Made by a program: the position numbers and the translations under genes
Assembly (NCBI RefSeq): GCF_004358345.1
Contig: NZ_CP037952.1
Coordinates: 3,844,001 to 3,908,000 of the forward strand
DNA length: 64,000 nucleotides
Source: Parashewanella spongiae
Lineage (GTDB): Bacteria > Pseudomonadota > Gammaproteobacteria > Enterobacterales > Shewanellaceae
Direction of reading: 5' to 3'
Shown here: positions 1 to 64,000 of the stretch, in pieces
How the letters are laid out: the number at the start of each line of letters is the position of its first letter
How positions within the stretch are numbered: the first letter of the stretch is position 1
Notes under the pieces: generated by a model
Database searches by the model: none
Seen by the model: only the letters and a program-made list of their open reading frames with translations
Told to the model about the DNA's origin: nothing

Positions 1-547
1 CATAGGTAACGATTTTACACGGTGTTTTTTCGTGTATTTTCAAACAGAAATCGTTGAGATAGATGTTAGCCAGTAGTGGAGAGATAACTCCGCCTTGCGG
101 AGTGCCACATCGGCTTGCTTCTATTCGCCATTTCCCGTTGACCGTCTCTATGCTGATGGGCGCTTTGATAAAGCTTTTCAGTAAACTCAGAAAGCTGCTG
201 TCGCTTATTCGCCTTTCTACTTTTGCCATCAACTTAGCGTGCGGGATGGTATCGAAATAGGCGCTCAAGTCAGCATCGAGTACGTGCTGGTAGCCTTGTT
301 TTAGGCTCATTTCAATGACTTTTACCGCTTGCTGGGCGCTTCGACATGGACGGTAGCCATAACTGTGTCCATGTAAATGAGGTTCGTAGACGGATTGCAT
401 CACTATTGTCATCGCCATTTGCACAATTCTGTCACTGATTATCGGGATCCCAAGTTTCCGCGTTTTGCCGTTGTCTTTGAGTATTTCTACTCGTTTGACT
501 GGGCTAGGTCGATAGTTTTTCTGTTGTAATTGAGTTTGAATTTCTTT
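1..547 (-). pseudogene. ltrA: Group II intron reverse transcriptase/maturase, central part
   Basis: Downstream part of the intron-encoded reverse transcriptase. On the minus strand the frame reads PSPVKRVEIL, then KLGIPIISDRIVQMA, GHSYGYRPCRSAQQAV, the catalytic-aspartate region VLDADLSAYFDTI and the RT motif CGTPQGGVISPLLANIYL, all hallmarks of LtrA-type enzymes. The YADD box and the maturase domain would lie beyond the left edge. Joining base 538 to 4773 after removing the inserted IS and one copy of its target duplication gives a continuous frame with the N-terminal part (ALLKEI followed by QTQLQQKNYRPSP), so the gene was intact before the insertion. As it stands it cannot make a full protein. 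Confidence 0.85.
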
Positions 548-574
548 GGGTGTGGGTCTTTTAAAACGACGAAG

Positions 575-2044
575 TTACCCACATCTGTATAACCTCTGTT
601 TGGATTGCTTTTTGTGATACTCCCAATACTTTTCAATATCACCACTCGATCTTAACGACCTAAGTTTTAATATAGCTTCTGCACCTTCAAGGCTCCATCT
701 CGCTCCAGTGATATCCAACCTATCATTAATCAGATGACGACAAGCTCCCTCAATGACACCGCTAGCAATTGGGAAACCTTGCTCTAACGCTTTACCGTAT
801 TCTAATCTTGATTTATTTTTCAATAGATAACCGATGCACTTATTAATGCCTTCTCGTTGTTTTAATTTCCGTTTTGTTGCACTGATCCCAAGGCCTTTTG
901 CTACTTGTGACGCATTACCTCGTAAGATTTCAGTCGCTCGCTTTTCTATCCAATCTTCGACTTCTGGATCATCTTTTTCAAATAAGCACCACGCCGCTTT
1001 CCAGAGATATTCAAGCACATGGATGAAATCCATGACCACCGTTGCATTGATGTTGAGTTTCTTCATCACCCGATAAATTTGTTTTAGCTGATGAGGATGA
1101 CCATCAACGAGTACAACCCACTGACAGCTTTGAGTTGGGTCTCGTTCCAGAGCTTCTAAAAATGCTTCTTCAATCACAGTCGCAGCGCTTCTTTCTACGC
1201 TTGCCCACACACGTTTATTTCTTGGTGGCACACGTAATGGACGAACATTTGAATTATCGTTTCTAGACATGATTGATTCTGGGGTACGATGCAAAGGCTT
1301 GGTGGTGTATACCGCTGCAACTTCTGCCATTCGTTTGCGGTCTTTTTTTTCTCCAGCACTTAGGCGTCCTTTGAGCTTCTGTTGTTTCGCTGCTTTTTGC
1401 GTGCCCTCTCTCAAGCTATTAGGTTGCATAACGATGCCTTTTCCATCCATAGTCAATACCAGTAAATCAGATGTATTTTCTGGCTTAAGGTATCTCTGCT
1501 GGAGATAAAAACCATCAAAATCTTGTGCAATATCCTGCACAATTTGCCTTGCTTGTCGCTTGGGCACGTGCGCACCTGTGGTGGTATCTATTGAGCTTAC
1601 TGCATCATCATATGAGCCTTTGACTGCTTCTGTAGCGAGCCTTAGGCGTACACCATCAGAGTATTTATCTTTCGAAAGATTCAGCTCACCATCCATTGGA
1701 AACACGCTATCACACCGACGTTGACTGTAACCTTTTCGATGCATCGTTACGGTACCAAATAAACTTTCTAAGTTTCGTTTGCAGTTATTTTTCAAATGAT
1801 TCAATGCAATGTCACGGTTGGAACAAACTTGCTGACGGGGCTCTTCAGCGGTTTTGATATCTAAGAAACCCTGTAATAAACACCGCAACAACTCAGTTCC
1901 TTCGGTATCGATATAAGCTTCAACTTCTCCATGGCTTTCTTGCTTAACTTGCTCGTCTTCGAGGTGCGAAATAATACGTTCAAATTACAATTTTGCTTCA
2001 GAAAAGAATGAAAATTCGAGTGAGTTTGAGTATGCTAGTTTCAT
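575..2044 (-). pseudogene. ISKra4-family transposase, nonsense-disrupted
   Basis: Transposase of the ISKra4 type. The long open part (575-1891) carries LVLTMDGKGIVMQPNSLR, WVVLVDGHPHQLKQIYRV, ATVVMDFIHVLEYLWKA and SGVIEGACRHLINDRLD, typical of this family's DDE domain. The natural start, by comparison with the second copy at 55.6-56.4 kb, is the ATG at 2044 (MKLAYSNSLEFSFF). In this copy codon 20 is TAA (1985-1987) where the other copy has CAA (LQFE), so the N-terminal 50 residues are separated from the rest. Whether internal starts rescue a product is unknown; the copy is probably dead. Confidence 0.8.
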
Positions 2045-2192
2045 GAAAGGAGCCTTTTTATATACTTGTTGTGTGTGGAAACTGATAAGTACTATAAAAT
2101 GTGAGCTTACGGCAGCATAGCGTGAAAAACTAAATTATTTCAGGTACAGCTAGACCTAGGCGATTAGCCCAAGTCCATTTCTTACAGCTGTA

Positions 2193-3800
2193 TTATTTTT
2201 CAGTGACGACTGTTTCTCGATAATTCCACGGTAGGTATTCTTCAGGATTGGTTTTCACTTTATCCTTCTCTCTCTGTAAAAATGTGAAATACTCAAACAC
2301 ATTGATGCCAGCTTCACTTGCTGTTGCAATCATTGACGTGATGACATCACCAATCGTAGCGCCAAGTAACGTCTTATGGAACATCGCATTTTTTCGGTCA
2401 CGAACGATGATTTTTAACATGGCTTCGATACGGTTATTATCGATGTATACACCTTCGTAGTGGCAAAAATAGCTCAAACCAACATAGTGTTTGACAAAAT
2501 ATCGCATCGCCTTACCTAAACCACTATTCTCTTCAACTGTTTCATCGTTAAGGTGTGTTGTACACCACTGCTTGATGGTTTTCATTACAGGCAACGAATG
2601 TTGCTGATGGTAACTCAGCCTTTCTGTTGCCGTAAACTTTTGCTCTTTAGTGTGCTGCTCGTAAGCCCAAATTTCACCATAACGTGTCAGTACGTGCTCG
2701 ACTTCATCGGGGAAATGGTTAATGACATCAACAAATTGTCGTCTGGCATGACTGTTACACAATGACAGCAGACATTCTCTTACCGTAGGGCGATTACTGA
2801 CCAGAGCGTCACTCATCATTATCGGCCTAGATTGATGAGTACCGCGTTTGTGCAACAGGCTATCGATGAATTCGCCAGCATGACCAATATTAGTTTCAAA
2901 CAACACGATACTATCATTGGCTTGAGTGGTCGCAATAACACCTGATGTGTACACGCCGCTGCGCATTTGTGTCTTGTCACTGTTACGCACCGGTTTTTCT
3001 ATTGGCGTAGCATCCAAAATTCGGTGAGTCGTGTCATCGAGATAATAATGCTTCGCATCGGCCGCGAGGTTAACCAACATTTGATAAACAGGGTAAATAT
3101 CATTGGCCACATATTCAACTTGGTCAAACACAGTAGACGCAGTGATTTTGACACCAAGCAGCTTTTGAATGCTCCCTTGGCGATAAAACGGCAACCCGGC
3201 AAAATACTTGTGTATGGCCATTAATGACCGAGCTGAGTAGCCGTATTTTTGTTGCTCGCTCCCGTCGGCTAACACTTCAACTGGCAAAGCGGCGGTAGCG
3301 TAAGCACCACAAGCATTACAGCGAAAGCGCTCCATGACATGCTGCTCTGGCTTAAACGGACTTTGCCCTGTGATACACAGTAAACTGCCTGGGTCGGTTT
3401 TGTACATTTTACCCATGTGGCACTCTAGGCAGTTATCACCCTTTTTCACATCTGTACTCTGATGCACTATCACAACTGGCTTAGCGGGAGTGAAATCTTC
3501 ACCGCTCTCTTTGGGTTTACGATTTTTACCCGCAGTGTGTTTACCGCTTCCTTTATTGCTTTTACTGACACGAGACAAGGCTTCTGAAGACTTTTCAATG
3601 CCAAGTAACTTACGCAATTTGTGCACGGTGACATCGTGATTGGTTAATCGTTGCTGCATCGTCGATAACGTCACTAAGGCATCAAGTAACAACTGACAAT
3701 CTTCTGGAGACAGTGCTAATTCATGCTCTCTGGCTTCAGTAACACGAACTATCAGTGCTTCCAGCGCGTTGTGGTCGATATCAGTAAACGGTTTACTCAT
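2193..3800 (-). CDS. tnpC: IS66 transposase TnpC
   Basis: 535-aa DDE transposase of IS66. The order of domains is an N-terminal helical segment with a coiled-coil-like stretch (about residues 30-70), a basic linker, a zinc-binding domain (CLECHMGKMYK ... RFRCNACGAYATA, about 120-170) and the catalytic core with HYYLDDTT (first Asp), the LLSLCNSHARRQFVD region, and the C-terminal VYIDNNRIEAMLKIIVRDRKN with the catalytic Glu. The C-terminal PWNYRETV box is also typical. It acts in trans with TnpA and TnpB of the same element. It appears complete and is nearly identical to the copy at 47516-49123. Confidence 0.95.
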   Translation of the reverse strand: MSKPFTDIDHNALEALIVRVTEAREHELALSPEDCQLLLDALVTLSTMQQRLTNHDVTVHKLRKLLGIEKSSEALSRVSKSNKGSGKHTAGKNRKPKESGEDFTPAKPVVIVHQSTDVKKGDNCLECHMGKMYKTDPGSLLCITGQSPFKPEQHVMERFRCNACGAYATAALPVEVLADGSEQQKYGYSARSLMAIHKYFAGLPFYRQGSIQKLLGVKITASTVFDQVEYVANDIYPVYQMLVNLAADAKHYYLDDTTHRILDATPIEKPVRNSDKTQMRSGVYTSGVIATTQANDSIVLFETNIGHAGEFIDSLLHKRGTHQSRPIMMSDALVSNRPTVRECLLSLCNSHARRQFVDVINHFPDEVEHVLTRYGEIWAYEQHTKEQKFTATERLSYHQQHSLPVMKTIKQWCTTHLNDETVEENSGLGKAMRYFVKHYVGLSYFCHYEGVYIDNNRIEAMLKIIVRDRKNAMFHKTLLGATIGDVITSMIATASEAGINVFEYFTFLQREKDKVKTNPEEYLPWNYRETVVTEK

Positions 3801-3890
3801 TAAAGGACAGTCCAGCTTAGGCGAATAGGAAAAATGAATTCGGCGGGCAGTATGATCCGATAAATAAAATAATCAACCGGTAAGTGCGAT

Positions 3891-4223
3891 TTATTTCAAG
3901 CGACTTGAAGATAAATAAGGTTCACCACTCAGTAATTGCCGTAATTGTGCCGCAGCCATCGGTTGCATAACGCCATGATGACGTGGCCATCCATGAAATT
4001 TTCCTTTTGATAACCGTTTGGTCATCAGCCAAAAGCCATTATGCTCATAAGTGAGGGCTCGTATCATGGTTTTGTTGCGATTAATGAAGACGAATATCGA
4101 GCCTGAACGCGGATTACTCGACAAGCGCTGTTGGCACACGGCCGCCAGTCCATCGATACCACAGCGAAAATCAGCAGGCTGAGTCGCAATGAAGATACGA
4201 CTGTTGGAAGTTAAATAGATCAT
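3891..4223 (-). CDS. tnpB: IS66 accessory protein TnpB
   Basis: About 110-aa IS66 Orf2 protein with the family signature ADFRCGIDGLAAVCQQ, then GSIFVFINRNKTMIR and the C-terminal GFWLMTKRL and GVMQPMAAAQLRQLLSG blocks. The start chosen is the ATG at 4223, because it overlaps the tnpA stop in an ATGA arrangement and gives the usual N terminus MIYLTSNSRIFIATQP; an upstream ATG at 4250 would add nine residues. The protein is required for IS66 transposition but its biochemical role is not settled. Confidence 0.9.
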   Translation of the reverse strand: MIYLTSNSRIFIATQPADFRCGIDGLAAVCQQRLSSNPRSGSIFVFINRNKTMIRALTYEHNGFWLMTKRLSKGKFHGWPRHHGVMQPMAAAQLRQLLSGEPYLSSSRLK

Positions 4224-4591
4224 GATTTCATTGCCCCGATGAGGGCGCAAATAAAGTGAACATCCACCACACCTTGTATATGAATATTGTCGCCATTAGA
4301 TAGATTCAACTCAAGTTTTACTGGGGAATTCGGCTTGATGACCTCAGGTAAGTTGGGTAATTCAATGAAGTCTGTAATGGACTCTGCCGAGTTTGATACC
4401 TGGCACCATTGTTTAAATTGAGAGCCACTGATACGTAAAGCGGTGCAAATTTGTGATGATGAGTAATGCTCTAGCAATGAAGTGGCTTGCTCGCGGAGAG
4501 TGTTTGGTATTTTAGTTCCGCGACTCGGCTTATTTATGCGCCAATGGGCGAAGACTGTGGCGACGCGAGTTAATGGCTCTATATTTGGCAT
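4220..4591 (-). CDS. tnpA: IS66 accessory protein TnpA (Orf1)
   Basis: 123-aa IS66 Orf1 protein. It contains a helix-turn-helix-like segment (residues 28-60, LREQATSLLEHYSSSQIC) and a conserved beta-rich C terminus (KLELNLSNGDNIHIQGVVD). It overlaps tnpB by four bases (ATGA), suggesting translational coupling. It probably binds DNA as part of the IS66 transposition complex. The second copy in the window differs at a few residues (for example GAMKS here, WAMKS there). Confidence 0.85.
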   Translation of the reverse strand: MPNIEPLTRVATVFAHWRINKPSRGTKIPNTLREQATSLLEHYSSSQICTALRISGSQFKQWCQVSNSAESITDFIELPNLPEVIKPNSPVKLELNLSNGDNIHIQGVVDVHFICALIGAMKS

Positions 4592-4764
4592 GATGGGCTC
4601 CGATAATTAATCTGCCATCATTACATCAAATTATTGGGTTAAAGTTGCACTATGCTGCCGTAAACTCACTATAAAATTGCTCCTTTCGCACCATTTATTA
4701 AACCCATCCAATTGATAATGAATGATCTTTTCATGCTTTTCGTCGATCTAAAAGATCTACACCC

Positions 4765-4995
4765 AATTTCTTTTAACAGCGCAACGACTTTCTTTTGCTG
4801 CTCTAGATAACTGAATGTGATGCCATCAATTCCTGCTCCGCCTTTATTGGCTTTGCATCGTCGATAGGCTTCTTCGAGTATATCTAGGCGACTGAGTTTA
4901 TCGTACAAGCTGTAAAATCGTAGCTCCGAGTTAAGCTTTGAGCGTAAGTAAAGTTTTCGCTGTAATATTCTGATATTTACTGGAGTGTTAGCCAT
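4765..4995 (-). pseudogene. ltrA: Group II intron reverse transcriptase, N-terminal part
   Basis: N terminus of the same intron-encoded protein as at 1-547. It shows the conserved opening YDKLSRLDILEEAYRRC followed by KANKGGAGIDGITFSYLE, matching the LtrA N-terminal RT-0/RT-1 region (about residues 29-65). The frame then runs into ISKra4 sequence after codon LLKEI. The 9-bp duplication AATTTCTTT at the junction shows a simple insertion without loss of host bases. Confidence 0.85.
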
Positions 4996-5496
4996 ATGGC
5001 AATTTCACCTCAAAAGTTACGTTAAAAAACGGGTGTAACACTGAGCCCCTTCCCTGATGTGAAGTTATGTTGTCTTCACGGTTAACGGTACTATGGGCTC
5101 ATCCGACTGCCTGAGCGCCCTATCTGAAATTTCGGTTTACCTTATATTCGGATAGTGCAAGTCACTACCTTCCAACACTCAGGCTCTCCCACGTTCACTT
5201 TATTTCCTTCAATACATGCCACTTCATATTACGCCGGAAGATCAAACAGATGCATTTACCAGTTGCTTCTCTGTTTGTGTCAGGGTTCGTCAACTAGGAA
5301 AGACTCCCCATCTTCATTTTTTGATTTACGACGCTTAACTGAATTCGCTTGATGCTGCGGCCTACATTACATCTCAACCTTTATTCAAGGCCTTTGTCAC
5401 AGGGCTTCATGTCATAGCGGTTACCCATTATGCATGCCAGTCAGATTTCGGGATGAACTGGTAATTATCCCGTCAGGTACGTTTCAACCTGATGGA

Positions 5497-5605
5497 CTTA
5501 TTATAAATAATAACGTTGCTGTCTCTGGTTTATGGCCATGTAATCGCTTGGCTGCGTATACGTTGAGACAAATCCCGCAACAGAATAAAGCGCTTCGTGG
5601 CGCTC
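5497..5605. repeat. About 105-bp repeat, copy A
   Basis: A stretch beginning TAAATAATAACGTTGCTG and ending at CGCTCC occurs here and at 25484-25585, nearly identical. It contains a small hairpin AGCGC-ttcgtg-GCGCT. In both places a MITE with AACATCAGTTGA ends follows directly, but in opposite orientation. No gene is visible in it. Confidence 0.75.
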
Positions 5606-5836
5606 CCTAAAAACATCAGTTGAACGCTGAGTATACGAGTAACTGTTTGAGCAATACGATGATTTTACCATCATGGCTTTCACCCAATGAGTGAAGTGAT
5701 CTACGCTCACAAGCTTGCTAAAATGACTGCTATCTGCGTTGTAACTTTTGCAAGTAGAATAACTACTTGCAAAAGCTACGCCTTACTATCAGCCATTTTT
5801 TCTACGCTTAAGAACGCAGTCAACTGATGCTTCTAG
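5606..5836. repeat. MITE family with AACATCAGTTGA ends, copy A
   Basis: About 230-bp non-coding element with inverted ends (CCTAAAAACATCAGTTGA; read inward from the right CCTAGAAGCATCAGTTGA). It contains the internal palindrome GCAAGTAGaataaCTACTTGC (around 5755-5775). Related copies lie at 25586-26012 and 42155-42386, both in reverse orientation relative to this one. Its size, lack of coding capacity and terminal repeats define it as a miniature inverted-repeat element; the mobilising transposase is not identified. Confidence 0.75.
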
Positions 5837-5848
5837 GATTAACTGTAG

Positions 5849-6032
5849 TTGCTTGCATTTATAAATCGGTTTGCTCGCATTTATCCGTCATTTTCTGCTC
5901 GCAATAAATGACTTTATAAAAACGAGCTTGCTTACATTAATTGCTTTTATCAAATTAGTTGCTCAGATTAAGTGACTTTATAAAGCTATGTTGCTCACTT
6001 TAAATGATTCTATAAATGAACCAATTTAAATG
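5849..6032. repeat. Array of degenerate TTGCT-type repeats
   Basis: Six related units start at about 5849, 5871, 5895, 5928, 5959 and 5991 and share the pattern TTGCTC-R-ATTAAATGACTTTATAAA in part. Spacing is 22-24 bp for the first units, then 31-33 bp. The first unit is preceded by TGTAG at 5844. Arrays of this kind are found at ends of Tn7/Tn5053-type transposons and at replication or regulator-binding regions; which applies here cannot be decided from the sequence. Confidence 0.5.
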
Positions 6033-6126
6033 AGCTACAAATTAAATAATATCATATGGTTGACTCGTTATTGGACAAAAGCTACTTAGCGCAAACGCAT
6101 AACCTTCTCGATTCACATTAAAAAAA

Positions 6127-6735
6127 CTAACTGAATAACATCCTAAAACGTGCACCGTTGTCTGGTTGAACATAAGTCAAATCGCCGCCATGTTGCACCA
6201 TTATATGGCGGGATAAACTTAAACCAATACCAGAGCCTTGTGGTTTAGTAGTAAAGAAAGGCACAAAAATCATCTCATGCACATGTTCAGCGATGCCTTC
6301 ACCGTTATCAATAATATCGAGGCTTACTTGAGCACTTTCATTTTGATGTAGGCTAATCGTTATTTGCTTATTTTTGAGTTCACTTACCGCTTCTGTAGCG
6401 CTTTTTAAAAGGTTTATCAGTACCTGCTCTAACTGCGCAGCATCAGCCATTAATGAGTAATCACTGGGTAACTTCAGTTCCAAATCAACTTGCAATTGCT
6501 GCCATTGTGTTTCAAACAGCTTTAAGGTTCTGTTCACTAAATCTTTAAGTGAAGTGATTTGCAAATTCGGCGCTGGTAATTGGCTCAACGAGCGGAATCG
6601 ACCAATAAACTCATCCAAATGTGCAGTTCGCTTAGCAATGGTATCTAGTGCTAATTGTAAATCTTGCTTATCTTCCTCATCGTCAAAACTGAGCTGCTCT
6701 GGTATTAACGTGGTCGCAGTTTGTGATAATGAAGT
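6127..6735 (-). pseudogene. Sensor histidine kinase, C-terminal remnant
   Basis: C-terminal part of a two-component sensor kinase. The frame is open from the IS junction (TSLSQTATTLIPEQ) through a dimerisation-like helix (RTAHLDEFIGRFR) and an HATPase_c domain with the N box (LEQVLINLLKSATEA), G1 (DNGEGI) and G2 (GSGIGLSLSRHIM). It would bind ATP at the inner face of the membrane and phosphorylate a partner regulator. The N-terminal sensor part and the phospho-histidine region are missing; the frame is cut by the ISAzo13-type element at 6739. The best internal start is Met at 6618. Its likely partner is the receiver fragment at 8032-8306. Confidence 0.8.
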
Positions 6736-6738
6736 AAG

Positions 6739-8031
6739 GGATGCTGCGACTTAGGTTATACCGACGTATAATCCAAACAGAGTAATTTACGGTTGCAGCC
6801 AAATGTCTACTTCAATTTACCTTTCTAGTGAGTCCAAAAGGATAATTAAACTTGCATCCAGTAAACTTCATGGGATGGAGAAAAGAGTTTTTATGGCCGA
6901 AGTATCCAAAACCTTCTGCTGTGGGAGTCCACGCTTAACTGAAACAGAATTTGGCTGGTGTCGAAAGGCTGTTGCGCTTGGGCTTCATGAACAAGAAACG
7001 GGCTTCGAGTGTTTCGGACACTATGACGGAAAACCTCGAAGTGAAGTGAGTCAGCCTCAATTAGAAATAGATATTAGAGCGTTAGTAGATCCTGAATCGC
7101 AAGCCGACCCGAAGTTTAAAAATACGTTTGTGTATACCCGAATTACAGCGAAAGGCGTCAGAAAAAAGTTAATTGAAGAAAAAGGCTGGCTACCTGAAGA
7201 ATTACCTAAAGAAAGAACCATTAACGACATATTAAATCGACTGGGATACAGACTTCGACGAGACCAAAAAACTAAACCCCAAAAAAAATTCCTCAAACAG
7301 ACGCTATCTTTGAAAACGTAAACAAAATCAATAAAGAAACAACCGGTAATAAAAAAGTCATCCGTATTAGTATAGACTGTAAAGCGACAGTTAATGTTGG
7401 TGAGTATTCCCGTTACGGTAAATCTCGTAGTGCTGATGCTGTTCAAGCGTTGGATCATGATATGGAAATAAAAAAGAAAATGATCCCGTTCGGAATTCTT
7501 AACCTCGACAATGATCAACTTCATTTTTTTTATGGCAACTCAAATAAAACAAGTGACTTCATTTGTGACGCACTTGAATGGTGGTGGGATTCAGTTAAAA
7601 GTGAAAATCTAGAAGTGGAAGAACTCATTATTTTTTCAGATAATGGTCCTGAAAATAGTGGCTGTCGTACTCAATACCTGTTTAGATTAGTAGCGTTTAG
7701 TGAACAATCGAAACTCAAGATTCGAAACGTCTACTACCCGCCATACCACAGTAAGTACAACCCGATAGAACGAGTCTGGTCATCGTTAGAGAGGCATTGG
7801 AATGGCACATTACTGAGTACAGCCAAAACGGTAATAGAATGGACAAAAACAATGACATGGAAAGCGATGAGCCCAGTAGTCAATTTAATTGATAAAATTT
7901 ACTCAAAAGGAGTCAAGCTCAATAACAAAGAAAAAGAAGAGCTGGAAAGTAAAATAGTCAGAAATAGTGAATTACCAAAGTGGGATCTTACAATCACTCC
8001 AATTGCGGTAGATTTTTAAATGCTAGATCCC
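6739..8031 (+). mobile_element. ISAzo13-type insertion sequence
   Basis: 1293-bp element with short inverted ends GGGAT (left GGGATGCTGCGACTTAGG; right, read inward, GGGATCTAGCATTTAAAA) and the 3-bp flank TAA on both sides (6736-6738, 8032-8034). It carries one transposase gene in two frames. Two 165-bp MITEs elsewhere in the window (30348 and 52294) have similar GGGAY termini and 3-bp T-N-A duplications and may be moved by a related enzyme. Confidence 0.8.
6803..8019 (+). CDS. ISAzo13-type transposase, two frames joined by a -1 shift at A8
   Basis: The first frame (6803-7321) encodes the N-terminal helix-turn-helix region and the LVDPESQADPKFKNTFVYT block typical of ISAzo13 transposases. 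The second frame (open to 8019) encodes KKVIRISIDCKATVNVGEY (first catalytic Asp), ELIIFSDNGPENSG (second Asp) and YPPYHSKYNPIERVWSSLE (catalytic Glu region). The change occurs at a run of eight A (7281-7288) and needs a -1 shift, after which the protein is uninterrupted at about 405 aa. This can be a programmed shift or transcriptional slippage, or a simple mutation; a homopolymer sequencing error is also possible. Confidence 0.75.
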
Positions 8032-8306
8032 TAATGCCTCGTTTTGCCACGGTTTGGCAATAAAATCAGCGGCTCCAGCTTTGATGGCTTGGACTGCTAA
8101 GTTCATATCGGCATAAGCCGTCATCATAATCACGGTAGTGCTTGGTTTCAGCGTTAAGATCTGCTTTAGCCAATGAAACCCCTCTTTGCCACTGATAGCA
8201 TCTTGAGTGAAGTTCATATCCAGCAGCACTACATCAATATCAAACTGGTTTAAGTAATGGCTGATTTGTTGCGGATCAGTTGTGGTTTTAACTTGTTGAT
8301 AGTGCT
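8032..8306 (-). pseudogene. Response regulator receiver domain, remnant
   Basis: Part of a CheY-like receiver domain. It shows the phospho-acceptor in FDIDVVLLDMNFT, the switch region VIMMTAYADM and the conserved lysine in AADFIAKPWQNE. The N-terminal acidic pair is replaced by sequence from the IS on the right (junction near 8307), and the C-terminal effector part is lost at the ISAzo13 insertion. With the kinase tail at 6127 this is what is left of an NtrC/AtoC-like regulator followed by its kinase on the minus strand. Rejoining across the IS does not restore one frame, so about 2 kb of host DNA was lost as well. Confidence 0.75.
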
Positions 8307-10008
8307 GGAACCCATCAGATACGGGTAACAAATAAATGAGAAAATCTGAGGAGAAAAACGTTATTTATTGAGATAATAAGCCGACTAAAACTATTCTCAA
8401 AATAAAATGCCGATACTCGACCGAACACCGCTTAACTCCTCAGACAAATTCGATCTTCTCTTAAAAACTATCGCTTGCCAAGTGCATGGTGCAGTTTCTT
8501 CTCTTTCTGATGAATTTAATGTTTCTCGTAAAGCCGTTTACTCCGCTAAATATGCGGCTCAATCGGCACTAAAGTGCCTTGTTACTACCAACGACGAATC
8601 TGATGTCATTACATCTGTAAATGTTGACGTACCACATCTTCGCCGTTCTATTGTGGCTTTATCAATCACAGCACCTAACTCTATTCGAGCAATTGAAGAA
8701 CAAATCCCACTCATTTATCCAGGCTGTAAAGTCAGTTACGGTTACATTCAAGGCGTTATCGTTGAAGCTCAAGAGCAGGCTGAGTTATTTAACGAAAAAG
8801 TGTCGCTATCAGCCATAAAGAGTGTGGCCATCGATGAGATGTTCAGCCAAGGTGACCCCGTACTTGCTGGGATAGATCTCGAAAGTGGTTATTTATTTTC
8901 ACTCTCTCACGAACAAAAGCGTGACGGTGAAACTTGGGCACGAGTTTTAGGTGAAGCTAAATCACAAGGATTATCACCTCAGCACGTCGTTAAAGATGGA
9001 GCAAAAGGAATAGCGAAAGGCGTTAGCATGAGCTTTGAACATGCAGAGCAACGTGATGATGCTTTCCATGCGTTGTATATCGTAGGTAAGGCGCTGAGAA
9101 AGGTTGAACGTCGGGCGTACTACTACATTGATAAAGAGGCTAGTTTGGAAAAAAGATTGCGTAAAGATGTATTCGATACAGAGAAAAAGCAGCAGGCAAT
9201 GGTTGATTTATTAGGCGTGCAAGCGAAATGTGAGCAAGCGATTGAGCAATATGAAAGTGGAACGAAAAGCAGAAATCATCTCCACCAAGCTTTGACCAGT
9301 ATTTCCATGAAAACGGGTAGCCTCATGACGAAAAAACAGGCTGAAGCCTTGCTAACGAAGGCTGTTGATGGCTTAAAAAATACTGAGCATAAAGATGGCA
9401 TCACCGCTGCTAGATACATAAAAAATCGTTTGAAAGGACTGACATTAGCAACTCAAGCACTTCACGAAAAGTTACTGAAACTTGGCGAACTTTATCCTCA
9501 AGAATGCGTTGAAGTGGCTTGTCGCTTCTCTGAACGAAAGCGCCAATTACGAAAAGCTAAACCTTGGAAAATAGCGCGGTATCAGAAAGAATTAGTTGGC
9601 AGTTATCAGTGGTTGCGACTCCGTTTAGGCAAGAGTGCCAGCGAACTTATGCTGCAAGTGGAAGCGTTGCATCAAACTCGCCACAGAGCATCAAGTGCCA
9701 TTGAAGGGTTTAATGCCACTCTACGGTCTTACCTTTATGTCCGTAAAGGAGTCAATCAAGGTTTCCTCGAGTTATTTAAAGCTTGGTACAACCTTCGCTC
9801 AAGACGCTGGGGGAAACATAAAGGAACTTCATCGTATCAGAATATCACAGGGAAAAAAGTTGATGACTGGCTAACAATGCTGAATTTTCCACCTTCGGAT
9901 TTACACCACTAAGCACTCACAAACTTTGTGTGATTTACGGTAGCGGTTCAACTGAGGTTGAGCTGGCGATCTCTCTTTGATTTGTTACCTTTAAGACCTA
10001 TGTTTTGA
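8307..10008 (+). mobile_element. Unclassified (ISNCY-like) insertion sequence, copy 1
   Basis: About 1.7-kb element with one transposase gene. Its left end begins near GGAACCCATCAGATACGGG, shared with the second copy at 23406. Subterminal inverted repeats are GGTAACAAATAAATGAG on the left (about 8325) and GGTAACAAATCAAAGAG read inward from the right (about 9990). The exact right end and the target duplication could not be fixed; the right end is estimated by symmetry. The insertion truncates tnsB on the right and the receiver gene on the left. Confidence 0.7.
8407..9912 (+). CDS. Transposase of unclassified IS (ISNCY-like), copy 1
   Basis: 501-aa protein. It has an N-terminal helix-turn-helix-like segment (residues 25-50, SLSDEFNVSRKAVYSAK), a DDE-like core beginning KSVAIDEMFSQGDPVLAGID (about 140-160), a second acidic site near HVVKDGAKGIAKG (about 195), a long helical middle and a C-terminal block SSAIEGFNATLRSYLYV followed by RRWGKHKGTSSYQ. 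These features fit a transposase whose IS family I do not place with certainty. The reading frame is complete in this copy; the second copy (23506) is identical up to residue 493 and then truncated. Confidence 0.8.
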   Translation: MPILDRTPLNSSDKFDLLLKTIACQVHGAVSSLSDEFNVSRKAVYSAKYAAQSALKCLVTTNDESDVITSVNVDVPHLRRSIVALSITAPNSIRAIEEQIPLIYPGCKVSYGYIQGVIVEAQEQAELFNEKVSLSAIKSVAIDEMFSQGDPVLAGIDLESGYLFSLSHEQKRDGETWARVLGEAKSQGLSPQHVVKDGAKGIAKGVSMSFEHAEQRDDAFHALYIVGKALRKVERRAYYYIDKEASLEKRLRKDVFDTEKKQQAMVDLLGVQAKCEQAIEQYESGTKSRNHLHQALTSISMKTGSLMTKKQAEALLTKAVDGLKNTEHKDGITAARYIKNRLKGLTLATQALHEKLLKLGELYPQECVEVACRFSERKRQLRKAKPWKIARYQKELVGSYQWLRLRLGKSASELMLQVEALHQTRHRASSAIEGFNATLRSYLYVRKGVNQGFLELFKAWYNLRSRRWGKHKGTSSYQNITGKKVDDWLTMLNFPPSDLHH

Positions 10009-10835
10009 TCAGTCCTAACTAATGCCTTAGCAACTGACACATACGATGGAGCTCTATAGCTAATATGAAATTCTACGACACAATTACTAAATACGTCTAT
10101 GAGGAGCGTAAGGTATGGCCTTCCAAGCGGTATATTGAGTTCGTCATCTACGAGAATTAAATCCAGTGGTGTGTGATCTATTTCCACCCTTTCTAGAATT
10201 CGAGTTGGCCGTATATGTGAAAGGCATTTCTCAAACATTCTATCCGCTAAATATTTACCATAGCGAGCAACAGCCTCGGGATATGGTGGTAACTTATTGA
10301 TTCGTCGATTAAAGCTTTTATATGAGATTTTTGGTATTTTGCCATCAACGATTTTGTTGTTTTCAATCGTAATTAAGTCACAATAATGCTCGTAGGCTTT
10401 CATTATCGATGGGCGTATTGCTTTGTAATACCTTTCTAGTGCAACTTTAAAGAACTCTTCATCGCCAGATATTCTTTTAGCTGTATTGCCTTTTTTCTGA
10501 TGAAAATCAACTAATGAAGTTATTTCACCTCCGCTGTCTTGGAATTTTTTCCTCCACCTAACTACTGTTCTCCAACTAGGAATCTTCTTTGTTTGCTCTG
10601 AATACAACTCAGCTAAGATAGGCTCTAAACTTTTTTTAGTCCAACCTGATGTTATCTTTTGTTGTATTAATGAAATAATCCTAAACCGCTCAATAGCTTG
10701 TTCCTTCAACTCGTTAGAATAAGTATCTAAATCTCGTTTTATTAATACCGACTCTTCTAATGGAATATATTGTTTCGGAGTAGTTGCCTGCTCTCTTTGA
10801 TAAATGTTTTCGAACTCATCTTTGAAGCTGCTCAT
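9948..10835 (-). pseudogene. tnsB: Tn7-like transposase TnsB, N-terminal part
   Basis: N-terminal 275 or so residues of a TnsB/TniA-type DDE transposase. It shows helix-turn-helix domains (residues 40-120, including WTKKSLEPILAELYSEQ and PSWRTVVRWRKKF), then the start of the integrase core RVEIDHTPLDLILVDD with the first catalytic Asp and RPYLTLLIDVFSNCVVEFH. The normal protein is about 550-700 aa. The frame runs into IS sequence near 10009, so the last 20 or so residues are not TnsB. It starts with an ATGA overlap to the stop of tnsA, the usual tnsAB arrangement. tnsC and tniQ are not found in the window. Confidence 0.88.
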
Positions 10836-11157
10836 GACTCACACCAAAAAGTAGGATTACCATCAAGTTTCTCATTGATGAGATCTACCTTAACTTTCCC
10901 TGTTGCTACGAGTTGCAATACATTAGCTCTTAAGTTTCCAATATCCTCTTCAAATTGAGTTAAAAGACAGAATAATGATAACCTCCCAACCTTGTGTATG
11001 ATGTTTAATATTTTTTCTTGAAGGTCATTTTCAAGTGTAAAACTTGAATAGCGGTGAAGTATTTTTAAATTTTCAAGTAATGGTTGTCTTCGGACTTGTT
11101 CATCTGTTACGAGAATTAAAGAAATACCTAATTTTTCTCCTGATTCCTTTCTGGCCT

Positions 11158-12394
11158 CAGGGCGGGATCGTGCTTTAGATCTTGAAAATAATTAAATCAA
11201 TTTTGAACTTTCCTGAGTAACGATGATCAGATCGACAAATGAATACTGATTTGAGTCTGATTATGGACGTAATGAAAGAGATTGAACAAGTTGAAGATTA
11301 TCGTGTTGAAGCTAATAAAGAGTATGATTTAGCTGATATTATTTTTCTTACAATTGCCGCAGTGCTTTGTGGTGCTACAGGCTGGAAAGCCATCAACATT
11401 TTCGGTGAAGCTCAATTAGATTGGTTAAGACAATATCGGCCATTTAGTAATGGCATCCCGACACAACACTCAATCGGACGGATAATTAGAGGTGTTAAAG
11501 CCGAAAGTATGATGTCTTGCTTTATTAACTTTTCCAATACATTACGGGAGCGAGATGGTAAAGAGCATATCAGTTTTGATGGTAAAGTTGCTTGTGGCTC
11601 TAAACACGGTGATGACATAGCGGCGCTTCAACTAATGACGGCAATGGTTGTAGATAATGGGCTGATAATACGTCAACAAGAAACGTCGACCAAAACGAAT
11701 GAAATCCCAGTAATGCAATCCATGCTAAAACACATGGATATTGAAAATGCAGTGATTACCGCTGACGCCATGCACTGCCAGAAAGAAACTGCAACCTTAA
11801 TACGTGAAGGAAAAGGTGATTACGTTCTTCAAGTGAAAAAGAATCAAGGTAAATTACTTGCTGAAATAGAAGCTTATTTTCATAAGTGCTATCGAGACAC
11901 ACCAGAGCTTTTAAAGCAGAATCACTTTACAGAGTTAGACGGTGAGCACGGACGAATAAATGAAAGACATTATCGCCTTTTGCCAATTACAAATTGGTTT
12001 GACGAAACGGCTAAATTTGTAGGCAGTCAGGCCGTTGTTGAAGTCACTCGGATGCGAGAAATGAAGAATAAATCAAGCCATGAAACGTCTTATTACATAA
12101 CCTCGTTAGCCAGTGACGTGGAAGGCATCGCTGGATATATACGGAAGCACTGGGCAATTGAAAATAGTCAGCATTGGGTTCTCGATGTCACTTTTAAAGA
12201 GGATGACTGTAAAATTTATGCTGATGATGGTGCAAAAAATTTAGCAACTATTAGGCGAAAGGTTTTGAACTTAATTAAAAATCACTCTTCAAAAGACAGT
12301 GTGGCTGGCAAGATACAGCGAGCCTGCTGGGATGCAAAATTTAGGGCTGAGATTTTATTTGGAGAATAATTCATCAAAGCATAATCCCGCCCTG
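11158..12394 (+). mobile_element. ISAs1-family element inside tnsA
   Basis: 1237-bp element with inverted ends CAGGGCGGGATCGTGCTTT (left) and CAGGGCGGGATTATGCTTT (right, read inward), flanked by the exact 10-bp duplication TTTCTGGCCT (11148-11157 and 12395-12404). It carries one intact transposase gene. It looks recent because both ends, the duplication and the gene are intact. Confidence 0.95.
11239..12369 (+). CDS. ISAs1-family transposase
   Basis: 376-aa ISAs1 (H-repeat-like) transposase, full length for the family. The N-terminal part shows DYRVEANKEYDLADIIFLT and LCGATGWKAI; the catalytic core shows HISFDGKVACGSK (first Asp), IENAVITADAMHCQKE (second Asp), DYVLQVKKNQGKL, and the C-terminal signature KHWAIENSQHWVLDVTFKED with the catalytic Glu. 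The start at 11239 follows the left inverted repeat by 81 bp. No frameshift is seen, so it is probably functional. Confidence 0.95.
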   Translation: MNTDLSLIMDVMKEIEQVEDYRVEANKEYDLADIIFLTIAAVLCGATGWKAINIFGEAQLDWLRQYRPFSNGIPTQHSIGRIIRGVKAESMMSCFINFSNTLRERDGKEHISFDGKVACGSKHGDDIAALQLMTAMVVDNGLIIRQQETSTKTNEIPVMQSMLKHMDIENAVITADAMHCQKETATLIREGKGDYVLQVKKNQGKLLAEIEAYFHKCYRDTPELLKQNHFTELDGEHGRINERHYRLLPITNWFDETAKFVGSQAVVEVTRMREMKNKSSHETSYYITSLASDVEGIAGYIRKHWAIENSQHWVLDVTFKEDDCKIYADDGAKNLATIRRKVLNLIKNHSSKDSVAGKIQRACWDAKFRAEILFGE

Positions 12395-12796
12395 TTTCTG
12401 GCCTTAAATCGCACTTTGAACTCAGACTTTAGCGCTTGCCTGATTGCTTTATATTCAATATATTGTTTAGTCTGATCTTTAAAAGTGATCACTGCGTCTG
12501 GGGTATACGGAAGCTCCTTTCCTTCAAAATGATACTTGTAACCTTTCGGCTGAGATTCAAAACTAACAACGTCCTCGTCAAATTCATGATGAAAACAAGC
12601 GTCAAACTCAATAGTACCTTCACACATAACTATTTTATTTGTTTTTATACTCACAAATTTAAGAACGCTTTTATTGGGAGAAGCTTTGCGAAGATTTCTG
12701 ATGTACATCTCAAAACCATTAAATTAAGCAAAGTAATCTTAAGAGGATAATCACACTTTTAATTTTGAGATAATAAATACTTTTTTACGATAAGAT

Positions 12797-12908
12797 ATTT
12801 GACAACTTATGGGTTAGATTTGTCATCTTATGATGTGATTTATAACAGGTTATGGGTTAAATTTGTCACTATATGGGTAAAATTTGTCATCTTATGGGTA
12901 CAATGACA
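12797..12908. other. Tn7-like transposon end with repeated TnsB-site-like motifs
   Basis: Read on the minus strand from 12908 the sequence starts TGTCATTGT and then repeats an ACCCATAA-type motif followed by TGACAAAT: sites at about 12883-12899, 12862-12878, 12840-12857 (degenerate), 12817-12832 and 12797-12814. Tn7-like transposons begin 5'-TGT and carry several ~20-bp TnsB sites in each end. The spacing is dense (21 bp or so), as in right ends next to tnsA. The five bases beyond (12909-12913, AATAA) would be the target duplication; the other end is not seen. The 6S RNA gene ends about 30 bp further on. Confidence 0.78.
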
Positions 12909-12943
12909 AATAAAACTCAATATTTACCGTAAGTTATTGATTG

Positions 12944-13134
12944 GATTGCTCCCCAAGATACCGTTATCAGCTTAGCCCTTGAACCGTAGGTTCAAGGCGG
13001 GTAAACGATAACTTCCTAAGGCTTCTCGATACGAGCCGAGCTTGCACAATGTCAGCCAAACATTCACCCTTAAGTCAAAATTATCGGCACAGGGACATTA
13101 CTGATTAGAACATGTATCCCAGGGAGCAAATTTG
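12944..13134 (-). ncRNA. ssrS: 6S RNA
   Basis: The minus strand shows a 6S RNA: the closing stem pairs GCTCCCTGGGATAC (5' arm) with GTATCTTGGGGAGC (3' arm), and the conserved internal parts GCTCGGCTCGTATCGAGAAG and CCTTGAACCTACGGTTCAAG match enterobacterial 6S RNA. The gene lies directly downstream of zapA, as in E. coli. 6S RNA binds sigma-70 RNA polymerase in stationary phase. Ends are approximate (about 190 nt). In E. coli the next gene is ygfA; here a Tn7-like transposon end takes that place. Confidence 0.92.
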
Positions 13135-13171
13135 ATTGGTCAATTTTAAAGATGACCTAAATTCTGTGTAG

Positions 13172-13474
13172 TTACTTCGAGCTACGTACTACTAACGCTT
13201 CTTCTAACGTCGATTGAAGCAAATTGATCCGCTCATCCATTTGTGAGACATAATCCTGATTTCGACGTTGCTCAGTATACAATTCATGACCAATATTTAG
13301 TGCGGCCATAATCACGATTTCTTCGCGGCATAAACTGTTTGAGCGAGTTTTTAAGTCACTTAACTGTTTTTCAAGATTTTCAGCAATTTTAATCAGTGCT
13401 TCTTCTTGTTCTGCCGGACATGCAATTGAGTAGGTCCGACCCAGTAACGTTATATCAATGGCCCTGTTACTCAT
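13172..13474 (-). CDS. zapA: Cell division protein ZapA
   Basis: 100-aa ZapA, a cytoplasmic protein that bundles FtsZ filaments at the division ring. The N-terminal domain (RAIDITLLGRTYSIACP, about residues 3-20) and the long C-terminal coiled coil (about 55-95, MAALNIGHELYTEQRRNQ onward) are typical, and the length is normal. It is followed on the same strand by 6S RNA, the conserved zapA-ssrS arrangement of gammaproteobacteria. Confidence 0.93.
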   Translation of the reverse strand: MSNRAIDITLLGRTYSIACPAEQEEALIKIAENLEKQLSDLKTRSNSLCREEIVIMAALNIGHELYTEQRRNQDYVSQMDERINLLQSTLEEALVVRSSK

Positions 13475-13711
13475 AGCGATCCAACATCCTTATGTTGTAT
13501 TAAGTGCGGACTATATAAGTCTAGACGCAAAAGTGCAATACGCCCGAACTATATTCCGCCATCAATTGGATTAATTGCTGATTCTTTAACTTGTAAATAC
13601 TCACACCGACAAAAAATTGCCTGTATTTCATACTAAAAAATCACGATGATTTATTATTTTTTCAGAATCGAACTACAATTATTGAATGAATATTGAATCA
13701 AGGATGTAGTA

Positions 13712-14308
13712 ATGAGTATTCCATCAAATCCAGCAGGTAGTATAAAGAGCGGCCAATTAACGATAAAAATGGATGAACAAGCTGTAGAAAAATTAAAGCA
13801 AAGTGCCACACCAGAAGCACAACCTTTTGAGGTAACATTTAAAACCGATAAAGGATTGCAAGTATTACAGTTCTTAATTTCAGCAAAGAAGAATGAAAAC
13901 CTCGAAGAAACTATTGCCCAATTCCATGTTGAGAATGAACATGTTTTTGAGGACGAAAACCCCACAATATCAAGTAATCAACTTGACTTTATTGCAAAAA
14001 AATTATCTGATTATTTAAATGACCAACGAATAGCATCTGCATCTTATGATATGTCTAGCAGCGAAAAAGAGAGCTCTAGAGTTTCGGGTGATGGCTGGAG
14101 AGAGGCGACCAAAGAAGACCTTCGGCATATTGACGAAAAAGATATATGGGCAGAATACGATGTAAACTCGATTCAGTTTCCTGACAAAATCAGCAATCCA
14201 CAAGACTCTTTAGTGACTAGAGCCACTAACAAAAGATTCGTGAGCAATGAAATTAATCGCAATGTAAATAAAGTTATAACAGCGTTTGCTTCGCTCTGGC
14301 AGAAATAA
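13712..14308 (+). CDS. Unknown 198-aa protein
   Basis: I do not recognise this protein. It starts after AAGGATGTAGTA, a plausible ribosome binding site. It is soluble and acidic, with no signal peptide, membrane segment or cysteine. Residues 20-70 look like a mixed alpha-beta unit (GQLTIKMDEQAVEKLKQS, then PFEVTFKTDKGLQVLQFLI); a Ser/Glu-rich linker follows near residue 110-125, and the C terminus is helical. It stands alone between the divergent zapA and ygfB genes, which are usually adjacent in related bacteria, so it is probably an acquired or lineage-specific gene. Confidence 0.7.
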   Translation: MSIPSNPAGSIKSGQLTIKMDEQAVEKLKQSATPEAQPFEVTFKTDKGLQVLQFLISAKKNENLEETIAQFHVENEHVFEDENPTISSNQLDFIAKKLSDYLNDQRIASASYDMSSSEKESSRVSGDGWREATKEDLRHIDEKDIWAEYDVNSIQFPDKISNPQDSLVTRATNKRFVSNEINRNVNKVITAFASLWQK

Positions 14309-14400
14309 TCTTTCATTCATAAATTTCAGGCTATATAGGATCCTATTTAGCTATCTGATAGAATTATGCTCAATTAATTAAGATTAAACGGAATATACTC

Positions 14401-14976
14401 ATGAGCACCCCTCCGTCATTACAGATTGAAAAATTAATGGCTATTTTAATGGCTGAAGGTATCGGCTTACATCCTTCAGAATTACATGGAACTATAGTGG
14501 GGATAATCAGTGGCGGAGTTGAACAAACTACTGAGGCTTGGCAACCATTACTCATTGAGTTAAGCAATAATAATGAACCTTTCCCACCATCTGTTCAAAG
14601 TCAGCTTAATGAGCTCTATCAAGATACACTAAACCGTTTAGACGACTTCGACTTCGGCTTTACTTTACTATTGCCTGAAGAAGAAGAGCCACTAAATGTG
14701 AGAGTTGATGCGTTATTTTTATGGGTCAATAATTTCCTTTCTGCACTTGCTATCGCACAACCTAAACTCAATGATTCGTCTGAACGCATTCAACAGTACA
14801 TTGAAGTAATGAGTAATATTTTCTCCGATGGTGCTGAAGTTGGTGATGACGAAGACTCAGAGTCTGCTTTTTTTGAATTATTAGACTTTGTTCGAGAAGC
14901 GGCAATGAATTGTTATTCAGAATTTGCCCCTGAAGTCATGGTTGATGATAGTACCAACTGCAATACACTTCACTAG
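14401..14976 (+). CDS. ygfB: UPF0149 family protein YgfB
   Basis: 191-aa member of the UPF0149 (YgfB/YecA) family. The characteristic features are MLAEGIGLHPSELHGTIVGI-like N-terminal helices (here EGIGLHPSELHGTIVG), the FGFTLLLPEEEEPL segment near the middle, WVNNFLSALA and the acidic C-terminal part EVGDDEDSESAFFELLDFVRE. The function is not firmly established in most bacteria. It lies upstream of ubiH, as in E. coli, but pepP, which separates the two there, is absent here. Confidence 0.88.
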   Translation: MSTPPSLQIEKLMAILMAEGIGLHPSELHGTIVGIISGGVEQTTEAWQPLLIELSNNNEPFPPSVQSQLNELYQDTLNRLDDFDFGFTLLLPEEEEPLNVRVDALFLWVNNFLSALAIAQPKLNDSSERIQQYIEVMSNIFSDGAEVGDDEDSESAFFELLDFVREAAMNCYSEFAPEVMVDDSTNCNTLH

Positions 14977-15047
14977 CCCATTACCCTGATTGATCAAAAT
15001 CATTTGTTTTTACTGTTGAATAAGTCAAACTGCTTATTCAACAGTAT

Positions 15048-16343
15048 ATGTTTTGTCGAATAGATGGATTCAGAATGACAATCAAGCCTTCCCAATTGAA
15101 GCAAACTCAGCAAAATCAAGATAAAAATGCTATTAATCACTATGATGTAGTCATTATTGGTGGTGCTATGGTTGGTTCGGTATTAGCGCTCGGACTTGAA
15201 CAGTTAACCAAAAGACATAATAAAACCCTAGATATTGCCATTATTGAAGCATTTGCACCAAGCTCTGATCACCCAGGGTTTGATGCTCGTGCAATCGCAT
15301 TAGCACACGGTAGTATTCAAGCATTAACTCAACTTGATATTTGGCAGCATATTAGTGAATTAGGTACGGCAATTAAGCATATTCATATTTCAGATCGCGG
15401 CCACTTTGGCATGACTGAATTAGATGCTAACAGCTTTAACATTGCATCGATGGGCGAAGTAATTGAACTCAACCCCGTTGGTTATAAGCTTTTTAAAGAG
15501 TTACAAAAATCATCTATTGACATCATTTGCCCTGCTAAGCTCGACAAGATTGAAGCTAATGATGAGTTTCACCATGTTAAGCTTGACTCAGGTCAAGTGC
15601 TGACTACAAAACTAATCGTTGCTGCCGATGGTGCTCAGTCATCCGTACGCATGCAATTCAATTTACCTCAAGAAGAAATTGATTTTAAACAAACAGCGTT
15701 AATCGCTAACATCAGCTTGCAAAAATCGCACAAAAATCGAGCTTGGGAGCGCTTTACAAACAGCGGGCCTTTAGCATTATTACCAATGAGCCCGTCTAAT
15801 GGTCAGCAACGTTTATCTATGGTTTGGGCGCTTGATCCGGATAATGCCGAACTAATGAAGCAAGCAACCAAGCCTGTGTTTTTGAACTCACTACAACAAG
15901 CATTTGGTTTTCGTGCAGGACAATTTATCGATGTTGGAGAGCGCTATTCTTACCCTCTAAAATTGACTTACATGCCAAGACCAATCCACCATAGGTGTTT
16001 ATTTGTCGGTAATGCTGCACAAACTTTGCACCCTATCGCTGGGCAAGGATTTAATCTAGGGTTACGAGATATTATGGGTGTGCTTGATGTCATTGAACAC
16101 GCGCTTATTGAAAATTTACCAATGGGCAATGTGGCAATGACTCACGCCTATTTAAAAGCTCGTGAGAAAGACAGAATGAATACAATTAATCGAGTTGAGT
16201 TTTTAGTCCGTGGTTTTTCTAATGATCTTTGGCCACTTACATTAGGACGAAATCTTGGATTACGGCTGTTATCTTGGTTGCCGCCGCTCAAAGCTCCTAT
16301 TGCAAGCAAGGCCATGGGTTTCACCACAGACACAATTTTATAA
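15048..16343 (+). CDS. ubiH: 2-octaprenyl-6-methoxyphenol hydroxylase UbiH
   Basis: FAD-dependent aromatic hydroxylase of ubiquinone synthesis. It shows the N-terminal dinucleotide site YDVVIIGGAMVGSVLALGL (about residues 32-50), the second FAD motif IVAADGAQSSVRMQ, and the C-terminal FAD-binding block GNAAQTLHPIAGQGFNLGL. At up to 431 aa it is longer than E. coli UbiH because of an N-terminal tail of about 30 polar residues. Starts at 15048 and 15075 are both possible; neither has a strong ribosome binding site. It is followed after 12 bp by ubiI, so the two are co-transcribed. Confidence 0.9.
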   Translation: MFCRIDGFRMTIKPSQLKQTQQNQDKNAINHYDVVIIGGAMVGSVLALGLEQLTKRHNKTLDIAIIEAFAPSSDHPGFDARAIALAHGSIQALTQLDIWQHISELGTAIKHIHISDRGHFGMTELDANSFNIASMGEVIELNPVGYKLFKELQKSSIDIICPAKLDKIEANDEFHHVKLDSGQVLTTKLIVAADGAQSSVRMQFNLPQEEIDFKQTALIANISLQKSHKNRAWERFTNSGPLALLPMSPSNGQQRLSMVWALDPDNAELMKQATKPVFLNSLQQAFGFRAGQFIDVGERYSYPLKLTYMPRPIHHRCLFVGNAAQTLHPIAGQGFNLGLRDIMGVLDVIEHALIENLPMGNVAMTHAYLKAREKDRMNTINRVEFLVRGFSNDLWPLTLGRNLGLRLLSWLPPLKAPIASKAMGFTTDTIL

Positions 16344-16355
16344 TGGAATTTTAGA

Positions 16356-17579
16356 ATGTTTAATACCCAAAGCTATGACGTAGCCATTGTTGGTGGCGGC
16401 ATGGTCGGATTAGCTACCGCAATAGGATTAGCACAAGCTAATATCAATACAATTATCATTGATGCTGGTTCTGTTGAAGCCGTGAGTGGCGAGCCTAAAC
16501 TTAGAGTCAGCGCGATTAACAAAGCCAGCCAAACCCTTCTTGAGAATATTGGTGCATGGCAATATATCAACCAAGAACGATTGGGCGGGTATGACACTAT
16601 GGAAGTGTGGACAAAAGATGGTTTAGGCTCAATAAAATTTGATGCCAAGAGCCAGAACGAATCACTGCTAGGCAACATTATAGAAAACGATAATATCAGC
16701 AACTCACTAATTAAACGTGCAGCTGAACTCGAGCAACTTACTCACATTGAAAACGTAAAAGTGGCCAATATTGCTTTGGGTGATCGTGAAGCTTGGTTAA
16801 CCCTCGAGAATGGTGACAACCTCACTGCAGCGGTTGTAATAGCCGCTGATGGTGCGAACTCTTGGGTAAGACAGCAAAGTAAAATTCCACTCAGTTTTTG
16901 GGATTATGATCATCATGCTATTGTTGCAACCATAAAAACTGAAGTTCCACATCAACATTGTGCCAGACAAGTATTCTTAAGCAGCGGTCCTTTGGCTTTT
17001 TTACCATTAAACCAAGACAATTTGTGCTCTATTGTATGGTCAGTGTCCCCGCAAAAAGCAAAAACCTTATTAGCAATGGACGATAACGAATTTTCCAAAT
17101 CTCTTACAGCCGCTTTTGATTCAAGATTAGGTTTGTGTAGTGTTGAAAGTAAGCGTTTAAGCTTCCCATTAAAAATGCGTTATGCTCGACATTTTGCAAG
17201 ACAGCGATTGATCCTTGCTGGTGATGCGGCTCACACCATTCACCCCCTTGCAGGACAGGGGGTCAATTTAGGCTTTCTTGATTCAGCCAGTATCATTGAA
17301 ACTCTGTCTGAATTAAAGCTTCAAGGCAAAGACTTAGGTGAATATCAAAATCTCCGCCAACTTGAACGTTGGAGAAAAGCTGAAGCTATAGAAATGATAG
17401 CCGCCATGGAGTCGATAAAGCGTTTATTCAGTGGCGACAATATATTCAAAAAAGCCCTATGTGACTTTGGATTAAATTTTGTCGATAAGTTTGAAATACT
17501 GAAAACTGTATTCGCTAAACAAGCCTTAGGGCAAAAGGCTCGACTTCCTAAGCTGTGTAATACCAATTACAGTAATTAA
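16356..17579 (+). CDS. ubiI: FAD-dependent hydroxylase UbiI (VisC)
   Basis: About 407-aa UbiH/COQ6-family hydroxylase, the UbiI type by its place after ubiH. It carries DVAIVGGGMVGLATAIGLAQ at the N terminus, VIAADGANSWVRQQ in the middle and GDAAHTIHPLAGQGVNLGF near residue 290. It hydroxylates the ubiquinone ring precursor. The last native residues seem to be ARLPKLCN; the final TNYSN and the stop codon are written by the end of a MITE inserted at 17560, so the natural C terminus may be slightly changed. Confidence 0.9.
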   Translation: MFNTQSYDVAIVGGGMVGLATAIGLAQANINTIIIDAGSVEAVSGEPKLRVSAINKASQTLLENIGAWQYINQERLGGYDTMEVWTKDGLGSIKFDAKSQNESLLGNIIENDNISNSLIKRAAELEQLTHIENVKVANIALGDREAWLTLENGDNLTAAVVIAADGANSWVRQQSKIPLSFWDYDHHAIVATIKTEVPHQHCARQVFLSSGPLAFLPLNQDNLCSIVWSVSPQKAKTLLAMDDNEFSKSLTAAFDSRLGLCSVESKRLSFPLKMRYARHFARQRLILAGDAAHTIHPLAGQGVNLGFLDSASIIETLSELKLQGKDLGEYQNLRQLERWRKAEAIEMIAAMESIKRLFSGDNIFKKALCDFGLNFVDKFEILKTVFAKQALGQKARLPKLCNTNYSN

Positions 17580-17910
17580 CTTCCCACTCAGCAAGAGCTA
17601 ATGGATTTCAGTACAAGGCGCAAGTTTGAAGTACTATATACCCTAACGGCCGCCATACAAAGCTGGCGTTCAACGCACTTCGTGCTTTTGTCGGGATAAT
17701 TCAAAAACTTGTAACCTAGTAATGAAATCCTTTAGCCTTGCCCTTCGGGAGCTTGTATGTGTCCAAATTACTACGCAAAACTGTCTCAACGTAGCAATGT
17801 AATAACAACAGTTTTGTATGTCGGTAATAACTATGTCTTCATCAATTTCACTTGTACTTTGAACACATACATAGCTCTGAGCTGGGTATTTAATTACTGT
17901 AATTGGTATA
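17560..17910. repeat. MITE family with ATACCAATTACAG ends, copy A
   Basis: About 350-bp element with inverted ends ATACCAATTACAGTAATTAA. It overlaps the 3' end of ubiI and supplies its stop codon. Inner segments CACTCAGCAAGAG and TTGCCCTTCGGGAGCTTGTATG recur in copies at 27826, 29377 and 38078. No coding potential. Confidence 0.85.
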
Positions 17911-17922
17911 AACCATCTTCCA

Positions 17923-18150
17923 CCTAAATAAATAGGTTGGGAGCGTCCATATACGCAAAAAGTTACTGATAACAAAGCATGAATAGCAGCAAAGAGTGGT
18001 TACCAACATACAAAACTGTCGTTACTTCGTTTCTACTTGCAAAATTTATAACGCAGCTAGCGGTGATTTTGGCAAGTATATGTATGTTCAGGACTCTCCT
18101 GATGGATGAATTCGGGTTGCTTAATTTTGTATTTAACCGATTTATTTAGG
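17923..18150. repeat. MITE family with CCTAAATAAATCGG ends, copy A
   Basis: 228-bp element with inverted ends CCTAAATAAATAGGTTGGGA and CCTAAATAAATCGGTTAAAT (read inward from the right) and near-identical 5-bp flanks TTCCA / TTCTA. Related copies lie at 30641 and 56844 with exact 5-bp duplications. Confidence 0.85.
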
Positions 18151-18155
18151 TTCTA

Positions 18156-18547
18156 CTGAATACTAATCTATCAACCCCAATTGTTTGAGTGTACCTTGTT
18201 TCAACAATCACTCAAACAACAACCACACTCATAGCAACCTTCTAAACCGCCCACGCAACCGCGCAACAGCATTAACCTATAAAAATCAACATATTACACT
18301 TCATTGGAATTAAAACAACTCTATGCAAATAGTTTATTTTTAGTCTCTCTCAAAATTTACATCACATATCACCTTCAACCACTCCGATACCCTTGTTTTT
18401 ATTCACGGATTATAAAATCTAATCCATCACTCACAAAACTAAGAAAAATTTTGTATACAAAATGAAGGCGCAAGGTATAATTTCGCAGTTTTTTGCCAAT
18501 TGCTTCACAGAATTGGCATTTACCTCTAACTCCTGAAAGGGAAAATA
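18156..18547 (+). promoter_or_regulatory. Region upstream of gcvTHP
   Basis: About 390 bp before gcvT without a gene. It contains an inverted repeat TTGTTTGAGTG ... CACTCAAACAA (about 18180-18220) with a 17-nt loop and no T-tract, and AT-rich DNA that must hold the operon promoter. I looked for the tandem glycine riboswitch common before gcv genes and saw neither its conserved core nor paired aptamers. Confidence 0.45.
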
Positions 18548-19642
18548 ATGGCTAATAAAACTGTACTTTTTGACAAACACTTGGCTGCGAATGCCAAAAT
18601 GGTTGATTTTCACGGCTGGGAAATGCCGATCAACTATGGTTCACAAATCGAAGAGCATCATGCTGTTCGACAAGATGCCGGTATGTTTGACGTATCGCAT
18701 ATGACTGTTGTCGATATTATGGGTACTGATGCCAAGGATTTCTTGCGTATTCTATTGGCTAATGATGTTGCTAAACTCAATGTCACAGGTAAAGCATTAT
18801 ATGGCGGCATGTTAAATCATGAAGCTGGTATTATTGACGACTTGATCACATATTATTTGGACGAAACCCATTATCGTCTGGTTGTGAACTCAGCGACAAG
18901 AATTAAAGACTTAGCGTGGATAAATAAACAGGCGCAGTCATACCAAGTTGAGATCATAGAGCGCCCTGAACTTGCTATGGTTGCGGTACAAGGGCCTAAT
19001 GCTAAGCAAAAAGCAGCACAAGTGCTCAGTTCACAACAACAAAACGCTGTTGAAGGGATGAAACCATTTTTTGGCGTACAAGCCGATTCGTTATTTATTG
19101 CAACAACTGGTTATACAGGCGAAGCAGGGTATGAAATAATTGTCCCTAATGATAAAGCTGAATCACTGTGGCAAGCTTTGCTAGAAGCAGGGGTTCGACC
19201 ATGTGGACTTGGTGCACGTGATACCCTGCGATTAGAAGCTGGAATGAATCTTTACGGCTTAGATATGGACGAATCGGTAAACCCGCTTGCTGCAAATATG
19301 GGTTGGACAATTGGCTGGGAGCCACCAGAACGTAACTTTATTGGCCGAGAGGCTCTCACAGCCATTAAGGCAGATGGTACTACTAAAATGGTCGGTTTAG
19401 TCATGGAAACCAAAGGCGTTTTACGCCACGGTATGAACGTATTCTTTACTGATGCAGAAGGAAATGAGCACCAAGGTGAAATAACCAGTGGTACTTTCTC
19501 TCCTACTTTAGGTTTTTCGATTGCCATGGCGCGAGTACCTAAAGGCATCAGTGATACCGTGGAAGTTGAAATGCGTAAAAAACGGGTCGAAGTAAAGGTC
19601 GTAAAACCTTGTTTTGTTCGTAATGGAAAGCAAGCATTTTAA
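18548..19642 (+). CDS. gcvT: Aminomethyltransferase (glycine cleavage T protein)
   Basis: 364-aa T protein of the glycine cleavage system. It releases ammonia from the aminomethyl-lipoyl H protein and passes the methylene group to tetrahydrofolate in the cytoplasm. Recognisable segments are [17 protein letters not shown] near the N terminus, GMFDVSHM, the folate-site region [10 protein letters not shown] around residue 192, [13 protein letters not shown] and [18 protein letters not shown] near the C terminus. Length is normal. The start follows TGAAAGGGAAAATA, a good ribosome binding site. It is first in the gcvT-gcvH-gcvP operon. Confidence 0.97.
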
Positions 19643-19698
19643 CTCACAATTTTAAACAGATTTCAGATTTAAAGATAACGCAACAAGGAATTACAATA

Positions 19699-20088
19699 AT
19701 GAGCAATCTACCTACTGAACTAAAATATGCCACTTCTCACGAGTGGGTTCGTAAAGAAAGCGATGGTAGCTACACTGTTGGTATCAGTGACCACGCTCAA
19801 GAATTGCTGGGCGATATGGTATTTGTTGAATTGCCTGATGTTGGTGACACCTTATCTGCAGGCGAAGATTGTGCTGTAGCTGAGTCAGTTAAGGCGGCTT
19901 CAGACATTTATTCTCCTCTTTCTGGCGATGTTGTCGCTATTAACGAAGAATTAGAAGACTCACCAGAAAATGTAAACAACGCTGCATTTGCTGAAGGCTG
20001 GTTATTCCGTATTATGCCTTCTGATGAGTCTGAACTAGACAACTTATTAGATGCTGAAGGCTATCAAGCCATCATCGACGAAGCGTAA
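19699..20088 (+). CDS. gcvH: Glycine cleavage system H protein
   Basis: 129-aa lipoyl carrier protein that shuttles the aminomethyl group between the P, T and L proteins. The lipoylated lysine is in [15 protein letters not shown] (about residue 65). The N-terminal [20 protein letters not shown] and C-terminal [11 protein letters not shown]-like region (here [13 protein letters not shown]) are typical. It lies 56 bp after gcvT with AAGGAATTACAATA upstream of the start. Confidence 0.97.
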
Positions 20089-20100
20089 CTCGTCTGTTGA

Positions 20101-20128
20101 AACAAAGCCCCTACATTGGGGCTTTGTT
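20101..20128 (+). terminator. Hairpin between gcvH and gcvP
   Basis: Perfect 11-bp stem AACAAAGCCCC-tacatt-GGGGCTTTGTT followed by only a short T-rich stretch. It sits inside the operon and could act as a partial terminator that sets the gcvP level, or as an RNA-stabilising end for gcvTH. Confidence 0.7.
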
Positions 20129-20160
20129 TGTATTTAGTCCAAAATTATTCTGAGTTAATC

Positions 20161-23049
20161 ATGACCAAACAAACCCTTACCCAGCTTGAGCAACACGAAT
20201 TATTTCTCACTCGTCATATTGGGCCCGACGAAGTTCAACAACAAGCCATGCTTAATGTTGTTGGCGCTGAATCTATCGATGATTTAATCGGACAAATTGT
20301 TCCTGAGTCAATTCGTCTAGATCGCGAGTTAACCGTTGGGCGCCCAAACAATGAATCTGAAGGCCTTGATTACATTCGTAATGTTGCCAACAAAAACCAA
20401 GTATTTAAAAGTTATATCGGTATGGGTTACTACCCTACTCTAGTGCCTAATGTCGTACTGCGTAACGTGTTAGAAAATCCTGGTTGGTATACTGCTTATA
20501 CACCATATCAACCTGAAATTGCCCAAGGCCGTCTGGAAGCAATTATCAATTTCCAGCAAATGTCGATGGATCTTACGGGACTTGACTTAGCATCAGCATC
20601 CTTACTTGATGAAGCAACTGCTGCCGCTGAAGCAATGGCACTGGCTAAACGGGTATCCAAAGCTAAAAAAGCCAACATATTTTTTGTTGCTAATGACTTA
20701 TTCCCTCAAACATTAGACGTAATAAAAACACGTGCTGAATGTTTTGGGTTTGATGTTGTAGTCGGTCCAGCACACGAAGCCGTCAACTACGAGCTTTTTG
20801 GTGCGCTGTTCCAGTACACCAACCGCGAAGGCCAAATTCACGATTACACCGAACTATTTACAGAGCTAAAAGCTAAAAAAGCGGTAATTTCAGTTGCTGC
20901 TGACATCATGTCCTTGGTACTGCTTAAATCTCCTGGTGAAATGGGCGCTGATGTTGTTTTTGGTAACGCGCAACGTTTTGGTGTACCTATGGGATACGGT
21001 GGTCCTCATGCGAGCTTTTTTGTAACCAAAGACACACATAAGCGTTCAATGCCTGGCCGCATTATTGGTGTATCACAGGATACTCGCGGCAACCGCGCCC
21101 TACGCATGGCAATGCAAACTCGTGAGCAACATATCCGCCGTGAAAAAGCCAATTCTAATATTTGTACGGCTCAAGTATTACTGGCAAATATGGCATCTTT
21201 TTATGCTGTATTCCATGGCCCACAAGGTCTAAAAACCATTGCAAATCGCATTAACCGTTTCACTGATATCTTAGCGTTAGGCTTAGCATCGAAAGGTTTA
21301 AATCCAGTTAACAGCGCTTGGTTTGACACATTGACGTTTGAAAGCACAAACCTAGTTGCCATTAAAACACGTGCTGCAGCGGCTAAACTTAATTTACGTA
21401 TTGATAGTGACCTACGTTTTGGTGTTAGCCTAGATGAAACAACAACACGTGAAGATATTGCACAGTTGTTTGATGTGATATTGGGCGAAGATCATGGCTT
21501 AGATGTCACTATAATTGATGAGCAAGTTCTCGCAGCAACGGAATCATCCATTCCTGCCAGCTTGCAACGTCAAAATGCCATTTTGACGCACCCTACATTT
21601 AACCGCTACCAAAGCGAAACTGAAATGATGCGTTATATCAAACGCCTTGAAAACAAAGATCTTGCATTGAACCATTCGATGATTTCTTTGGGCTCATGCA
21701 CCATGAAGCTAAATGCGGTTGCCGAAATGTTACCGATCAGCTGGCCAGAGTTTGCCAACATGCACCCGTTCTGCCCACTTGAACAAGCCGAAGGTTACAC
21801 TCAGCTTATCAACGAATTGTCTGATTGGTTAGTTGACATTACAGGTTACGATGCAATTTGTATGCAACCTAACTCAGGCGCTCAAGGTGAATATGCGGGT
21901 TTGTTAGCAATTCAGAAGTATCATGCTTCACGTGGTGATGGGCATCGTAATGTGTGTTTGATCCCACAATCAGCCCACGGCACTAACCCAGCTTCAGCAC
22001 AACTTGCAGGAATGAAAGTTGTCGTAACGGCTTGTGATGCACAAGGTAACATCGACCTCGACGACCTACGTACTAAAGCGCAAGAAGTGGCTGAACACCT
22101 TTCTTGCATCATGATCACTTACCCATCTACTCATGGTGTATACGAGGAAACAGTCCAAGAGATTTGTGAAATCATCCACCAGTATGGCGGCCAAGTTTAT
22201 CTTGATGGCGCGAATATGAATGCACAGGTTGGTATTACTTCTCCTGGTTTCATTGGGGCTGATGTTTCGCATTTGAATCTGCACAAAACCTTCGCGATTC
22301 CTCATGGTGGCGGAGGCCCAGGTATGGGACCTATCGGTATTAAAGCTCATTTAGCTCCGTTTGTTGCAGGACATACTATCATCAAACCAGGACTTGAAAG
22401 TGACAATAATGGCGCTGTATCGGCGGCACCTTATGGTAGCGCTGGCATATTGCCAATTTCATACATGTACATTCGCCTTTTGGGTAGTAAAGGGCTTAAA
22501 CAGTCAACGCAAATGGCGATGCTTAATGCGAATTATGTAACCAAAAAGCTTTCAGAGCATTACCCATTATTATTTAGTGGTCGTAATAATCGAGTAGCCC
22601 ATGAATGTATTCTGGATCTACGTCCGCTTAAAGAAACGTCTGGTGTCACCGAAATGGATATCGCTAAACGTTTAAACGACTACGGATTCCACGCACCAAC
22701 CATGAGCTTCCCTGTTGCTGGAACGCTGATGATTGAGCCTACTGAGTCAGAGTCAAAAGTCGAGCTGGATCGTTTCATCGAAGCAATGATTGCTATTCGT
22801 GAAGAAGTAAGAAAAGTAGAAGCAGGTTTATGGCCAGCCGATAACAACCCGCTTCATAACGCTCCGCATACTTTAGCTGACATTATGGATCCAGAATTTG
22901 ATTCTCGCCCATATTCACGTGAACTCGCCGTTTTCCCGACAGCCGTAACTAAAGCAAATAAATTTTGGCCAACAGTTAACCGCATTGATGACGTTTTTGG
23001 TGACAGAAACTTATTCTGCGCATGTGTGCCGATGGAAGATTACGAATAA
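20161..23049 (+). CDS. gcvP: Glycine dehydrogenase (decarboxylating), P protein
   Basis: 962-aa PLP enzyme that decarboxylates glycine and loads the aminomethyl group on H protein. The two homologous halves are fused, as in E. coli. The pyridoxal-phosphate lysine is in [17 protein letters not shown] (about residue 710); other family blocks are RHIGPDE at the N terminus, [18 protein letters not shown] and [13 protein letters not shown]. The start at 20161 ([15 protein letters not shown]) is chosen over an upstream ATG at 20116 because the latter lies within the hairpin. It ends the gcv operon. Confidence 0.96.
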
Positions 23050-23152
23050 CCACATTTGTGTTTGATCAATACAATTGAAGTTGGAAACCGAACAAATGTA
23101 GTTAGAAACTGCAATTAAAGTTGGAAACTTCTGCTTCAGTCGTAAAAATGAT

Positions 23153-23181
23153 AAAGGTGAGCAATTTAGCTCACCTTTTTT
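23153..23181 (+). terminator. Rho-independent terminator after gcvP
   Basis: Ten-bp stem AAAGGTGAGC-aattta-GCTCACCTTT followed by TTT. It lies about 100 bp after the gcvP stop. Between them three AGTTGGAAAC-like repeats occur at 23079, 23100 and 23119. Confidence 0.9.
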
Positions 23182-23240
23182 ATATGTTAAAAATATTAGG
23201 TAAGGTAATATTATTTACAAATAAATAATAAGCGTAAATT

Positions 23241-23405
23241 GTGAATACTTTTTTTACTTGGCTCGGACAAGCTGACTTAACCAACATGCAGCAAGATAAG
23301 AATGCTTCTATTTCGTCGATAGCCACTAAGAGTGAACAGCACTTCGACAAAATAGTTATTCTTGCCAATACGTGGGATGAACAATGGCACTTATATGAAA
23401 ATTGG
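23241..23405 (+). pseudogene. N-terminal fragment of an unidentified protein
   Basis: A frame starting MNTFFTWLGQADLTNMQQ runs for 55 residues (through HFDKIVILANTWDEQWHLYENW) and is then cut by the IS at 23406. The alternation of a short strand-like segment at the start and a second one at KIVILAN suggests the beginning of a Rossmann-like, possibly CARF-type regulatory domain, but that is only a guess. No strong ribosome binding site is seen. It is the only non-mobile coding remnant between gcvP and the cytochrome genes. Confidence 0.45.
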
Positions 23406-24969
23406 GGAACCCATCAGATACGGGTAACAAATAAATGAGAAAATCTGAGGAGAAAAACGTTATTTATTGAGATAATAAGCCGACTAAAACTATTCTCAAA
23501 ATAAAATGCCGATACTCGACCGAACACCGCTTAACTCCTCAGACAAATTCGATCTTCTCTTAAAAACTATCGCTTGCCAAGTGCATGGTGCAGTTTCTTC
23601 TCTTTCTGATGAATTTAATGTTTCTCGTAAAGCCGTTTACTCCGCTAAATATGCGGCTCAATCGGCACTAAAGTGCCTTGTTACTACCAACGACGAATCT
23701 GATGTCATTACATCTGTAAATGTTGACGTACCACATCTTCGCCGTTCTATTGTGGCTTTATCAATCACAGCACCTAACTCTATTCGAGCAATTGAAGAAC
23801 AAATCCCACTCATTTATCCAGGCTGTAAAGTCAGTTACGGTTACATTCAAGGCGTTATCGTTGAAGCTCAAGAGCAGGCTGAGTTATTTAACGAAAAAGT
23901 GTCGCTATCAGCCATAAAGAGTGTGGCCATCGATGAGATGTTCAGCCAAGGTGACCCCGTACTTGCTGGGATAGATCTCGAAAGTGGTTATTTATTTTCA
24001 CTCTCTCACGAACAAAAGCGTGACGGTGAAACTTGGGCACGAGTTTTAGGTGAAGCTAAATCACAAGGATTATCACCTCAGCACGTCGTTAAAGATGGAG
24101 CAAAAGGAATAGCGAAAGGCGTTAGCATGAGCTTTGAACATGCAGAGCAACGTGATGATGCTTTCCATGCGTTGTATATCGTAGGTAAGGCGCTGAGAAA
24201 GGTTGAACGTCGGGCGTACTACTACATTGATAAAGAGGCTAGTTTGGAAAAAAGATTGCGTAAAGATGTATTCGATACAGAGAAAAAGCAGCAGGCAATG
24301 GTTGATTTATTAGGCGTGCAAGCGAAATGTGAGCAAGCGATTGAGCAATATGAAAGTGGAACGAAAAGCAGAAATCATCTCCACCAAGCTTTGACCAGTA
24401 TTTCCATGAAAACGGGTAGCCTCATGACGAAAAAACAGGCTGAAGCCTTGCTAACGAAGGCTGTTGATGGCTTAAAAAATACTGAGCATAAAGATGGCAT
24501 CACCGCTGCTAGATACATAAAAAATCGTTTGAAAGGACTGACATTAGCAACTCAAGCACTTCACGAAAAGTTACTGAAACTTGGCGAACTTTATCCTCAA
24601 GAATGCGTTGAAGTGGCTTGTCGCTTCTCTGAACGAAAGCGCCAATTACGAAAAGCTAAACCTTGGAAAATAGCGCGGTATCAGAAAGAATTAGTTGGCA
24701 GTTATCAGTGGTTGCGACTCCGTTTAGGCAAGAGTGCCAGCGAACTTATGCTGCAAGTGGAAGCGTTGCATCAAACTCGCCACAGAGCATCAAGTGCCAT
24801 TGAAGGGTTTAATGCCACTCTACGGTCTTACCTTTATGTCCGTAAAGGAGTCAATCAAGGTTTCCTCGAGTTATTTAAAGCTTGGTACAACCTTCGCTCA
24901 AGACGCTGGGGGAAACATAAAGGAACTTCATCGTATCAGAATATCACAGGGAAAAAAGTTGATGACTGG
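23406..24969 (+). mobile_element. Unclassified (ISNCY-like) IS, copy 2, right end lost
   Basis: Identical to copy 1 (8307) from GGAACCCATCAG through the transposase codons for DDW, where it joins an IS701-like fragment. The right end with its inverted repeat is missing. It is in the same orientation as copy 1. Confidence 0.85.
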
Positions 24970-25002
24970 CCACAAGGATTTTATCATGGCGTGCAAATCT
25001 AA
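23506..25002 (+). pseudogene. Truncated ISNCY-like transposase fused to IS701-like sequence
   Basis: The first 493 residues equal those of the intact transposase at 8407. After the junction at 24970 the frame continues PQGFYHGVQI out of frame in IS701-like DNA and stops. Only the last 8-9 native residues are missing, but the right terminal repeat is gone, so the copy cannot move on its own although its protein might still act on copy 1. Confidence 0.8.
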
Positions 25003-25483
25003 TCGTCTTGTTTCTTTGAGTGAAGATGATAAGAAGCATAAGAAATCACAACGGGTTGATACACTTGAGTTTCAAGAAGGGCAGTCTGTCAAAGTTTGGA
25101 TATCTGGGGTAGATTTTGAGTTACAGTTATCCAAGAAAGTCTTTAAAAACAAAGATGGAAGTACAGGCGAGCTTTACTTGTTATGCAGTGATTTAAGTTG
25201 TGATGATGAGTTCATCCAAGCGGTCTATCAAAAACGATGGAACGTTGAACTCTTCCATAAAAACCTGAAGTCAAATGCGGCAATTACCCGTTCTCCAGCA
25301 CATACAGTTAAAACACAAAGTAATCATCAATTTTTATCAATTTATAGTGCATTTAGGCTTGAAACCTTAGCTTTAAAACTGAAAATGAATAAATTTCAAC
25401 TGAGGGCGAAACTGTATATAAAAGCATTAAAAACAGCCTTTACAGAACTTCAAACTCTAAAAGCTGTTAGTGCGTAACATGAG
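24970..25483 (+). pseudogene. IS701-like transposase, C-terminal fragment with right IS end
   Basis: Encodes HKDFIMACKSNRLVSLSEDD to the end LQTLKAVSA, equal to the C-terminal 165 residues of the intact copy at 38989-40053, and then carries the terminal repeat GTGCGTAACATGAG (25470-25483). The 5' half is lost at the fusion with the ISNCY-like copy. There is about 2 bp of shared sequence at the junction, pointing to a deletion by illegitimate recombination. Confidence 0.85.
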
Positions 25484-25585
25484 TAAATAATAACGTTGCT
25501 GTCTCTGGTTTATGGCCATGTAATCGCTTGGCTGCGTATACGTTGAGACAAATCCCGCAACAGAATAAAGCGCTTCGTGGCGCTC
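25484..25585. repeat. About 105-bp repeat, copy B
   Basis: Second copy of the segment at 5497-5605 (TAAATAATAACGTTGCTG to CGCTCC). It follows an IS701-like end here, whereas copy A follows the group II intron. Confidence 0.75.
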
Positions 25586-26012
25586 CCTAGAAACATCAGT
25601 TGACTGCATTATCAAGCGTAGAAGAAATGACTGATAGTAAGGCGTAGCTTGCAGCAAGTAGTTATTCTACTTGCAAAAGTTACAACGCAGATAGCAGTCA
25701 TTTTAGCAAGCTTGTGAGCGTAGAGCATTTCACTCATTGGATGAAAAACATAATAATAAAATCATCGTATTGCTCAAACAGTTACTCGTATACTCAGCGT
25801 TCAACTGATGTTTTACCGTGAAAATAGCCGCTAACACCTACTCCCAAGCCTGTTAGTGAAAGCATAAAAGCTAAAAATCACTTCGCCTTTAGCTTTAGGT
25901 TGGAAATAATCTTCAAATCTCAGCGAATACAATTTTCATTGTGTAGGGTGATAGAAAAAATAGTAGTCAAAGTAAACGCATATGACATCCATGCCTATCA
26001 TGAACGTTTAGG
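25586..26012. repeat. MITE with AACATCAGTTGA ends, copy B, with nested 191-bp element
   Basis: Reverse-oriented relative of the MITE at 5606. Near its right end a 191-bp element (25816-26006) is inserted between TTTA duplications (25812-25815 and 26007-26010). Removing it gives GATGTTTTAGGTTTAAG, exactly the right edge of copy C at 42380. The nested element starts CCGTGAAAATAGCC and ends ATCATGAACG; a 189-bp relative lies at 30871. Confidence 0.85.
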
Positions 26013-26104
26013 TTTAAGCTTTTCTATAAAAGTCACTGGATACCAGCCTTTGCTGGTATGAAAAAAAAATTTAAAATATTGATTGGTACTTTCTAAATCG
26101 CTAG

Positions 26105-26463
26105 TTCCCTTAGATGGCTAAGCATCACTGCTCACGCCTTGAACAGATAAATGCTCAAATAGCACAAAATTTAATTCTGAAAGATCAACAGACCATAGGG
26201 GCTGTTGATCTTTCGTGATTATTTTTTCAGCGATAAATTGGTCGTTTTATACAAGACAGAGCTTGTGCGGTTTGGTATTCCAAATAAGCAAGCGATAACG
26301 CAGTAGAAATGACCAATTTACGCTGTCTTAGATGCTTTTGAGCGTTCACTGTTCTGTGTTGTAACCCGTTTTTACTTAGATAACTAAGCTTCACTGCTTA
26401 CGCCTTGAATAGATAAACGCTCAAATAGCACAAAATTTAATCCTGAAAGATAAGCAGCCCCTA
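26105..26463. repeat. MITE family with AGGGTCTGTTGATC ends: one partial and one full copy
   Basis: 26105-26195 is the right-hand third of the element (ends CTGAAAGATCAACAGACC); 26197-26463 is a whole copy with ends AGGGGCTGTTGATCTTTC and, inward from the right, TAGGGGCTGCTTATCTTTC. Before it, 26040-26059 holds a separate hairpin ATACCAG-cctttg-CTGGTAT. Full copies also lie at 31884 and 49399. Confidence 0.8.
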
Positions 26464-26566
26464 ATACCCTTTAAAAATTTAACATTTTATTTCAAGTTCC
26501 CCTCTTCATTAACGAGTAGTTTCAGGTACAATTCTTCAATATTTTTTGAAATAGAAGCCACAAGTT

Positions 26567-27022
26567 ATGTTTAAAAAGTTTATTATGTCAGCTCTGCTGA
26601 GCACCGCTATCACCACTCCCGCTCTCTCACATAGCTTTGATGGTGTAGAAGATGCAATCCAGTATCGGAAAGCGGCCTTTGGACTCATGGCTCATAATTT
26701 TGGTGAGATGGCTGCAATGCTGAAAGGCAAAAAGCCAATGGATAAAGTAATATTTGCACAAAGAGCCAACAACGTTGCCGCACTTGCTCAGTTACCCCAC
26801 GAAGGATTTATTGAAGGTTCTGATAAAGGTGAAACAGACGTACTAGCAAAAATCTGGAAAAACAAAAGCGATTTTGATGACAAAATGAAAGCGCTTCAAA
26901 TAAGCGCTAATCAGCTTGCAAAAGTTTCTCAATTAGATGATATAAAAGCCATTAAAAAAGCCTTTGGTGCTACGGGTAAGAATTGTAAAAGTTGTCACAA
27001 AAGTTACAAGCAAAGAAATTAA
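26567..27022 (+). CDS. cycP: Cytochrome c'
   Basis: 151-aa periplasmic monohaem cytochrome of the c' type. A signal peptide (KKFIMSALLSTAITTPALS) is cleaved after ALS around residue 22. Four helices follow, starting VEDAIQYRKAAFGLMAHNF, with the haem-binding CKSCHKSYK near the C terminus, as in all cytochromes c'. Such proteins bind nitric oxide and protect against nitrosative stress. A cytochrome b561-like gene lies convergently downstream, a partner often found with cytochrome c'. Confidence 0.92.
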   Translation: MFKKFIMSALLSTAITTPALSHSFDGVEDAIQYRKAAFGLMAHNFGEMAAMLKGKKPMDKVIFAQRANNVAALAQLPHEGFIEGSDKGETDVLAKIWKNKSDFDDKMKALQISANQLAKVSQLDDIKAIKKAFGATGKNCKSCHKSYKQRN

Positions 27023-27056
27023 TAACAATTTATCAACGTAATTAACCTATCAAATT

Positions 27057-27089
27057 TGACCTGAACTTTGCTGATTCAAAGCTCAGGTT
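27057..27089. terminator. Bidirectional terminator between cycP and the cytochrome b gene
   Basis: Inverted repeat ACCTGAACTTTG-ctgatt-CAAAGCTCAGGT with one mismatch, located between two convergent genes, with A/T-rich flanks on both sides. Confidence 0.65.
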
Positions 27090-27099
27090 GATTAGTGAT

Positions 27100-27780
27100 C
27101 TACAGTCCGCTCAAAATTGGCCAAATCAAAAAATGACCTATCACTCCTGCTAATAACAAAATAAGTAAGATGGCTAATTTATTTGAGGCGAAACTCAACT
27201 CAACATTTGAATTCACAGGGATCGATTTATGCCCATGGATCAGTGCAGAAATAATTGCATCTCCTTTACAAACATGAATAAGCACAGCTAAAACATGAAC
27301 CGCTACCAGCCCTAAAATTCCATAAAATAAGTTTAGATGAATCCATGTTAGCGAGTCGCTAATACCGTCACTCACGAACGGATATAATGGTCCCTCAGTG
27401 TAAATGTCATCTGTAGAAAATAAGCCTGTAACAAGTTGAAGCGAAATTAATACCAACAAAGCCATAACCATGTAACCACCCGCTGGATTGTGCCCAAGTG
27501 AACTTTCAATCGACTTTTGAGTACCTAGTGACTTTAGATAGGTTATAGTTTTAGCAGGAGAGTGAATAAACCCCTTAAACCTTGAGCTTTCGCTTCCTAT
27601 GCCCCCCCATACCCACCTAAAACTTAAAATAATGAGCAGAGTGTATGCAAGTATCTGGTGCCATTCCATCTCTCCTTCTGATGCGGTCCACCAGAGCCCT
27701 ACCATTAACAAAATCAGTGACCAATGAAATAGTCGTGTAGGAATATCCCACACTTTAATGTTTTTAGCTTTTACATTCAT
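27100..27780 (-). CDS. Cytochrome b561-family protein
   Basis: 226-aa membrane cytochrome b. It begins KVWDIPTRLFHWSLILLM, the first helix with a haem-ligand histidine, and has further helices at about residues 40-60 (WHQILAYTLLIILSFRWVWG), 100-120 (GGYMVMALLVLISLQLVTG), 145-170 (WIHLNLFYGILGLVAVHVLA) and a C-terminal helix. Histidines in the first, second and fourth helices fit the two-haem pattern of the family. It probably passes electrons from quinol to a periplasmic cytochrome such as the adjacent cytochrome c'. Confidence 0.85.
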   Translation of the reverse strand: MNVKAKNIKVWDIPTRLFHWSLILLMVGLWWTASEGEMEWHQILAYTLLIILSFRWVWGGIGSESSRFKGFIHSPAKTITYLKSLGTQKSIESSLGHNPAGGYMVMALLVLISLQLVTGLFSTDDIYTEGPLYPFVSDGISDSLTWIHLNLFYGILGLVAVHVLAVLIHVCKGDAIISALIHGHKSIPVNSNVELSFASNKLAILLILLLAGVIGHFLIWPILSGL

Positions 27781-27825
27781 AAACGTCCTGCGCTTAACTT
27801 CCTAAATTCTGACTGACTTAACCTT

Positions 27826-28311
27826 ATACCATTAATTACAGTAATTAATCTCTCACTCAGCAAGAGATAAAGGTTTTCAGTACAAAGCGCATGTTCGAAG
27901 TACTATCGGGATAATTCAAGAACGTGCAACGCAGTAATGGAAACCTTTAGCCTTGCCCTTCGGGAGCTTGTATGCGCACACTTTGGTTTATCGCACCTGT
28001 ATTCGATTGAAAAATAATTAAATTTAAATGGATAAAACAAGTGGAACTTCATTCTATATAAAATACAAATTTCAACTATTTGAAAATAAATAGGAATTTT
28101 AATAAATCGTAAGTTATTAATATTTGAAGTTGGTTATTAACCTGTTGAAATTTTAATGTTTTTATTTGATTTAAAAGGTGCGGAATGTGGGTTATAAAGA
28201 ATACTTCACAAAATTATCTCAACGTAGATAACTATGTTTTCACCAATTTCGTTTGCACTTTGTGCGCATACATAGCTCTGAGTTGAGCATTTAATTACTG
28301 TAATTGGTATT
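27826..28311. repeat. MITE with ATACCAATTACAG ends, copy B (enlarged)
   Basis: Ends ATACCATTAATTACAGTAA and (inward from the right) AATACCAATTACAGTAATTA. It is about 220 bp longer than copy D because extra sequence lies between GTATGCGCACA (about 27975) and ACTTCACAAAA (about 28205); copy D is continuous there. The extra piece begins CTTTGGTTTATCGCACC and ends GGTTATAAAG, so it may be a further insertion. Confidence 0.75.
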
Positions 28312-28662
28312 ATCAAAAAAACCATGGAAAATAGGGCGCTCATAGTTAAATACTCAAGATTAATATTCTTTTCTAATAATTTTTAGAGACTTGAGACACT
28401 CTTTTAAAGTGTCATGGTGATGAACATTTTCGCCACATTTTCTGAATGATTAGCCGCTGATTAACTTGCAAATCCCATCAAATATGAAGGAGTTTTTAAG
28501 CCATGACAAGAGGGAGTTGGCTTTTATCACATACTTTTGATCTGGTCGATGAAAAATAAAACAATCGTGAATGGATAACACAATTGTGTGATGCAGATCA
28601 CACTTTTATTTTTTCATGTTGGTAGTCTGAAAACACGGAAACAATAAGAAAAGGTTCGAAAT
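28312..28662 (+). promoter_or_regulatory. raiA upstream region with CRP-type site
   Basis: Intergenic DNA of 350 bp without genes. At 28587-28602 it holds TGTGATGCAGATCACA, a perfect match to the CRP half-site pattern TGTGA-N6-TCACA. The site is 61 bp before the raiA start, a position suited to activation or repression of a nearby promoter. Confidence 0.8.
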
Positions 28663-29028
28663 ATGTTAAAAATCACGAGCAAACATCTTGAAGTCACTCC
28701 AACAATCAGAAAGCGTGTTGAGGCAAGATACGCTAAATTAGCAAGGCACGATGTACCCCTTATTAATCCGCACATTATTATTACAAAAGAAAAACAAATC
28801 TTTAAAATTGAAACTTCTGTTGGTATACCTAATGGAAAGTTGTTTGCTCACGCTAAAAATGAAAATTTATACGCTGCTATTACCGCAATGGGTCAAAAAC
28901 TAGAAAAGCAGTTAAATCGAACTCAAGATAAACCGACTGCACAACGCTATACTACTCCAGAGCAAAATGAAGAATTTATTTACGACGCAGATTTAGATAA
29001 TGAACACAATGAAGAGTACGCCGCTTAA
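28663..29028 (+). CDS. raiA: Ribosome-associated inhibitor RaiA (YfiA)
   Basis: 121-aa short HPF/RaiA protein that binds the 30S decoding site and silences ribosomes in stationary phase. The conserved fold is visible as LKITSKHLEVTPTIRKRVE at the N terminus, KIETSVGIPNGKLFAHAKN in the middle and NLYAAITAMGQKLEKQLNR; the acidic C-terminal tail is typical of YfiA rather than of E. coli Hpf. The gene is preceded by AAGGTTCGAAAT and by a CRP-type site. Confidence 0.92.
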   Translation: MLKITSKHLEVTPTIRKRVEARYAKLARHDVPLINPHIIITKEKQIFKIETSVGIPNGKLFAHAKNENLYAAITAMGQKLEKQLNRTQDKPTAQRYTTPEQNEEFIYDADLDNEHNEEYAA

Positions 29029-29376
29029 TTAACTACTAGTAAGGAGCTTATTACATTATAGCGCTGTTGTGAAAAAGGCTGAGCATTTTAAAAAAGATAA
29101 TTGATGATCTTCTATCAATCATTTGGTTATAACCAAAACAAATATTTGCCAGCCTTCCCCCTTTAGTATGAAGTTATGCAGCTATGAATGTAAGTTAATA
29201 TTTTAAGTTAATATGTTTTGGAATATACAACACAAGAACAACAAAAGGAGAAGATGAAGTATTGTTAATACTTAATATCAATGCCTATGTTGGCATACCG
29301 GCGCACCTTTTTAGGTGCGCTTTCGTTTTTTATTCATCTTTCCATGATTTTATTTTTGCGACTTGAATATCTAATA
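29029..29376 (+). other. Region after raiA with strong hairpin terminator
   Basis: About 350 bp without a clear gene. At 29301-29332 lies a perfect 8-bp stem GCGCACCT-tttt-AGGTGCGC followed by TTTCGTTTTTT, a typical terminator, preceded by a small hairpin ATGCC-tatgtt-GGCAT. Its distance of 270 bp from raiA leaves room for a small RNA or leader peptide; a ribosome binding site AAAGGAG before a four-codon frame (MKYC) at 29255 is the only candidate. Confidence 0.6.
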
Positions 29377-29890
29377 ATACCAATTACAGTAATTAACTTC
29401 CCACTCAGCAAGAGCTAAAGGATTTCAGTACAAGGCGCAAGTTTGAAGTACTATATACCCTACGGCCGCCATACAAAGCTGGCGTTCAACGCACTTCGTG
29501 CTTTTGTCGGGATAATTCAAAAACTTGTAACGTAGTCATGGAATCCTTTAGCCTTGCCCTTCGAGACTTGTATGTGTCCAAATTACTACGCAAAACTGTC
29601 TCAACGTAGCAATGTAAGTACCTGACCATAAGTTTCTTAAGATTTTCTAGTGCCCAGCTTCAGCACTCTACGGTGTTGCAACTTCGGTTACATAGCTACG
29701 GCTATGCGCCCTACATTGCGTCTTGTATAGCACTAAACCTGAACACAATAATTATCAAAGAACTTATCGACAGGTACTTAATAACGACAGTTTTGTATGT
29801 CGGTAATAACTATGTCTTCATCAATTTCGATTGCACTTTGCGCACATACATAGCTCTGAGTTGAGCATTTAATTACTGTAATTAATGGTA
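29377..29890. repeat. MITE with ATACCAATTACAG ends, copy C, with nested 162-bp element
   Basis: Left end ATACCAATTACAGTAATTAA; right end TTACTGTAATTAATGGTA is cut by the IS110-type element, and the missing last bases (TGGTATTA) appear on its far side at 31876. Inside lies a 162-bp element (29617-29778) with ends AGTACCTGACCATAAGTT and AGTACCTGTCGATAAGTT and a TA duplication, absent from copy A at the same place. Confidence 0.85.
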
Positions 29891-30347
29891 TGGACTCTCC
29901 TCACTCCCCCTCGGCGTCAAAATGCGCCATGATATGTGGAGGAAAAAGCAACGAAACTTAATGAGGAGAGTCACATGGCTAAAATAACAATCGGAATTGA
30001 TATTGCAAAGAACATTTTTCATTTAGTGTTTATTAACGCATCTGGAAAGGTCATTAAACGAGTTAAGCGTAAGCCTCAAGAGTTGCTGAAGTTTATAGTG
30101 AACACTGAGCCTTCAATTATTGTTATGGAAGCTTGTGGCAGTACCTATCATTGGGCGAGAGAATTTAACAAGCTGGGTCATTAAGTGAAAGCCATCGCAC
30201 CTCAGTACGTAGTGCCTTTTAGAAAGGGGAACAAGAACGATTACAACGATGCTTTGGCAATAGCGGAAGCATCTCAACGAAACTCTATGCGTTTCGTCCC
30301 GATTAAAACGGTTGAGCAGCAAGGAATACAAGTACTGCACCGAATAA

Positions 30348-30512
30348 GGGACGTGGCGGAAGAATGTATACCAATTTTATCGTCACTCCTGCGAACGCAG
30401 GAGTCCAGAGTCTTTGGTTAATTTGGGCACAAGTCGCTGGATACCTGCGTTCGCAGGTATGACAAATTAAGCGTTGAAATTTAAATTGGTATTATTTGAA
30501 CTGCGACATCCC
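30348..30512. repeat. 165-bp MITE with GGGAY ends, copy A
   Basis: Ends GGGACGTGGCGGAAG and (inward from the right) GGGATGTCGCAGTTC with the 3-bp duplication TAA (30345-30347, 30513-30515). It encloses two hairpins, CTCCTGCGAACGCAGGAG and TACCTGCGTTCGCAGGTA, within an inner inverted repeat ATACCAATTT. An identical-length copy lies at 52294. Confidence 0.88.
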
Positions 30513-30640
30513 TAAGAGAGCAACGGACTAAAATGCAAACAGCGCTAGGCAATCAAATTCGTAGTCTATTGGCTGAGTTTGGTATTACTGTAGCGAAAGG
30601 AGCCGTTAAGTTGAAAGCAGAGTTACCTTTCATCCTTGAA

Positions 30641-31065
30641 CCTAAATAAATCGGTTGAACGCACAATTTAGATTTAATCTATTGAAGTTAAATACAAAAC
30701 TAAACAACCCTAATTCACCCATCAGGTGAGTGCTGAACATTCATATACTTGCCAAAACCACCGCTAGCTGCGTTATAAATTTTGCAAGTAGAATCACTAC
30801 TTGCTGCATTTCATGCCTTGCTATCAGTAATTTTTTCTGCGTATATGAACGCTCCCAACCGATTTATTTACCGTGAAAATAGCCGCTAACACCTATTCCC
30901 AAGCCTGTTAGTGAAAGCATAAAAGCTAAAAATCACTTCGCCTTTAGCTTAGGTTGGAAATAATCTTCAAATCTCAGCGAATACAATTTTCATGGTGTAG
31001 GGTGATAGAAAAATAGTAGTCAAAGTAAACGCATATGACATCTATGCCTATCATGAACGTTTAGG
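30641..31065. repeat. MITE with CCTAAATAAATCGG ends, copy B, with nested 189-bp element
   Basis: Ends CCTAAATAAATCGGTTGA and CCTAAACG... after the nested piece; flanked by exact TTGAA duplications (30636-30640, 31066-31070). Inside, the 189-bp CCGTGAAAATAGCC element (30871-31059) sits between TTTA duplications. Removing both restores the IS110 reading frame. Confidence 0.88.
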
Positions 31066-31883
31066 TTGAAGATGCCGAAAATGAATTGCCTGATGGCGTA
31101 CGAGGTTGCCTGAGTGACTTACAAGAAGAATTGTTGCATATCAAAAAGAAACTCAATGAAATTGATGTAAAAATACAGCAAGTGAATCAGCAAAATTCAC
31201 TTTGTCAGCAACTGATGACCATGCCAGGAGTTGGACCAATTATTGCGACCATTTTATATGCCTCAATGGGAGATGGTAATCAGTTCAAAAATGGTCGACA
31301 TTTCAGTGCTTGGCTTGGCATTGTGCCTAAACAGTACACAACGGACGACAACCCGAACTTAAAAGGGGTAAGTAAGCGTGGCAATGCGTATTTAAGAAAA
31401 CAATTGATTAACGGTGCTCGCTCTGTCATCACTCGGGTAGAGACGAAAAACGACCGAGTGAGCCGCTGGTGTCAGGAACTAAAGCAAGGATTGCCGTTCA
31501 ACAAAGCCGTTGTTGCTTTAGCCGACAAAATGGCTCGTATGGCTTGGGCAATGCTTAACCACAACGAAGAATACAAGCTGAAAATAGCTTAACAGTAAGA
31601 AAGAGAATGAGTAGCAAAGCTACTAAATAAGGTTAATGTTCAACGGGTTGCTCCAGAATTTGCAACACATTAATTGGTGAAAAACGGTTCAGCACCGCTC
31701 TATTGAAACCTGATAATACCTAAGACCGTTATAGGTCGTGATAATTGATAAGGTAATAGGGGCGGATAACCATCAGGGCTACAAGGTTAATCTATTGATA
31801 AATAGGCCGAATATATGACAGCAATGAACCCTTTTTTTTAATAATTAATGCCTTGCAAATGGGGAGAGTCCATACATGGTATT

Positions 31884-32197
31884 AGGGTCTGTTGATCTTT
31901 CGTGATTGTTTTTGCAGCGATAAATTGGTTATTTTATGCAAGGCAGAGTTTGTGAGGTTTGGTTATTATCGACATACAAAACTGTCGTTACTTCGTTTCC
32001 AAATAAGAAAACGATAACGCAGCACCTTTTATTTAGAAAGAGCGACCAATTTACGCTCTCTCTTTTTTCGATGCTTTTGAGCATTCACTGTTCTGTGTTG
32101 TGACCAGCTCACTTAGATGGCTAAGCATCACTGCTCACGCCTTGAACAAATAAATGCTCAAATAGCACAAAATTTAATCCTGAAAGTTCAACAGACC

Positions 32198-32200
<3 letters not shown>
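31884..32200. repeat. MITE with AGGGTCTGTTGATC ends, copy C
   Basis: 317-bp element with ends AGGGTCTGTTGATCTTTC and (inward from the right) TAGGGTCTGTTGAACTTTC. It cuts off the gene that followed hydA. A short segment GACATACAAAACTGTCGTTAC inside also occurs in other MITE families of the window. Confidence 0.85.
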
Positions 32201-34989
<2,789 letters not shown>

Positions 34990-35006
34990 GAAGTACCTCG
35001 ATAATG

Positions 35007-36497
35007 CTAACTGGGAAAAGAAAACTGAGCAGAGTGATCTTGAGAGGGTATTTTCCAGCGACTGGTTATTGTTTTACGCTGTGTGTAAAATCGAACGGCA
35101 TCTGGACCGTATGCATTCAAATCACCAAAAATTGACTGTTTCCAACCACCAAAACTGTGGCACGACATCGGCACAGGTAAAGGCACATTAATACCGACCA
35201 TTCCCGCTGCTACATTCTCAGAAAAATAATGCGCGGCACTGCCGTTTTGAGTAAAAATACAAGTGCCATTTCCATATTGGTGTTTATTAACTAAAGCTAA
35301 GGCCGCCTCAAGGTTTTTAACTCTCATGACACATAAAACGGGGCCAAATATCTCTTGTTGATAGATATCCATATCGGATGTGACATGATCAAAAACAGTC
35401 CCTCCCAAAAAATACCCCGACTCGAAGCCTTCTACAAATAACTGTCGACCATCACTGACTAACTTGGCACCTTGCTCAATGCCTGATTCAATGTGTTTTT
35501 CAACACGTTCTTTATGTACTTTTGAGATCAAAGGTCCCATTTCATTTTGTGTATCAAAGCCCGAGCCAACCTTTAACCCATCTATTCGCTGTTTTAACGA
35601 CTGAACCAGTAAATCTGCACATTCATCGCCAATCACTACCGCTACTGAAATCGCCATACAGCGCTCACCACATGAACCAAATGCGGCACCCATAAGCGAA
35701 TTAGCTACAAAATCAATATCAGCATCAGGCATAACAACCGCGTGATTTTTTGCTCCGCCGAGTGCTTGGCATCTCATATTATTTAGCGCGGCTTGTTGAT
35801 AAATTGACTTAGCCACTGGCGTTGAACCTACAAAACTGACAGCTTTAACACACGGATCGTTTATCAATAATTCAGATGCTATTTTGTCTCCGTTCACGAG
35901 GTTTAACACTCCAGCTGGAAGTCCGGCTTGTTGAGCAAGTTCACAAATAAAGAAAGGAGCACTCGGCGCTTGCTCGGAAGGTTTGAGTACAAAAGTATTA
36001 CCGCACATGATGGCAATTGGCCACATCCAAAGTGGCACCATTGCAGGGAAATTAAAAGGAGTGATGCCTACTACGACCCCTAGTGGTTTAAATTCACTCC
36101 ATGAATCAATATTAGTGCTGATATTTGAGTTATGCTCACCTTTCAGTAATTGAGCTATACCGCAAGCAAAATCAATGTTTTCAATGCCTCTTGCCAGCTC
36201 CCCTCTCGCATCATCAATGACTTTTCCGTGTTCTTCTGTCAGCATATTGCAAATCTTGTCAGCGTTTTGCTCTATCAATACTTTCATGCGAAACATAATT
36301 TTTGCTCGATGATTTATTGGCGTTAGTTGCCAAGACTTCATTGCGTTTTGCGCAGCAATTACTGCTTCATCGACAATCACTTGTGAGGCTAATTCAACAT
36401 CGGCAGTTTGCTGTGCTGTAGCGGGATTGAATACCGAAAGCGTCCGCTTGCTTTCAGAAAAAACATCGCCATTAATGATGTGACCTAAATATTTCAT
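35007..36497 (-). CDS. mmsA: Methylmalonate/malonate-semialdehyde dehydrogenase (CoA-acylating)
   Basis: About 496-aa aldehyde dehydrogenase of the MmsA type, which converts malonate semialdehyde or methylmalonate semialdehyde to acetyl-CoA or propionyl-CoA. Typical segments are PLGVVVGITPFNFPAMVPLW, FVLKPSEQAPSAP, QALGGAKNHAVVMPDADID and the active-site cysteine in FGSCGERCMAIS. In E/D-for-Q positions it follows MmsA rather than ordinary ALDH. The start at 36497 is chosen because AGGTGAT lies at the right distance; an upstream ATG at 36506 is possible. It follows the transaminase gene directly. Confidence 0.9.
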   Translation of the reverse strand: MKYLGHIINGDVFSESKRTLSVFNPATAQQTADVELASQVIVDEAVIAAQNAMKSWQLTPINHRAKIMFRMKVLIEQNADKICNMLTEEHGKVIDDARGELARGIENIDFACGIAQLLKGEHNSNISTNIDSWSEFKPLGVVVGITPFNFPAMVPLWMWPIAIMCGNTFVLKPSEQAPSAPFFICELAQQAGLPAGVLNLVNGDKIASELLINDPCVKAVSFVGSTPVAKSIYQQAALNNMRCQALGGAKNHAVVMPDADIDFVANSLMGAAFGSCGERCMAISVAVVIGDECADLLVQSLKQRIDGLKVGSGFDTQNEMGPLISKVHKERVEKHIESGIEQGAKLVSDGRQLFVEGFESGYFLGGTVFDHVTSDMDIYQQEIFGPVLCVMRVKNLEAALALVNKHQYGNGTCIFTQNGSAAHYFSENVAAGMVGINVPLPVPMSCHSFGGWKQSIFGDLNAYGPDAVRFYTQRKTITSRWKIPSQDHSAQFSFPS

Positions 36498-36506
36498 TAT
36501 CATCAC

Positions 36507-37826
36507 CTAAATTTGATTTAATACATCTGCAAGAGCAGTGACCACATCGTCAATTTGAGTTTTCTCAACGATAAATGGAGGCGCAAATTGTATGGTGTCC
36601 CCGCCCCACCGAACATAAAAGCCTTTTCGCCACATTGCCATTGCGATTTCAAACGGCCGCTGCGTTAACGATTTCGAGTAAGGCTCAATGGTAAAACCCG
36701 CTGCTAGTCCGTAATTGCGAATGTCAGTGATGTATTTGCCACCTTGTAAGCTGTGTACCGCACTTTCAAAATACGGGGTAAGTTTTTTAACTCTTTGAGG
36801 AATGGCGTCTTGTTGCAATACATCTAAGCAAGCAATCGCCGCCGCGCAAGCAAGTGGGTGGCCTGAATAGGTATAGCCGTGTGGAAGCTCGACATCATGA
36901 ATCGGTTTATCAGTATCCATGTAAGCTTGGTAGATTTCATCGCTGCAAACTACAGCGCCCATAGGCACTACACCGTTAGTGAGTTGTTTTGCAAGATTCA
37001 TAATGTCAGGTATTACGTCAAACTCTTGCGCGGCAAACATCGAACCAGTTCGCCCAAAACCAGTAATCACCTCATCGAAAATCAATAGAATTTGATGCGC
37101 ATCGCATATTTGTCTCAGCCGACGTAAATAACCCTGTGGAGGGATGATGACTCCCGCCGAACCTGAAAATGGCTCCACTATCACAGCCGCTATATTTGAT
37201 GCGTCATGTAAGGCAATAATATTTTCAAGTTCGTCTGCGAGATGAGCACCGTATTCAGGCATACCTTTAGTAAATCGATTTTCTTCAAGCAGAGTATGTG
37301 GCATATGATCGGCATCCATTCCCTGCCCCCATATCTTTCGGTTACCGCCAATTCCACCAAAACTAATACCTCCCCAGCTTGCGCCGTGATAGCCTTTGAT
37401 GCGACCAATAATTTTTGTTTTTGACGCAACGCCTTTTTGACGCCAATAGCCTCTCGCAATCTTTGTCGCGGTATCTGCCGACTCTGATCCCGAGTTGGTA
37501 TAAAACACACGGTTGAGTTTATCAGGGGTTAAGGACGCGATTTTGTGTGCTAAAGTAATCGCAGATGGATGTGCAAATTGAAATGATGGTGCAAAGTCTA
37601 AAGTTTGAAGTTGTTGTTTTACTGCCTCAACAATTTTCGGCTGCTGGTGCCCTAGACCGCTCGTCCACAGCCCTGATAACCCGTCAAATATTTTCCTTCC
37701 ATCACTATCCGTTAAATAACAGCCTTGTGCTGAAGTGATGATCCTTGGCTCAGCTTTAAATTGACGGTTTGCTGTATACGGTAACCAATACGCATCTAAA
37801 GGTTCTTCTATTGTTTGATTTACCAT
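36507..37826 (-). CDS. Beta-alanine (omega-amino acid)--pyruvate aminotransferase
   Basis: 439-aa class III aminotransferase. It shows LPYTANRQFKAEPRIITSA at the N terminus, the FYTNSGSESADTATKIAR cofactor region, GRIKGYHGASWGGIS, VIVEPFSGSAGVIIPPQGYL, LIFDEVITGFGRTGSMFA and the pyridoxal-phosphate lysine in MNLAKQLTNGVVPMGAV. The WxSGLGH-like TSGLGHQQPKIV region matches omega-amino acid:pyruvate transaminases. It would convert beta-alanine to malonate semialdehyde for the next gene. It is first in the operon; GAGGTAAAGG lies upstream of the start. Confidence 0.9.
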   Translation of the reverse strand: MVNQTIEEPLDAYWLPYTANRQFKAEPRIITSAQGCYLTDSDGRKIFDGLSGLWTSGLGHQQPKIVEAVKQQLQTLDFAPSFQFAHPSAITLAHKIASLTPDKLNRVFYTNSGSESADTATKIARGYWRQKGVASKTKIIGRIKGYHGASWGGISFGGIGGNRKIWGQGMDADHMPHTLLEENRFTKGMPEYGAHLADELENIIALHDASNIAAVIVEPFSGSAGVIIPPQGYLRRLRQICDAHQILLIFDEVITGFGRTGSMFAAQEFDVIPDIMNLAKQLTNGVVPMGAVVCSDEIYQAYMDTDKPIHDVELPHGYTYSGHPLACAAAIACLDVLQQDAIPQRVKKLTPYFESAVHSLQGGKYITDIRNYGLAAGFTIEPYSKSLTQRPFEIAMAMWRKGFYVRWGGDTIQFAPPFIVEKTQIDDVVTALADVLNQI

Positions 37827-38077
37827 CTGTTAACCTTTACCTCTGCATACTAAAGTTAACTCGTTGAAATATTTAATATCCTTATCGCACCATCGAGTAT
37901 TTGTCGCATTGAATATTATGAGTAATCAAGAAAGTACATTGAATTTAAGGAATTAATAAATATTTTTAAAATATATAATATCTATCGTTTATTTGTGATC
38001 GATTTTGCCTAGCTAAAGAATGGTTTTTTCATCAATTCTAGCGGAGTAAATGGTTTAATTTTCTCTATTACCAAATA
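37827..38077 (-). promoter_or_regulatory. Region upstream of the pyrimidine/beta-alanine operon
   Basis: 250 bp of AT-rich DNA before the transaminase gene, expected to hold its promoter. I see no convincing operator palindrome. A MITE begins at 38078. Confidence 0.4.
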
Positions 38078-38341
38078 ATACCAATTACAGTAATTAATCT
38101 CTCACTCAGCAAGAGATAAAGGTTTTCAGTACAAGGCGCATGTTCGAAGTACTATCGGGATAATTCAAGAACGTGCAACGCAGTAATGGAAACCTTTAGT
38201 CTTGCCCTTCGGGAGCTTGTATGCGCAAAAATTACTTCACAAAATTATCTCAACGTAGATAACTATGTTTTCATCAATTTCGTTTGTACTTTGTGCGCAT
38301 ACATAGCTCTGAGTTGAGCATTTAATTACTGTAATTGGTAT
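38078..38341. repeat. MITE with ATACCAATTACAG ends, copy D
   Basis: 264-bp element, the shortest and probably most original copy. Ends are ATACCAATTACAGTAATTAA on both sides. Inner blocks CACTCAGCAAGAG and TTGCCCTTCGGGAGCTTGTATG are shared with the other copies. Confidence 0.88.
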
Positions 38342-38982
38342 AAAGTAGTCGACTAAAAGTTTTTTAAATCACAAAACTATTCAGAAAATTGAAGTTCCTC
38401 ATAAAATTTTATTTTAAATATTAGTACCCTAAATATAGTTTTATCTCATGTGCGAGAGTTATCATGAAAAGAGTCGTAGCACTTTCAGAATTTGAAATTG
38501 AAACATTGAAAGCAGCCGTAGCACATCATCCCAAACATCGTAGTCGAACCAGAGCACACGCATTTCTGTTAAGTAATAAGAAGTTTTCAATTAAACAGAT
38601 AGCTGACATTTTCGAAGTTTGCGAAATTACAGTATCAAACTGGATTACCGCTTGGTACGAGCAAGGTGTCTCAAGTTTATTTGATGACAAACATTCAGGT
38701 CGACCTAGCATTTACTCTCAAGAGGAAGCTTCACTCTTAAAATCATTTGTTGATGAAGAGCCTCATCAACTTAAAAGAGCGCAGTCTTTAATACAGAATT
38801 CAACAGGTAAAGAGTGCAGTCTAGGCACAGTAAAACGGACGATAAAAAAAATTTAACTACAGCCATAAACGCATGAGACATTCACTTAAAAAACAGCGAA
38901 ATGAAGTCTATTTTGAAAGAGCCTACGATGAATTAGTGAGTTGTGTAGAAATGGAAAAGGAAGGGGTAATAGATCTTTATTA

Positions 38983-40096
38983 CTCATGTTACGCACTAAC
39001 AGCTTTTAGAGTTTGAAGTTCTGTAAAGGCTGTTTTTAATGCTTTTATATACAGTTTCGCCCTCAGTTGAAATTTATTCATTTTCAGTTTTAAAGCTAAG
39101 GTTTCAAGCCTAAATGCACTATAAATTGATAAAAATTGATGATTACTTTGTGTTTTAACTGTATGTGCTGGAGAACGGGTAATTGCCGCATTTGACTTCA
39201 GGTTTTTATGGAAGAGTTCAACGTTCCATCGTTTTTGATAGACCGCTTGGATGAACTCATCATCACAACTTAAATCACTGCATAACAAGTAAAGCTCGCC
39301 TGTACTTCCATCTTTGTTTTTAAAGACTTTCTTGGATAACTGTAACTCAAAATCTACCCCAGATATCCAAACTTTGACAGACTGCCCTTCTTGAAACTCA
39401 AGTGTATCAACCCGTTGTGATTTCTTATGCTTCTTATCATCTTCACTCAAAGAAACAAGACGATTAGATTTGCACGCCATGATAAAATCCTTGTGGCATT
39501 TGTGTTTGATAAACACCATATTTTCATTTGAACAGAACCAACTGTCTGCTAGAACATATTTGAATTTAAGTTGGTTTTGGTAACTAATTTGTAAAAGCTC
39601 TCTAAAATCTTCATTCTTAGTTGTTTCAGACATTCTGCGAACTTTCTTAGTTTTCAGATCACAATAGGGAATTGGCTTAGTGATCAACTTATAAGATACT
39701 GGAATTGATACACCTTGGGAGTAGTAAAGACAATTAAGAAGGTTAATCCCTTTAACGGTTCGATTTTTTGTGTGGTCGTAGTGGTAAGCGATCAAGTCGC
39801 TTTCGTCCGTATAAGGCTTTTCTTCAATCGTATCATCGAAAATAAGAACGGCATCATCTTCTTCGACCTGTCTTACAGTGGATTTAACCATTCCCCAAAG
39901 AGTTTTACTGGTGAACTCGTTAGTAGAAAGGAGTCTTGTTACCTGATCATGACTGTAAGCACCATCTAGTAAGTCTGACATCCCTGTTGCTGTTACTTGT
40001 CCAAAGCTAGATAGTTGGTAATCGCTATACAGCTCTAGTAATTCATCGTTCATAGCTTGATTATGCCACTAATTTTTAGGCGGTGCGTAACATGAG
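38983..40096 (-). mobile_element. IS701-like (IS4-superfamily) element, intact
   Basis: 1114-bp element with perfect ends CTCATGTTACGCAC, flanked by the 7-bp duplication TTTATTA (38976-38982 and 40097-40103). One intact transposase gene. A truncated copy lies at 24970-25483. Confidence 0.92.
38989..40053 (-). CDS. IS701-like transposase
   Basis: 354-aa transposase of the IS4 superfamily. It shows VLIFDDTIEEKPYTDESD with the first catalytic Asp, FKYVLADSWFCSNENM with the second, and the signature YQKRWNVELFHKNLK, which is an exact Y-x2-R-x3-E-x6-K with the catalytic Glu. The conserved RTVKGINLLNCLYYSQGV block between them suggests IS701. Complete frame, with the start just inside the right terminal repeat. 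Confidence 0.88.
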   Translation of the reverse strand: MNDELLELYSDYQLSSFGQVTATGMSDLLDGAYSHDQVTRLLSTNEFTSKTLWGMVKSTVRQVEEDDAVLIFDDTIEEKPYTDESDLIAYHYDHTKNRTVKGINLLNCLYYSQGVSIPVSYKLITKPIPYCDLKTKKVRRMSETTKNEDFRELLQISYQNQLKFKYVLADSWFCSNENMVFIKHKCHKDFIMACKSNRLVSLSEDDKKHKKSQRVDTLEFQEGQSVKVWISGVDFELQLSKKVFKNKDGSTGELYLLCSDLSCDDEFIQAVYQKRWNVELFHKNLKSNAAITRSPAHTVKTQSNHQFLSIYSAFRLETLALKLKMNKFQLRAKLYIKALKTAFTELQTLKAVSA

Positions 40097-40403
40097 TTTA
40101 TTATTTTGATGAATCTGGCTTTTCCCAGAAGTCGAACTTACCGTATGGTTGGAGTGAAAAAGGCGTTGCTATTGAATGCACTGCATATCAAAACAGCAAG
40201 AAACTAAACGTACTTGGCTTTTTGAGTAGGCAAGGTAAGGTTGTTTACCACGAAGTTGAGTGCACAGTGAATACAGACATCGTTATCGAAGCCTTTGAAA
40301 AGTTGGCAAAAGAGCTTTCAAGTAATAAGAAAACCATTGTTTATATTGATAATGCTCCAACTCACACATCGGAAAAATTCATAAACCATGCTTGGTTATG
40401 GGC

Positions 40404-41883
40404 CAATGGCACTAACTTAAGATTTAGCTGAAGGTTTACTAATTGAACAATAGAGAGTAAATCATACAGATTAAGGTTTTTCTAGTGTCACGCCATGAAT
40501 ACTACAACTCGCCAATTCTTCAATGATGCCCCAGAATTGTTACGTCGCTTTGCTCAAACGGAAGAAGATGAACTTTCTTCAATTCTCACTCTGCAAGATT
40601 TAGAAGATTTTCAAAAAGATAATACTCAAAGAGTACGCAAGTATCCCGCCTGCCACACACTTTCGCTTTTCATGAAGCAAGTTGCCAGTGAAAACAAGTC
40701 TTGTCGTTGCACACTAATCAGTGACGCTAGAGATCAAATTGCTATAGGTCGAGAGAAAAACAGCACAATTACAGGTCCCTACTGTAAAGCAAGAAAACGG
40801 TTATCTCCAGAGTCAATTAAATCGCTATTGAAGAAATCAGGAAAAAACTTAGATGAAGCGATTCAAGGGAAATACTTATGGCATGGTCGTAGAGTGCTAT
40901 TAACTGACGGCTCAACACTATCTATGCCTGATACGCACGAGAACCAAGCCCAATTCCCTCAACCTAAATCACAAAAAGAAGGGCTGGGCTTTCCTCAGCT
41001 GCGGATTTTAGTGTTAATTTCTTTGGGTAGCGGTGCAGTCATTGACTCGGCTGTTTCACCTTGTAAAGGGAAAGGTACTGGCGAGCAGGCACTATTAAGA
41101 AGTATGCAGTCAGACTTGAAACAAGGTGACATTGTGCTGGGAGATGCTAATTTCGAAAACTACTTTGTTCTTGTAGGACTAATGGGGTTAGGCGTTGATG
41201 CTGTTTTCGAAAAAAACGGAGCCAGAAATGTCGATTTCAGAACCTGTGAAGAAAAGCTGGGTAAGCGAGATGGTTTATTTAAGCTAATTCGTCCATCCTG
41301 TCCAGAATGGATGACCCCAGAGGGTTACGCTCAAGTGCCAGAAGAGCTTATCGTCAGAATGGTAGGAACAAAGAAACGTATCATTGTTACCACGCTCACG
41401 GATAAAGAAGTCTATCCGAAGCAAGATATTATTGATTTATACGTTTCACGATGGCATATCGAGTTGGATTTTAGGTCAATCAAGACCATGATGAAAATGG
41501 ATATTTTAAGGTGTGGTAGTCCAGATATGGTGCGTAAGGAAATTGATGTTCATTTGTTAGTTTACAACATGATAAGGGCACTTATGTGCCGAGCGGCAGA
41601 AAAAAAAAGGAATATCGCCTAGAGAGGCAAGTTTTAAAGCCGCACATGACGCATTACAAGATTTTCAGATATTACTTTTGCAAGCCACCGAAGGGATCAT
41701 TGACACTTTATTGGATGTGATAGCAGATATTATCGGCGAGCATATCGTTGGCAATCGCCCAGGGAGAAAAGAACCGAGAGCAAAGAAAAGGCGACCGAAA
41801 CCGACACCAAGGTTACAACATTCAAGAAAGCAAGCACGTAGGCTTAAGGTATATCAGAAGTAATTCTTAAGTTAGTGCCATTG
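40404..41883 (+). mobile_element. IS4-family element, copy 1
   Basis: 1480-bp element with inverted ends CAATGGCACTAACTTAAGA and an exact 10-bp duplication GGTTATGGGC (40394-40403 and 41884-41893). It carries one transposase gene whose last fifth is in another frame. A second copy of the same length lies inverted at 45055-46534. Confidence 0.95.
40495..41863 (+). CDS. IS4-family transposase, frame change at A9
   Basis: The main frame (40495-41622, 375 aa) encodes the DDE core: RRVLLTDGSTLSMPDTHEN (first Asp), DLKQGDIVLGDANFENYF (second Asp) and YVSRWHIELDFRSIKTMM, an exact Y-x2-R-x3-E-x6-K signature. At a run of nine A (41600-41608) the frame ends shortly after; shifted by +1 it continues GISPREASFKAAHDALQD to RRLKVYQK, giving a natural-looking 455-aa protein. 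Both copies in the window have the same A9 run, so slippage rather than random decay is possible. The core domain is complete without the tail. Confidence 0.88.
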
Positions 41884-42154
41884 GGTTATGGGCAGGGCAA
41901 TACAACTTAGAGGTTAGATACTTGCCATCGTATTCCCCCGAACTTAATGCCATCGAAATTCTATGGCGAAAAATCAAATACGAGTGGTTATCCATTAGTG
42001 CTTACGAAACTTACTCCAAACTCAAAAAAGAAGTCGAAACTATTTTGGATAATTATCATTCAAAATATGAGATAACTTTTAGTTAGGTACTTAAGTAATC
42101 AGCAGTAACCACACTAGAAAATTTGTCGGCTGTAAAAATGTATTCTATTTTTAA

Positions 42155-42386
42155 CTTAGAAACATCAGTTGACTGCGTTCTCAAGCGTAGAAAAAATGGC
42201 TGACCATAAGGCGTAGTTTGCAGCAAGCCGTTATTCTACTTGTAAAAGTTACAACGCAGATAGCAGTCATTTTTGCAAGCTTGTGAGCGTAGAGCACTTC
42301 ACTCATTGGGTGAAAGCCATGATGATAAAATCATCGTATTGCTCAAACAGTTACTCATATACTCAAGGTTCAACTGATGTTTTAGG
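42155..42386. repeat. MITE with AACATCAGTTGA ends, copy C
   Basis: 232-bp element, left end CTTAGAAACATCAGTTGA, right end (inward) CCTAAAACATCAGTTGA. It ends about 45 bp before the start of the lipoprotein gene and so lies in or near its promoter region. Confidence 0.8.
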
Positions 42387-42430
42387 TTTAAGTTTCGATA
42401 ACTTTGTTGTTAAGTTCAAGGAAGTAACTT

Positions 42431-44452
42431 ATGAGTCTACGTCATATCATTTTAGTCTTCATCACGTTAAGCGCTGTTGTAGCCTGTAATAAAAATAGCT
42501 CTATTGCACAAAAAACTCAGTCAGGCTCATTGACTCTTAAAGGCGCAATTACTGACTCACAGTTGTCAAATGCAACAATATGCTTAGACTGCAATGGCTC
42601 TGTGCTATGTGAAGATAACGAGCCCGTAACTTATACTGATTCTAAGAGTGAATTTTCATTAATTAATTTAACTCAAAATCAGTTAAATAATTGTCCTCTT
42701 TTAGCTGAAATTACAAAGCAAACGATGAATGAAGCCACGCAGAGCTTTATTCAAAAACCTTATCTACTACGAGCCCTCCCGAAATCAAACAAACTTAATA
42801 TTTTTTCAACGTTCACTGCCTACAAAGCTGAGTTTGAACATAACAATGGTAAAGCTAAACAAATAATCAACAAACTGATGGGTTCAAGTCTCTCGTTCAA
42901 TAACAACCTCATAAACTCATTAAACACCGTTGAAACAAGTTCGCACACTTTTAAAGAAAGTATGCACATGATGCAAGTTTCTAGCATTGCTACAGAAATG
43001 CTAGCCCATAACACCCATGAACTGAGCGAATTATTGGGTCTTGAACATAACAAACACAAAGAAATCCAATTTTTAATTATTGATAAACTACTCAGCGGTA
43101 TTAATGTGATGCACTCGGAGCTACATACCATCAATCAAAATAATGAGCTGACTCCTGATGACGTACTAAACTTCTTTGAAAGACACAAAGAGAGTCTTCC
43201 AGGTACCATTCAACAGATGAGCGTCATTAATAGAAATGATTTATCTACAAGCTCCAATAACGCACAAAACTTACCTTCACTTGAATCAACTCAAATGGAA
43301 ATGCGCGAAGTCGTTAATCAACAAATAAGTTTGATGAGTCGAAAACTAAATGCATCACCTCTCAATCTATTTGATGCTTATCATTCAACGGAAACACAAA
43401 AGCAAAACATTTTTCATCCGAGAGCGGATGATATTAGTGTTTTTGGTGTAAGAGCATCATTTATTGGCCAAGATGTCATTGATTCTGAAGCAGAAAGTTT
43501 CACAATTCGAAACTATAAACGTAAACATTCGATTGGTGAGTTTAGCCCGAAAGAATTTATAAATTCAATTTTTGGAAATGAAAACTTCAGTGGGAAAAAA
43601 GCATACGTAGATGGTGAATTTCAAAACATAAACTCCACATACACAGTCCAACAGTTTCCAACTGGCGATTTTGTATTAACAAATCAAGGAGCACAAGCCA
43701 ATAAAGTGAATGTGTCCGGAGGAAAGTATTCACTTGAAAGCCTTAACGCCAAAATGGTATTGACTGAAAATGATACCAACCGAAATTTGTCGCATTGGCG
43801 TAATGCTTTTGGTCAGTCGGAAACATTTGTTTCTGATTCATCAGCATATAATTTAACTCTTAGTTCATCCGGTGAACAATTTTTGTTTTCAAGGTTAAGA
43901 GATTGCAATCAGTCTAGATATTACTTTTCTGGCTGTAACCAAGTCGTCAAGCCAAACGTTCATAATCATTTCAATCGAACTGCAAATAGTATCCAAAATG
44001 ACATCATTAACGACTCCGTAAATGATGGAATGGTTGTTAAAAGAAACAGACTTAATTCTTTAGATTCTGAAGATTACTATTTAAAGTTTTTTATACACTC
44101 AGATGGGCAGCATGGAATGCAACTTCTGCGAGTCGACGCAAATAGCAATCCTCATAGATTAGAGCAAATTATCGAGGAACAGCGTTGGTGGCAGGTGCAG
44201 CGTACCGATTCAGGTCACACTGTGATGACAATTACAATTCCTCCCCAGTTCCGTAGAAATCACGCTAATTTACTAAGGGACTTCCCTGACAACATCGCAT
44301 TAATCGGATGGGGGAATAAAGTCTATTGGGGACGACACTATCGTGATGGTCAAGTTATTAACCATGATATTTTCACTCTTGATCACTCTGCAATGTCCGA
44401 AGCATTCTATCACGTTTCGCCTGATAGACGTGGTTTGCCGCTTGACTATTAA
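42431..44452 (+). CDS. Predicted lipoprotein, 673 aa, unknown function
   Basis: I do not recognise the family. The N terminus MSLRHIILVFITLSAVVAC is a lipoprotein signal peptide with cysteine 19 in VVAC. The next part, LKGAITDSQLSNATICLDCN, resembles the small beta-sandwich domain with two Cys often found at the N terminus of large surface lipoproteins in Shewanella and relatives. The middle (about 100-330) is helical and Asn/Ser-rich; the C-terminal half (about 345-670) is aromatic and beta-rich (YVDGEFQNINSTYTVQQF) and ends RGLPLDY. AAGGAAGTAACTT precedes the start. Probably surface-anchored; flanked by mobile DNA on both sides. Confidence 0.75.
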   Translation: MSLRHIILVFITLSAVVACNKNSSIAQKTQSGSLTLKGAITDSQLSNATICLDCNGSVLCEDNEPVTYTDSKSEFSLINLTQNQLNNCPLLAEITKQTMNEATQSFIQKPYLLRALPKSNKLNIFSTFTAYKAEFEHNNGKAKQIINKLMGSSLSFNNNLINSLNTVETSSHTFKESMHMMQVSSIATEMLAHNTHELSELLGLEHNKHKEIQFLIIDKLLSGINVMHSELHTINQNNELTPDDVLNFFERHKESLPGTIQQMSVINRNDLSTSSNNAQNLPSLESTQMEMREVVNQQISLMSRKLNASPLNLFDAYHSTETQKQNIFHPRADDISVFGVRASFIGQDVIDSEAESFTIRNYKRKHSIGEFSPKEFINSIFGNENFSGKKAYVDGEFQNINSTYTVQQFPTGDFVLTNQGAQANKVNVSGGKYSLESLNAKMVLTENDTNRNLSHWRNAFGQSETFVSDSSAYNLTLSSSGEQFLFSRLRDCNQSRYYFSGCNQVVKPNVHNHFNRTANSIQNDIINDSVNDGMVVKRNRLNSLDSEDYYLKFFIHSDGQHGMQLLRVDANSNPHRLEQIIEEQRWWQVQRTDSGHTVMTITIPPQFRRNHANLLRDFPDNIALIGWGNKVYWGRHYRDGQVINHDIFTLDHSAMSEAFYHVSPDRRGLPLDY

Positions 44453-44634
44453 ACGGGTTGATAAAATGATACGAATCAACTGATCCGTATCATTTACGCC
44501 AAGCAGTAATTTGCGCAAATAATCTGGAAAAACAGCAAGATTTGACTCTTAATAGCTAAGACTTAATACTACATCAGAAAGCTCACGCTAATAAAACTGA
44601 ATGCTAGAAAAGGTATAGCTATGGGAGGTTATCA

Positions 44635-44895
44635 ATGGCTATCGAAATCCAAACAGTCCATGTTCCCACTCATCTAATGACAAAAGATACGTCAGTTGCT
44701 TTGTTAAATTACAAGACGAAAGTTGAGCAAACGCTTGCTATCTCATTCTTAATCAACAGTAATACATATGATTTAAACGTGATACTTAATTTAGATAGAG
44801 TTGAGTCAGTAACCTTTACCGAGATATCTCACGCCAAAATATCAACATATTTTAATAACGAAACCATTTCTGAAATGGGTGCTCAGCCTAAATAA
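44635..44895 (+). CDS. Small unknown protein, 86 aa
   Basis: Start preceded by GGGAGGTTATCA. The 86-residue product (MAIEIQTVHVPTHLMTKDTS ...) has no signal peptide, membrane segment or known motif; alternating strand-like segments (TLAISFLINSNTYDLNVIL) suggest a small beta-rich protein. It lies 180 bp after the lipoprotein gene and may form a unit with it. Not identified. Confidence 0.5.
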   Translation: MAIEIQTVHVPTHLMTKDTSVALLNYKTKVEQTLAISFLINSNTYDLNVILNLDRVESVTFTEISHAKISTYFNNETISEMGAQPK

Positions 44896-45054
44896 TGTGA
44901 AGATATAAGAAGAGAGTTCCTTTATTTTAAATAAGTTAGGAACATGTAAAGGTTATATGTCCACTTAGTTCTTTCTAAATGATGTTAGCCAAAATTTCAA
45001 ATTCAAAAAAATGCCAGATTTTGCTGTTTTAACCTTAAAAATAAGGTTAAAACT

Positions 45055-46534
45055 CAATGGCACTAACTTAAGAATTACTTCTGATATACCTTAAGCCTAC
45101 GTGCTTGTTTTCTTGAATGTTGTAACCTTGGTGTCGGTTTCGGTCGCCTTTTCTTTGCTCTCGGTTCTTTTCTCCCCGGGCGATTGCCAACGATATGCTC
45201 GCCGATAATATCTGCTATCACATCCAATAAAGTGTCAATGATCCCTTCGGTGGCTTGCAAAAGTAATATCTGAAAATCTTGTAATGCGTCATGTGCGGCT
45301 TTAAAACTTGCCTCTCTAGGCGATATTCCTTTTTTTTTCTGCCGCTCGGCACATAAGTGCCCTTATCATGTTGTAAACTAACAAATGAACATCAATTTCC
45401 TTACGCACCATATCTGGACTACCACACCTTAAAATATCCATTTTCATCATGGTCTTGATTGACCTAAAATCCAACTCGATATGCCATCGTGAAACGTATA
45501 AATCAATAATATCTTGCTTCGGATAGACTTCTTTATCCGTGAGCGTGGTAACAATGATACGTTTCTTTGTTCCTACCATTCTGACGATAAGCTCTTCTGG
45601 CACTTGAGCGTAACCCTCTGGGGTCATCCATTCTGGACAGGATGGACGAATTAGCTTAAATAAACCATCTCGCTTACCCAGCTTTTCTTCACAGGTTCTG
45701 AAATCGACATTTCTGGCTCCGCTTTTTTCGAAAACAGCATCAACGCCTAACCCCATTAGTCCTACAAGAACAAAGTAGTTTTCGAAATTAGCATCTCCCA
45801 GCACAATGTCACCTTGTTTCAAGTCTGACTGCATACTTCTTAATAGTGCCTGCTCGCCAGTACCTTTCCCTTTACAAGGTGAAACAGCCGAGTCAATGAC
45901 TGCACCGCTACCCAAAGAAATTAACACTAAAATCCGCAGCTGAGGAAAGCCCAGCCCTTCTTTTTGTGATTTAGGTTGAGGGAATTGGGCTTGGTTCTCG
46001 TGCGTATCAGGCATAGATAGTGTTGAGCCGTCAGTTAATAGCACTCTACGGCCATGCCATAAGTATTTCCCTTGAATCGCTTCATCTAAGTTTTTTCCTG
46101 ATTTCTTCAATAGCGATTTAATTGACTCTGGAGATAACCGTTTTCTTGCTTTGCAGTAGGGACCTGTAATTGTGCTGTTTTTCTCTCGACCTATAGCAAT
46201 TTGATCTCTAGCGTCACTGATTAGTGTGCAACGACAAGACTTGTTTTCACTGGCAACTTGCTTCATGAAAAGCGAAAGTGTGTGGCAAGCGGGATACTTG
46301 CGTACTCTTTGAGTATTATCTTTTTGAAAATCTTCTAAATCTTGCAGAGTGAGAATTGAAGAAAGTTCATCTTCTTCCGTTTGAGCAAAGCGACGTAACA
46401 ATTCTGGGGCATCATTGAAGAATTGGCGAGTTGTAGTATTCATGGCGTGACACTAGAAAAACCTTAATCTGTATGATTTACTCTCTATTGTTCAATTAGT
46501 AAACCTTCAGCTAAATCTTAAGTTAGTGCCATTG
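45055..46534 (-). mobile_element. IS4-family element, copy 2
   Basis: 1480 bp, inverted relative to copy 1 at 40404. Ends CAATGGCACTAACTTAAGA; flanked by the 10-bp duplication GGTTAAAACT (45045-45054, 46535-46544). The host DNA on either side (CCTTAAAAATAAGG before, TAGATATTTTTACC after) shows no gene. Confidence 0.95.
45075..46443 (-). CDS. IS4-family transposase, copy 2, frame change at A9
   Basis: Same protein as at 40495 with one visible substitution (EKSGARN instead of EKNGARN). The core frame is 45316-46443; the shifted tail is at 45075-45315. The A9 run lies at 45330-45338 (as T on the plus strand). The presence of the same run in two copies with separate target duplications shows that elements with this run have transposed. 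Confidence 0.88.
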
Positions 46535-46724
46535 GGTTAAAACTAGATATTTTTACCGAAATGGCGACTAAGTGGTTATAAAGGTGAAAGCCATTTACAG
46601 GTATTTTTATTTGTTCGCTCACAGAAAATCAATAAGTTAAAAAACTGTGAGTTTACGGCAGCATAGTGCAACTTTAACCCAATAATTTGATGTAATGATG
46701 GCAGATTAATTATCGGAGCCCATC

Positions 46725-47096
46725 ATGCCAAATATAGAGCCATTAACTCGCGTCGCCACAGTCTTCGCCCATTGGCGCATAAATAAGCCGAGTCGCGGAA
46801 CTAAAATACCAAACACTCTCCGCGAGCAAGCCATTTCATTGCTAGAGCATTACTCATCATCACAAATTTGCACCGCTTTACGTATCAGTAGCTCTCAATT
46901 TAAACAATGGTGCCAGGTATCAAACTCGGCAGAGTCCATTACAGACTTCATTGAATTACCCAACTTACCTGAGGTCATCAAGCCCAATTCCCCAGTAAAA
47001 CTTGAGTTGAATCTATCTAATGGCGACAATATTCATATACAAGGTGTGGTGGATGTTCACTTTATTTGCGCCCTTATCTGGGCAATGAAATCATGA
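46725..47096 (+). CDS. tnpA: IS66 accessory protein TnpA (Orf1), copy 2
   Basis: 123 aa, nearly identical to 4220-4591; differences include LREQAISLL for LREQATSLL and LRISSSQFKQ for LRISGSQFKQ. Helix-turn-helix-like middle and the KLELNLSNGDNIHIQGVVD tail as in copy 1. Overlaps tnpB by ATGA. Confidence 0.85.
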   Translation: MPNIEPLTRVATVFAHWRINKPSRGTKIPNTLREQAISLLEHYSSSQICTALRISSSQFKQWCQVSNSAESITDFIELPNLPEVIKPNSPVKLELNLSNGDNIHIQGVVDVHFICALIWAMKS

Positions 47097-47425
47097 TCTA
47101 TTTAACTTCCAACAGTCGTATCTTCATTGCGACTCAGCCTGCTGATTTTCGCTGTGGTATCGATGGACTGGCGGCCGTGTGCCAACAGCGCTTGTCGAGT
47201 AATCCGCGTTCAGGCTCGATATTCGTCTTCATTAATCGCAACAAAACCATGATACGAGCCCTCACTTATGAGCATAATGGCTTTTGGCTGATGACCAAAC
47301 GGTTATCAAAAGGAAAATTTCATGGATGGCCACGTCATCATGGCGTTATGCAACCGATGGCTGCGGCACAATTACGGCAATTACTGAGTGGTGAACCTTA
47401 TTTATCTTCAAGTCGCTTGAAATAA
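47093..47425 (+). CDS. tnpB: IS66 accessory protein TnpB, copy 2
   Basis: About 110 aa from the ATG at 47093 (MIYLTSNSRIFIATQP), chosen for the ATGA overlap with tnpA; same family blocks as in copy 1 (ADFRCGIDGLAAVCQQ, GSIFVFINRNKTMIR). Identical in this part to copy 1. Confidence 0.9.
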   Translation: MIYLTSNSRIFIATQPADFRCGIDGLAAVCQQRLSSNPRSGSIFVFINRNKTMIRALTYEHNGFWLMTKRLSKGKFHGWPRHHGVMQPMAAAQLRQLLSGEPYLSSSRLK

Positions 47426-47515
47426 ATCGCACTTACCGGTTGATTATTTTATTTATCGGATCATACTGCCCGCCGAATTCATTTTTCCTATTCGCCTAAG
47501 CTGGACTGTCCTTTA

Positions 47516-49123
47516 ATGAGTAAACCGTTTACTGATATCGACCACAACGCGCTGGAAGCACTGATAGTTCGTGTTACTGAAGCCAAAGAGCATGAATTAG
47601 CACTGTCTCCAGAAGATTGTCAGTTGTTACTTGATGCCTTAGTGACGTTATCGACGATGCAGCAACGATTAACCAATCACGATGTCACCGTGCACAAATT
47701 GCGTAAGTTACTTGGCATTGAAAAGTCTTCAGAAGCCTTGTCTCGTGTCAGTAAAAGCAATAAAGGAAGCGGTAAACACACTGCGGGTAAAAATCGTAAA
47801 CCCAAAGAGAGCGGTGAAGATTTCACTCCCGCTAAGCCAGTTGTGATAGTGCATCAGAGTACAGATGTGAAAAAAGGTGATAACTGCCTAGAGTGCCACA
47901 TGGGTAAAATGTACAAAACCGACCCAGGCAGTTTACTGCGTATCACAGGGCAAAGTCCGTTTAAGCCAGAGCAGCATGTCATGGAGCGCTTTCGCTGTAA
48001 TGCTTGTGGCGCTTACGCTACCGCCGCTTTGCCAGTTGAAGTGTTAGCCGACGGGAGCGAGCAACAAAAATACGGCTACTCAGCTCGGTCATTAATGGCC
48101 ATACACAAGTATTTTGCCGGGTTGCCGTTTTATCGCCAAGGGAGCATTCAAAAGCTGCTTGGTGTCAAAATCACTGCGTCTACTGTGTTTGACCAAGTTG
48201 AATATGTGGCCAATGATATTTACCCTGTTTATCAAATGTTGGTTAACCTCGCGGCCGATGCGAAGCATTATTATCTCGATGACACGACTCACCGAATTTT
48301 GGATGCTACGCCAATAGAAAAACCGGTGCGTAACAGTGACAAGACACAAATGCGCAGCGGCGTGTACACATCAGGTGTTATTGCGACCACTCAAGCCAAT
48401 GATAGTATCGTGTTGTTTGAAACTAATATTGGTCATGCTGGCGAATTCATCGATAGCCTGTTGCACAAACGCGGTACTCATCAATCTAGGCCGATAATGA
48501 TGAGTGATGCTCTGGTCAGTAATCGCCCTACGGTAAGAGAATGTCTGCTGTCATTGTGTAACAGTCATGCCAGACGACAATTTGTTGATGTCATTAACCA
48601 TTTCCCCGATGAAGTCGAGCACGTACTGACACGTTATGGTGAAATTTGGGCTTACGAGCAGCACACTAAAGAGCAAAAGTTTACGGCAACAGAAAGGCTG
48701 AGTTACCATCAGCAACATTCGTTGCCTGTAATGAAAACCATCAAGCAGTGGTGTACAACACACCTTAACGATGAAACAGTTGAAGAGAATAGTGGTTTAG
48801 GTAAGGCGATGCGATATTTTGTCAAACACTATGTTGGCTTGAGCTATTTTTGCCACTACGAAGGTGTATACATCGATAATAACCGTATCGAAGCCATGTT
48901 AAAAATCATCGTTCGTGACCGAAAAAATGCGATGTTCCATAAGACGTTACTTGGCGCTACGATTGGTGATGTCATCACGTCAATGATTGCAACAGCAAGT
49001 GAAGCTGGCATCAATGTGTTTGAGTATTTCACATTTTTACAGAGAGAGAAGGATAAAGTGAAAACCAATCCTGAAGAATACCTACCGTGGAATTATCGAG
49101 AAACAGTCGGCACTGAAAAATAA
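47516..49123 (+). CDS. tnpC: IS66 transposase TnpC, copy 2
   Basis: 535 aa, same domains as the protein at 2193-3800; differences are single residues (TEAKEHE for TEAREHE, SLLRITG for SLLCITG, ETVGTEK for ETVVTEK). Zinc-binding CLECH/CNAC pairs and DDE motifs are all present, so the copy appears active. Confidence 0.95.
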   Translation: MSKPFTDIDHNALEALIVRVTEAKEHELALSPEDCQLLLDALVTLSTMQQRLTNHDVTVHKLRKLLGIEKSSEALSRVSKSNKGSGKHTAGKNRKPKESGEDFTPAKPVVIVHQSTDVKKGDNCLECHMGKMYKTDPGSLLRITGQSPFKPEQHVMERFRCNACGAYATAALPVEVLADGSEQQKYGYSARSLMAIHKYFAGLPFYRQGSIQKLLGVKITASTVFDQVEYVANDIYPVYQMLVNLAADAKHYYLDDTTHRILDATPIEKPVRNSDKTQMRSGVYTSGVIATTQANDSIVLFETNIGHAGEFIDSLLHKRGTHQSRPIMMSDALVSNRPTVRECLLSLCNSHARRQFVDVINHFPDEVEHVLTRYGEIWAYEQHTKEQKFTATERLSYHQQHSLPVMKTIKQWCTTHLNDETVEENSGLGKAMRYFVKHYVGLSYFCHYEGVYIDNNRIEAMLKIIVRDRKNAMFHKTLLGATIGDVITSMIATASEAGINVFEYFTFLQREKDKVKTNPEEYLPWNYRETVGTEK

Positions 49124-49329
49124 TACAGCTGTAAAAAATGGACTTGGGCTAATCGCCTAGGTCTAGCTGTACCTGAAATAATTTAGTTTTGCACGCTATG
49201 CTGCCGTAAGCTCACAAAAAACTAACATCAATTAGGCTGAACACCCTCTGAAATTGAAACCAAAATTAGAAAAACGTTGGAATATATAATTGAATAAGAA
49301 AGATTAACCACGCATTCTCATCGTCCCCA

Positions 49330-49380
49330 CTTGGGTACAGTGACCAATGACTGTACCCAGTTTATGGGTACAGTGAGAAA
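49330..49380. repeat. Cluster of GGTACAGTGA repeats
   Basis: TGGGTACAGTGACC, GACTGTACCCAG and ATGGGTACAGTGAG occur within 45 bp, forming a direct pair and an inverted copy. The TATGGGTACA part recalls the Tn7-like end at 12891-12902, but spacing and flanks differ. It lies between IS66 copy 2 and a MITE; no gene is near. Confidence 0.45.
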
Positions 49381-49398
49381 TCTTAACCAATAGAATCT

Positions 49399-49694
49399 AG
49401 GGTCTGTTGATCTTTCAGGATTAAATTTAGTGCTATTTGAGCATTTATCTGTTCAAGGCGTGAGCAGTGATGCTTAGCCATCTAAGTGAGCTGGTCACAA
49501 CACAGAACAGTGAATGCTCAAAACATCGAAGACAGCGTAAATTGGTCATTTCTGCTGCGTTATCGTTTTCTTATTTGGAAACGAAGTAACGACAGTTTTG
49601 TATGTCGATAATAACCAAACCTCACAAACTCTGCCTTGCATAAAATAACCAGTTTATCGCTGCAAAAACAATCACGAAAGATCAACAGCCCCTA
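49399..49694. repeat. MITE with AGGGTCTGTTGATC ends, copy D
   Basis: About 296 bp, ends AGGGTCTGTTGATCTTTC and (inward from the right) TAGGGGCTGTTGATCTTTC; opposite orientation to copy C. It lies beyond the 3' end of the AMP-binding gene. Confidence 0.85.
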
Positions 49695-49809
49695 GCTTCA
49701 GACAAAATTACTATTTATTCTCGGTGCCCACTTGTCAAATTTAAGGTCAATTTTAGATATTTGATTTTCACAATGGTAATAAACCCTAAGAGGCGACGAA
49801 AATAATTAG

Positions 49810-51930
49810 CTAACCAAATTGAACAGAAAGAATTTTCTCGACAATTGATTGCAACTTGTTAGTGTCTACTTTACCTTCCTCTCCTTGTTCTTCGAGCATG
49901 CGAATGATTTCATTTGTCATATGTACTCGTTTAGGTTTGGCTGTGTCAGTTTGGGGGAACATTACATTTTTAGGCAACCGAATAATACATCCCTCTCTTG
50001 GTATGACAGCTTCATGAGCATGATTACCTCTCATAAACCCTTGAACATCTTCATCCGAGAGGGCGACATTGCCTGATATTTTTATTAGCAAAACGGTTAA
50101 GTCACTGCCGGCTTGATCAGAAAGATCTTTTGGTAACCTAAATACCATACTCTCGCTGATTCTTGGGTGTCCTTTGATTGTATTGTCTATTTCATCAGGA
50201 TTATAATTAGCGCCGTTTACAATAATAATTTCTTTGTTTCGTCCAATAATTTCAAACTCCCCTTTTTCTCCAATTTGTTTTGCCGTATCGCCAGTGCGAA
50301 CCCATTGGCGACCAAATTTATCTTTTATAAAAGTTTCTTGAGTTTTATCTTCTTGTTGCAAATAATGGCTAGAAACATTACCAGCCAACATTAAATCTCC
50401 TTCCCCATCAGTAAGTAAATCAAAGGGATTGAACCCTTCTGTAAATTGGTCAGCTTGATTACTGTCGAGAATACAATAGGTATTCCCTGCCATAGGAATA
50501 TAACCTTGTTTGGGATTATTCTGAACTTGTAATGCGGATGCGATTCCTGTTTCCGACATACCAAAACCTTCTCTAACCTTCGTATGCAGGTGACGCTCTA
50601 CATTATTTCTTGTAACTTCTGGCATTGCTGCTGCACCAGAGACAACAAGCGAAGGAGGGGTGTTTGCGTATAATCGAGTTAACTCGTCAGGAACCTTCTT
50701 TATCAGAACATCATAGATTTTGGCGACACCCATCAAAACCTCTGGATGGCCACTTTTGAGCGGTTGAATTAATGATTTAGGATCTCTAGGGTTAGTGACC
50801 AATATTATATGCCCCTGAACACTAGGTGTAAGCACTAGACTAACCCCAGCCCCGAATGCATGCCCAAGAGGCAATGGAAAATAAATATGTGGATTTTTAG
50901 ATAATTGAACTTCAGGGTTTCCTAGAATATCAATTTTTAGCTGGATTGATAAAATTAATAGCTGCTCGTGCGTGAGCTCAATGGCTTTAGACTTTCCTGT
51001 CGTGCCACTGGTTAATAAAACTATTGCTGGCTCTAAAAGACTGCTCTTGGGGGTTATAAGTTCTTGTTTGTGGTTACAATGTTGGCACATGCTATATAGG
51101 GAATGAAAACCTTCAGGTACAGGTGATACCTTTCCTAAGAATCGACCTAAAACACTTTTAAAGGTCAATCCGACTGTTTTTACTTTTTGAGCTGCAGCTA
51201 ATTCACCTACAACAAAATGTAACTCACTGTTTTTTTCTTTTAAAGCTTGCATGGCGCTGACGCAAGAAGGAAGTCCCATTCCCATCACCATTTTGGCTCC
51301 AGTCAATTTTAGTGCATTTTCCATTGCACTCAGGAGCTTTGTTTCGTCGAGGGTGAACAATATAGGTACTGGTGTCAGCCCTGCATCAATGACCCCGATC
51401 ATAGCAACTAACAGCTCTGGTGTTGAAGGAAACGGCAGTAAAACTTTATCTCCAGCTTTCAACAGGGGTTCAGAGTCAAAGCTTCTTAAATTATGTGCGA
51501 GTGTTTTTGTAATTTGTTCAACCTCAGCATAATTAAGGCTGCCAAACTCACTACTTACCGCAGTTAATTCTCCCGATTCTTGAATTGTATTCCGCCAAAT
51601 ATCGGTTACTTTCTGAAAACCTGTTGCCTTTAATGCATCTGTAATACTAGGGTGTTTGTTAATTAAATCTTGAGTCTGCTGATTAAACAGCTCAAACCAA
51701 GGAACCTTGCTCCAGTTGAATTGACCAGTGTTCTTATCTATCCCTCCGATTCCACGAAAGAAATCTCCAGAAGGTGACAATTGAAAATCGCTTTTTTCTG
51801 TTTCATTTACACTAAAATTTGTACCACATACACTTTCTGTTTGATTACTGATGGCGGCTTCTGGATCAAAAGTGTGGAGGTCTTCTATTACAGTGCTAGT
51901 AGTATCTGTATTGGGGAATGGTAAAGCCAT
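49810..51930 (-). CDS. AMP-forming acyl-CoA synthetase/ligase-like protein with N-terminal extension
   Basis: 706-aa ANL-superfamily protein. The adenylation domain shows the P-loop VLLTSGTTGKSKAIELTH, GFGMSETGIASALQ, GEGDLMLAGN, WVRTGDTAKQIGEKGEFEI, GRNKEIIIVNGANYNPDEID and a terminal lysine in DTAKPKRVHMTNEI, so catalytic residues are in place. It would activate a carboxylate with ATP. The first 95 or so residues are polar and look disordered, unlike usual ligases, and recall the N terminus of the TPR protein upstream. The start at 51930 follows AGAGGTAATAAAT; a frame start at 52071 lacks support. Substrate unknown. Confidence 0.85.
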   Translation of the reverse strand: MALPFPNTDTTSTVIEDLHTFDPEAAISNQTESVCGTNFSVNETEKSDFQLSPSGDFFRGIGGIDKNTGQFNWSKVPWFELFNQQTQDLINKHPSITDALKATGFQKVTDIWRNTIQESGELTAVSSEFGSLNYAEVEQITKTLAHNLRSFDSEPLLKAGDKVLLPFPSTPELLVAMIGVIDAGLTPVPILFTLDETKLLSAMENALKLTGAKMVMGMGLPSCVSAMQALKEKNSELHFVVGELAAAQKVKTVGLTFKSVLGRFLGKVSPVPEGFHSLYSMCQHCNHKQELITPKSSLLEPAIVLLTSGTTGKSKAIELTHEQLLILSIQLKIDILGNPEVQLSKNPHIYFPLPLGHAFGAGVSLVLTPSVQGHIILVTNPRDPKSLIQPLKSGHPEVLMGVAKIYDVLIKKVPDELTRLYANTPPSLVVSGAAAMPEVTRNNVERHLHTKVREGFGMSETGIASALQVQNNPKQGYIPMAGNTYCILDSNQADQFTEGFNPFDLLTDGEGDLMLAGNVSSHYLQQEDKTQETFIKDKFGRQWVRTGDTAKQIGEKGEFEIIGRNKEIIIVNGANYNPDEIDNTIKGHPRISESMVFRLPKDLSDQAGSDLTVLLIKISGNVALSDEDVQGFMRGNHAHEAVIPREGCIIRLPKNVMFPQTDTAKPKRVHMTNEIIRMLEEQGEEGKVDTNKLQSIVEKILSVQFG

Positions 51931-52293
51931 ATTTATTACCTCTAGAGGAAAAGTCTTAAATACATAAGGAAAACTTTGAGAGTTAATATAAACAGTTAAG
52001 AAATATGAATAAGAAGTGCTGCAAAGTGATTTGCCAAAATACCCTTGAAAACACTGTTCATCAAGGCTCAAGTAGATTCGGTTTCAGATCAAATGTCCAG
52101 AATAAAAAAGTCATAAAAAATAATTTTATTTTCTTACTCTCAGCAAAGGCCGTTCCCAATTTAACCTGAGCTTTGCGTAACGAAATCTATAGGGTGCAGA
52201 TCTTTTGAAACGACAAGATCTTAAAATAGATTCTGAAAGAACAATGACTTAAGTGAAAGTAAAATGAACAAGATTGACACACTCATGCAGTTA

Positions 52294-52458
52294 GGGACGT
52301 GGCGGAAGAATGTATACCAATTTTATCGTCACTCCTGCGAACGCAGGAGTCCAGAGTCTTTGGTTAATTTGGGCACAAGTCGCTGGATACCTGCATTCGC
52401 AGGTATGACAAATTAAGCGTTGAAATTTAAATTGGTATTATTTGAACTGCGACATCCC
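52294..52458. repeat. 165-bp MITE with GGGAY ends, copy B
   Basis: Same length and nearly the same sequence as 30348-30512 (one clear change in the second hairpin, CTGCATTCGCAG), with the 3-bp duplication TTA (52291-52293, 52459-52461). Confidence 0.88.
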
Positions 52459-52464
52459 TTACCT

Positions 52465-52590
52465 TATTTTCCTATCGCCTGTCGTCATTTGATTAATGAT
52501 AGGCTGGATATTATTGGATCGAGATGAAGCCTTGAGGCGCAGAAACGATATTAAAACTTCAGTCATATAGGTCGAGTAGCGATCTTGAAC
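52465..52590 (+). pseudogene. Degenerate ISKra4 transposase fragment
   Basis: CTGTCGTCATTTGATTAATG and following bases match the coding strand of the ISKra4 transposase near its 3' end (region for CRHLINDRLDI ... AEAILKLRSL) with several substitutions and small indels, on the plus strand. It lies directly beyond the stop of the TPR gene and may have replaced that gene's 3' end. Confidence 0.7.
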
Positions 52591-52609
52591 TTATTGGAAA
52601 GTCTAATTA

Positions 52610-54805
52610 TTATATAACCCAAAAGATTGTCTTTTTCTGTTTTAGCGTAGGTAAAGTTTCATTTAACTGCTTTATGAAAGAGGATAACTTATCTAGCACC
52701 CTATTCAACTGCTCGCATTTCAGATTGTATTGTTGCATAGTACTCGTGTCAAAATCGGAATAACCTCTATTAATCAGTCGACATATCCCACCATCTTGCT
52801 GAACAATATCCCTTATCGTTTTAAATGCACCATAATTTAATTCATTATCAGATAAAAATGAATATGATGTCATCAATTTCTTTTCAGAGTTAAAATACCA
52901 AATGGCTAACCTATCACCCGTAAAATATAAATATACAGTGGCGTGTATACATGACATCAATGTATACCATATTGTCTCGTAGGAAAGAGGCAAGGTAATG
53001 CTATTCATATTGGTTTTTTCTGCACCATCATTTTGTGTGCATTGTTCTATAATGCAACGAGTGCGAGTTTCTTCAGTGACAACTAGTGCTTCATGCGGCA
53101 AACCCAATGTCAATAAACCATCTACTAATCGATGAAAAGCTCTTTGATTGTTGGACAAGAAAACTGGCCATAAATCACTTTTATAACGTTCAGCAGAATG
53201 CGCAAAGGTCGCTAGATGATGTTCTTTTAAGTGCGTAAGAGTTTCAACGCTCTTAGTTAATAACTGTTTCACTTCCTTTATTTTTGCTTTTTCACCTAAA
53301 CCTGAGTGAAAGCCACAAATGATTGGATCACCTTGGATCATGAAACTCGGATGCTCGGTTACTTTAACAATTTTAATGTTTAACTGAACCTCAATGGGTA
53401 ATTTGTCTTGATTAATGTGCGAACGAAGTTCAGTAGTTGCATATTCATACAAGGCACATCCGAGGTTATGCATACAATCCATTTTAGTTGAAGTATCGGG
53501 TTTCAAGCTTAGGATCACTCTATAGTGCAGTATTGCAGAAGCGTATTTTTTTTGTAAGACTGCGAGGTTTGCTATATTACCGTAAGCATTTGCTTGTCCA
53601 GCTTTATCATCACCGAATATGGCTTGCGAAAGTGCTAAACCATAAAGTTCTTCCGCTTTCGAGAAATCACCACTTGCTTGATATACCGTACCAAGGTTGT
53701 TATAGGCACGACTGATCGCTTGTGGTGTAGGTTCATGCTCTAAAGTGAGCGGTAAAGACGTTTCTGAGTGTTCGAGCGCTAGTGGCCAATTTTGTAGTCC
53801 AAGATAGGCAAGACCAGTGTTGCCATGACTCCAAGCTAAACTTTTTGAATCACCAAGTTGTATGGAGAGTTTGATGCAATTTAAGTAAAGGGTTAATGCG
53901 TTGTGATTATCGCCTAGTCGTCGTAATAGATTTCCCCATAAAGTTTGAACCCGCAGTTTTTCGTTGTCTGTTTTTGCCACAGTCAGAGCTATTTCATATT
54001 GCTTGAGCGCAAGTTCAAATTTTTTTTGATTCTTATAAGTTACTGCAAGTTTTAAGTGGACCGAAATGAGAGACGGAGATACTATGCTAAAGGTTGATGT
54101 GATTTTGGGCTTATCAGACGAATGTAAATTAATGGCTTTTTGGTAAATACCCTTTGCTGATTTGAAATTCTCTTCCTCAAAATAAACATCACCTAAGTAC
54201 ACATAAACAACAAACAAATCGGTATTTTCTGCTGATGGTTTTCTTTGTGTGACAAGTTTTAAACACTGCTTTGCTTGTTTAAATTGTCTCAGCTTTAAAA
54301 AAGTAATACCGGATATGAAATCCAAATGATCTTTGGATTCGCGATCAAAAGCAGAGCTATCAATGCATTCGATTTTTTTTTGCATTGATTGATAATATTT
54401 TGCATGTAAAAGCTCTTTTAGAGAAGTAAAATCAAATCTTATCTGAACAGGTTCAAATCGAGATGAAAATGTGTCTGCAGCTTGTGTGGGAGATTCTAAT
54501 CCTGATTCAGTTCTTGTGTCTTGAGTCTTCGGACAGGTTATTTCTTGCTGTTCAGGTTCTCGATGCTCACTACACTGTTTAGGTGCTTGTGTTAAAGAGT
54601 TTGGCTCTTTATTTTCTGGCAATGGAGTCGAGGATAAATGAAATTCTGACAAGCTCGATTGAAGAGATTGTACCGATTGAACCTGATATTGAGTATGTTG
54701 AGCATCAACGACAGGTTCAGAATTGTGTTTGTCATCTCCTGTTGTTACTTTTTCACAATAGTCCGAAACTGTAAAGCTAGCACAGCTTTCGCTCAAACTT
54801 GCCAT
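52610..54805 (-). CDS. TPR-repeat protein with incomplete CHAT-like domain
   Basis: 731 aa. Residues 1-120 are polar, Ser/Gln/Glu-rich and probably disordered. From about 125 to 470 there are ten or so tetratricopeptide repeats (for example LWGNLLRRLGDNHNALTLYL, SHGNTGLAYLGLQNWPLALE, AYNNLGTVYQASGDFSKAEE). The C-terminal part, EALVVTEETRTRCIIEQC then TVYLYFTGDRLAIWYFN, resembles the segment joining TPRs to a CHAT (caspase-like) domain in TTC28-type proteins; the catalytic His/Cys half is absent and the frame ends beside an ISKra4 relic. AGAGGTGAATA precedes the start. Perhaps a truncated signalling or effector protein. Confidence 0.75.
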   Translation of the reverse strand: MASLSESCASFTVSDYCEKVTTGDDKHNSEPVVDAQHTQYQVQSVQSLQSSLSEFHLSSTPLPENKEPNSLTQAPKQCSEHREPEQQEITCPKTQDTRTESGLESPTQAADTFSSRFEPVQIRFDFTSLKELLHAKYYQSMQKKIECIDSSAFDRESKDHLDFISGITFLKLRQFKQAKQCLKLVTQRKPSAENTDLFVVYVYLGDVYFEEENFKSAKGIYQKAINLHSSDKPKITSTFSIVSPSLISVHLKLAVTYKNQKKFELALKQYEIALTVAKTDNEKLRVQTLWGNLLRRLGDNHNALTLYLNCIKLSIQLGDSKSLAWSHGNTGLAYLGLQNWPLALEHSETSLPLTLEHEPTPQAISRAYNNLGTVYQASGDFSKAEELYGLALSQAIFGDDKAGQANAYGNIANLAVLQKKYASAILHYRVILSLKPDTSTKMDCMHNLGCALYEYATTELRSHINQDKLPIEVQLNIKIVKVTEHPSFMIQGDPIICGFHSGLGEKAKIKEVKQLLTKSVETLTHLKEHHLATFAHSAERYKSDLWPVFLSNNQRAFHRLVDGLLTLGLPHEALVVTEETRTRCIIEQCTQNDGAEKTNMNSITLPLSYETIWYTLMSCIHATVYLYFTGDRLAIWYFNSEKKLMTSYSFLSDNELNYGAFKTIRDIVQQDGGICRLINRGYSDFDTSTMQQYNLKCEQLNRVLDKLSSFIKQLNETLPTLKQKKTIFWVI

Positions 54806-55350
54806 TATTCACCTCTGTCCATCTTACTGATATTGTGGTTATGATTTGTCTTATGGTCTTGACTAAGAGACTTGAAAAATCACAAAATAATAAAGTTATT
54901 TATGAAACGTTATTCAAAAATTTTGAACGCAGAATAAAATTCTTGTTCTTGATAGTAGGCATGAAAACATGAACTGAAATTTAGAAAGTGAATTAAAAAT
55001 TTTATGTGATGCTCTGCACATCATACCAACAAACACTCATGCGAAAATATATGCATTTTAGTTAAGTAACAAGGTGTTTTTTAGAGTAATAAGTAATCTA
55101 TTATATTTGTAATTTCTCAATAATCCGTGGCAGGCCTAGAGACCATATACGCCCTCTAGATTTTTGTAACACTAGCTCTCCAAATGGTGGGAACTGGTTG
55201 TTCGTTGAAAGCCTATGTTGTAGATATTCCCAAAATGATATTCTCAGCTTCTGGCAAGTCTTCTAGCTGTGGCTAAAACCAGCCAGTTTTATTTCTTAAA
55301 TTTTCTTAAACTAGGTAGTTGTTGATAATCTTGCTAGCACGTTTGGGGGC
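54806..55350. other. Non-coding region upstream of the TPR gene
   Basis: About 545 bp without a credible gene. The part next to 54806 should hold the promoter of the TPR gene. The rest (55120-55350) has GC-richer blocks with no ORF and may be remains of mobile DNA. Confidence 0.4.
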
Positions 55351-55575
55351 GTGCGACGTGATGTCGTATGGAGCGCTGTTCACCGCTAGAAGAGTGAATC
55401 TGCCGTATCACCGGTTGAACCTAGGACTCTGAATGAAGTAGCGAGTCTGACAATGTAATGAAGTCGATTCGACGGGAAAATAATCCTGAGAGGACATTCC
55501 TCCTGATAACCACATGAATCGGGTAAATGCTAGGTAGTCAGTATGATCAACATAAGTGAATCCGAAAGATTTCTT
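55351..55575 (+). mobile_element. 5' fragment of a second group II intron
   Basis: Begins GTGCGACGTGATGTCG, a match to the GUGYG start of group II introns, followed by GGAGCGCTGTTCACCGCTAG and AGAAGAGTGAATCTGCCG-type domain I sequence and ATCCTGAGAGGACATTCC. It is cut at about 55575 by an ISKra4 fragment. No reverse-transcriptase part is present. It differs from the intron at 1-5490. Confidence 0.6.
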
Positions 55576-55601
55576 GGTGGCACACGCAATGGACGAACAT
55601 T

Positions 55602-56396
55602 TTAATTGTCGTTTCTAGACATGATCGATTCTGGGGGACGATGCAAAGGCTTGGTGGTGTATACCGCTGCAACTTCTACCATTCGTTTGCGGTCTTTCTT
55701 TTCTCCTGCACTTAAACGTCCCTTAAGCTTCTGTTGTTTTGCTGCTTTTTGCGTACACGCCCTCAAACTATTGGGTTGCATAACAATGCCTTTGTCATCC
55801 ATGGTCAATACCAGTAAATCGGACGTGTTTCCTGGCTTAAGCTATCTATGCTGGAGATAAAAACCATCAAAATCTTGTGCAATATCCTGCACAATTTGCC
55901 TTGCTTGTCGCTTGGGAATGTGTGCACCTGTAGTGGTATCTATTGAGCTGATTGCATCATCATATGAGCCTTTGACAGCTTCTGTAGCGAGTCTTAGGCG
56001 TACACCATCTGAGTATTTGTCTTTTGAAAGGTTCAGCTCACCATCCATTGGAAACACGCTATCACATTGACGTTGACTGTAACCTTTTCGATGCACCGTT
56101 ACGGTACCAAACAGACTTTCTAAGTTTCGTTTGCAGTTATTTTTCAAATAATTCAATGCTATGTCATGGTCGGAAAAAGCTTGCTGACGTGGCTCTTCAG
56201 CGGTTTTAATATCGAGGAAACCTTGAAATAAACATCGCAATAATTCAGTACCTTCGGTATTAATGTAAGCTTTAACTTCTCCATGTTCATCATGCAAAAC
56301 ATGTTTTTCTTCGAGATGCGAAACAATTCGCTCGAATTGTAATTTGGCTTCAGAAAAGAATGAATATTCGAGTGAATTTGAGTATGCTAGTTTCAT
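55602..56396 (-). pseudogene. ISKra4-family transposase, truncated and frame-broken
   Basis: The first part starts at ATG 56396 (MKLAYSNSLEYSFFSEAKLQ) and reads through FQGFLDIKTAEEPRQQAF to FDGFYLQHR, then stops near 55842; the sequence continues as MDDKGIVMQPNSLRACTQKA to SIMSRNDN and ends at the truncation. The catalytic C-terminal half is missing. It serves as reference for the intact N terminus of copy 1. Confidence 0.85.
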
Positions 56397-56535
56397 GAAA
56401 GGAGCCTTTTTATAGACTTGTTGTGCTTGCAAACTGATAAATACTATAAAATTGCTCCTTTCGCACTATTTATTAAACTTATCCAATTGATATTTAATGA
56501 TCTTTTCATGATTCTCGTCGCTCTAAAAGATCTAC

Positions 56536-56698
56536 CTGACATTGCGCACACGGAATAGTTACGTGGTTAATGCTGAATAAGAAATCACTTTTTATCTATA
56601 TTCTACTTAAAATTAACCGATATGAACATTTTCACAACGCAAAAAAATGAGTAACCATTCATTAATTTTGGGTTTTTAATAGATGTGCTCAATGTCAG
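56536..56698. repeat. 163-bp element with CTGACATTG ends
   Basis: Inverted ends CTGACATTGCGCACA and (inward from the right) CTGACATTGAGCACA, flanked by the 6-bp duplication ATCTAC (56530-56535, 56699-56704), inserted in the end of the ISKra4 copy. No coding capacity. Only copy in the window. Confidence 0.85.
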
Positions 56699-56708
56699 AT
56701 CTACACCC

Positions 56709-57244
56709 AACGCGGTTGCCACTCGAATGGGTGCTACAACGAATGTTGACGTATTTAAACTTATGGCAGTTGCTGAGGAAATTGTAGTACCCATGATGGA
56801 ACAACCCATTCGAGTTGATCGAGATTCTTTAGTATTGGGTTATCCTAAATAAATCGGTTGAACGCACAATTTAGCTTTAATCTATTGAAGTTAAATACAA
56901 AACTAAACAACCCTAATTCACCAATCAGGTGAGTGCTGAACATTCATATACTTGCCAAAATCACCGCTAGCTGCGTTATAAATTTTGCAAGTAGAACCAC
57001 TACTTGCTGCTATTCATGCCTTGCTATCAGTAATTTTTTCTGCGTATATGAACGCTCCCAACCGATTTATTTAGGGTTATGCTGGTGTTTACTCTTCATT
57101 TTTACTCCATGCCAAACGAGCTGATGAGAAATACCATGTTTGATCTGAAGATATTTTACTTAAACTCGCTGAAATGAAGACGGTAGGTGGTCAAGAAGAT
57201 ATGATTGAATATGTGGCAATTAACTTGGCTAAAGAAAAAAGGTG
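56709..57244 (+). pseudogene. mhpE: 4-hydroxy-2-oxovalerate aldolase, C-terminal remnant
   Basis: The frame reads [40 protein letters not shown] and LVLGY, then after a MITE AGVYSSFLLHAKRADEKYHV and KTVGGQEDMIEYVAINLA. This matches the C-terminal third of MhpE/DmpG aldolases (LFKMMD, RVDRDxLxLGYAGVYSSFLLHA, GGQEDM), enzymes of aromatic meta-cleavage degradation. The N-terminal two thirds are gone at the ISKra4 end. There is an in-frame TGA at about 57140 (GTT TGA TCT) and a 232-bp MITE, so it is dead. Confidence 0.85.
56844..57075. repeat. MITE with CCTAAATAAATCGG ends, copy C
   Basis: 232 bp, ends CCTAAATAAATCGGTTGA and CCTAAATAAATCGGTTGGGA, with the exact 5-bp duplication GTTAT (56839-56843, 57076-57080). 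Inserted in the aldolase remnant between LGY and AGVYSS. Confidence 0.9.
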
Positions 57245-57298
57245 ATGAGCATTCTTCACCTTTACAATTCACTCGCCCCAATTGCAGCAAAAAGAAGA

Positions 57299-57589
57299 TT
57301 AGCGCAACTGCAAACGGTCTTTTTCTTGTGCTTTTGGAGTTTTAAAGCGTTTGTTTTCAGGTACGCACTCGATTATATCTTTTACAAAAGCACGTTTCCC
57401 GTTAGCAACCGTTACTCTTGAAGCCGGTAAATTGAATAATCGGGAATTAACTTTGGATTTTTTCCAACTAAAAAGGACAACTTGTTTGCCTGCACTTGTA
57501 TCCAGATAGCATTTATAACCGACCTTTTTATCTGCTGCCAGAACACTTGGACTTATTAATAGCGCAATTATCGCAGTAGCATTAAACAT
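57299..57589 (-). CDS. tapY2: TapY2-like small exported protein
   Basis: About 96 aa with a signal peptide (MFNATAIIALLISPSVLAA). The mature part has two cysteines (VGYKCYLDTSAGKQVVLFSW and VKDIIECVPENK), typical of the small TapY2-like proteins coded after pilE in Shewanella. The start at 57589 lies just after the pilE stop; a frame start at 57607 would overlap pilE by 13 bases and put charged residues before the signal. Last gene of the minor pilin operon; probably periplasmic, with an unclear role in pilus assembly. Confidence 0.7.
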   Translation of the reverse strand: MFNATAIIALLISPSVLAADKKVGYKCYLDTSAGKQVVLFSWKKSKVNSRLFNLPASRVTVANGKRAFVKDIIECVPENKRFKTPKAQEKDRLQLR

Positions 57590-57594
57590 TTTTG

Positions 57595-58029
57595 TTATTT
57601 CCAACATGCCTCACCTCCTTGTTCTGCTGGTATAGCTGAGTTTGCCGAGCCTTTCACACCTGCCGAAGTTAGCGTAATCATTGCACAGTCGGAGTCTCGT
57701 GTTGCCTGAACACCCTTTGCTGTCGCGGTAATTGTGAACGTTCTATTTGCCGCATCAATCACAGCATCAACGTCATAAAAACCATTTTCAACTTCAAATG
57801 GGTCAGCGTTTAACCCTAACTGGAGCATATTACTGGTATAAGTTCGATGATCTAGATAATACTGCTCTTCTAAGTTCGCGATTTCTACTAATGCTGCTAA
57901 CGCATCAGCCCTCGCACCTTGCGCAACATATCGGGTATATGATGGATACGAAATCGAGGCAAGAATGCCAACAATTGCGACCACTATCATCACTTCAATT
58001 AAACTAAACCCTTTAATGAATCTTTTCAT
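57595..58029 (-). CDS. pilE: Type IV minor pilin PilE
   Basis: 144-aa prepilin. The leader peptide MKRFIKG is followed by FSLIEVMIVVAIVGILASIS, the class III prepilin cleavage site G/F with Glu at position 5, then a hydrophobic helix and a variable globular part ending in a two-cysteine loop (DSDCAMITL ... EACWK). It is processed by PilD and takes part in pilus assembly. It lies 3 bp after pilY1. Confidence 0.93.
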   Translation of the reverse strand: MKRFIKGFSLIEVMIVVAIVGILASISYPSYTRYVAQGARADALAALVEIANLEEQYYLDHRTYTSNMLQLGLNADPFEVENGFYDVDAVIDAANRTFTITATAKGVQATRDSDCAMITLTSAGVKGSANSAIPAEQGGEACWK

Positions 58030-58032
58030 TTA

Positions 58033-61000
58033 TTACTCGTTAACATGATAATAGATCCTTGATGCAGAAGGCCCAGCGTCTTGACACTTATCATCTCCTT
58101 CAGGGCACCCATCTTCATATCCATCCACTTTATCTAAGTTTAATCCTGCGGCACCAATACCGACTAAGTACATGTAACTTGGCCCAGTACCATTTGCAGG
58201 AACAACTAACTGAGGAGTATCAGGCACTCTGTCACTAATTTCATAAAAAGTTTGCCTGTAAGCTCGTGTACCACGATGAAGATCAAAACCATAGAGGCGG
58301 CCTTTTCCTGATATCAGACACTGGTTATCTGAGCCACTTTCACCTGGCACATAAGACGTAAAAAACACTTTACCTGCCACTATCGTTGCTGCTGACAAAC
58401 TCTTCTCACCAGCAGCTTGAAAACTATAATACCAACCTCTTTTAGCCCCAAAAGCAATATTTTGTGCCGTAGAAGCTGGCGGGGTCGCTGTCACGTCATA
58501 TAAGTTAGCAATAGTTAATGCATTAGGCACATCACCAGCTAAGTAGGATCTAGTAGTAATATTCCTGTCCTGCAAAGTGAAAAATATATCACTGCGTTCT
58601 TTATTAGATGGACTGGGTCGAAGCCCGCTGCCGATTACAACTGCATCATAAGGGATATCTTGATAATAAGTGTTCGTTGCCGTATTTCCGTCCACATCTG
58701 TTGTTGAATCTTGAATAACGTTGGTAAAAAGCGTTTTTATGGCAACTGGTTCTGCATAAAACCTTCGGTCTGAACTGATTAAGTTCCCACCTAAATCTGC
58801 AAACTTAAAAGCTGTCCATGTTGATTTGTTTGCTGACGGCATATCCATCCGCCAAACATTCCCCCCCGTATCCGTTGCATACAACCTATCTACAACGCCA
58901 TCTCCAGTGCCATCTAACGTAGCAACTGAGTTGGGAATACTGTCGGTTAAATTAGGAATTGACGTAATGTTAGCACCGCTCGCATTACCAAAAAAATGAA
59001 CTAAACTGCCATTTGTTGCGTCAACAATAAACACCCCTTTTCCTTCAAGATCAGCCTGCCCTACCCCTGTGATATCTTTTGTCGAAGGTGAGTAACCAGC
59101 ACCGAATATAAGAACAGGATTCGTTATCCCTGGTAAGAATGTCACGACAGGTTCAGCCCATGTTTGCCCTAATTGAGCAACGCCTAATGATGCAGAATCA
59201 ATTTTCCATTTAAATGTCGGTGAGTCAGGATCGGTGATATCAAGAGCATAATAAGATTTTCCACCTCGTCTCATCCCAAAGAAAAGCCAAGCTTTTTCAA
59301 TCGTATTGCCATTGCGTTTTACGTAAGCGACTGGTGGGCTATCGAGGCCATAAACAGAGTGAACGCCTGTTGGGATGTTAGCACGCAGCTCTCTAGCATT
59401 AGGCAATAACTCATAAGGCATAAATGCCCAAGTCTCTGACACATTTGCTCCTGTGTCTTTAAACATGTGCATAAAACCATGGTTAGTGCCCATAATAATT
59501 CGGATATCGGGTAGACTGCTAGTCCCAAAATCAATCGCTAACGGCTTGGAGTGCAGAGGATCACCAAGAATATCAACTCGATGTTCAGTGATATTATTAT
59601 CTTTATCATCGTCATCGACATCTTTACCTTTTATCCACTCGAAAGTATCTATTAGCTGCGCTTCATCCACTTGCATATAGCTCGCTAAATCAGCATCCCC
59701 TCCAGCTCGAGTCGATGCATTTGTTTTCGTGAGTGGTACAAGAGAGCCACTCTTGTTAAAATATAAATTTCGAGATGAAGCGTCTTGTAATACCTGTGCG
59801 GCTCCTCCTACAACAACATCATTACCATCACCACCATCGCTAGATAAACTACAGACAGAATCAGTAGTCCAATATGAACAAGCTGATGATTTTAAATTAC
59901 CATCTTCTCCAATTGCATTAATACCATTTTTATCAACCACATCTCCTGAGCCCGTTACACGAAACTTTTTTAAATTTCCACGCCATCTTGGGCCTTTATT
60001 TGGAAGAAACATTGCATAATAAACTGAGTTATGTGTTTGCGTTCTATCAAAGTTATTACTTGCAATTGAAGGAGAGGTGAAACTGGCATTCACGTCTAAA
60101 ATTTGGGTAAGAACTTTCTGCAAAGCAGACTGTAATTCAATAGCATTTCTTGCTGCAAAATATTTGCCGCCCCCAAGTCTTGCCGTTTCTGTTAGTAATT
60201 CTTCAGCATCATTAGCACCATCACTAAACCCAATCGTAAATGTTGTAACATGCTGATCACCTGGAAGGCTCGAATTCACATCTTGAGTATGCAACCATTC
60301 TGCAAGGTTTGGTAAATAACTTTGATTTGTTTCATAGTAGCTATCAAACACTGTATCGTTTTCAAAAGGATCAGTATCAACTCCTGGCAATCCCGCAATG
60401 TTCGTATCTGCATTGCGATCTGCTGTCGGCACGCCATCAGTGATTAAAATAACATAAACCTCATTCTGACAGGCTTTAAAGGGGGAATCATAATTACCGT
60501 CTTGGGTAACATTGGGATCTTGTGGTGGCTGATTGGGGATATATGAGCGCCAATTATAATCATCATCACCATAATCGACGCTTAATCCGCCAAAATAACG
60601 CATGGCTTCGTACAAACTTTCGCATAAAGGGGTGTTAGTATCTGACGTTAATCCATTAATTGTGTTAATAAGTGTAGATTTTTCTATTGCCGTGCGTTTT
60701 TTCACCTTAGCAATAATTCTTCCGCCATCTCCACCAGCATTGTCTCCCGCTCCTCTTACTAATTCTGTGGGAATATTGATATTAAATATTTGCAAGCCAA
60801 AATCTACACCAGGGGTCGTAATTAATGTTCTTTCTGCAACTTCTTTGGCGATTTCTAATCGCGAGCGTGAAACTGTGCTTTTAGTACTATTAAACCAGCG
60901 TATATAATTTTCAGTGTATATAGTAATTGCTTGGCCTGTTCCAAAACCTGTTTGTAGTGCTATTTCAGCAGCTGCGTCAATTTCATCTTGAGAGTTTGAG

Positions 61001-61578
61001 TTAACTGAAGTATAACGCTGGGGATTATCTGCTGTTCCTAAGCTATCAACTGGAAAACCATTTGGCTGACCAAGCGCATTACGCCATTCTTTTGATTCAA
61101 TATCATCAAAGCAATCCAATGCAACTATGCTCGTACCATCGGTATCAGGAAGTTGATCCCATGTCCCATTTTGGCCTGCGAAACGGTATTCTCTAAAAAA
61201 ACCTGTAAAAACACCGTATTCATTTAAAAATTGCTTCGAGGTTTCACAACCATTAATTTCAGTTGAAAAATATCGTAACTCACTTGGTTCAGCACGAGGT
61301 ATAGATGTGACGCTCAATCCACCTTTGGAGTAAAACAAACGAGATGAATCAAGAGGGACACCATAATTAACATTTGGGTCATAAGAAGCTTCACTATTTG
61401 GTTCATTTGTTCTCATACTCCCTGAATTATCAAAAATAATAAGCACTTGTGGTCGAGCACCAGATCTTACGGACGACTCAAAAACATACAACTCTGTATC
61501 ATCGGCAACACTCAATCCTGCAAACGCTATTAAGCTAAATAACGTGCTAAATATCCCTATCTTTGATATCGACATCAT
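58033..61578 (-). CDS. pilY1: Type IV pilus tip adhesin / assembly protein PilY1
   Basis: About 1181 aa. A signal peptide (KIGIFSTLFSLIAFAGLSVA) is followed by a von Willebrand A-like domain with the MIDAS motif VLIIFDNSGSMRTN (about residues 48-60) and TFTIGFSDGAND later. The C-terminal half is the PilY1 beta-propeller, starting at HRVDILGDPLHSKPL and including AWLFFGMRRGGKSYYALDI and DGTGDGVVDRLYATD, an Asp-rich loop likely to bind calcium. The start at 61578 follows GGAGG by six bases. It lies between pilX and pilE and should sit at the pilus tip. Confidence 0.95.
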   Translation of the reverse strand: MMSISKIGIFSTLFSLIAFAGLSVADDTELYVFESSVRSGARPQVLIIFDNSGSMRTNEPNSEASYDPNVNYGVPLDSSRLFYSKGGLSVTSIPRAEPSELRYFSTEINGCETSKQFLNEYGVFTGFFREYRFAGQNGTWDQLPDTDGTSIVALDCFDDIESKEWRNALGQPNGFPVDSLGTADNPQRYTSVNSNSQDEIDAAAEIALQTGFGTGQAITIYTENYIRWFNSTKSTVSRSRLEIAKEVAERTLITTPGVDFGLQIFNINIPTELVRGAGDNAGGDGGRIIAKVKKRTAIEKSTLINTINGLTSDTNTPLCESLYEAMRYFGGLSVDYGDDDYNWRSYIPNQPPQDPNVTQDGNYDSPFKACQNEVYVILITDGVPTADRNADTNIAGLPGVDTDPFENDTVFDSYYETNQSYLPNLAEWLHTQDVNSSLPGDQHVTTFTIGFSDGANDAEELLTETARLGGGKYFAARNAIELQSALQKVLTQILDVNASFTSPSIASNNFDRTQTHNSVYYAMFLPNKGPRWRGNLKKFRVTGSGDVVDKNGINAIGEDGNLKSSACSYWTTDSVCSLSSDGGDGNDVVVGGAAQVLQDASSRNLYFNKSGSLVPLTKTNASTRAGGDADLASYMQVDEAQLIDTFEWIKGKDVDDDDKDNNITEHRVDILGDPLHSKPLAIDFGTSSLPDIRIIMGTNHGFMHMFKDTGANVSETWAFMPYELLPNARELRANIPTGVHSVYGLDSPPVAYVKRNGNTIEKAWLFFGMRRGGKSYYALDITDPDSPTFKWKIDSASLGVAQLGQTWAEPVVTFLPGITNPVLIFGAGYSPSTKDITGVGQADLEGKGVFIVDATNGSLVHFFGNASGANITSIPNLTDSIPNSVATLDGTGDGVVDRLYATDTGGNVWRMDMPSANKSTWTAFKFADLGGNLISSDRRFYAEPVAIKTLFTNVIQDSTTDVDGNTATNTYYQDIPYDAVVIGSGLRPSPSNKERSDIFFTLQDRNITTRSYLAGDVPNALTIANLYDVTATPPASTAQNIAFGAKRGWYYSFQAAGEKSLSAATIVAGKVFFTSYVPGESGSDNQCLISGKGRLYGFDLHRGTRAYRQTFYEISDRVPDTPQLVVPANGTGPSYMYLVGIGAAGLNLDKVDGYEDGCPEGDDKCQDAGPSASRIYYHVNE

Positions 61579-61590
61579 TAACAACCTCCA

Positions 61591-62070
61591 TTACCGAATG
61601 TCTAAAACTTGTTGTTCCATGCCTGATGAAATCACAAGTTGTCCTAAGTTGTTTCGCCCATATCGAGCAGAAGTGGTCACTTCAATTTTTCTGCATTTAA
61701 TGCCTAAGCTTCCTCTTGATTTTCTGGCACAACCTGTATCCAAAACAGGCGAGGTACAATTACTATCGGCATCTGGGTTACACCCTATAGGCATAACAGC
61801 ATGAGAAACACCCATTTGTGCATCGTTTACCTGTGCTGGAGCGGTTAAATCAGTCATCATTGCATTACCCTGATTTTGAGTAATAAACCGTTCTTGAGAG
61901 CCATAAATGTGACTTATTGCCTCTAGCCTTTCTGCGCCAGAACCCGCCATTTTAATTGATTGAGTAGAGTTAACGGCCAGCGAAACACCTATAATAGTCA
62001 TTAAAACTAATACTATTAGTGCAAAAAAAAGTACCACTCCCTGCTGTTTTTTCATTTTTAATTCCATCAT
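61591..62070 (-). CDS. pilX: Type IV pilus minor protein PilX
   Basis: 159 aa at most. After a short basic leader (MKKQQG) comes VVLFFALIVLVLMTIIGVSL, the PilX type of N-terminal helix, then NSTQSIKMAGSGAERLEAIS. It lacks the standard Glu5, as PilX proteins commonly do. Met 6 (MKKQQG) is the most likely start. It lies between pilW and pilY1 and helps prime pilus assembly with the other minor pilins. Confidence 0.88.
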   Translation of the reverse strand: MMELKMKKQQGVVLFFALIVLVLMTIIGVSLAVNSTQSIKMAGSGAERLEAISHIYGSQERFITQNQGNAMMTDLTAPAQVNDAQMGVSHAVMPIGCNPDADSNCTSPVLDTGCARKSRGSLGIKCRKIEVTTSARYGRNNLGQLVISSGMEQQVLDIR

Positions 62071-62077
62071 CTCATAC

Positions 62078-63085
62078 CTAATTCAACGAAAGGTTTTCAA
62101 GTGATATCGTTGTCGAAACTACTTTGCGCCTAAAATTATCATTAAAAGCATTTAAATTTATATCACCAAGTTGATACGTGGTTTCATTGGTATAACTTGG
62201 ATCTCGCTCAAGTGAACGAACCAATAAAAATATTCTCAGTGCAACGATTTTAGCTTTAGGCCCATCAGGTGCTCCAAAGTCTTTGGGGGCATTATCCCAA
62301 AGGTCTTGCGTTACACTGTCTGCACCAACAAACACATCAGCAGATGGATCACCTTGATTGTCCACGCCATAAAGCACTCTAAGATTTTCAATACCTTCAA
62401 CTAATTGTTCGTCAGAGCCAGCCATATTGTCGCCAACTAAAGTTTTTCTTCTTAAACTTGGGATGCCATCTTGGTTGCGTATGTAATAAATATGATGAGA
62501 AAGTTCCCAATATCTAATGCTTTCGCCAGCTGGAGCAGGCTGATTTCCTCGAAAGAAGATAATTTGATTATTACTTGTCGTTCCTGCGTAGTGCCGATTA
62601 ACATTATTTGGAGCAAGAGTTGGCGGACCGATTAAGCGCTTAACTTGTAGAACGTCAGTGTTATCAACCACACTATTTAAACAAGCGAAACTATCGGGGC
62701 TGACATTAGATCGATATCCCCAAATCATTCTATATGGAACACTACTTACAACAGGTAAACTTCTATTATTTAATCCAGCACCAATACAATCATTCCCGTC
62801 ATCAATATCCAAAGCATCTACTGTTATATTTTCACCTACGGTTAAGCGTTGCCCTGTAAGATCTCCCATAAATCCAGTTTGACTAAGGTCTCTTTCCAGT
62901 ATTGCTAATGCTATGCGTCCATTTTCTTGCAGTTCATTAAATTGACTCGTCGTTGTCACATTTGTGGATGACATTCGAAACATCGTAAAAAGACCAAGGG
63001 TCAAAAACAGACCAACAACCATTGAAACCATAAGTTCAACGAGAGAAAAGCCCAGATTACGTTCTATTTTTATTATCTTATTCAT
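62078..63085 (-). CDS. pilW: Type IV pilus minor pilin PilW
   Basis: 335 aa. N terminus MNKIIKIERNLG followed by FSLVELMVSMVVGLFLTLG, a class III prepilin signal. The body contains the PilW features FRMSSTNVTTTSQFNELQEN and GRIALAILERDLSQTGFMGD, and a long variable region. It begins with an ATGA overlap to the pilV stop, so the two genes are translationally coupled. Confidence 0.92.
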   Translation of the reverse strand: MNKIIKIERNLGFSLVELMVSMVVGLFLTLGLFTMFRMSSTNVTTTSQFNELQENGRIALAILERDLSQTGFMGDLTGQRLTVGENITVDALDIDDGNDCIGAGLNNRSLPVVSSVPYRMIWGYRSNVSPDSFACLNSVVDNTDVLQVKRLIGPPTLAPNNVNRHYAGTTSNNQIIFFRGNQPAPAGESIRYWELSHHIYYIRNQDGIPSLRRKTLVGDNMAGSDEQLVEGIENLRVLYGVDNQGDPSADVFVGADSVTQDLWDNAPKDFGAPDGPKAKIVALRIFLLVRSLERDPSYTNETTYQLGDINLNAFNDNFRRKVVSTTISLENLSLN

Positions 63086-63633
63086 ATTCTTATAACCGTA
63101 GTGACGGTGTAGAGCCTTCGGCGATTACCATCGGCTCCACAGTCCTGAGCCACACCACTATAATGCCCCGTAGCACCGTCAGAGGTTTCACGAATACTTC
63201 GCCAACTGATGGCAACTGTGAGCAAATCGTCATCTTGAGTAATGCAAGCTACTGGTGTATCTAACCCTCCAACACCAATATCATCAAGCATTTCTGAATT
63301 ACCAATAAGTAATTGCTCCCAAGAATATAAATCTGCCAGCCTCATCTGAGCCGGGCTACATTGATTATTAATATTATTGCAAAGCGTGGCGGGTGCAGAT
63401 AAGCTCCCATCGTACCCATCTGTATTTAAATAGTTAGCTAATTCAGTCCGATTAACTTTAATTCGATTAACAATGTCATGAGCAAGGTAAGCCGCTTGGG
63501 TATGCTGATAGGATTCAAAGCTACCTTGCTTAGAAACAATATGAAGATTAAAAACGCCGACTAAGCCTATTGCTAAAATCACTAAGGCAACCAACACCTC
63601 AACAAGGGAAAGCCCTTTTTCATTGCCATTCAT
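63082..63633 (-). CDS. pilV: Type IV pilus minor pilin PilV
   Basis: About 183 aa from the ATG at 63633 (MNGNEKGLSLVEVLVALVIL), which has AGGAGG at a suitable distance; a start at 63660 would place that Shine-Dalgarno inside the gene. The segment GLSLVEVLVALVILAIGLVG is the PilV-type prepilin signal and helix; QTQAAYLAHDIVNRIKVNR-like sequence (here HTQAAYLAHDIVNRI) follows. First gene of the minor pilin operon. Confidence 0.92.
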   Translation of the reverse strand: MNGNEKGLSLVEVLVALVILAIGLVGVFNLHIVSKQGSFESYQHTQAAYLAHDIVNRIKVNRTELANYLNTDGYDGSLSAPATLCNNINNQCSPAQMRLADLYSWEQLLIGNSEMLDDIGVGGLDTPVACITQDDDLLTVAISWRSIRETSDGATGHYSGVAQDCGADGNRRRLYTVTTVIRI

Positions 63634-63803
63634 TGGCGTCAATCCTCCTACTGTTGCCATTTTGTTGACTCAATAAATACCCAAATTATCTTATTCTACG
63701 GCAAGTTAATAGTCTAAAGGAAAAAGATTTTAGGCTAAATTTTATCCAAAAGCCATAACCAGCATAAAAATTTAACATTTATGCATTAATTTTCATCAGA
63801 AAT

Positions 63804-63827
63804 AAAAGGCCAACAAAATGCTGACCT
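63804..63827 (-). terminator. Terminator after cysS
   Basis: On the minus strand, AAGGTCA-gcattttgt-TGGCCTT followed by TTATTT forms a 7-bp stem (one G-T pair) and a T-rich tail, about 22 bp after the cysS stop. It separates cysS from the pilus operon; 63661-63803 must hold the pilV promoter. Confidence 0.65.
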
Positions 63828-63849
63828 TGTGTGTTTATTCTTGTAAAAA

Positions 63850-64000
63850 TTACTTTTTCCGCCAAGTAGTACCGTTTATACCATCTTCAAGCACTACGCC
63901 TAACGCATTTAAGCCATCACGCGCTTTATCTGCTGCTGCCCAATCTTTCTCGGTTCTTGCTCGATTTCGTTCAACGATGAGAGCTTCAATTTCTGCAATT
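63850..64000 (-). CDS. cysS: Cysteinyl-tRNA synthetase, C-terminal end
   Basis: Last 49 codons of a gene that continues beyond the right edge. The translation [19 protein letters not shown] then [20 protein letters not shown] and GTTWRKK is the C-terminal anticodon-binding end of CysRS, with the typical ERNxAR and WAxAD(K/R)xRDxL pattern and the closing D-G-x-x-G-T-x-W-R. It charges tRNA-Cys in the cytoplasm. Confidence 0.93.

Follow-up and report, generated by a model that had tools for sequence, protein, structure and literature searches.

A 64,000-nucleotide stretch of the Parashewanella spongiae chromosome (positions 3,844,001-3,908,000; the window) contains a decayed Tn7-like transposon just behind the 6S RNA gene ssrS, and we interpret it as the surviving right-end part of a CRISPR-associated transposon (CAST) of type I-F3b. 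In this reading, to which we give a probability of a little under 0.8, the element had the 3' end of ssrS as its homing site and most likely found it by means of a crRNA. On the minus strand the order is zapA, the 6S gene, a 37-bp spacer, the TGT terminus of the transposon at 12908, tnsA and tnsB (Table 1), and ssrS is present in a single copy in the complete 5.47-Mb chromosome. A Tn7-like remnant next to the 6S gene had been proposed in a preliminary description of this DNA, and the TnsA and TnsB matches, the repeated boxes of the end and the Rfam match RF00013 bear this out; the end does adjoin the gene as described there, but the gap is 37 bp (12908 to 12946) rather than about 30 bp.

Table 1. 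Features of the transposon remnant and of its surroundings, in window positions
Feature	Position	Strand	Remarks
Histidine-kinase fragment	6130-6738	minus	partner of the response regulator; 80% identity to the OPT22 gene
Response-regulator fragment (residues 26-117)	8032-8307	minus	chromosomal flank; 92% identical to the OPT22 gene
ISL3-like IS	8307-10016	plus	multi-copy; without target duplication here
tnsB	10017-10835	minus	about residues 1-273 of ~617 left; remainder deleted
tnsA, C-terminal part	10832-11157	minus	stop codon overlaps tnsB start (10835) as ATGA
ISAs1-like IS inside tnsA	11158-12394	plus	transposase 11239-12369
tnsA, N-terminal part	12395-12708	minus	PF08722 TnsA-like_N, E 7e-07; 45-51% identity to relatives
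tnsA-side transposon end	12797-12908	minus	terminal TGT 12906-12908; ACCCATA boxes at offsets 9, 30 and 51, more inside
AATAA	12909-12913		would-be 5-bp target duplication; other end deleted
Candidate 32-nt protospacer in 6S, TACGGTTCAAGGGCTAAGCTGATAACGGTATC	12957-12988	minus	CC PAM 12989-12990; 48 bp from the end
6S RNA gene ssrS	12946-13128	minus	Rfam RF00013, 107.7 bits

Among the features by which Tn7-like elements are recognised, TnsA and TnsB genes and an end that starts with TGT and carries repeated TnsB sites are present. The minus-strand arrangement of tnsA and the first half of tnsB, with their ATGA overlap (10832/10835), is as first described, although the fact that tnsA is split by an ISAs1-like insertion sequence (IS) had been missed; this IS lies between the two perfect copies of a 10-bp target duplication, TTTCTGGCCT (11148-11157 and 12395-12404). 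The tnsB open reading frame is 295 codons long, is homologous over about residues 1-274 and runs through its final ~20 codons into the end of the ISL3-like IS. Four ACCCATA boxes and one degenerate box lie within 12797-12908, in agreement with the earlier count of about five motifs in a TGT-starting end, and this tnsA-side end faces the 3' end of ssrS, also as stated earlier. Three TSACTGTACCCA motifs, which resemble the CAST terminal motif, are clustered in mixed orientation at window positions 49332-49376; the window holds four such motifs where 0.15 would be expected, far above chance.

The TnsB protein is 53-60% identical to its closest relatives; these come from Shewanella and related genera, where the elements follow rsmJ, cobO or a hypothetical gene (rsmJ and cobO were recognised by sequence, and rsmJ also by tblastn). 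A maximum-likelihood tree places it with the rsmJ-type elements in a nine-row clade with 100/98 support, where it forms a separate branch of the I-F3b clade whose exact place beside those elements is supported by values of only 84/50. Among proteins in the PDB the best match is PseTnsAB (E 3e-102), followed by Tn6677, a type I-F3a element (E 2e-30), and Tn7 (E 2e-06). Taken together, the TnsB identities, the clade, the ranking of the structures and the box spacing of the end identify the remnant as that of a type I-F3b CAST, and the kinship with I-F3 proteins that the preliminary description had raised is thereby narrowed to the I-F3b clade, with PseTnsAB as the best solved match.

Like the rsmJ and cobO I-F3b CASTs of Shewanella and Pseudoalteromonas (kin of PseCAST), the remnant has separate TnsA and TnsB with overlapping frames and a tnsA end that points toward the 3' end of the target gene, and its box register of 9/30/51 is the one common to that group and is found in the hypothetical-gene relatives as well. 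It differs from the rsmJ/cobO group in its proposed attachment gene ssrS, which is a non-coding RNA gene, in being dead, in the separate branching of its TnsB and in its terminal octamer, which is TGTCATTG as opposed to TGTCGCTG. The I-F3b elements at ffs likewise have their tnsA end turned toward a conserved small RNA gene that they follow, but their target is the SRP RNA, and they account for most of the next TnsB group, whose identities are mainly 38-50%. The I-F3 CASTs adjoining parE in Parashewanella are Tn7-like, carry Cas6 and come from the same genus, but their TnsB proteins are 35-38% identical to that of the remnant and form a different clade, and their attachment is protein-directed. 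Tn7 itself, which uses TnsD and glmS, has in common with the remnant the plan of a tnsA end placed at the 3' end of a conserved gene, though the TnsB similarity is distant.

Most of the element is gone. The ISL3-like IS directly adjoins the tnsB fragment on one side and the response-regulator fragment on the other and has no target duplication, so an IS-associated deletion most likely removed the rest of tnsB, tnsC, the tniQ-cas genes and the second end. In Shewanella sp. OPT22 the response-regulator/histidine-kinase pair is intact and lies ~34 kb downstream of ssrS. The death of the element would thus have involved one IS that split tnsA and an IS-associated deletion reaching from the middle of tnsB to the chromosomal flank, which would explain the missing second end. 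The preliminary description had looked to the DNA outside the window for this end and for the tnsC, tniQ and cas genes of the element, and none of them turned up: with up to two mismatches allowed, the sequence TGACAAATTTAACCCATAA does not recur in the 5.47-Mb genome beyond the present end, neither the terminal 17-mer nor the 19-mer motif led to a second end in the P. spongiae genome, and the 504 kb around the locus contain no fragments of tnsC, tniQ, cas or Xre genes. The only TniQ and Cas6 of the genome belong to a separate CAST at ffs. This second element (~1,986,396-1,995,159; locus L051, 4397-13160) has intact core genes, namely a fused TnsA-TnsB of 822 amino acids, TnsC, TniQ, Cas8/5, Cas7 and Cas6, and an array whose last spacer matches ffs 50 bp from the end; an 834-amino-acid TnsB reading frame at locus L033 may be another natural TnsAB fusion.

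The junction between ssrS and the transposon end recurs in the genus. About 85,000 GTDB genomes, one per species, were scanned for a hairpin motif of the 6S type with an I-F3 end at a distance of 50-80 bp after it, and two of the 13 matches lie behind genuine 6S genes, both in congeners, P. hymeniacidonis and OPT22; the remaining 11, all outside the Gammaproteobacteria, are taken as chance. In P. hymeniacidonis the end is present as a 32-bp tandem duplication, the second copy of which runs to the box at +30, and in OPT22 about 20 bp of the end stand behind ssrS and are followed by a GMT (gamma-mobile-trio) island (locus L100, 791-984 onward). That the OPT22 sequence is simply a part of this island was considered and ruled out, because GMT islands elsewhere do not have it (three plasmid GMT islands are without the end sequence), and it is therefore assigned to a CAST scrap. 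We note that OPT22 thus shows the entry of a second kind of mobile element at the same spot behind ssrS. The ends in these sister species are scraps of 17-70 bp without tns genes, the P. hymeniacidonis contig stopping ~0.6 kb past the end. Three of the five genus genomes carry the 17-mer TGTCAYTGTACCCATAA next to ssrS, and it has no exact match elsewhere in the five; this restriction of the terminal sequence to ssrS makes the latter well supported as the attachment gene.

The preliminary description had already named ssrS in this role, and the same end at ssrS in two relatives speaks for it; the contrary pattern, the same end between unrelated flanks, does not occur among the exact 17-mer matches in the genus. 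Uninterrupted ssrS regions exist as well: in the other two of the five species ssrS is followed immediately by other genes, and the transposon end is absent. ygfA, whose absence had also been remarked on, is indeed not in the window, but it is likewise not beside ssrS in these two insertion-free congeners. Of 50 other genomes of the order with a TnsB gene, not one has its element at 6S, and neither does any of 27 Shewanellaceae loci, one of which is too short to tell; viral contigs gave neither an ssrS junction nor a TnsB relative, and the plasmid TnsB relatives among the matches listed are at most 45% identical.

Such a distribution bears on two ways in which the end could have come to lie beside ssrS other than by homing. 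A chance or off-target insertion would fit with the single known copy that has tns genes and with the missing guide; it is nevertheless quite unlikely, given that the terminal sequence is behind ssrS in three genus genomes of five and nowhere else in them, in an orientation and at a distance typical of homing events. Even though the region is rich in insertion sequences, we find it scarcely credible that an IS-mediated rearrangement carried a CAST end to ssrS, as there is no IS or repeat between the terminus and the 6S gene and the terminus is intact and in register.

Under the homing reading, the three occurrences could descend from one ancestral insertion inherited by three species, so that ssrS was homed to a single time. 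The ZapA protein of the window genome is nearer to those of the two carriers (about 76%) than to those of the two non-carriers (63%), as expected from such descent; speaking against it, the 39-42 bp that separate 6S from the end show no alignment when the window is compared with the sister species, although within the end itself they agree at 34 of the first 38 positions. We regard a single insertion as plausible, but lean somewhat toward repeated insertion at ssrS. The broader proposal, that a separate I-F3b CAST lineage guide-homes to ssrS and did so on more than one occasion in a single genus, we consider evenly balanced.

The preliminary description had left the choice between a TniQ/TnsD protein and a guide RNA undecided, and the placement in I-F3b favours the guide RNA. 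Arrays of relatives were located via Cas6 searches, and in five relatives, which include rsmJ, ffs and hypothetical-gene cases, the last spacer matches the gene beside the tnsA end. Of 32 positions, 3 to 12 are mismatched, many of them wobble positions of coding targets; the protospacers lie 49-51 bp from the TGT and have C at PAM position -2 (CN PAMs). Guide-RNA homing is, by these spacer matches, the rule in this I-F3b clade. Among the other loci, an I-F3b CAST (L042, 3670-4297, with L121) lies behind a gene for a ~208-amino-acid hypothetical protein that its last spacer matches with 8 mismatches, 49 bp from the end; this type of gene is also the target at L175, L181 and L192. Alternatively, a DNA-binding TnsD/TniQ protein dedicated to ssrS could have directed an I-F3-like element there, as in the parE CASTs, since Parashewanella does carry CASTs adjoining parE, that of P. 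curva has been published as parE-targeting through TnsD, and the loss of tniQ from the remnant leaves room for it. We judge this unlikely, as the TnsB of the remnant groups with guide-homing I-F3b elements, far from the parE clade, and its close relatives with readable arrays home by guide.

In the favoured, guide-directed reading, a TniQ-Cascade complex with a homing crRNA would most likely have matched the conserved 3' hairpin region of 6S, and TnsABC would have inserted the element, tnsA end toward the gene, at a distance of ~48 bp past the protospacer, leaving 6S intact. With the guide, the tniQ-cas genes and the second end gone, we infer both the crRNA and its protospacer. The 48-bp spacing of the candidate is 1 bp below the range of the relatives, and spacings of 49-51 bp would leave PAM position -2 without a C. 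The corresponding 6S site of the sister species lies at a distance of 51-52 bp (CC) or 50-51 bp (CT). By chance, at least one spacing in the five-base range of 47-51 bp would offer a C at -2 in ~76% of cases, so the candidate protospacer is compatible with guide homing but weak evidence on its own. Within 504 kb around the locus only weak matches to ssrS-like spacers were seen. The I-F-type repeats of the genus are confined to CAST arrays, one single repeat (G395) and one orphan array, and none of the spacers in the genus I-F-type arrays fits any 6S better than shuffled spacers do; plasmids yielded no ssrS spacer, the one match being in a 4.9-Mb record filed as a plasmid. The orphan array has three I-F-like repeats (GTCAGCTGCCGCACACGCAGCTTAGAAA) with a 60-bp period at genome positions 3,834,172-3,834,321 (L003, 10172-10321), ~20 kb from the CAST remnant, and its spacers have no 6S match.

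According to a review (PMC11406308), guide-directed insertion falls mainly at guaC, yciA, ffs and rsmJ, and insertion at parE is directed by TnsD; a 2026 study (PMC12774636) found that four loci take 94% of I-F3 homing, and a Shewanella survey (PMC12452197) adds cobO, ParM/StbA-type and hypothetical genes. ssrS is not among the published sites yciA, ffs, guaC, rsmJ, cobO and parE in the main texts covered, which comprise a part of the primary attachment-site papers, and literature searches returned no relevant paper that combines ssrS or 6S RNA with Tn7-like or CRISPR-associated transposons. It would thus be, as the preliminary description had supposed, a less familiar target, and probably a newly recognised CAST homing site. 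As a second small-RNA gene besides ffs it would support the view that short, highly conserved RNA genes are good guide targets, and would show that new homing spacers do arise. ssrS also becomes a locus at which an intact element carrying an ssrS guide can be sought, the remnant offers a naturally divergent I-F3b TnsB, and the locus is a case of attachment-site decay in which dead ends persist behind a conserved gene.

Two near-identical IS66-type elements lie in opposite orientation ~42 kb apart in the window (2193-4591 and 46725-49123) and could invert the stretch between them, ssrS included. A group II intron domain match (RF02012, 57 bits) is located at window positions 55399-55530.

Follow-up and report, generated by a model that had tools for sequence, protein, structure and literature searches.

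The array of short repeats at positions 12797–12908 of the window (the whole stretch of 64,000 nucleotides that was analysed) belongs, as judged from its sequence, to a Tn7-like transposon of the I-F3 type that is now dead, and forms its right end. The explanation that best covers the observations, and that we regard as quite probable, is that this element was a sister of the PseCAST/ANA-3 group, that it was probably brought by a guide RNA to the 6S RNA gene (ssrS), and that it decayed afterwards. From the inside outwards, the right end consists of the following parts:

12797–12814, minus strand: TnsB-site-like repeat 5, ACCCATAAGTTGTCAAAT (17.4 bits)
12818–12835, minus strand: TnsB-site-like repeat 4, CATCATAAGATGACAAAT, 5' half degenerate (11.6 bits; identical in G003, a related genome)
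12840–12857, minus strand: TnsB-site-like repeat 3, ACCCATAACCTGTTATAA, 3' half degenerate (15.1 bits; near-identical in G003)
12861–12878, minus strand: TnsB-site-like repeat 2, ACCCATATAGTGACAAAT (21.8 bits)
12882–12899, minus strand: TnsB-site-like repeat 1, ACCCATAAGATGACAAAT (19.1 bits)
12901–12908, minus strand: putative 8-bp transposon terminus and outer edge of the right end, beginning with TGT and reading TGTCATTG on the minus strand; in relatives, TGTCGCTG occupies the corresponding position next to site 1, and the homology with G003 stops here
12909–12913, no strand: AATAA, presumably the 5-bp target duplication in its outer copy, placed by the Tn7-family rule

The five 18-bp repeats lie on the same strand (minus, 12797–12899) and their starts, counted from the outer end, are 21, 21, 22 and 21 bp apart, which agrees with the spacing of about 21 bp in a compact end given in the preliminary description. 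Four clear motifs and a single weak one (12840–12857) had been counted there; the weakness of site 3 stands, but site 4 (12818–12835) is also imperfect, so that two sites are degenerate. The motif had been written with one free base between its halves, a form that matches nowhere in the window with as many as three mismatches allowed; the true gap is of two bases, ACCCATAA-NN-TGACAAAT, and in the whole 5.47-Mb genome the motif with a gap of one to three bases has a single exact occurrence. A matrix was made from the right ends of 17 relatives (41 distinct sites, selected by a consensus chosen after the window array was known). With it the five-site array scores 85.1; the next best place in the window reaches 6.0, and the best of 60 Markov-resampled windows 22.9. 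It is presumed that TnsB bound these five sites.

On the inner side of the array lie the remains of tnsA and tnsB (DDE), which make up a single operon directed away from the right end and are both broken by insertion sequences:

12355–12708, minus strand: 5' part of tnsA, covering residues 1 to about 104 and followed by a tail that comes from the IS (Pfam PF08722; PseTnsAB, 1.5e-37)
11158–12394, plus strand: ISAs1-family insertion sequence inside tnsA (NF033564), flanked by the 10-bp duplication TTTCTGGCCT (11148–11157 and 12395–12404)
10832–11157, minus strand: 3' part of tnsA, in the frame of the joined flanks
10014–10835, minus strand: 5' part of tnsB, residues 1–274, with the stretch VEIDHTPLD kept and the rest of the catalytic core missing
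8407–9912, plus strand: ISL3-like transposase gene of the insertion sequence that ends tnsB

The start of tnsA (12708) is 88 bp inside the last site, and that of tnsB is at 10835. When the flanks of the insertion sequence in tnsA were joined by script, an open frame of 209 residues was obtained, which is the length of the TnsA of ANA-3; the IS-derived tail of the tnsB frame is present at 12 further places in the genome. No tniQ-cas8/5-cas7-cas6-CRISPR module survives in the ssrS element, an absence that may reflect decay and that leaves the ancestry undecided by that feature. With the C-terminal part of TnsB and the TnsC of ANA-3 as queries, the genome gave matches only in another element, located at ffs, to which the single TniQ of the genome also belongs; the ssrS element is dead, since the rest of TnsB, TnsC and TniQ are found only in that other element. 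Elsewhere in the window, HATPase and response-regulator genes flank a transposase gene split into two pieces (6127–8331), and there is a match to Group II intron D1-D4-7 at 55399–55530.

The affiliation of the element is given by its transposase. Residues 1–274 of TnsB score 345 bits against the TnsAB fusion of PseCAST, 110 against the TnsB of Tn6677 and 31 against that of Tn7, and TnsA matches, among transposases, only PseTnsAB. In a tree of 94 TnsB rows, where the Tn6677 row is a long branch, the window TnsB is sister (100/85) to a clade of 23 rows, with which it forms a clade of 24; the 23 comprise PseCAST, ANA-3 and further rows from Shewanella, Pseudoalteromonas, Psychromonas and Colwellia. 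Five Vibrio rows branch next (with ffs upstream of tnsA in three of them), and a wider set of 66 rows (99/98) includes the window and CRISPR-bearing kin homed at ffs. The N-terminal part of TnsB is 53–60% identical to that of the 14 family relatives aligned; the named relatives came from an alignment scan (127 found, 80 kept), a single-protein scan having returned none. PseCAST is a guide-RNA element. ANA-3 is described as a tested I-F3 CAST in PMC12452197. Taken together, the bit scores, the TnsA match and the tree agree with the link to I-F3, rather than to classical Tn7, that had been drawn from the letters alone, and neither TnsA nor TnsB groups with classical Tn7. That link had relied on a likeness to ACCATAA/TGATA sites; it holds for the I-F3 type, but the nearest branch is PseCAST/ANA-3 and not Tn6677, which has those sites. 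By these comparisons the element is a sister lineage of the PseCAST/ANA-3 group within the I-F3 type.

With PseCAST and the rsmJ/cobO-homed I-F3 CASTs of Shewanella (e.g., ANA-3), the element shares the TnsA/TnsB sequence, the site motif, the 21-bp register, the orientation towards the target gene and the terminus TGTCRYTG; it differs from them in its target (ssrS instead of rsmJ or cobO), in the slots that are occupied and in being broken, without tnsC, tniQ or cas. The right ends of the relatives have sites spaced by 21 bp and a terminus, TGTCGCTG, near-identical to that of the window. In their 21-bp register slots 1–3 are filled in 16 of 16 relatives and slot 7 also in 15 of them (relative L147 being left out, and the start rule having begun at slot 2 instead of 1 for five of the 16), whereas in the window slots 1–5 are filled and slots 6–7 are empty; the right end of G003 has the slot design of the window, with a weak slot 5. 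Tn6677 (VchCAST, I-F3a) belongs to the same TnsB family, but its TnsB is far more distant (110 vs. 345 bits) and its motif has the half TGATA where the window has TGACA. Its ends are built of 20-bp sites, with three sites in the right end against five in the window, according to PMC13370975. Classical Tn7 has the same tnsA-tnsB order and a right end of four partly overlapping sites (PMC13370975); it differs in its TnsB, against which that of the window gives only about 30 bits, and in its target, which is glmS (PMC11406308), the window element being at ssrS.

The array faces the 3' end of ssrS, a gene that was found by Rfam and that had been lacking in the earlier account of the array:

12946–13128, minus strand: 6S RNA gene (ssrS), 3' end facing the transposon (Rfam RF00013, 107.7 bits)
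13172–13474, minus strand: zapA (ZapA Pfam)

The terminus is 37 bp past the 3' end of ssrS. The guide-RNA sites of I-F3 elements are mostly guaC, yciA, ffs and rsmJ, with parE for elements that have TnsD (PMC11406308). In Shewanella, rsmJ and cobO serve as sites together with a small number of others (PMC12452197). The element at ssrS is outside the guaC/yciA/ffs/rsmJ homing sites. Literature searches gave, among the papers listed, no report of ssrS or 6S RNA as a target of Tn7-like or CRISPR-associated transposons. The close copy of this end at ssrS in G003 points to a landing site that is new for the I-F3 group in the literature checked. None of the 80 named relatives is at 6S, and a strict order-wide pattern (right-end-type terminus after a 6S-like end) was found in one of 394 genomes, the own one (the related genomes G001–G004 are not among the 394); from these two counts the site is rare. 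Assigned by short patterns, the target genes of 54 relatives were ffs in 25, rsmJ in 14 and cobO in one, with one contig edge and 13 undecided.

The terminus and first half-site, TGTCAYTGTACCCATAA (17 bp), have four exact matches in 152 family genomes, one in the own genome (G000), two in G002 and one in G003, and all of them are transposon-type ends at the 3' end of 6S RNA; a wide occurrence outside transposon ends, which the preliminary description had named as adverse to its reading, is thus not seen. Other candidates were rejected: TGTCACTGTACCCA occurs in four other family genomes in unrelated contexts, and a one-mismatch copy of the 17-bp terminus at 49362–49378 of the window starts with TCT and has no array around it. 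That copy, TCTCACTGTACCCATAA, is one of three copies of (C/G)ACTGTACCCA, in both orientations, at 49332–49378. Viral scans returned 22 terminus matches, all without arrays, and one TnsB relative, and in a plasmid tblastn no close full-length match was present among the 40 listed of 3871 matches.

Insertion of Tn7-family elements creates a 5-bp target duplication. The right end with its TGT boundary is present; a matching left boundary and the partner copy of AATAA were not found. A genome search with the 17-bp terminus at up to three mismatches gave 55 matches, against 50 for the reversed control, and no left end came from a scan by consensus and matrix of 140 kb on the left side of the window and of 80 kb around ygfA and ahead of it. 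In other bacteria ygfA is expected beyond ssrS; in the own genome it is 2.5 Mb away, and therefore it gave no boundary for the left end.

Having located the target gene, a target for the lost guide can be predicted in it:

12957–12990, minus strand: predicted target of the lost guide, CC at 12990–12989 followed by 32 nt at 12988–12957, 48 bp before the terminus

The predicted spacer-match sequence, in the 3' arm of 6S, is TACGGTTCAAGGGCTAAGCTGATAACGGTATC. The CC-N32 stretch ends 48 bp (G000), 51 bp (G003) and 52 bp (G002) before the terminus, and integration by VchCAST takes place 46–52 bp from the target (PMC10201428); these distances fit guide-RNA homing and are no proof of it, as the guide is gone, and CC is so common that the PAM test is weak. 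With two of the four 6S sequences as queries, no 6S-matching spacer stood above background in the fetched loci. Of 54 close relatives, only six showed Cas proteins within the flanks fetched; the tniQ-cas genes of ANA-3 start about 9 kb from tnsA, so that the cas modules of many relatives may be beyond those flanks. We infer RNA-guided homing of the element to ssrS.

The own genome carries a second, complete-looking I-F3 CAST at ffs (contig C1, about 1,986,400–1,995,700; L012:9398–18700), with a natural TnsA-TnsB fusion (822 aa), TnsC, TniQ, Cas8/5, Cas7, Cas6 and a short CRISPR array; it also has an atypical repeat, after which comes a spacer with a likeness, judged by eye, to ffs. The stretch of ffs that matches the spacer has CC in front and ends 51 bp before the TGT of the element. 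Both elements are of I-F3 type and next to a small RNA gene; they differ in that TnsAB is fused at ffs, in the TnsB region (35% identical) and in the end sequence, and the ffs element is not the source of the ssrS remnant. Two further loci, L095 (G004) and L096 (G002), are operons with a TnsB relative 37–38% identical to that of the window; their gene sizes are like those of tnsA-tnsB-tnsC-tniQ-cas8-cas7-cas6, and an adjoining gene of about 630 aa could be parE.

Three genomes carry copies at ssrS. In G003 a stretch of 93 bp, which includes the degenerate sites 3 and 4, matches the window array at 90.3% identity, and tnsA was not found at it. An island of about 9.3 kb, which carries recombinase-like genes and lies between copies of the 7-bp repeat ATAAAAT, interrupts the array within site 1. 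That island (L079:2307–11609) has two integrase-like genes and a 212-aa gene, a trio that presumably recalls the gamma-mobile-trio. In G002 there are two termini in tandem and the middle sites are lost, and in G001 and G004 no terminus was found at the 3' end of 6S. G002 and G003 are near relatives (98% nucleotide identity in zapA). Between G000 and G003, the four-fold sites of three neighbouring genes agree at 0.24, 0.35 and 0.37, and those of zapA at 0.64 (25 sites); homology beyond the terminus is poor and synonymous sites are near saturation. An array that is 90% identical in spite of this favours separate insertions over neutral vertical inheritance, and suggests that closely related elements entered at ssrS at least once in the G000 lineage and at least once in that of G002 and G003.

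The notion of a single ancient insertion, inherited by the three genomes with an array kept for a use of the host (e.g., at the 6S terminator or as a target-immunity mark), would account for the same site in three species of one genus, for degenerate sites 3 and 4 common to the window and G003, and for the array that G003 kept where tnsA was not found. We consider it improbable, given that the array agrees at 90% where four-fold sites reach only 24–37% in three genes and 64% in zapA, that the array has collapsed in G002 and been split by an island in G003, and so is not protected, and that repeated insertion of near-identical elements is the simpler account. Far more remote still is an array unrelated to transposition, be it a set of regulatory operators or repeats of random origin: chance alone can produce short AT-rich repeats, and similar copies of CACTGTACCCA without an array are present at 49332–49378, but the score against shuffled windows, the position before tnsA, the terminus and the same end design in relatives with longer transposase genes speak against it, and the TnsB tree and the matrix score rule it out as far as sequence can.

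The mode of homing leaves more room for an alternative, in which the same transposase lineage was directed to ssrS by a DNA-binding protein of the TniQ/TnsD type instead of a guide RNA. Some I-F3 elements do have a parE-specific TnsD, ssrS is outside the usual guide-RNA sites listed in the same source (PMC11406308), and the targeting genes of the ssrS element are lost; on the other hand, the nearest characterised kin, PseCAST and ANA-3 (for the latter, PMC12452197), are guide-RNA elements, and in three genomes the insertion distance and the CC PAM fit RNA guidance, so that we hold this alternative to be possible but rather unlikely. In the preferred account, that of a guide-RNA-homed I-F3 element, TnsB would have bound the five sites spaced by 21 bp, with cleavage by TnsA and TnsB at the TGT terminus. 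Probably guided by a CRISPR RNA directed at the 3' arm of 6S, the element would have entered just past the conserved 3' end of ssrS, oriented as is usual for I-F3 elements, with its right end beside the 3' end of the target gene and tnsA reading away. Later losses would have removed TnsC, TniQ, any Cas genes and the left end, and insertion sequences would have broken tnsA and tnsB.

The chances seem to us even that these copies represent an undescribed I-F3 lineage, with the 6S 3' arm as its home by means of an ssrS guide RNA, a compact right end of five slots and at least two entries in the genus, all the copies seen being dead. The natural homing sites of I-F3 transposons are few, and these elements serve as genome-engineering tools. 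The contiguous five-site right end is a naturally occurring arrangement on which to test the site slots required by the transposase, and the ssrS site predicts the target of the missing guide. With 6S, a second widespread small RNA gene would join that of SRP RNA as a home, and this suggests a rule by which these transposons home to the 3' ends of conserved small RNA genes.
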